Shown: positions 1 through 24,030 of the stretch, in pieces
How positions within the stretch are numbered: position 1 is the first letter of the stretch
Layout of the letters: every line of letters starts with the position of its first letter
IMG/VR virus record: IMGVR_UViG_3300037502_003806
Span: 1-24,030 of that record
Origin: a virus
DNA: 24,030 nucleotides
Strand: one strand, 5' to 3'
Notes under the pieces: generated by a model
Seen by the model: only the letters and a program-made list of their open reading frames with translations
What the model was told of the DNA's origin: nothing
Databases searched by the model: none
Program-made: the position numbers and the translations under genes

Positions 1-120
1 TTATAATCATGAGCGCGGTCAATGGAACCTAAAAAAATTGCCCCCTGTTAGTTACAGAGAGCAATATTTATTAGATGTTTCATGAGAGTCTTTTTTTAAA
101 TGTCCTTGACAAAGGGTCCA
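1..120 (+). mobile_element. Right end of a truncated IS3-family insertion sequence
   Basis: Only the 3' end of this element is in the window; the rest lies beyond the left edge. It holds the last codons of an IS3-type OrfB on the plus strand (stop at 83-85), then a short T-rich spacer and a terminal sequence at 101-120, TGTCCTTGACAAAGGGTCCA. This has the TTGACA-AGGG-CA look of IS3-family ends. Minus-strand coding for the tape measure protein stops making sense exactly at 120/121, which places the junction. The element differs from the complete IS3-family element at 16705-18168, whose ends are of the ACCCC-AAAGTTAGAG type. The other end and the target duplication cannot be seen. Confidence 0.8.
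2..85 (+). CDS. IS3-family transposase OrfB, C-terminal end only (partial)
   Basis: The frame starting at base 2 encodes 27 residues and then TGA. It contains YNHERGQWNLKKLPPVSYR, the typical C-terminus of the IS3-family DDE integrase (pattern YN-x-ER-x-x-x-LK-x-x-x-PV-x-YR). The complete OrfB further along this window ends in a related way (YNHERSKEKLAGMSPVEYR). The gene is open at the left edge, so its catalytic residues are not visible and nothing can be said about whether it is intact. It runs antisense to the tape measure gene that the element interrupts. Confidence 0.8.
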   Translation, partial: YNHERGQWNLKKLPPVSYREQYLLDVS

Positions 121-1707
121 CATTACCATATCCAAGTTGCTGATAATTGTATTTACAATGACCATAATCGTTTCTACGATGACCGGAATGAGTTCAGGTA
201 TCGCTTCTCCAATTCCTTCTGCCAATGTAACAATCATTACCAATGCCGCTTCTACTAATGAAGGTAGATTTTCGACGATGCCATTAACAAGAGCGAGGAC
301 CAGTTGAAGGGCTCCTTCGGTGACTTGTGGTAGTGCCTCAATAATGCCGCCCACCAAAGTCATAATGATGTTCGTTGCAGCAGTAATCAACGTCGGTAAA
401 TTCTCAATAATTCCGTTCACTAGGGCCATCACTAGATCTGGAGCCACTTCTGCAATCGCTGATATCAATCCTGTTACAACATCAAGTATTCGAGGAAGTA
501 TCTCTCCAATCTGCTTAACGGTTTCTTCCGCTCCTTGTTTTAGCTTTTCTGAAGCACCTTCTTGTCCAGTAATAAGACCCGTTAACCCATCGAGGATCAT
601 CGTAAATCCTGGTAGCAACTCAGAAGCAATGTTGTTTTTTACGGCTTGGAATGTTCTTGTGAAATTATCCATCGCATCCGTATATTCAACTGCTGCATTT
701 ACAGCATCTTCACTCATGACAACGCCGAGTTCATGAGCTTTTTGCCTCAGTTCATCCGTACCTTCTGCTGTCTGATTAAGTAGTGCAGATAATTCTACAG
801 AAGAACTCCCGAGTAGATCATTGGCTACTGCTGCCCTTTCACTTTCATTTGTCATCCCTTGAAGACCACGAACGGTCATTTCAAAGATTTCTTCCCGACT
901 TTTCCCTTGTAAATCATCCATGGAAATGCCTAACCGTTCAAATCTACTAGCCGCAGAATCACTCCCATTAATCGCATCATCAACAGTATTATTGAGCTTC
1001 TTCATACCGTTATCTAATGTATCAATACTGGCACCATTCTGAGATAAAACGTAATCCCATTCCTGGTAAGCTTCTTTTGAAAAACCGACTCTTTGACTTG
1101 CTTTATCGATTTCATCCCCAGCTGCGGCTGCATCGTTGGCCATATCATATAATTTCTTTCCTGCTGTAACTGCAGCGGTTCCTATGGCGGCCATGGCGAT
1201 ACCAATACCAACCGCTACTCCTTTTACGATCGAGCCTAACTTTTCAAATTTGCCACCTGCGTCATCTGCGGTATCTGCTGCATCACTGATATCATCACCA
1301 AACTTCTCTGCTTCACTTCCCGCCTCATCAAACCCATCACTTGCTGCATCTAACGCTCGGTTATTTTCTTCTAATTCACTTTCCATCCCATTCAAAGCAG
1401 CTTTCGCATTGTTCAACTGAATTTGCCAGGCTTGAGTCCGTCTATCATTCTCCCCGAAGGAAGATGCCGCATTTGCTAGGGCTTTTTCCAGCATGCCGAT
1501 TTTGTCTTTCTGGGCATCAATCTCTTTATTGAGTACAGCGTTTCTCGCAGTAACAGCCTGAACCGATTTATCCTGCTTATCAAATTGAGAGCTTACGAGT
1601 TTCATTTCACTACCTAGTACTTTAAAGTTACGATTAATATCCCTTAAAGCATTTTTAAACTCCTTCTCTCCCTCAACACCAATCTTTAATCCGAAATTAT
1701 CAGACAC
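52..1707 (-). pseudogene. Phage tail tape measure protein, 3' part removed by IS insertion
   Basis: Tape measure proteins fill the tail tube and set its length. The remaining reading frame is 551 codons. Residues 1-150 are rich in charged coiled-coil sequence, residues 158-183 form a Gly/Ala-rich hydrophobic segment, and residues from about 390 on repeat an 'LV-x-GI-x-x-x-LP' pattern typical of the family in Gram-positive phages. The native sequence ends at about residue 529. The last 22 codons (120 down to the stop at 52) read through an IS end and are not phage protein. Relatives usually run several hundred residues further. The start is GTG at 1707, with GGAGGTGG six bases upstream. A product without its C-terminal part is unlikely to build a normal tail. 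Confidence 0.85.
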
Positions 1708-1733
1708 ATTTCCACCTCCTCTCTTTTAGGCAT

Positions 1734-1758
1734 AAAAAAATACACTCCTCTTAGAGTG
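1734..1758 (-). terminator. Weak terminator-like hairpin before the tape measure gene
   Basis: On the minus strand CACTC and GAGTG form a five-base-pair stem (1743-1747 with 1754-1758) around a six-base loop, followed two bases later by seven T's (1734-1740). It lies between the end of the frameshifted tail chaperone (1765) and the tape measure start (1707). The stem is short, so it would be a weak terminator or an mRNA 3' end that lowers tape measure expression; it could also be chance. Confidence 0.35.
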
Positions 1759-1764
1759 CTGAAA

Positions 1765-2378
1765 CTAGAGCCATGTTGGAATGACATCATCTATTGACAC
1801 ATCTTTCTTCGGCTGTGCTATCCCAGTAAACTGTTTGTGACATTCCCATAGATCTAGTAAATAGCCCAAGGGCAAAAGCCAGACTTCTTCTTCCCTGCGA
1901 TTTAAATGGGCCGTGCCGTAATAAATAAGTCGGATAAACAACTCTTCGTCATTTACCCGACTTCCACGTTTTTTGCTGGTTCACTCTCGATGTGCCGTTT
2001 TGTTCCTTTCATCATGCTGACCATAATCGCATTTTTGTACTCAGCTAATTCAAAAGGCGTCGTTAGCAATTCTACTTCATCTTCTTGTAGCAATTCCTTC
2101 TTGTCATCCTTATTTCGGATATTGTGAATAAGAATGGACTGATTGGCGAGCAAAGTAACAAGCCAGACCACTTCATCTAATGCTAGTTCAAAATCTTTAC
2201 TCTCCATTAACTTAGTACCGAGGTTTTCTAAACCGCCATACCGTTTAGCAATCTCTTTCGTTGCTTTCGTCGTAAGAATTAGCTTATATTTCTCTCCACC
2301 AATTTCAATCGCAGCACTTCTTTCATTTGCTACTTCATCTACATCTAGTGGTTTCGCTTCAATTTGTTCATTTGTCAT
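1765..2378 (-). CDS. Tail assembly chaperone, -1 frameshift fusion product (gpGT-type)
   Basis: In many siphophages the gene before the tape measure gives two products, a short chaperone and a longer form made by -1 ribosomal slippage. Here the short form reads through GCA AAA AAC, which contains the canonical slippery heptamer A AAA AAC at 1974-1968. It sits five codons before the first stop. Shifting back one base opens a 67-codon extension beginning RGSRVNDEELF, ending IPTWL, with TAG at 1767-1765. The fusion would be 204 residues. The extension fills a stretch that otherwise has no gene and is rich in aromatic residues and Leu, unlike random read-through. The position right before the tape measure matches lambda G/GT. 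No strong downstream stimulator was identified by eye. Confidence 0.75.
1953..2378 (-). CDS. Tail assembly chaperone, short form (gpG-type)
   Basis: This 141-residue protein lies between the major tail protein and the tape measure gene, the usual place of the chaperone that binds the tape measure protein before tail tube polymerisation. The sequence is acidic and helical, with a central 'YGGLENLG' segment and the 'ALDEVVWLVTLLANQ' helix seen in tail chaperones of Gram-positive phages. Start ATG at 2378 follows a GAGGATGAGG-like site. Its 3' end carries the slippery heptamer from which the longer fusion is made. The functional call rests mainly on position and the frameshift signal. Confidence 0.75.
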   Translation of the reverse strand: MTNEQIEAKPLDVDEVANERSAAIEIGGEKYKLILTTKATKEIAKRYGGLENLGTKLMESKDFELALDEVVWLVTLLANQSILIHNIRNKDDKKELLQEDEVELLTTPFELAEYKNAIMVSMMKGTKRHIESEPAKNVEVG

Positions 2379-2399
2379 TTTCCCTCATCCTCTCGTATT

Positions 2400-3281
2400 C
2401 TATGAAACTACAACTGTAGCAACATCCGATTTAACATCTGTTGCACCCACTGAACTAAGTACACAATAGTAATAATATGTTCCAGCAAGTAAGTCAGTTG
2501 GAATGTTAAAGCTTGCGGAAGTTTCTCCATTAATAACCGTTCCACCAACCGTGCTATCTGTCGTGTTTTCATACCACTGATAAGTGATTGGGTGACTTGT
2601 ATTCACACTTGCTACAACAGAAAGACTACCTGAAATATCTCCTTCCACTACTTCCGTCAATTCAGCTGGCTGGGTAGTAATAGTGATTACTGGTTCCACT
2701 GGAGTGAAGTCAGGTTCATACACTTTGTTGAACCATTCTGTAATCGTTGATGTCGCTACACCTGAATCCCCTTCTGTTACTTCTGCTTTCCAAGGGTGCT
2801 TGCTTTCTCCATCTAGTTTGTTTCGTCTAAACACTGTCCCTTCAATGGTTGGACTGCTAAACGTAATCGATTCTCCTTTTGTTGCAAGACTAGTAGTTGG
2901 AATGCTGAAAATCACACGATACAGCCAGAAGTAGCGATATCTTCCATTCGATTTTTTCGCACGAAAACCGATAGCGACAGGCTTTCCTCCGTCTTCACTT
3001 CTTGAAACTACGACGTTATTACTATCAATCTTACAACCTGTTAAATCTTGAGCGGCCAGCGGACCAATGTCATCAATGCCCAGATTTAAAGTCCCACTTT
3101 GAAATTCCTTTACAATCTCTGACGCCCCATCATCGGCATATAGAATGGCTTCTATCAGCTCAACACTTAGTTCAGCTGTCATTGCCTTTGCTAGAACCTT
3201 TGGCGTTCCGTAACTCTCAATGCCATTTTCATCTTCCGTAATGTTGGCATAATATAAACGATCAAGTCCTATCGTTGCCAT
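2400..3281 (-). CDS. Major tail tube protein with C-terminal Ig-like domain
   Basis: Residues 1 to about 190 look like a phi13-type major tail protein (MATIGLDRLYYA start, then an 'AIGFRAKKSNGRYRYFWLYRV' core and a long beta-rich stretch), which polymerises into the tail tube. From about residue 197 to the end (293) there is a separate beta-sandwich module containing TYQWYENT and 'GTYYYYCVLSS', the Trp and Cys/Tyr pattern of bacterial and phage Ig-like domains, joined by a Pro-rich linker. Such domains decorate the outside of tails and may bind cell surface sugars. The ATG at 3281 shares one base with the previous stop and is preceded by GGAGGAG. Followed by the tail chaperone. Confidence 0.88.
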   Translation of the reverse strand: MATIGLDRLYYANITEDENGIESYGTPKVLAKAMTAELSVELIEAILYADDGASEIVKEFQSGTLNLGIDDIGPLAAQDLTGCKIDSNNVVVSRSEDGGKPVAIGFRAKKSNGRYRYFWLYRVIFSIPTTSLATKGESITFSSPTIEGTVFRRNKLDGESKHPWKAEVTEGDSGVATSTITEWFNKVYEPDFTPVEPVITITTQPAELTEVVEGDISGSLSVVASVNTSHPITYQWYENTTDSTVGGTVINGETSASFNIPTDLLAGTYYYYCVLSSVGATDVKSDVATVVVS

Positions 3282-3625
3282 TAATTCTCCTCCATTTCAT
3301 ATTCTTTCATTACGTCTATAACATAATGATGATATTTTGTTTCGTTTTCAAATCCGATGTATCGCCTATCAGTAATTGTGATCTCATTTTTTAGCATTTT
3401 TTTGGTTAGCTGCTTTTTGATAGGCAAATAATTCTTTTTTGAAAACACAGATATCCTTACTTCTTCAATAACAGAATGAGCTAGATTATCCGCAAATAAA
3501 TCAAACCTATCAGAGAGGGGCGTGAGGACCATATATTCATCTGGAGGTAAACCAGAAAAATAACCTGTTTCAATAGGAATGTTCATAGGTTGAATAATGG
3601 AATTTAACGCTGCTAATAGCTTCAT
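3281..3625 (-). CDS. Tail terminator-like / tail completion protein
   Basis: This 114-residue protein sits between the HK97 gp10-like gene and the major tail protein, where siphophages encode the tail terminator that caps the tail tube and joins it to the head. N-terminal 'LLAALNSIIQPMNIPIETGYFSG' and a later beta-rich part fit small tail terminator folds, but I do not recognise a signature motif. ATG at 3625 overlaps the previous stop (ATGA), so the two are translationally coupled. The call rests on size and conserved gene order. Confidence 0.6.
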   Translation of the reverse strand: MKLLAALNSIIQPMNIPIETGYFSGLPPDEYMVLTPLSDRFDLFADNLAHSVIEEVRISVFSKKNYLPIKKQLTKKMLKNEITITDRRYIGFENETKYHHYVIDVMKEYEMEEN

Positions 3626-4056
3626 AGTTTATCAATCTCCTTATCCAGTGCCTCTTTCATCGCTTCAATGCATGCTTTTCTTGTCGCTGATTTTGTTGGT
3701 TTTAGCCATGGTTTAGGTGGCTGACCCACTTTCCCATACTCCATGACCGCTGCTTTTAAGGCATTGGATACACCTTTGCTATCTTTGGTGGTTGGAATTC
3801 CAACACGCAGGTTCCAATTTCCTTTATAGTCCTGGACAGGCTTTGTCGTTTCTAAGGACGCAATCAGTTCACCCGTACTCTCAGAGGGACTTTTCGTTCC
3901 AACACCTATCCTTGCAGCCAGATTACTCTTTGCTTTTTTAACAACAGGTTCCGTACCTGCTTGCAGGACTTCAGGGACAATCCGGTCAAAATGATTATTC
4001 AGCTTAGACAGTTTTTCTAAAAAGTCATCAGGCATTTTAAAAGTTGCTCGTGCCAT
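3622..4056 (-). CDS. HK97 gp10-family head-tail joining protein
   Basis: The 144-residue sequence begins with an alpha-helical 'FLEKLSKLNNHFDRIVPEVLQAG' and continues 'VVKKAKSNLAARIG', followed by a beta-rich half with 'VMEYGKVGQPPKPWLKPT' and a C-terminal helix. That layout, with the 'E-Y-G-x-x-x-x-PP-x-PW-x-x-P' motif, is characteristic of the HK97 gp10-like family, which acts at the neck during head-tail joining. It lies four bases after the head closure gene, with a GGGGTGAGGGG Shine-Dalgarno region, and overlaps the next gene by four bases. Confidence 0.8.
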   Translation of the reverse strand: MARATFKMPDDFLEKLSKLNNHFDRIVPEVLQAGTEPVVKKAKSNLAARIGVGTKSPSESTGELIASLETTKPVQDYKGNWNLRVGIPTTKDSKGVSNALKAAVMEYGKVGQPPKPWLKPTKSATRKACIEAMKEALDKEIDKL

Positions 4057-4060
4057 CCCC

Positions 4061-4396
4061 TCACCCCTTTGAACTTACGATTTTCTCTGCTAACACTTCG
4101 AGATACATTCCTCTTTCTTGCAAGTCCTCAACGCTTAAAATGTTATATCGTTCCTCTTTGCAAACAATCTTCAAATCTGTTGTAACCTTAATGTCATGAG
4201 GTTTCCTAAAACGAAAAAGTGATGTAGCTGTTGAAAAACTTGCCCGATTCTTCCATGCCTCATTCCCGTGTCTGTCTTCTTTATAGGCACGGGTGGAAGC
4301 TAGGGTAAGTTCTTCTTCGGTTGTAAAACCATCTTCGTCTTTAATGGACTGTGTTTGAATGATGTCTATCATCGTTCTCATTTTTCCAAAGCTCAT
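4061..4396 (-). CDS. Phage head closure / head-tail adaptor protein
   Basis: 111 residues. The order 'GKMRTMIDIIQ' - 'DEDGFTTEEELTLASTRAYKEDRHGNE' - 'FRFRKPHDIKVTTDLKIVCKEERYNILSVEDLQERGMYLEVLAEKI' matches the SPP1 gp16/HK97 gp7-like head closure family: a small beta-barrel protein that binds the portal-connector complex after DNA packaging and keeps DNA in. It overlaps the connector gene by four bases (ATGA) and precedes the gp10-like gene, the standard order. Confidence 0.85.
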   Translation of the reverse strand: MSFGKMRTMIDIIQTQSIKDEDGFTTEEELTLASTRAYKEDRHGNEAWKNRASFSTATSLFRFRKPHDIKVTTDLKIVCKEERYNILSVEDLQERGMYLEVLAEKIVSSKG

Positions 4397-4704
4397 ATAA
4401 CCACTTCCCGGTTTAACCTAAGAAGCATATTAACAACTTTCCACACCTGCTGACTCGCCTCTACTTTATCTGCAAAAAAGCCACCAGTACTACCGTCTCG
4501 GCTTTCATAGAAATGAGACGATAGCATGATGACTGCTTGTTCTGTCGTTGGATGCATTGGATTTTCTTTATAATACCCGTCAGGCTTCTTCTGGTAGTTT
4601 TCTGCATAAGAAGTGGCAGCAGCAATGAAACTTAGTAGTAAATCATCATCCTCATTGTGCGTTAGAATTAAGTTGCTTTTCACCTTAACAAGTAATGATT
4701 CCAT
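4393..4704 (-). CDS. Head-tail connector protein (HK97 gp6-like)
   Basis: 103 residues, almost all helical, with the family features 'DDDLLLSFIAAATSYAENYQ', 'PTTEQAVIMLSSHFYESRD' and a C-terminal 'VVNMLLRLNREV'. Proteins of this family form the ring below the portal that links head to tail. Good Shine-Dalgarno (AAGGAGGGG) precedes the ATG at 4704. It sits just after the capsid genes and overlaps the head closure gene, so it is part of one packed morphogenesis string. Confidence 0.85.
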   Translation of the reverse strand: MESLLVKVKSNLILTHNEDDDLLLSFIAAATSYAENYQKKPDGYYKENPMHPTTEQAVIMLSSHFYESRDGSTGGFFADKVEASQQVWKVVNMLLRLNREVVI

Positions 4705-4719
4705 TGCTGCCCCTCCTTA

Positions 4720-4941
4720 TTATTCATTTGCCATTAGGCCCGCTTCCTTGAGTTTTGCTAACAGAGCATTGAAATCAGCAACAAGTCCTTCCACATCGGT
4801 TGCTGTACTATCCTCTTGATTTACTGATGGGCTTACTTCTTCACCCACAAATGTCAGCTTCCCACCTTCGGATATATCAAGCGTTCCTCCAATAACGGTT
4901 CGTTCTCCACCTTGTTCTGTATAATTCTTGACGTTACTCAT
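4720..4941 (-). CDS. Small head fibre protein (Phage_fiber_2-like)
   Basis: 73 residues. The N-terminal 'YTEQGGERTVIGGTLDISEGGKL' and the C-terminal 'VADFNALLAKLKEAGLM' match the small head fibre family related to phi29 gp8.5, a protein that decorates the capsid surface and is often dispensable. It lies between the major capsid gene and the connector, the usual place in Bacillus and Clostridium prophages. AGGTG precedes the ATG at 4941. Confidence 0.8.
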   Translation of the reverse strand: MSNVKNYTEQGGERTVIGGTLDISEGGKLTFVGEEVSPSVNQEDSTATDVEGLVADFNALLAKLKEAGLMANE

Positions 4942-4957
4942 TTCTTTTCACCTACCT

Positions 4958-6148
4958 TTATTTTTGCTGAAGTACTTTAATGGCTTCAGGAAGGATTAAT
5001 TTTCCGTCTACACGTTGGCTTCCTTTAAATCCAACTTGTCCCGTTGCAGCGTACAATTCGTTTAAACGTTGGAACGAACGGCCTTGTCGATCTGCAACCC
5101 AGTAGTAACCAAAGTCACCAAAAGCGATGGTTTTCGCACCAGTAGCGACTGTTGGCACATACGCTGACGTTTTCACTGGACGATTTAAAATGGTATCTGG
5201 TTGTCCAGCTTGAATGGAAGGTTGCCATAAATATTGCCCGTTTCCGTCTTTTAGCTTACGAATCAGTTTCACGGTCGCATCGTTCATAACAAAGACTGCA
5301 TTTTTACGATATGGCGAGCGTAGAGAATAGAACAAGTCCATAATCTCATCAACAGAAACAGCAGTCGCAGATGAAGATGTAATGCCAAGTTCTGCCCCAC
5401 CTGTGGCATTAAAAATACCAGTCGGCTTTCCGGTACCATCTCCTACGAAGAACGCTTCCTCTTCTTTGGCACCAATCCGTCTGGCAAATTCCTTTGCAAT
5501 ATACGCTTGTAAGTTGAACACACTGTCGTTTAATAGTTCTTCAGATACTTTAATCATGGTGGCTAGCTTATAAGCACCAATTGAAACTTGGCCAAAGCTG
5601 TCATCTGACTCTGGAATAAGCCCTTCTTCATCGACCCAAGAAGCAGTTCCTTTTGAAGCAACAACTGGGATTTTGCGATCCCCTGAAGAAGTCGTAATGA
5701 CTTTAGCTAAGGAACGAAAGATGTTTTCTTCTTCTAATGCTTCAATCAGTGTACGTTCAAATTCATCTGGAGCTAGATAACCACCCTCTGAATCTGTACC
5801 AACCTTTAAGGCATTCTGTACATCAAAGTTGCTTTTGTTTCGCATCGACTTCCAGAAAGCATCTTTGTATTCATCCGTTGCTCGTCCTGTTTTATGCTCG
5901 CCAGTGCCAGTAGGTTTCGATGTAATCGGCTGGTTAATTGGTTTAGATAACTCAAAATCAATGGCTTGTTGTCGTTCCAATCGGTCGATTTCCTTCCCAA
6001 GATTGACGACCTCTTCTTCCATCTTTTCATAAGTGGATGTATCTTCAGCTGAGAGTAGCCCATCTTTTCCTCTTTTGGAATCAAGAAAAGCCTTAGCCCC
6101 TTCCCATGCTTTTGCTCTTTTTTCACGTAGCTCTAATACTTTACTCAT
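4958..6148 (-). CDS. HK97-fold major capsid protein
   Basis: 396 residues. Residues 1 to about 80 are a charged coiled coil ('DTSTYEKMEEEVVNLGKEIDRLER'), the delta scaffold domain expected in HK97-type capsid precursors, which the neighbouring protease removes. The rest shows the HK97 fold signatures: 'EGGYLAPDEFERTLIEAL', 'SWVDEEGLIPESDDSFGQVS', 'FARRIGAKEEEAFFVGDG', 'VFVMNDATVKLIRKLKD' and 'YYWVADRQGRSFQRL'. ATG at 6148 has AAGGAGG upstream. It follows the protease gene by 13 bases. Confidence 0.95.
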   Translation of the reverse strand: MSKVLELREKRAKAWEGAKAFLDSKRGKDGLLSAEDTSTYEKMEEEVVNLGKEIDRLERQQAIDFELSKPINQPITSKPTGTGEHKTGRATDEYKDAFWKSMRNKSNFDVQNALKVGTDSEGGYLAPDEFERTLIEALEEENIFRSLAKVITTSSGDRKIPVVASKGTASWVDEEGLIPESDDSFGQVSIGAYKLATMIKVSEELLNDSVFNLQAYIAKEFARRIGAKEEEAFFVGDGTGKPTGIFNATGGAELGITSSSATAVSVDEIMDLFYSLRSPYRKNAVFVMNDATVKLIRKLKDGNGQYLWQPSIQAGQPDTILNRPVKTSAYVPTVATGAKTIAFGDFGYYWVADRQGRSFQRLNELYAATGQVGFKGSQRVDGKLILPEAIKVLQQK

Positions 6149-6161
6149 TCAAATCTCCTCC

Positions 6162-6848
6162 TTAATATTTCAAGAGTTCTAATCTCTTGTCTAAGATTGT
6201 GATATCGGTACCTTTTTTCTCTTCTTTTTGTGGCAGTTTGTGTAAGAACGAATTCACGACTGCCATTTTGCTGTAGATGATCCCTTCCTCTGGTGAGTCT
6301 GATTCACTTTTATTTACAAACATGACTTCGTCAGCAAACCCCATTTCCACTGCCTTTTTCGAATTGAACCAGCTTTCTGCATCCATTAAATCTGAGAGCT
6401 CGGTCCTTGAAAGACCTGTCTTCAATTCATAAGCATTAATGATGCTCTCTTTTACCTCACTCAGCATATTAATGGCTTTTTCCATTTCAACTGTATCCCC
6501 AAAGGCGATGGTCATGGGATTATGAATCATCATCATGGAAACAGGAGACATATGCACTTCTCCACCTGCCATGGCAATGACCGATGCAGCACTAGCTGCA
6601 ACTCCATCAATTTTCACAGTGACCTTGCCCTTATAATCCATCAGCATGTTGTAGATTTGACTCGCCGCAAACACATCACCACCAGGTGAGTTAATCCAGA
6701 TCGTGACATCTCCACTTTCATTGGTCAGTTCAGACTTAAATTGCTTCGGTGTTACTTCGTCACCAAACCATGATTCTTCTGCAATCACTCCGTCAAGATG
6801 GAGCGTCCTACCACTCTCGTTCTTGACCCAGTTCCAAAATTTCTTCAA
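6162..6848 (-). CDS. ClpP-like prohead protease
   Basis: 228 residues. This serine protease matures the capsid by cutting scaffold from the major capsid protein. The ClpP fold is clear: 'INSPGGDVFAASQIYNML' (residues 52-69), 'GVAASAASVIAMAGG' with the likely nucleophile Ser86, 'MMMIHNP' with His109, and 'LMDAESWFNSKKAVEMGFADEV' with Asp156 as the probable third residue. The start is TTG at 6848, chosen because GAGGAGGG lies eight or so bases upstream and no ATG fits. It directly follows the portal gene (3 bases between). Confidence 0.93.
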   Translation of the reverse strand: MKKFWNWVKNESGRTLHLDGVIAEESWFGDEVTPKQFKSELTNESGDVTIWINSPGGDVFAASQIYNMLMDYKGKVTVKIDGVAASAASVIAMAGGEVHMSPVSMMMIHNPMTIAFGDTVEMEKAINMLSEVKESIINAYELKTGLSRTELSDLMDAESWFNSKKAVEMGFADEVMFVNKSESDSPEEGIIYSKMAVVNSFLHKLPQKEEKKGTDITILDKRLELLKY

Positions 6849-6851
6849 GGC

Positions 6852-8075
6852 TTATCCCTCCTCATATTTTTCTGTCCAAGCACCAGCCTTTGACATATCT
6901 ACAAAGTTCCCGTTCACCAAATATTTGTCTCCGCCTTGTTCATCCGGAATTAAATTCATTTCTTCTAGTTCACGGATGTCATTAGCAGACATGACACCAT
7001 TTTGTCGCATGATTTGATAAAACTGAGCTCTTGAACCGGCATCTCCCCGAAGGCGACCATTAAGGTTGAACTTAATGAAGTACTCGCTCTTTTCTGATTC
7101 ACTCAACAATGCTTTCTTCATTGACTGCTCAATTCTCGTTACCCAAGGCATAATCGTATTATCAATAAAGCTAATAGATTGATGTTCGATATTACTAAAG
7201 GTAGCTTTATCAAGGTTTGCAACAAGGTGAGGTGGAACTCTAAAAATCCGACAAATCTCTTCCGTTTGGAACTTTCTCGTTTCAAGAAACTGAGCTTGTT
7301 CCGGCGGAATGCCTATACTCTGGAACTTCATTCCTTCTTCAAGGACGGCAATTCGGTGGGCATTCCCGCTTCCTTGATATACTGCATTCCAGCTCTCTCT
7401 TATCTTTGCAGGGTCTTTTACAACGCCCGGATGTTCTAACACCCCACCGGGATTGGCCCCGTTAGCGAAAAACTTAGCACCGTATTCTTCAGTGGCTAGT
7501 GCCATTCCAATGGCATTCTTGGCCATAGCAATTGGTGAATAACCCACAAGACCATCAAAACCTAGTCCTGGGATATGAAGAACCTCATCACTTCTAAGAA
7601 TGACTGTCCCGCTGTCCTTTAGGTATTTATAATAAAGCTCACCTGTTGAAGTTCGGTCCACCGTCATTTTGTCAGGAAGTAAGGGATAAAGAGAAAGCAC
7701 ATTTGCTCTACCATCCCTGATGATTTGAACATAGGCATTTCCCCATAATAAAAGATGACTCATCAGTGTTTCCCTAAACACAAACGAAGTCATCTCGGAG
7801 TTTGGCTCATCATGGAGCATATTATATAAACTGTGTTCCAGTGCTTTTTCTTTACCGTTAGCTGTGTATTTGTATAGATGTAGTGGAAGACTTGCGATTG
7901 TTTCAGCTAATATACGAACACAAGCATACACTGCGGTCGTCTGCATAGCCGTTCTTTCATTGACGGCTTTTCCACTTGTTGTACTGCCAAAGAAAAAACT
8001 ATAGGTACTTCCTAAAAAGCTGTTCTTTGGGCTAGCTCTTGATTTAAAAAGTCCAGATAAAATTGGTATTTTCAT
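6852..8075 (-). CDS. HK97-family portal protein
   Basis: 407 residues. The portal ring is the DNA entry channel at one capsid vertex and docks the terminase. Family signatures: 'AVNERTAMQTTAVYACVRILAETIASLPLHLY' near the N-terminus, 'SLYNMLHDEPNSEMT', 'LLLWGNAYVQIIRD', 'VLHIPGLGFDGLVGYSPI', 'TEEICRIFRVPPHLV' and 'RLRGDAGSRAQFY'. AGGAAGTGAG precedes the ATG at 8075. Upstream, instead of the large terminase directly, two plus-strand genes intervene (8205-8789). Confidence 0.95.
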   Translation of the reverse strand: MKIPILSGLFKSRASPKNSFLGSTYSFFFGSTTSGKAVNERTAMQTTAVYACVRILAETIASLPLHLYKYTANGKEKALEHSLYNMLHDEPNSEMTSFVFRETLMSHLLLWGNAYVQIIRDGRANVLSLYPLLPDKMTVDRTSTGELYYKYLKDSGTVILRSDEVLHIPGLGFDGLVGYSPIAMAKNAIGMALATEEYGAKFFANGANPGGVLEHPGVVKDPAKIRESWNAVYQGSGNAHRIAVLEEGMKFQSIGIPPEQAQFLETRKFQTEEICRIFRVPPHLVANLDKATFSNIEHQSISFIDNTIMPWVTRIEQSMKKALLSESEKSEYFIKFNLNGRLRGDAGSRAQFYQIMRQNGVMSANDIRELEEMNLIPDEQGGDKYLVNGNFVDMSKAGAWTEKYEEG

Positions 8076-8204
8076 GTTCTCACTTCCTATCGAACAAAAT
8101 TGGTGACTTTTTCAATCATTCTTTAAATAGTTAAAAACTAAATTACAGATATAAATTTAAAACTAAAGCATATATTGTACAAACAAAAATAGGGGTTTAT
8201 AAAC

Positions 8205-8528
8205 GTGAATGTATATTACGATGGTGAATGGATTAAGTGTGAACCTCTTCTTCAAGAAGACTATGAGATTAAAGAAATACTAAGCATAATGTCTAAAATA
8301 GACGATAAGGATGAGCAATTGAATTTAAGAGAAATTGGTCAAAGTTTATTTCATTTAGCAGCTAGTCCTTCGCGTCTACATGGTATGGGTTCAATACAAA
8401 TTCAGGCATTAGCTAATCTAGGATATGTCTTATTTACGACTGATGAGAAATCTATATCACGAAGACACTTATACGAAAAAGTCTTTTTAGCATTCTTTAT
8501 TCCACAAACAAAAAGTAAAAATGCTTAA
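8205..8528 (+). CDS. Hypothetical moron protein between portal and terminase
   Basis: 107 residues, not recognised. The start is GTG at 8205 with AGGGG about nine bases upstream. The protein is acidic at the N-terminus ('YYDGEWIKCEPLLQEDYEIKEILSIMSKIDDKDEQLNLREIGQSLF') with a helical middle and a basic tail; no signal peptide or membrane segment is evident. It runs opposite to the flanking late genes in a strongly AT-rich island and shares that orientation with the next gene, which ends at a hairpin terminator. That is the typical build of a moron: an independently expressed accessory gene carried by the prophage. The upstream 120 bases are AT-rich and may hold its promoter, but I could not settle a -35/-10 pair. 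Confidence 0.65.
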   Translation: MNVYYDGEWIKCEPLLQEDYEIKEILSIMSKIDDKDEQLNLREIGQSLFHLAASPSRLHGMGSIQIQALANLGYVLFTTDEKSISRRHLYEKVFLAFFIPQTKSKNA

Positions 8529-8588
8529 ATGATAACCACCTTCGTTTGATTAAACATTGTCTAAATTTTTTGCATAGGAGTGATTATA

Positions 8589-8789
8589 ATGGATTCTGAT
8601 AAAAAATTAGCAATAGAGTTAACAAAAGCATTATTACAAAACAGCAATGTCAAACCGGTATTTAATCATAACGGTCGAGACGATGATTCTAATAGTATTG
8701 CTTACATATTAGGAGATACTAAATATACCTTTAGCGATATAACTTCTCACTTTTTAGATAATATAAAGAGAATTAATGAATGGGACTAA
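8589..8789 (+). CDS. Small hypothetical moron protein
   Basis: 66 residues (MDSDKKLAIELTKALLQ...INEWD), not recognised; acidic, no membrane segment. I chose ATG 8589 because AGGAG lies eight bases upstream; a GTG at 8580 in the same frame overlaps that site. It follows the 107-residue gene by 60 bases on the same strand, and its stop codon is the first part of a hairpin terminator, so the two probably form one short transcript independent of the late operon. Confidence 0.6.
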   Translation: MDSDKKLAIELTKALLQNSNVKPVFNHNGRDDDSNSIAYILGDTKYTFSDITSHFLDNIKRINEWD

Positions 8790-8812
8790 AGAGCGAAAAA
8801 GCTCTTTTTTCA
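8788..8812 (+). terminator. Rho-independent terminator after the moron pair
   Basis: AAAGAGC (8788-8794) pairs with GCTCTTT (8801-8807) around a six-base loop and continues into T's to 8810. The stem includes the stop codon of the preceding plus-strand gene. It closes the moron unit and keeps its transcript from running antisense into the terminase gene. Confidence 0.75.
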
Positions 8813-8850
8813 TTTTAAGAATTCTTCTATCATTACAGTAACTAATTAAC

Positions 8851-10395
8851 TCAGAGAATTAAAATCCCCCTACCATCATAAACACTCTCTCTATTTTCAT
8901 TTCGAATCGCTCGATCCAACGCCATAATCATTGCTACAGCACCATCAATTCGCTCTGTACTTTTTTCTTTATCAGGCTTTATGTTTCCAGCAGGGTCGGT
9001 TTTGACGAAGATGTTGTCCATCATCCACCTTAAAACTGGATTCCCACCGTGAACAATCCTTTTCTCAAGGGTTATTTTCATTAATTCCTTTGATGCTGGC
9101 GACATGTCTTTGTAGCCTTGTCCAAAAGGAACAACAGAAAACCCCATTCCTTCTAGGTTCTGTACCATTTGTACCGCCCCCCATCGGTCAAAGGCTATTT
9201 CTTTAATGTTATACTTCATTCCTAGCTCTTCGATAAATTTCTCAATAAATCCATAATGAACTACGTTTCCTTCAGTGGTTTTGATATAACCTTGTTTCTC
9301 CCAGATGTCATATGGAACATGGTCTCGTCGAACCCTCACTTTTAAGTTATCATCAGGGATCCAAAAGTAAGGGAGAACAATAAACTTCTCATCATCAGTC
9401 TTTGGTGGAAAAACAAGTACAAAAGCTGTAATATCCGTTGTACTAGAAAGGTCTAAGCCACCAAAACACTCTCTACCACGGAGCAAGTCCATATCGACCG
9501 GTTCATCGCAAGCGTCCCATTTCTCCATTTGCATCCAACGAGTCGATTGCTTCACCCATTGATTTAGCCTCAGCTGTCTGAATATATTCTCTTCAGCAGG
9601 ATTTTCTTTTGCACTTAGATACGCATTTCTCACTTTTTCTATGTCAATGGTATGGCCAAGAGAAGGATTGGCTTTATACCAGTTTTTTTCGTCAGTCCAG
9701 TCATCGTCATTATCTATTCCGTAAATAGCAGGATAAAAAGTAGGGTCAATTTTTCTCCCGTCCAAAAGATCGACTGCTTTTTGATGTACTTCATAACAAA
9801 TTGAGTTTCGGTCTGTACCAGCTGTAGTAATTAAAAAGAACAAGGGTTGCAAGCGAGCATCACCAGACCCCTTTGTCATAACATCGAATAAATCTCGGTT
9901 CGGTTGAGCATGCAGCTCATCAAAAACAACAGCATGGACATTCAGACCATGTTTCGTGTACGCTTCAGCGGAAAGAACCTGATAGAAACTATTCGTAGGT
10001 TTATAGACTAATCGTTTCATCGACATAACCGGTTTAAATCGTTTTTTCAAAGCTGGTGACTGTTCCACCATCTCAACAGCAACATCAAAAACAATGGAAG
10101 CCTGTTGTCTATCAGAGGCACAACCATAAACTTCAGCTCCCCACTCCCCATCACCACAGGTCATTAATAATGCAAGAGCCGCAGCCAGCTCACTCTTCCC
10201 ATTCTTTTTTGGAATCTCAACGTAAGCTGTATTATATTGCCGATATCCATTTTCTTTTACTGTTCCGAAAATGTCCCTCACAATTTGGTCTTGCCAAGGC
10301 AAAAGGTCAAAAGGAACCCCACGCCACTGCCCTTTCGTATGCTTTAAGCAGTTGATAAAGTTGACCGCATGCTGTGCTTTTTTCTCATCATACAC
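8851..10395 (-). CDS. Terminase large subunit
   Basis: The ATP-driven packaging motor and nuclease. With the chosen start the protein is 514 residues. Walker A is 'IPKKNGKSE' near residues 61-69, Walker B 'VVFDELH' near 156-162, and the nuclease part starts with 'GGLDLSSTTD' (Asp about 315), all typical of the Terminase_1 family that goes with P27-type small subunits. The frame is open 24 codons further up to an ATG at 10467, but that extension overlaps the small subunit gene and lacks family similarity. GTG 10395 has AGGTGGGGG upstream and gives an eight-base overlap with the small subunit stop, so I prefer it; GTG 10404 is an alternative. Confidence 0.93.
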   Translation of the reverse strand: MYDEKKAQHAVNFINCLKHTKGQWRGVPFDLLPWQDQIVRDIFGTVKENGYRQYNTAYVEIPKKNGKSELAAALALLMTCGDGEWGAEVYGCASDRQQASIVFDVAVEMVEQSPALKKRFKPVMSMKRLVYKPTNSFYQVLSAEAYTKHGLNVHAVVFDELHAQPNRDLFDVMTKGSGDARLQPLFFLITTAGTDRNSICYEVHQKAVDLLDGRKIDPTFYPAIYGIDNDDDWTDEKNWYKANPSLGHTIDIEKVRNAYLSAKENPAEENIFRQLRLNQWVKQSTRWMQMEKWDACDEPVDMDLLRGRECFGGLDLSSTTDITAFVLVFPPKTDDEKFIVLPYFWIPDDNLKVRVRRDHVPYDIWEKQGYIKTTEGNVVHYGFIEKFIEELGMKYNIKEIAFDRWGAVQMVQNLEGMGFSVVPFGQGYKDMSPASKELMKITLEKRIVHGGNPVLRWMMDNIFVKTDPAGNIKPDKEKSTERIDGAVAMIMALDRAIRNENRESVYDGRGILIL

Positions 10396-10873
10396 CCTTA
10401 CCACCCCCACCTTGAAAGAGCATAAACTCCATTGGATCATTCGCATCCGTTGGTTTGTCCGCCACAATTCTACTTCTCGATGAAGGAGTTAACCCAAACT
10501 GCTCACAGAAACGATTCATGATTTTGAGATAGCTCTGAGCGATGGACACCTGTGGCACCTGTTGCCAGTATCCTGAAGGGGTTTTTACAATCGTTCCATG
10601 CTTCGTAATAAACTCTTCAGCCTCTTTCCACCTTGCATACGCTTGACAGTATCCCGCAAAGGCTGCCATATCTACTTCTGTTAATATTCCTAGCTGCTCC
10701 AATTGCTTCACCATTCTTCGCCACTCTTTTTTAGCTTCAGGTTCTAACCAAGCTGGACATCTAGGGGCTTTCTTATCCGGTTTTGGTTCATTTTGATTAA
10801 GGTCTCTCTTTCCAGGGTTACCTTCTAATGCTTTAATCGCTGTTGGTTTAGGTTTCCTTCCACGTTGGGCCAC
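10388..10873 (-). CDS. Terminase small subunit, P27 family
   Basis: 161 residues. This subunit recognises phage DNA for packaging. The N-terminus 'RGRKPKPTAIKALEGNPGKR' and 'PRCPAWLEPEAKKEWRRM' followed by 'LGILTEVDMAAFAGYCQAYARWKEAEEFI' are hallmark P27 sequences. The longest frame starts at a GTG (10882) that lies inside the AAAGGAGGTG ribosome site itself; the next GTG at 10873 is eight bases past AAAGGAGG and gives MAQRGRKPKPT, so I use it. Overlaps the large subunit start. Confidence 0.92.
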   Translation of the reverse strand: MAQRGRKPKPTAIKALEGNPGKRDLNQNEPKPDKKAPRCPAWLEPEAKKEWRRMVKQLEQLGILTEVDMAAFAGYCQAYARWKEAEEFITKHGTIVKTPSGYWQQVPQVSIAQSYLKIMNRFCEQFGLTPSSRSRIVADKPTDANDPMEFMLFQGGGGKGV

Positions 10874-10897
10874 AGGCTCCACCTCCTTTCCGCTAGA

Positions 10898-10929
10898 ACA
10901 AAATAAAGAGCCTACCTTAAGATAGACTC
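10898..10929 (-). terminator. Hairpin with T-rich tail before the small terminase gene
   Basis: On the minus strand GAGTCTATC (10929-10921) pairs with GGTAGGCTC (10916-10908), nine pairs with two G-U wobbles and a TTAA loop, followed by TTTATTTTGT. It sits between the zinc-finger gene and the terminase genes, so it may reduce read-through or mark a transcript end. Confidence 0.55.
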
Positions 10930-10954
10930 CAAAATCCCAAACCTAATTTTTTTG

Positions 10955-11164
10955 TTATTGGCCTTTAATCCCTTTATAATTGTAATTCCCCTTCTTTATT
11001 TCCTCATGATCGGCTTTGACCGCTTCTTCATAGTCATCCCTTTTCTTTTCCTTATCCTTACACTTCAGACAAATGCAATCGGTATTGTACATCGACATAA
11101 TCCGTCCACCTTTTAAGCTGCTGCCACATCGGTCACAGTGTGTTTGAGTGAAAAATGTATCCAT
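10955..11164 (-). CDS. Small zinc-finger-like phage protein
   Basis: 69 residues. Two Cys pairs, 'CDRCG' at residues 10-14 and 'CICLKC' at 30-35, form a likely four-Cys zinc knuckle or rubredoxin-like site; the C-terminal half is highly charged. Small proteins of this look are common near terminase genes in Firmicutes prophages, but no function is known to me. The ATG at 11164 shares one base with the previous stop (TGATG), so expression is coupled to the gene before it. Confidence 0.65.
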   Translation of the reverse strand: MDTFFTQTHCDRCGSSLKGGRIMSMYNTDCICLKCKDKEKKRDDYEEAVKADHEEIKKGNYNYKGIKGQ

Positions 11165-11394
11165 CAGTTACCGCCCAATGTGTACTTTTCTCGAGTCTTA
11201 TCGATGAAGTGCTGAAGGTGTTCGGCATTCTCTTCGAATTCCATGTCGCTGTTCCAGAAAAGGTCCAAGTCTTCAAGCAAATACAGAATGGTTAGTACAC
11301 TTTCTTTTGCATCAGATTCACCAAGCACTACCTCTTTTTCAATGATGGTAGCAATCAACCCTCGTATCATTGCCCGAAAGGTTTCTCTATTCAT
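11164..11394 (-). CDS. Hypothetical small phage protein
   Basis: 76 residues beginning MNRETFRAMIRGL, helical and acidic, not recognised. The frame extends 16 codons further up, but the ATG at 11394 has AGGTGA six bases upstream and overlaps the previous stop by eight bases, a coupling seen for its neighbours, so I prefer it. It lies in a coupled trio with the genes on either side. Confidence 0.6.
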   Translation of the reverse strand: MNRETFRAMIRGLIATIIEKEVVLGESDAKESVLTILYLLEDLDLFWNSDMEFEENAEHLQHFIDKTREKYTLGGN

Positions 11395-12148
11395 TTGGCT
11401 CACCTGCTTTTCTAAAGGCTCCGCTTCCTTCAAGGTTGGCAAGTAGCACCTTTCTTGTTGTTTTATATTCGCTCCCGTTCATGCCAAGGCGAATGAGCCA
11501 AGTTCGCAAGGCGTATTTCGGATTGTCATCCTGTGCTTGCCTAAACGATGCTCGCTTTTGCTTCAGGGCACTTTTGTTGATGAATGCCGCTAGGTCTTGA
11601 AAAGCTGCAATCTTATCTTGTTCCAAGGTTGCTGCTTTTAGCTTAATGGTGAAGGTCTCCTTTTCAAAATCAAAAGCTAGTCCTGGGCCCCTTTCCTGTC
11701 CGAGTTCATCGATCGCTTTCTGAAACTCTTCAAAGGTGTTTGTCTCTTTGAAGCTTAAATCCTCTGCAAAAGTGCCATCCATCAGCGGTTCGGTTAGCTT
11801 GAAGGCTTTCATGATCAAGTGTTGTTTGCTAAAAAGCATGTTTACTAGATTGCGTAGCGTGGTTCCTGAGTGTCCTTCTAGCGGAAGCGTAACTTCTAAA
11901 CCGTCAATCTCTAAGGGCTCATGCTTTTCTTCTGCTGGCTGCTCTGGCTCTTCTTTTGGCTCTAGCGGGTTAGTAATCTCTTCAAAAGTCTTTACTTCGC
12001 CTGCTGAAGTTGTGATTGTTCCTTGTCTGTCGATTGTGTAGGTTTCTTCAGGCATTTCAATTTCGTAGGCAAAGGTTGGAGCATTCAAATACTTCGGCTT
12101 TACTCCGAAAAACTCGCCTAGTTTCTTTACCATTTCTTTTCGGTTCAC
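11387..12148 (-). CDS. Conserved prophage protein ('virulence-related' annotation family)
   Basis: 253 residues. N-terminus 'VNRKEMVKKLGEFFGVKPKYLNAPTFAYEI' is followed by a Pro/Glu linker (about residues 85-100) and a C-terminal part rich in Lys and Phe ('KYALRTWLIRLGMNGSEYK'). I recognise the pattern from Firmicutes prophages, where such genes are often labelled virulence-related without evidence; the real role is unknown. I chose GTG 12148 because AGGAGGG stands eight bases upstream; an in-frame ATG at 12181 lies before that site and is unlikely. A terminator and a promoter-sized gap precede it, so it may start a transcription unit. Confidence 0.65.
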   Translation of the reverse strand: MNRKEMVKKLGEFFGVKPKYLNAPTFAYEIEMPEETYTIDRQGTITTSAGEVKTFEEITNPLEPKEEPEQPAEEKHEPLEIDGLEVTLPLEGHSGTTLRNLVNMLFSKQHLIMKAFKLTEPLMDGTFAEDLSFKETNTFEEFQKAIDELGQERGPGLAFDFEKETFTIKLKAATLEQDKIAAFQDLAAFINKSALKQKRASFRQAQDDNPKYALRTWLIRLGMNGSEYKTTRKVLLANLEGSGAFRKAGEPNE

Positions 12149-12159
12149 TTTAGTTCCCT

Positions 12160-12200
12160 CCTGTGTTTTGGTGTAGTACATATATCACTCTAAACACAGG
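12160..12200 (-). promoter_or_regulatory. 8-bp inverted repeat spanning the ribosome site of the 253-residue gene
   Basis: CCTGTGTT (12160-12167 on the plus strand) is repeated inverted as AACACAGG (12193-12200). On the minus strand the second arm ends within the AGGAGGG ribosome binding site of the gene starting at 12148. It could be an operator or an mRNA hairpin covering the ribosome site. Evidence is limited to the repeat itself. Confidence 0.35.
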
Positions 12201-12246
12201 TAATAGCAAGTCATTCCGGTCAGATATTCGCATTTATTTTTAACGT

Positions 12247-12276
12247 AAAAAGCAAGCCCCTCAAAGCCTGCCTTTT
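12247..12276 (-). terminator. Rho-independent terminator after the 104-residue gene
   Basis: On the minus strand AAAAGGCAGGC (12276-12266) pairs with GCTTGCTTTTT (12257-12247), eleven pairs with two G-U wobbles and an eight-base loop; the 3' arm ends in five T's. The stem begins at the stop codon of the gene ending at 12275. Confidence 0.7.
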
Positions 12277-12589
12277 AATCATATTCAATCCCAACATACC
12301 TTGCATAAGTGTATCCCTCGTTATTAACAAGAATCTTTTCACCGGTACCTTGGTTAATCACTCGAATGCAACGAACCTCTCTGTTTTCATTCACTCCACC
12401 ATCTTCCTCGGTGATCCAAGGCTGGTCGTTGAAAAAGTCATTTGCAAAGGAATGAAATTCGTCGTCCTCCAATAGCACCTCTTTTATCACACAGTAACTT
12501 TGACCCTGTTGCCCGCTCTTTATCGCTTGTTCAGTCAATTCCTCCAACTCGGTCAGGTCGCCTATTTTCCTACCGAAGATCGCTCTCAT
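12275..12589 (-). CDS. Hypothetical phage protein
   Basis: 104 residues beginning MRAIFGRKIGDL and ending YVGIEYD; acidic, mixed alpha/beta, with no motif I can name. It is the last gene before a strong minus-strand terminator whose stem overlaps its stop codon. It starts eight bases after the end of the 65-residue gene and uses a GGAG within that gene's last codons. Similar short acidic proteins occur in Firmicutes prophages next to the methyltransferase-terminase region. Confidence 0.6.
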   Translation of the reverse strand: MRAIFGRKIGDLTELEELTEQAIKSGQQGQSYCVIKEVLLEDDEFHSFANDFFNDQPWITEEDGGVNENREVRCIRVINQGTGEKILVNNEGYTYARYVGIEYD

Positions 12590-12596
12590 TTACTAA

Positions 12597-12794
12597 TCAC
12601 TCCACTTCTACGTATTCCATCATAATTTGCAAGGCCTCATCATAGGAACCAGATAACATCACTCGCTCACTTACTTCCTTCGCTTCATCGGCTTTTCCGT
12701 TTTCCTTTAAGGTTCGACTGACCCGACCGAGGATAGAAAAGATATTTCCATCTTCACCGACAAGTTTGCAAGTTGGTTTAACTATTTTTTCCAT
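12597..12794 (-). CDS. Small hypothetical phage protein
   Basis: 65 residues (MEKIVKPTCKLVGEDGNIFSILGRVSRTLKEN... EYVEVE). The pattern 'KLVGEDGNIFSILGRVSRTLK' is one I recognise as widespread and uncharacterised in Firmicutes phages. GGAGGTG is about six bases before the ATG at 12794. It is followed closely by the 104-residue gene and probably shares its message. Confidence 0.65.
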   Translation of the reverse strand: MEKIVKPTCKLVGEDGNIFSILGRVSRTLKENGKADEAKEVSERVMLSGSYDEALQIMMEYVEVE

Positions 12795-12869
12795 TGCTAC
12801 ACCTCCAATCTATTAAGGTAGTAGCATATTGCCATACACGTCGTGGTATAGCAACTAGATTCATAGCTA

Positions 12870-13598
12870 TTACTGTAGTAATTCCCCATCATTCAAAATT
12901 TGGGATGGTATGCCATCTTTGGAATAGCTAATCTTCCAAGGGCTTTTATTGTTATAAACAGAAACAGCCGCCTTATCAAAATGGCGACTGCACTTATCAT
13001 ATACAAGTTTTTTAATCCATAAGGGAGCATCTGGTACATCGTTAAGCCTTCCAAATTCTCCAAACATTAGCCTTATTCCTTCATTTCGAGCCTGAACAGC
13101 CTCTACAAAATCATGAAAATATCCTAAATGAATATCATACTGAGAAACTTTTATTCTAGCTCTATACTTTCCTCTTGCAGCATAAAAACTTACACCAGTA
13201 ACCCCAGATGTATTATTTATTTGCAGCGGTTGATTGCATTGATTTTGCTGATGTGTGCAAATCCGTAAATTACTGCGACAATTATTCAAGGGATTAAGAT
13301 CAATATGATCTACTTCATACCCTTTAGGAGGATTAAGAAGAAACTGGTGAAGTTGTTGCCCTTTACAATCCAAAACATAAATAGCTCCTTCTGACCCCGT
13401 TCTTTTATTCGGATACCATGTCTTCGAACTTACTCTTTTATAATCTGCAACATCAAATATAAATTCAAGTCCTCCTGAAAGAGTTCCTACTATGGTTTTT
13501 CCATCTTTAAGGGAACGATATTTATTCTTGCCTTGTTTTTTCTGTAAATGTGTTTCTACATTTTTCAAATCTCTAGAATGTTCAAGGATTGTCTGCAA
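12870..13598 (-). CDS. HNH homing endonuclease with AP2 DNA-binding domain
   Basis: 242 residues. Residues about 84-120 form an HNH nuclease core ('YEVDHIDLNPLNNCRSNLRI', with Asp97-His98 and Asn residues at 106 and 110). Residues about 130-175 form an AP2-like domain ('SGVTGVSFYAARGKYRARI' and 'YFHDFVEAVQARNEG'). This pairing is typical of freestanding homing endonucleases of phages, which cut a specific site in relatives lacking the gene. The start is TTG at 13598, six bases after GGAGGAG. It sits between the methyltransferase and small phage genes and looks like an insertion in the string. Confidence 0.85.
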   Translation of the reverse strand: MQTILEHSRDLKNVETHLQKKQGKNKYRSLKDGKTIVGTLSGGLEFIFDVADYKRVSSKTWYPNKRTGSEGAIYVLDCKGQQLHQFLLNPPKGYEVDHIDLNPLNNCRSNLRICTHQQNQCNQPLQINNTSGVTGVSFYAARGKYRARIKVSQYDIHLGYFHDFVEAVQARNEGIRLMFGEFGRLNDVPDAPLWIKKLVYDKCSRHFDKAAVSVYNNKSPWKISYSKDGIPSQILNDGELLQ

Positions 13599-13633
13599 TT
13601 ACTTCTCCTCCTTCCGAAAGATTATATGTCACT

Positions 13634-14875
13634 TTATTCTAAAATTTTGACCTCTTTTACCAGGTCCGAATACGAAATTTTCACTCCATTTCTTTCAACA
13701 AATACATTTACATCAGTGCCAACTTGCTCTATAAATCTTTTAACACCAACATCCACAAATTTCTCTTCTAACTCAATAGCATGGCAAATTCTATCGAGTT
13801 GCTCGCAAGCAATTAGGGTTGATGCACTTCCAGAAAAAGGATCAATGACGATAGCGTTAGGCGACGTACTATTTCGAATGGTGTAAGCGATCAGTTGTAC
13901 TGGTTTCATAGTGCTGTGTAGATTATTTTTTGCTGGTTTGTCAAACTCCCAGATCGTAGTCTCTTTTCTCCCCGCATACCATTTATGAGTACCACTTTTC
14001 TTCCATCCAAATAAACAAGGCTCGTTTCTCCACTGATATGGGGAGCGTCCTAAAACCAACGTCTGTTTCACCCACTGACAAACACCTGATAGATGAAATC
14101 CTGCATCTTCAAATGCTTTTCTAAAAATAAGTCCTTTCGTATCGGCATGAAAAACATAGATCGATGCATCACTGGTCATAACTTTTTCCATGTTTTTAAA
14201 TGCACTAAGTAAAAATTCATAGAACTCATTATCCTTAAGGTTGTCATTTTTGATTGTTCCTTGGCTTCCGTCATAAGCAATTCCATAAGGCGGATCGGTA
14301 ACGACAAGGTTTGCTTTTTGGCCATTCATTAAAAGCTTATACACTTCTTCTTTTGTACTATCTCCACAAACTAAACGATGCCTACCTAGATGCCATACAT
14401 CTCCAGACTTCGCTATCGCAGGTTCTGCCAACTCCTTGTCCACGTCAAAGTCATCTTCTTGAACGTTCTTATCATGAACATCACTAAATAGCTGATCAAT
14501 TTCGGGTGGATCAAAGCCTGTAAATCCAATATCGTAGTCCATTGATTGCAAGTCCTGAATCAAATCTGCTAATAACTCTTTGTTCCATTCACCACTTATT
14601 TTATTAAGAGCAATATTTAAGGCTTTTTCCTTTGTCTTATCAATATCGATAACAACACAATCAATCTCGGTATAGCCTAATGTCTTTAAGACTGAAGCTC
14701 TTTGATGCCCACCGATAACTGTCAAATCCTTGTTGACGATAATTGGGTCTACATATCCGAATTCACTGATACTATTTTTTATTTTTTCAAATTCACTGTC
14801 TCCCGGTTTGAGCTTCTTCCTTGGGTTATAACTAGCTGGAACCAAGTCGTCTATTCTTAATTTTTTAAAGTTCAT
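13634..14875 (-). CDS. ParB-like domain fused to a DNA adenine/cytosine-N4 methyltransferase
   Basis: 413 residues. The N-terminal part is a ParB/sulfiredoxin-like domain with 'IGGHQRA' near residues 55-61. The C-terminal part is a methyltransferase with catalytic motif 'DPPYG' near residues 194-198 and the AdoMet-binding motif 'DPFSGSAST' near 345-353; that order (catalytic motif first) marks a beta-class amino methyltransferase. Phages use such enzymes to modify their DNA against host restriction or to mark packaging DNA; the recognition site is unknown. I chose ATG 14875: a GTG at 14884 lies within the GGAGTG ribosome site. The start overlaps the previous gene's stop region by 11 bases. 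Confidence 0.9.
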   Translation of the reverse strand: MNFKKLRIDDLVPASYNPRKKLKPGDSEFEKIKNSISEFGYVDPIIVNKDLTVIGGHQRASVLKTLGYTEIDCVVIDIDKTKEKALNIALNKISGEWNKELLADLIQDLQSMDYDIGFTGFDPPEIDQLFSDVHDKNVQEDDFDVDKELAEPAIAKSGDVWHLGRHRLVCGDSTKEEVYKLLMNGQKANLVVTDPPYGIAYDGSQGTIKNDNLKDNEFYEFLLSAFKNMEKVMTSDASIYVFHADTKGLIFRKAFEDAGFHLSGVCQWVKQTLVLGRSPYQWRNEPCLFGWKKSGTHKWYAGRKETTIWEFDKPAKNNLHSTMKPVQLIAYTIRNSTSPNAIVIDPFSGSASTLIACEQLDRICHAIELEEKFVDVGVKRFIEQVGTDVNVFVERNGVKISYSDLVKEVKILE

Positions 14876-15302
14876 CTTCTTCACTCCAAAATCTTGATTT
14901 TATGTAACAGTCATGGCTGCAGAACTTTCGTTTCTTGTTCCCGTAAGTGCTAAACTCTTTTTCACAATGTGGACATGTATAGTGGTAGATCGCAGTTTCA
15001 CTTTTGTTTCTCGCTTGCGGATTTTCTTTCCACCATTTCCGGCGGCATTCATCAGAACAAAACTTCCTAGCTCGGCCACGCCCTTTTTGTTTGATAGGTT
15101 TACCACAGCAAGTGCAGAGAAGATTATTATTGATCTGTTCTTTCACATTTAAAGCAACCACACTCGAATCACCAGTTAGGCCATTCCTTCTACAAAAGCC
15201 ACGTATGCTGTCTCGTGATTTTCCCAACACCGCTGCGATTGCTTTATAGCCAACCCCTTTTAACCGAAGGTCATAAATAAGCTGCTTTTCTGCTTCCGTC
15301 AT
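14865..15302 (-). CDS. HTH plus double zinc-finger phage regulator-like protein
   Basis: 145 residues. Residues 1-42 form a helix-turn-helix ('KGVGYKAIAAVLGKSRDSIRGFCRRNGL') of the kind that leads databases to call such phage proteins sigma-70-like. Two zinc sites follow: Cys63/Cys66 with Cys82/Cys86 ('FCSDEC') and Cys110/Cys113 with Cys128/Cys132 ('FCSHDC'). It is coupled to the methyltransferase by overlap. Plausible roles are DNA-binding regulator or a partner that directs the methyltransferase; neither is shown. AAAGGAG precedes the ATG at 15302 by eight bases. Confidence 0.75.
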   Translation of the reverse strand: MTEAEKQLIYDLRLKGVGYKAIAAVLGKSRDSIRGFCRRNGLTGDSSVVALNVKEQINNNLLCTCCGKPIKQKGRGRARKFCSDECRRKWWKENPQARNKSETAIYHYTCPHCEKEFSTYGNKKRKFCSHDCYIKSRFWSEEDEL

Positions 15303-15345
15303 CTCTCATGCTCCTTTCTGCGTAAACAGTATTAAAAACAGCAAT

Positions 15346-15391
15346 AAAAAAACGCCTGAATTAGCCATTTACTAAACTAATACGGACGTTT
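15346..15391 (-). terminator. Rho-independent-type terminator downstream of the HNH gene
   Basis: On the minus strand AAACGTCCGTATTAG (15391-15377) pairs with CTAATTCAGGCGTTT (15364-15350) with a few wobbles and mismatches around a 12-base loop, then continues into a run of T's (15352-15346). It could end transcripts coming from the HNH gene before the HTH/zinc-finger gene. Confidence 0.6.
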
Positions 15392-15651
15392 CATCGCCAT
15401 TTCTTATTTAAGTGTTAAATGTCCCTCAAAACCAATAGCACCAAGGCTTTATCAGTGTTTTTATAACTTTTCCAATTGTACTATTTCGCAAATTAGAAAA
15501 TAGCTCAAACCCTTATTCTTACTAAAGATTTTCACCTTGGACTGTCGGCTATGGATACCCCCCTTATTTAATTACGCGAAAATTCACGTGAAGGGGGCGC
15601 GCGGTCCCCAGCCAAAGGGTTGTAGAGATTTGACCTCCCCTAGGGGGGCCA
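15392..15651 (-). other. Non-coding gap containing a candidate cos region (about 15585-15651)
   Basis: No credible gene is present. The last 65 bases before the HNH stop are sharply GC-rich in an AT-rich genome: GGGGGCGCGCGGTCCCC at 15594-15610 and a CCCCTAGGGG palindrome at 15639-15648, with a conserved-looking spacer. In HK97-type Firmicutes phages a GC-rich cohesive-end site commonly lies just after the small HNH gene, which is needed for cos cleavage with terminase. I infer a cos site; the exact nick positions cannot be read. Here the small terminase is 4.7 kb away rather than adjacent. Confidence 0.45.
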
Positions 15652-16005
15652 TCAAAAGGTGTACACTGGATACTGGTCCTCTGTTCTTGTCTTACGATCA
15701 TGACACTTCTTACACAAAGGCTGCCAGTTGCTATCATCCCAGAACAACCGTTGATCTCCACGGTGAGGAGTAATATGGTCTACGACCGTTGCTGGCGTTA
15801 TCTTCCCTTTCTTTTCACAATGTTTACAAATGGGATAGGCGTTTAAGAATTGTTTTCGTGCTTTCCTCCATCTACTATCATAACCACGCTCGCTTGCCCC
15901 AGCTCGATCGTCTGCATAAAGCTTCGCATGAAACTCACAGTACGAATAGTTCGTTAACAATGGGCAACCCGGATGCTTGCATGGTTTCTTTGGTTTCATT
16001 GGCAT
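15652..16005 (-). CDS. HNH endonuclease of the packaging module
   Basis: 117 residues. The N-terminus carries a small Cys/His cluster ('CKHPGCPLL' and 'YCEFH'), then 'ERGYDSRWRKARKQFLNAYPIC', a zinc site Cys60/Cys63 with Cys98/Cys101, and the HNH core 'VVDHITPHRGD' (His77) through 'NWQPLCKKCHDRKT' (Asn93, His102). This is the small phage HNH that works with terminase in cos cleavage in HK97-like phages. ATG at 16005 follows ACGGAG. Its gene appears to be first in the late string. Confidence 0.9.
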   Translation of the reverse strand: MPMKPKKPCKHPGCPLLTNYSYCEFHAKLYADDRAGASERGYDSRWRKARKQFLNAYPICKHCEKKGKITPATVVDHITPHRGDQRLFWDDSNWQPLCKKCHDRKTRTEDQYPVYTF

Positions 16006-16030
16006 TTATCTCAACTCCGTAATTCACTTT

Positions 16031-16069
16031 AAATTAAAGAAAGCCCAAGAAGATTTTCCTTCAAGGGCT
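16031..16069 (-). terminator. Leader hairpin with T-rich tail before the HNH gene
   Basis: On the minus strand AGCCC-tt-GAAG (16069-16059) pairs with CTTC-tt-GGGCT (16052-16042) around a six-base loop, followed by TTCTTTAATTT. It lies between the probable late promoter and the HNH start at 16005, where a terminator would act as an attenuator unless overcome. Confidence 0.55.
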
Positions 16070-16098
16070 GCTGTTTATGCTATTTCTACACCTTACAC

Positions 16099-16145
16099 TT
16101 TATCACACCTCCTACATGGCTTTTAATGGCTTTTCATGGCTTCTT
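16099..16145 (-). promoter_or_regulatory. Candidate late promoter with three 10-bp direct repeats
   Basis: On the minus strand three tandem copies of AAGCCAT(G/T)(A/T)A lie at 16145-16115 with a 10-base period, one helical turn. Ten bases downstream is GATAAA (16104-16099), a possible -10 hexamer; no good -35 is found at the usual distance, where the repeats lie instead. That layout fits an activator-dependent promoter. The DUF1492/ArpU-like protein encoded at 18215-18631 is the natural candidate activator. This is inference from position. Confidence 0.45.
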
Positions 16146-16199
16146 TTAAGTCATTTATTTTTTTCTTTTATTTTTATTTTTATTAAAGGAATTTGTTAA

Positions 16200-16229
16200 T
16201 TGATGTAGAAGTATATCACATCCTCTAAT
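16200..16229 (+). promoter_or_regulatory. Candidate promoter of the HEPN gene
   Basis: TTGATG (16200-16205) and TCTAAT (16224-16229) are separated by 18 bases and resemble a vegetative -35/-10 pair. The start codon lies 25 bases after the -10, with AAAGGAG between, which fits a short leader. Confidence 0.5.
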
Positions 16230-16254
16230 TTAACCTCGAAAGGAGCACTTCGTT

Positions 16255-16620
16255 ATGAATACCCCAATAATGAAAGAAGCTTATTCAATGCTGTATGAAA
16301 TGGAAAATCATCTACGTTTAATTGTAAAAACAAACATGGAAAAAAAGTATGGGTACAGGTGGGTTTCCATCCTATATGAAAGACGAGACGAACAAACTTC
16401 ATATTTCCACGAACTTGTCGCCTTCTTTGGAAAATACCCTCACATTCTGACCCATTTTAAACCAGAACAGTTAACTTTGCTTCGGCAACTAACCCCAATA
16501 AGAAACAAAATAGCCCATTCTCATTTAATAACTGAAACTGAATATGAACTACTAGAAAAATGCTATAAGATTGTAATTAAACAACCGATTACTAAACGAA
16601 GAAAACTTATAAAAGTTTGA
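16255..16620 (+). CDS. HEPN-domain protein (possible Abi-like or toxin RNase)
   Basis: 121 residues, mostly helical. 'RNKIAHSH' at residues 83-90 is the R-x4-H motif that marks HEPN ribonuclease domains; the N-terminal 'YSMLYEMENHLRLIV' resembles the first helix of Swt1/Abi-like HEPN proteins. HEPN proteins act in toxin-antitoxin, abortive infection and other RNA-cutting systems. It stands alone on the plus strand with its own promoter between the early and late operons, convergent to the early operon, so it is likely a lysogenically expressed accessory gene. No partner antitoxin gene is seen next to it. A strong AAAGGAG site precedes the ATG. Confidence 0.7.
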   Translation: MNTPIMKEAYSMLYEMENHLRLIVKTNMEKKYGYRWVSILYERRDEQTSYFHELVAFFGKYPHILTHFKPEQLTLLRQLTPIRNKIAHSHLITETEYELLEKCYKIVIKQPITKRRKLIKV

Positions 16621-16667
16621 TAGCTTCTTATCCCCTAGAATTTTTATCCTTTTTTAGCCCGAAACCA

Positions 16668-16684
16668 GAAAAAACGTAGGGCAT
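16668..16684. terminator. Left arm of a bidirectional terminator split by the IS
   Basis: GAAAAAACGTAGGGCAT at 16668-16684 is the inverted repeat of ATGCCTTACGTTTTTTC at 18175-18191, with a single difference that is a G-U pair in RNA. Removing the insertion sequence and one copy of its GGT duplication joins them into a hairpin with a roughly 23-base loop and A/T flanks on both sides, sitting exactly between two convergent genes. Confidence 0.7.
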
Positions 16685-16727
16685 TCTTCATACAAATGGG
16701 TGGTTACCCCAAAAAGTTAGAGTTTTA

Positions 16728-17594
16728 TTATGCAGCTGATTGGCTGGATTGAGTTCGGTATTCAACTGGACTCATTCCAGCTAATTTTTCTTTTGATCGT
16801 TCATGGTTGTACCAGTAGATATAGTTTTCAATTCGACTTTTTAACTCTTCATAACTCACCAATTCTTCCCCATAATACATTTCTTGCTTTAAAATCCCAA
16901 AGAAGTTCTCCATTGAAGCGTTATCTGCGCAGGTTGCTTTGCGTGACATGCTTTGAAATATTTTATTTTCTTTCAACAACATTCCCCATTTCTTGTGCTG
17001 ATAATGCCAGCCTTGGTCGGAATGGATGGTAGTTCGATAGGTTGCATGATTCTTTATTATTTCTATAGTTTCATTTAAAGGTTCCATAACAAGATCTAAC
17101 GTTGGACGTTTCTCTATTCCATACGCAATAATTTCTCCGTTATAAAGATCAAAAAATGGATTTAAATATAATTTTTCTTCGCCAAGACACTTGAATTCTG
17201 TAATGTCCGTTACTACTTTTTGAAGAGGGATAGATGTACTAAAACGGCGAGATAATCGATTTTTCACTACCTTTCCAATAGTTCCTTTATAGGAATTATA
17301 TTTACGAGATTTACGCATAAATTTCACACATTTTAACCCTAGCTCTCCCATAATGCGGTAGACTTTTTTATGATTGATGTGCCGTCCTAATTTCGTTAAT
17401 TCCCTCGTGATACGTTTATAACCATAGCGTTCATGAAACTTTTTAAATAGGTGTGTAATGAGTTCTTTTAATTCTGTATCTGGATCTTCTTTGCCAAAAT
17501 TTTTCACATGATAGTGATAGGTTGCTTCGGGAATTCCCACAACAAAGAAAATATCTTTTAATCGATATCCTTCTTCTTTAAGTTCGAATGCCAT
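16728..17594 (-). CDS. IS3-family transposase OrfB (DDE integrase)
   Basis: 288 residues. After a helical N-terminus with the HTH_21 segment ('HERYGYKRITRELTKLG', residues 54-70) comes the rve integrase core: Asp130 in 'VVTDITEF', Asp193 in 'IHSDQG' and Glu229 in 'NASMENFFG', with 35 residues between the last two, the DD35E spacing. The C-terminus 'YNHERSKEKLAGMSPVEYR' is standard. The frame is -1 relative to OrfA and overlaps it by 37 bases. There is an ATG but no ribosome site, so OrfB is probably made as an OrfAB frameshift fusion or by coupling; I see no perfect A6G heptamer in the overlap, only AAG runs. Confidence 0.93.
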   Translation of the reverse strand: MAFELKEEGYRLKDIFFVVGIPEATYHYHVKNFGKEDPDTELKELITHLFKKFHERYGYKRITRELTKLGRHINHKKVYRIMGELGLKCVKFMRKSRKYNSYKGTIGKVVKNRLSRRFSTSIPLQKVVTDITEFKCLGEEKLYLNPFFDLYNGEIIAYGIEKRPTLDLVMEPLNETIEIIKNHATYRTTIHSDQGWHYQHKKWGMLLKENKIFQSMSRKATCADNASMENFFGILKQEMYYGEELVSYEELKSRIENYIYWYNHERSKEKLAGMSPVEYRTQSSQSAA

Positions 17595-18121
17595 CTTTGT
17601 TTGTGCTTTTCGTGAAAGGCGTTCGGATTCTCGCGAAAAGCTTTCAGCTTTTTTAAATACGCATTCTCCAGTCTTAGTAGTTCATTCTCACGTTCTAATA
17701 CTTCTTCTCGTGTTAACTGTTTTTCTTCCTTTTTCTTCTGTTTAGTAGGTTTCTTAGACATTGAAGGCCGCCCCTTTGATTTTAGTTTTAGGCCTTCTAC
17801 TCCTTGTTCACGATATGTCTTCATCCAGCGTTTAATTAAGGAAGGGTTGTTCAAATTAAATTGAACAGCAGTTTCTAAATAAGAAGCACCTGTATTTAAG
17901 ATAAATTGTATCGTATCTAATTTAAATTGAACAGAATACTCCTCTTTAGATTTTTTTCGTTTTAAGCCTTCCATTCCCTGAGATTTATAGGTATTCACCC
18001 ATTCAACAATTGGAGTGTGGCTACCCATATCATATTTTTTTGCCAATGACCCATATCCAAGATTTCCATATAGATACTCGGTGACAAGCTTTATTTTAAA
18101 TTCTTCACTATATTTGGCCAT
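17558..18121 (-). CDS. IS3-family transposase OrfA (HTH protein)
   Basis: 187 residues from ATG 18121 (MAKYSEEFKIKLVTEYL). Two helix-turn-helix repeats ('GSLAKKYDMGSHTPIVEWVNTYKSQG' and 'YLETAVQFNLNNPSLIKRWMKTYREQG') bind the IS ends, a Lys-rich linker follows, and a Leu/Glu-rich 'REEVLERENELLRLENAYLKKL' makes the dimerising zipper. The frame is open upstream to an ATG at 18193, but that lies outside the element. The GGGGGTG ribosome site of ATG 18121 falls in one arm of a 15-bp hairpin at 18128-18167. Confidence 0.9.
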   Translation of the reverse strand: MAKYSEEFKIKLVTEYLYGNLGYGSLAKKYDMGSHTPIVEWVNTYKSQGMEGLKRKKSKEEYSVQFKLDTIQFILNTGASYLETAVQFNLNNPSLIKRWMKTYREQGVEGLKLKSKGRPSMSKKPTKQKKKEEKQLTREEVLERENELLRLENAYLKKLKAFRENPNAFHEKHKQRWHSNLKKKDID

Positions 18122-18127
18122 AAAAAC

Positions 18128-18167
18128 ACCCCCGAAAGTTAGTTTTTTCACTCTAACTTTCGGGGGT
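18128..18167 (-). promoter_or_regulatory. 15-bp perfect hairpin over the OrfA ribosome site
   Basis: ACCCCCGAAAGTTAG at 18128-18142 is exactly repeated inverted as CTAACTTTCGGGGGT at 18153-18167, with a ten-base loop. In an mRNA entering the element from outside, the arm next to the gene (containing GGGGGT, the only ribosome site for OrfA) would be paired. The outer arm overlaps the terminal inverted repeat, so transcripts starting inside the element would lack it. Confidence 0.75.
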
Positions 18168-18174
18168 CGGTACC

Positions 18175-18191
18175 ATGCCTTACGTTTTTTC
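18175..18191. terminator. Right arm of the bidirectional terminator split by the IS
   Basis: ATGCCTTACGTTTTTTC at 18175-18191 is the partner of the arm at 16668-16684. It directly follows (on the minus strand) the stop of the regulator gene at 18215. Confidence 0.7.
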
Positions 18192-18214
18192 ACAATTCCT
18201 TACACGAGTTATAC

Positions 18215-18631
18215 TCATTTTCTTTCTAATAGTTGATTAGCCTCTTTCAAAGCTTTAATATGCAACCGATAAATCCAACGCAAATCATATCCCATAAGTG
18301 CGGCAACCTCTTCCCATGTACTACCTCCAAGATAACGTAGTTCAAGAACTAATTTGTGAGAAGGGTTCTCAATTTCAGCAACAAATTCTTTTAATTCCTG
18401 CTTTAAAGTTACCAACCTATCGATATCAGCATCGATTTCTTGTTCCAGATTCATTAACTTAACAAGAGTATTTTCCATTGGAGAGCGCTGTTTAGAACCT
18501 TGAACTGGGTCAGATTGAATAACCGATGTTACTTTTAGAGCATGGTTTCTTAACACAGCCACTTGCTCTAATTTACAATTAATTAACTGGTCTAGGCTAA
18601 AAGCCTGAGATAAGTATTCTTTTGCTTTCAC
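18215..18631 (-). CDS. DUF1492/ArpU-like late regulator
   Basis: 138 residues from GTG 18631. 'KAKEYLSQAFSLDQLINCKLEQVAVLR' is the typical start of DUF1492 proteins; a coiled coil with 'MENTLVKLMNLEQEIDADIDRLVTLKQEL' follows, then a sigma region 4-like HTH 'LVLELRYLGGSTWEEVAALMGYDLRWIYRLHIKAL'. Members of this and the ArpU/RinA group are last in early operons of Gram-positive phages and are thought to switch on late genes. The frame is longer upstream, but AGGAGG lies eight bases before the GTG at 18631, which gives the conserved N-terminus. It would bind the late control region near 16100-16145. Confidence 0.85.
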   Translation of the reverse strand: MKAKEYLSQAFSLDQLINCKLEQVAVLRNHALKVTSVIQSDPVQGSKQRSPMENTLVKLMNLEQEIDADIDRLVTLKQELKEFVAEIENPSHKLVLELRYLGGSTWEEVAALMGYDLRWIYRLHIKALKEANQLLERK

Positions 18632-18669
18632 GGTCATTTCCTCCTGTCTTGTAGCCAAATTAATCATAA

Positions 18670-18918
18670 TCAAAGCCCTCCTACTTCATTCAACTGTTTT
18701 TCACTCTCTAAATTGTACACATCAATAATTTCATTCCGAATATTAGCATCCAGAGATTGTATATGTTCAAAAGCTTTTAGCCTGTCCATTTGTAATTGGG
18801 GTTTCGTTTTAAAGAAGCTGCAACCAACTCCTTCACACTGTTTCACCCTTAGAACCTTGCAGTTCCCATTCTTGTAAGCAAAACAGTCCTGTTCCTTCAC
18901 TTCAATCATATTATCCAT
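18670..18918 (-). CDS. Small Cys-rich early phage protein
   Basis: 82 residues beginning MDNMIEVKEQDCFAY. Four Cys in the first half ('DCFAYKNGNCKVL' and 'QCEGVGCSFFK') could bind a metal. The C-terminal half is helical. This type of protein is frequent between the helicase and the DUF1492 regulator in Firmicutes prophages; the function is unknown. ATG 18918 overlaps the helicase stop by eight bases and has AAGGAGG nine bases upstream, so I prefer it to the ATG at 18927. Confidence 0.7.
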   Translation of the reverse strand: MDNMIEVKEQDCFAYKNGNCKVLRVKQCEGVGCSFFKTKPQLQMDRLKAFEHIQSLDANIRNEIIDVYNLESEKQLNEVGGL

Positions 18919-20287
18919 GAGGCGCAACCTCCTTGTACTTATTCATTCTAGCTTTCACTGCTTCAATCAATGCAGCTTGGCTCACATCTTTATCTTTTAA
19001 TGCTTTCATTACTCTTTCATCTATCGTGTCTTTTGCAATCAAATGGTGAATAATGACCGTTTGTTTCTGTCCTTGTCGCCACAATCTCGCATTGGTTTGT
19101 TGGTAGAGTTCAAGACTCCACGTTAATCCAAACCAGACAAGAGTTGAACCCCCAGACTGTAAGTTTAGACCATGTCCTGCTGATGCGGGGTGAATGGCCG
19201 CAACTGCAATTTCCTCATTGTTCCATCTCTTTATAGAATCCGTACTTGATAGTACTTCAACCTTAAATCGCTTTTGTATCCGAGCAAGATCGTGCTTAAA
19301 CCAGTAGGCAATCAAGACAGGTTTCCCATTGGCTCCTTCGATTACATCCTCTAACGCTTCTAGCTTTCGGTCATGTATAGGCATTACCGCACCATGATCG
19401 TCATACACTGCACCATTCGCCATTTGTAGTAGTTTATTAGATAACGTTGCAGCGTTGGCTACAGTAATTTCCTCTTCGTTAACGGTCGTTATCAAATCTC
19501 GTTTCAAACGATCGAGGGTTTCCATTTCTTTGTCAGAAAGCCTGACTGCCACTTCGTTCATCACCAAATCTGGTAGTCTAAGATAATCGGAACCCTTCAT
19601 GCTAATCGTGATATCTGAAATCTGTTGATGGATTGCTTCTTCTGCTCCTAGCTTTGGTTTGTAAGAGAATATGACTTGTTGATTGCGTTTATCAGGTACA
19701 AAATAAGTTTCTCTGTATCTACCAATAAACCGTCCTAGTCTTTGTCCCATATCCAAAAGTCTATACTCTGCCCATAAGTCCATGAGTCCGTTCGATGATG
19801 GTGTTCCGGTAAGGCCGACAAACCTTTTCACCAGAGGTCTGACTTTAAGTAGGCTTTTGAAGCGTTTTGTCTGATGAGATTTAAACGAGGAAAGCTCATC
19901 TATTACCACCATGTCAAAATCAAAGGGGATTCCACTTTTAGAAATCAGCCACTCTACATTTTCACGATTAATAATGTACACCTGAGCTTTTCTCATCAGT
20001 GCTATTTTTCTTTCCGTTTCAGTACCAATTGCAACTGTGTATTGCAACCCTTTTAAATGTTCCCATTTTTCAATCTCTGCTGGCCATGTATCTCTAGCTA
20101 CTCGAAGTGGTGCAATGACCAGCACTTTTCGAACGAGAAAGCTATCTAAAGTTAGATCGAAAATGGAGGACAGAGTAATCACTGTCTTGCCTTAACCTAA
20201 GCCCATATCGAGAATGAGGCTTGCAATCTCGTTCTCCTTAACAAACTCCATTGCAAATCGTTGATAATCATGCGGTATGAACTTCAT
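18911..20287 (-). pseudogene. SNF2-type phage helicase interrupted by a stop in Walker A
   Basis: The natural start is ATG 20287, overlapping the previous stop by four bases (ATGA) and preceded by GGGAGGTG. It gives MKFIPHDYQRF...LILDMGLG, then TAA at 20194-20192, then GKTVITLSS. The stop therefore falls within motif I (normally DMGLGKT), with six extra bases relative to that consensus. The rest is intact: 'VVIDELSSFK' (motif II), 'LTGTPSSNG' (motif III), and 'HGLNLQSGGSTLVWFG...QTNARLWRQGQ' (motifs V-VI). Without restart the product is 31 residues; restart at GTG 20182 (423 residues) would lack the ATP-binding loop and should be inactive. Phage helicases of this family accompany VRR-NUC. Confidence 0.85.
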
Positions 20288-20574
20288 TTAGCATCACCTC
20301 CCATAATTTCAGCGAGTAAAGGTTCTATCTGCTTTACGTTATCCAAGCAGAAAACCAAAAAACCTAGTGACTCTAACTGTCTTTTTCGCTTTTCCTGTAA
20401 AGGCCTTAATGTTTTTCCTGGTGCTTTGACTTCCACAAAGGCCATTTTTCCTTGTGATAATAAAACCAATCGGTCTGGCACTCCATAAAATCCGGGGGAT
20501 ATCAACTTTAGTGCCAGCCCTCCCATCTTTTTTACTTCTGTTACTAGTTTTCGTTCAAGATGTTTTTCAAGCAT
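20284..20574 (-). CDS. VRR-NUC domain nuclease
   Basis: 96 residues, the full length of standalone phage VRR-NUC proteins. The active-site pattern of this PD-(D/E)XK family is visible: 'GVPDRLVLL' with Asp34, 'AFVEVKAPG' with Glu48 and Lys50, and Gln60. Such nucleases probably act on branched DNA during replication or recombination. AAGGAGG precedes the ATG at 20574, and the gene is coupled to the helicase that follows. Confidence 0.9.
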   Translation of the reverse strand: MLEKHLERKLVTEVKKMGGLALKLISPGFYGVPDRLVLLSQGKMAFVEVKAPGKTLRPLQEKRKRQLESLGFLVFCLDNVKQIEPLLAEIMGGDAK

Positions 20575-20605
20575 GTCTGCCTCCTTAACATCAGTGATAG
20601 GGGGA

Positions 20606-20707
20606 GTGTGCAGGTCTGTGCATGGTATATATATAACTTTATATATAAGCTATTTTTTTTTAACTCTATAGAAAAGTTTATAATATGACCTTCATAGACC
20701 TGCACAC
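20606..20707. repeat. 15-bp inverted repeat flanking an AT-rich core (candidate origin)
   Basis: GTGTGCAGGTCTGTG at 20606-20620 is repeated inverted as CATAGACCTGCACAC at 20693-20707 (one mismatch). Between lie 72 bases that are almost only A and T, including TATATATATAACTTTATATATA. The gap separates the primase-helicase from the VRR-NUC gene. AT-rich DNA next to a primase-helicase gene with bounding repeats is a reasonable candidate replication origin; it might instead be an mRNA processing hairpin. No gene fits here. Confidence 0.45.
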
Positions 20708-20721
20708 TTAAGGAAAACCAA

Positions 20722-22977
20722 CTAATCTAGGAACTCTGACTTCAGACGTAAACCATTGATGAGGATGCCAGCTCTCGTCTTTTTCCTTGTAAATTCCGCC
20801 GATTCTAAGGCAGTATAAAAGTCGGCAGTACTTCGTGTATACTCACCTGTGCGAATACAAAAAGCACGATACTCGTTATACACTTCACCGGACTTTGCTG
20901 TGAATGTATCATCAAGCTCACAACACTCTGTGAGAAAATGTGAGAGCCAGTCATTATTTTCCTTATATGCCTGCATCGCATCCTTCACTTTCTGTGGAAG
21001 TTCAATTCTGTATTCATCTTTGATTACTTTTTTTGCCCCTTCAATAATCCAAGCGAGTATCGCACCCCCAGCATGCTCAAAAAGAGAATCTGTATAATTC
21101 TTAATGTCTTGGCTCCCTTCAATCTTTGCTGCAAAAGGAATAACAATCAACCTTCGCCATGTGCCTTTATCGATCGCCCCGACCTTTGGAAGGTGATTGG
21201 TATACAGGACAAGTGTGTGACTGGGAATATAGCTAAAGGGATCTTTATACTTCTTTTCCGCATAAATCTCATCCGTAGAACAGAGCTGTTTCACATTAGA
21301 GGTATTAAGGCGCATTCCTTCTTCCATTTCTGCTGCAATCAATAGCCTTTTTCCTTTGGCCTCAGCAAGCTCCGGTTTAACATTTCTGCGGCAACCTACT
21401 GTCAGCATATCTGCGGAAATATTACCACTATAGGAGCCGAGAACCCTTGACACCACATTCCAAAAGGTTGATTTTCCGTTACGTCCTTCACCGTAGGCAA
21501 TAATTAAAGCTTCTACATAAACTTTTCCAATGGCAGAAAGTCCTACGATTTTTTGGACATAATCAATAAGCTCTGTGTCATGTAAGAAAAAGGTATTTAG
21601 AGCCTCCTCCCATTTCCTTGCACCCACATCATTTGGATTTACTGCTGTCTGTTTTGTAATAAAGTGTGAATAATCATGTGCTATATGAGAGTTCATACCT
21701 TGCCGTAAATCATAGGTAGCTGAAGGTGTATTCAACAGAAATTCATCTGCATCCAGCGTCTTTTGTTCAATTTCCAGCATGGGTCGAGCCTCTCTTAATG
21801 CGGATGCGATGTATTTTGAATCCCTGCGTTTGATGGCATACTTCTTGTATTCATGAGCGCCCTCATACTTCTCATAAGCATGGGATTGCTGTTTATTAAA
21901 ATGGTTGACGGCTTTCTTTGGACCCATTGACGCTATTATTTCTACAGCACCGTTTTTAACCATTTCAGACATCGCCTTTTTCATTTCCGTCTCAGCTTCT
22001 TCCAGTTGCCTAGTGGTAAGCTCCTGGGCGACTCCCTGTGACCTTGACTTTGATTCCTCCCAAAAGCTACCGTTGTAAACAATGTAATCAGTGGACGGAG
22101 AATATCTAAGTTGTCCTGCATATTCTCTTGCAAGCACAATGGCTTGTCCAACGTCTGAGAAATCATCAGGCTTTAATAAAGTATCTGAGTTGTACTCTTC
22201 CGGAGGGATATACCCTTCTTGTGATGCCACTCGTTTCCCAAAATGAACTGCGCTCTTCCATATCAGTTGTAATTCGCTTTCTTCAAGAGGTGGATTGCAT
22301 TTTTCTGCCTGTTTTATAAACAAAGCATAGGCTTCATCCGTATTCCCATAGCGCTTGATGATCTTTCCTGCAAAATGAGACATGGTGCTGTTGCGCTTTC
22401 CCTCTGGCACCTCTTCCTGTTCGTTGTCCCAATCCATAAAAGCCGCATCATCTAAAAATTCAGCAATATCTTTGTCACCATCATAGAATTCTACGTCTGT
22501 ATGATCGGTCCCAAAAATCAGTCTTGCACTGTCTAGCGCATTGGTATCAAAGTAAGGAAACACAGAGACAATCTGTTGTTTTAACATGACATATTCATTC
22601 TGGTTTGCCGTTGTTGGAATCATGAAATATACATGAAATCTTGGTCGAGCTGACTTGTTACCTTTTTGTTTCATATGATTTCTGCTGTAAGTTACAGCAA
22701 AAGGAACACCTGAAAAAACCATTGCAACATCAGTTGAAGTAACCCAGTCCTTCGGATCATCCGAGTGGTCGTTATCACAGTCAAGTACAACATTATCTGC
22801 CTGAATAAAATTAGCACTACTGCGGTAGTTGTCTTTATATTCCGCTGAAACATGATCGTATTTGATCGCTTTAAGGAAAGATGTCTTATCCGTAATGGCC
22901 GCCTTTTGAGGATAAATACAGTTTGATAGATTTCCTGTGCAATCAGCCGTATATAAAGTAAAAGAAATCTTGTCCAT
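20722..22977 (-). CDS. Primase-helicase (AEP-type primase with SF3/D5-like helicase)
   Basis: 751 residues. N-terminal part: a primase-polymerase-like domain with 'VVLDCDND' (Asp66, Asp68) and 'RPRFHVYFMIP' (His115), then 'DSARLIFGTDH' around 149-159. Middle: D5_N-like region from about 280 to 470. C-terminal superfamily 3 helicase: Walker A 'GEGRNGKST' at 496-504, Walker B 'RLLIAAEMEEG' at 544-554, sensor 'LVLYTNHLPKV' and arginine 'GTWRRLIVIPF'. It would prime and unwind at the phage origin. Start ATG 22977 has GGTGGAG a few bases upstream, within the end of the antirepressor gene, so the two are on one message. Confidence 0.92.
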   Translation of the reverse strand: MDKISFTLYTADCTGNLSNCIYPQKAAITDKTSFLKAIKYDHVSAEYKDNYRSSANFIQADNVVLDCDNDHSDDPKDWVTSTDVAMVFSGVPFAVTYSRNHMKQKGNKSARPRFHVYFMIPTTANQNEYVMLKQQIVSVFPYFDTNALDSARLIFGTDHTDVEFYDGDKDIAEFLDDAAFMDWDNEQEEVPEGKRNSTMSHFAGKIIKRYGNTDEAYALFIKQAEKCNPPLEESELQLIWKSAVHFGKRVASQEGYIPPEEYNSDTLLKPDDFSDVGQAIVLAREYAGQLRYSPSTDYIVYNGSFWEESKSRSQGVAQELTTRQLEEAETEMKKAMSEMVKNGAVEIIASMGPKKAVNHFNKQQSHAYEKYEGAHEYKKYAIKRRDSKYIASALREARPMLEIEQKTLDADEFLLNTPSATYDLRQGMNSHIAHDYSHFITKQTAVNPNDVGARKWEEALNTFFLHDTELIDYVQKIVGLSAIGKVYVEALIIAYGEGRNGKSTFWNVVSRVLGSYSGNISADMLTVGCRRNVKPELAEAKGKRLLIAAEMEEGMRLNTSNVKQLCSTDEIYAEKKYKDPFSYIPSHTLVLYTNHLPKVGAIDKGTWRRLIVIPFAAKIEGSQDIKNYTDSLFEHAGGAILAWIIEGAKKVIKDEYRIELPQKVKDAMQAYKENNDWLSHFLTECCELDDTFTAKSGEVYNEYRAFCIRTGEYTRSTADFYTALESAEFTRKKTRAGILINGLRLKSEFLD

Positions 22978-22979
22978 AA

Positions 22980-23816
22980 CTACTCCACCTCATTGTCAGG
23001 CCCTTGTTCAATAAGTGGCAGCATTCCATCATCTTTCAGTAGTTCATAAATGAACAGTCGCCCCTTCTGAGTCCAATAGGTGTGAACTTTGGAGTGCATT
23101 GATCCATCCTTTCCAGGGTACGTATGAGTTTTGGTTGTCGTGTATCCATGATGAGCAAACTTTTGATACAAAAGCCAAATCTTACCTTGACGAAACTGAA
23201 CCCCAAGATCGTGAAGGTATTCATTGAGCCAGCGACCGGACTTTCCATAATCTTTAGCAATGGTCGTAATAGCCACAGCATCCTTGCAATTAAGCACTAC
23301 ATCGTAGTAACTTGCTTTTGGTTGCATTTCTGCAATCTGTTGTTCTTGAATACTAATCGTCGTAGTAAGCTCAACATTTTTTTCACGCTCTGCCTTGAGC
23401 TCTTGTAACGCTTTAATCCAAAGGTCAGGATTTGCTAACAATTCATCTACTGCATATAACCCATGCTTCCGAATAGATGGAAGAACCTCGTGAGTTACCC
23501 AACGTTTAAATTTCTTCAACTTTCGCTCTCTTTTGGAAATGTAATCTTCGCTAATACCTCGAGCTTTTGATGGCTGCATAGCGAATAATAAAGAATAAAG
23601 TCCGGGCTCATTTACAACCGCTACCTGTTGCACGCCGCCAGGGGTAATCATTTGTGTATACCCCTTTTCATCTTCATCAAGGGACTGCATGGCACGATTC
23701 CGATTCGTTTCACCAAACACATCGCACACATCTTTTGCCACCCACCAAGTTTCACCATTTTTCTGAACGGTACGCACTTCACTGCCTTCGAAATTAAAAA
23801 CCGTTAATCCTTTCAT
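22980..23816 (-). CDS. Phage antirepressor (BRO-N plus KilAC/ANT domains)
   Basis: 278 residues. Residues 1 to about 115 form a BRO-N domain ('TWWVAKDVCDVFGETNRNRAMQSLDEDEKGY', 'VNEPGLYSLLFAMQPSKARG', 'FKRWVTHEVLPSIRKHG'). After a coiled linker (about 130-160) the KilAC domain follows ('PKASYYDVVLNCKDAVAITTIAKDYGKSGRWLNEYLHDLGVQFRQGKIWLLY'). Antirepressors inactivate or compete with the phage repressor and favour induction. GGGAGG is about seven bases before the ATG at 23816. The gene is preceded by a regulated leader and heads the visible early operon. Confidence 0.92.
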   Translation of the reverse strand: MKGLTVFNFEGSEVRTVQKNGETWWVAKDVCDVFGETNRNRAMQSLDEDEKGYTQMITPGGVQQVAVVNEPGLYSLLFAMQPSKARGISEDYISKRERKLKKFKRWVTHEVLPSIRKHGLYAVDELLANPDLWIKALQELKAEREKNVELTTTISIQEQQIAEMQPKASYYDVVLNCKDAVAITTIAKDYGKSGRWLNEYLHDLGVQFRQGKIWLLYQKFAHHGYTTTKTHTYPGKDGSMHSKVHTYWTQKGRLFIYELLKDDGMLPLIEQGPDNEVE

Positions 23817-23872
23817 ATTGAACCTCCCGCATATAGTGATAGGACGATAAAAGTTGTCCTCAGCTATAAGCG

Positions 23873-23899
23873 AAAAAAGAGGAGGTCTCGAACCCCCTC
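23873..23899 (-). terminator. Strong terminator/attenuator in the antirepressor leader
   Basis: On the minus strand GAGGGGG (23899-23893) pairs with CCTCCTC (23885-23879), seven pairs with one G-U, a seven-base loop, then six T's (23878-23873). It stands between the probable promoter and the antirepressor start, so it either ends an upstream transcript or attenuates the antirepressor message. Confidence 0.75.
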
Positions 23900-23916
23900 A
23901 AACTAATCTTTTTTAT

Positions 23917-23944
23917 ATTATCATCAGGTTTACATTATCCTCAA
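23917..23944 (-). promoter_or_regulatory. Candidate early promoter
   Basis: On the minus strand TTGAGG (23944-23939) and GATAAT (23922-23917) are 16 bases apart, a fair vegetative promoter. The -35 lies within one of the repeated operator-like sites, which would explain repression in the lysogen. Confidence 0.5.
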
Positions 23945-23998
23945 CAAATACAAAATTCTTTGAAATTCCAAATGTTTTTCTGCAAATGTTGAGGATAA
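23935..23998. repeat. Operator-like 12-bp inverted repeat pair
   Basis: TTATCCTCAACA at 23935-23946 recurs inverted as TGTTGAGGATAA at 23987-23998, without mismatch, 40 bases apart. A looser copy, TTGTCCTCAGC, lies at 23854-23864. Sites of this kind, overlapping a promoter -35 before an antirepressor, resemble repressor operators. The repressor gene is not in the window. Confidence 0.5.
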
Positions 23999-24030
23999 AA
24001 AATCTATTTCAATCCACAGAGACGAGCCAG

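Follow-up and report, generated by a model that had tools for sequence, protein, structure and literature searches.

The DNA analysed here, called the window below, is a viral stretch of 24,030 nucleotides (IMG/VR record IMGVR_UViG_3300037502_003806, positions 1 to 24,030) whose late genes lie on the minus strand. Two of these, encoding the portal protein and the large terminase (TerL), bracket a 775-bp AT-rich island that carries two plus-strand open reading frames (ORFs), designated P1 and P2. The locus is made up of the following features.

6852-8075, minus strand: portal gene, flank (phrog_12, E 5e-145)
8076-8850, no strand assigned: cargo island, from TerL stop to portal start; empty (21-44 bp) in close relatives
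8191-8195, plus strand: AGGGG, probable Shine-Dalgarno of P1, read from the sequence
8205-8528, plus strand: P1, 107-aa orphan with a GTG start (ORF, coding test)
8576-8580, plus strand: AGGAG, probable Shine-Dalgarno of P2, read from the sequence
8589-8789, plus strand: P2, 66 aa with an ATG start, member of a small Bacilli/phage family (ORF, homologues)
8788-8807, plus strand: intrinsic terminator overlapping the P2 stop codon, with a 7-bp stem and a T-rich tail to about 8815
8851-10467, minus strand: large terminase gene TerL, flank (phrog_9, E 5e-195)

The G+C content of the island is about 29-30%, compared with about 40-45% across most of the structural module. When sequence of island composition was resampled by a Markov model, one ORF of 107 aa or more together with another of 66 aa or more arose at a frequency of 0.0002, and the annotated frames of P1 and P2 are the only ones within the island to score as coding. 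The original prediction of an AT-rich island with two genes of opposite direction, each with its own ribosome site, is borne out by these data, and the reality of the genes is further supported by purifying selection on P2 (see below). The terminator that the two were said to share stands as a structure, in that a single terminator-like hairpin follows P2 (0.5 expected in shuffles, folding z -4.1); no terminator was found between P1 and P2, and its use by both genes is thus presumed. Searches of the island for a known RNA family and of the plus strand upstream of P1 for a sigma-70 consensus promoter gave no match. A hairpin masking the P2 Shine-Dalgarno was also considered and rejected: one homologous locus (L275) has a strong one, but the window has none, and the homologues taken together show no significant signal.

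An antisense position relative to prophage lytic genes has been described as a hallmark of moron loci (PMC7067206). The P1-P2 unit shares with such loci, for example those of Salmonella prophages, its orientation opposite to the late genes, a base composition unlike that of the rest of the phage and absence at this junction in close relatives (PMC7067206); its G+C content is about 29% against about 41%, and it carries its own terminator. It differs in that both its promoter and its expression are predicted. Elsewhere in the window, a second lone plus-strand ORF (16255-16620, 121 aa), with a sub-threshold match to HEPN_Swt1 (E 4e-4), occupies an AT-rich region next to an IS3-like transposase pair (16728-18193, minus strand) and is possibly another accessory gene. 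An HNH-type homing endonuclease-like protein (PF13392) is encoded at 12870-13598 on the minus strand, also in an AT-rich stretch, and its gene adjoins a DNA methyltransferase-like gene.

The TerL of the window is 97-98% identical to those of prophages in Anaerobacillus alkalilacustris, Halalkalibacter okhensis and Alkalihalobacillus bogoriensis, which points to an alkaliphilic member of the Bacillaceae as the probable host. The same head module is found at lower identity in phages of Clostridia, Lachnospiraceae and Streptococcus, including Ca. Heliusvirales gut phages. The TerL-portal gap was compared across all retrieved relatives that allowed both genes to be located. With the window included, this gave 155 distinct gaps, 33 of them shorter than 160 bp and 119 of at least 300 bp; distinct here means not identical, and some gaps are near-identical, so that the loci are not all independent. 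Counting ORFs from 75 aa upward, the gaps hold 188 cargo ORFs in 130 families, and the median cargo is 1.1 kb. Relatives with 97-98% identical TerL carry unrelated cargo. Empty sites of 21-44 bp (L014, L015, L018, L173, L177) occur in some phages with 91-94% identical TerL, and there hardly anything separates the end of TerL from the Shine-Dalgarno of portal. The comparison between related prophages that had been proposed as a check returned varied other cargo, or nearly nothing, at the same spot. It also shifts the original emphasis on portal and TerL as normally adjacent genes: in this phage group the junction is filled in most distinct loci, so that P1 and P2 occupy a site where cargo recurs and not an anomalous one.

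In 92 gaps the cargo shares the strand of TerL; in 15 it is, as in the window, entirely on the other strand. A terminator-like hairpin on the TerL strand stands just before the portal gene in 52 of the 119 cargo gaps, against 0.6 expected from shuffles, which indicates that many cargo units are closed transcription units. In five loci (L010, L011, L012, L174, L175), the cargo-closing terminators are alike (GCATCT...AGGTGCTTTTTTTATGC) despite unrelated cargo and sit in the last 60 or so bases before portal. On the basis of this likeness, the edge between terminator and portal may be a point of homologous recombination at which cargo is exchanged.

Among the three nearest relatives, one locus (L010) encodes a protein that combines RNase H and RnlA domains and, after it, RnlB, another (L011) a HEPN protein and DUF1643, and the third (L035) four unknown genes; DarT/DarG is found where TerL is 93% identical (L013). 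Across the gaps, cargo matches, among others, PADLOC and Pfam models for AbiD/Abi_2, AbiQ/ToxN, AbiU2, LmuB and SoFic, and further for PD-Lambda-2_B, PDC-M03/S15/S29, Doc, ParE and PemK. The site is called defence-rich on the strength of this list of matched models. Cargo identified on the opposite strand includes ToxN, PemK/MazF and a DUF3800 protein; ToxN, a type III toxin, lies at L193:8603-9166 and the PemK/MazF-like toxin at L061:7878-8435, both on the minus strand. In E. coli, RNase HI acts with RnlA/RnlB. An RNase H1-type N-terminal region is fused to RnlA in three loci (L010:3987-5861, L016:7848-9566, L017:7851-9560; the region was scanned in L010 and L017), and each fusion is followed by a 121-aa gene, which is RnlB in L010. 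The presence of defence and toxin-antitoxin genes at the same position in relatives agrees with the original view of P1 and P2 as accessory moron cargo antisense to the late operon.

Similar arrangements have been described elsewhere. Anti-phage hotspots are known in P2-like phages, P4-like satellites, K139-like Vibrio phages and a Bacillus prophage, where they lie near cos, between cI and integrase, or at a regulator-peptidase position beside integrase (Rousset et al. 2022; PMC9122126). Like them, the TerL-portal site is a short stretch bounded on each side by a conserved phage gene, and its cargo turns over heavily and in some members includes known defence systems (DarTG, RnlAB, Abi, SoFic, LmuB and others); it differs from those hotspots in lying within the late operon of Bacillota HK97-type siphophages. 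In Ca. Heliusvirales (PV036453, PV036437 and others) and in the Streptococcus suis phages phi-SsuFJNP8_rum and YS387, which have the TerL-portal module at about 66-73% DNA identity, many members carry cargo in the gap (toxin-antitoxin genes of Phd/Doc and RelE/ParE type, and unknown genes), mostly on the TerL strand and unrelated to P1 and P2. Antisense morons (PMC7067206) and prophage defence hotspots (PMC9122126) are thus known kinds. No description of a TerL-portal hotspot was found in the literature searched, of which coverage was partial, leaving its absence unproven.

Fourteen other loci hold a P2 homologue; they come from 12 Bacilli genomes and a pair of viral contigs (73% identity). 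Sequence identity together with a dN/dS of about 0.05-0.26 shows the family to be a protein under purifying selection. A strong Shine-Dalgarno site precedes most copies, which also end in a terminator beginning at the stop codon. One copy has decayed, with three in-frame stops, and several homologues are chromosomal in bacteria, with no phage or defence gene recognisable nearby; together, the decayed copy and the lone chromosomal copies indicate that P2 is dispensable. Wherever P2 is phage-borne, it runs antisense to the late genes, next to a tail gene (L275/L276), next to holin and amidase genes (L297), or flanked by a small tail-region gene and a holin (L305), these neighbours being named from their translations; there, too, it recurs with a Shine-Dalgarno site and a terminator of its own. 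An AlphaFold2 model built from two sequences has an alpha-beta-beta-beta-alpha order with a mean pLDDT of 80. Its topology resembles that of dsRNA-binding domains among the top Foldseek matches, but at an E of about 1 and a Z no higher than 4.5 the match does not rise above background, and no fold was assigned.

The main rival to an anti-phage role is that P1 and P2 are non-defensive morons that modulate host physiology or lysogeny, for example as a small regulator or an inhibitor of a host enzyme, and that sit wherever a neutral insertion is tolerated. We regard this as a real possibility that falls clearly short of even. The chromosomal P2 homologues that stand alone, away from recognisable defence genes, are in its favour, as is the heliorhodopsin (PF18761, E 1.1e-95) encoded as TerL-portal cargo at L160:2387-3172 on the plus strand of viral contig IMGVR_UViG_3300036987_000418, by which it is clear that cargo at the hotspot is not all defensive. 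Against it stand the many identifiable cargo families at the site that are defence or toxin-antitoxin families, and the invariably antisense position of phage-borne P2.

It had also been proposed that the pair could form an undescribed accessory system. Two adjacent, co-directional small genes before a single terminator could be a toxin-antitoxin or two-component defence module active only when paired, and toxin-antitoxin genes (Phd/Doc, RelE/ParE type, ToxN, PemK) do occupy the same site in relatives. We consider this improbable. P1 is missing from all 14 of the other P2 loci, at odds both with the idea of a paired system and with the co-occurrence expected of type II toxin-antitoxin genes; P1 and P2 are separated by a 60-bp gap rather than overlapping; and neither matches a toxin or antitoxin family at a usable E-value, although a small new family could escape such a search. 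As had been anticipated, neither protein is recognisable: profile searches of both against Pfam, PADLOC, NCBIfam and PHROG gave sub-threshold matches only and no defence family.

P1 itself is an orphan. No homologue was found in phage, plasmid and viral-contig collections, in 261 genomes of the order holding most P2 copies or in 41 genomes of a near host's family; in all, the search took in viral, plasmid and phage sequences together with about 650 genomes of Bacilli. Its AlphaFold2 model, from a single sequence, consists of a beta-hairpin and four helices (mean pLDDT 75), and a fold search returned only generic four-helix bundles, the best with a Z of 6.8, below the stated background. Residues 5-74 weakly match the OB/PHP border of PolC in 20 of 399 Bacilli genomes (E 5e-4 to 0.01; hhalign probability 64%), the matched proteins being assigned to PolC from length and motifs. 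This match is probably due to chance, as one protein family repeated across genomes; it is not seen in the nearest hosts, and residues 19-33 of P1 are modelled as a helix where PolC presumably has a strand. That P1 is a decaying remnant or chance ORF, leaving P2 as the sole real moron, would fit its lack of homologues and the self-contained P2 found elsewhere, but is very unlikely given its coding-type base composition by codon position, with one of six frames scoring as coding, its good Shine-Dalgarno and a fold fairly confident for a lone sequence.

Altogether, the best explanation, to which we assign about an even chance, is that P1 and P2 are morons in a TerL-portal cargo hotspot of a temperate siphophage of alkaliphilic Bacillaceae and that their role is most likely anti-phage, the latter because of what fills the same spot in sister phages. 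With the late operon off in the lysogen, plus-strand transcription of P1 and P2 would start at a promoter within the AT-rich sequence preceding P1, and perhaps also at a second one ahead of P2. The transcript would end at the terminator after P2, so that the repressed late genes stay off. Upon induction, late transcription would run from TerL into portal and cross the island antisense to P1 and P2. P2, and possibly P1, would most likely guard the lysogen against other phages through attachment to a target protein of phage or host. Of this picture, the hotspot, the empty sites, the terminator after P2, the spread of P2 without P1 and the purifying selection on P2 are demonstrated, and the promoter, the expression and the anti-phage role are inferences.

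More tentatively, and with clearly less than an even chance, the TerL-portal junction may be a general, undescribed defence hotspot of temperate Bacillota siphophages, with P1 and the P2 family as two new single-gene anti-phage proteins. The place matters more than the pair, since about 120 distinct cargo loci stand at one fixed, easily found junction. Their cargo supplies candidates for anti-phage genes, many of which belong to no known family, and P2 is a compact, conserved and testable one among them. The terminators that many cargo units carry would help to explain how defence genes can reside in a late operon without mis-expression of the head genes.
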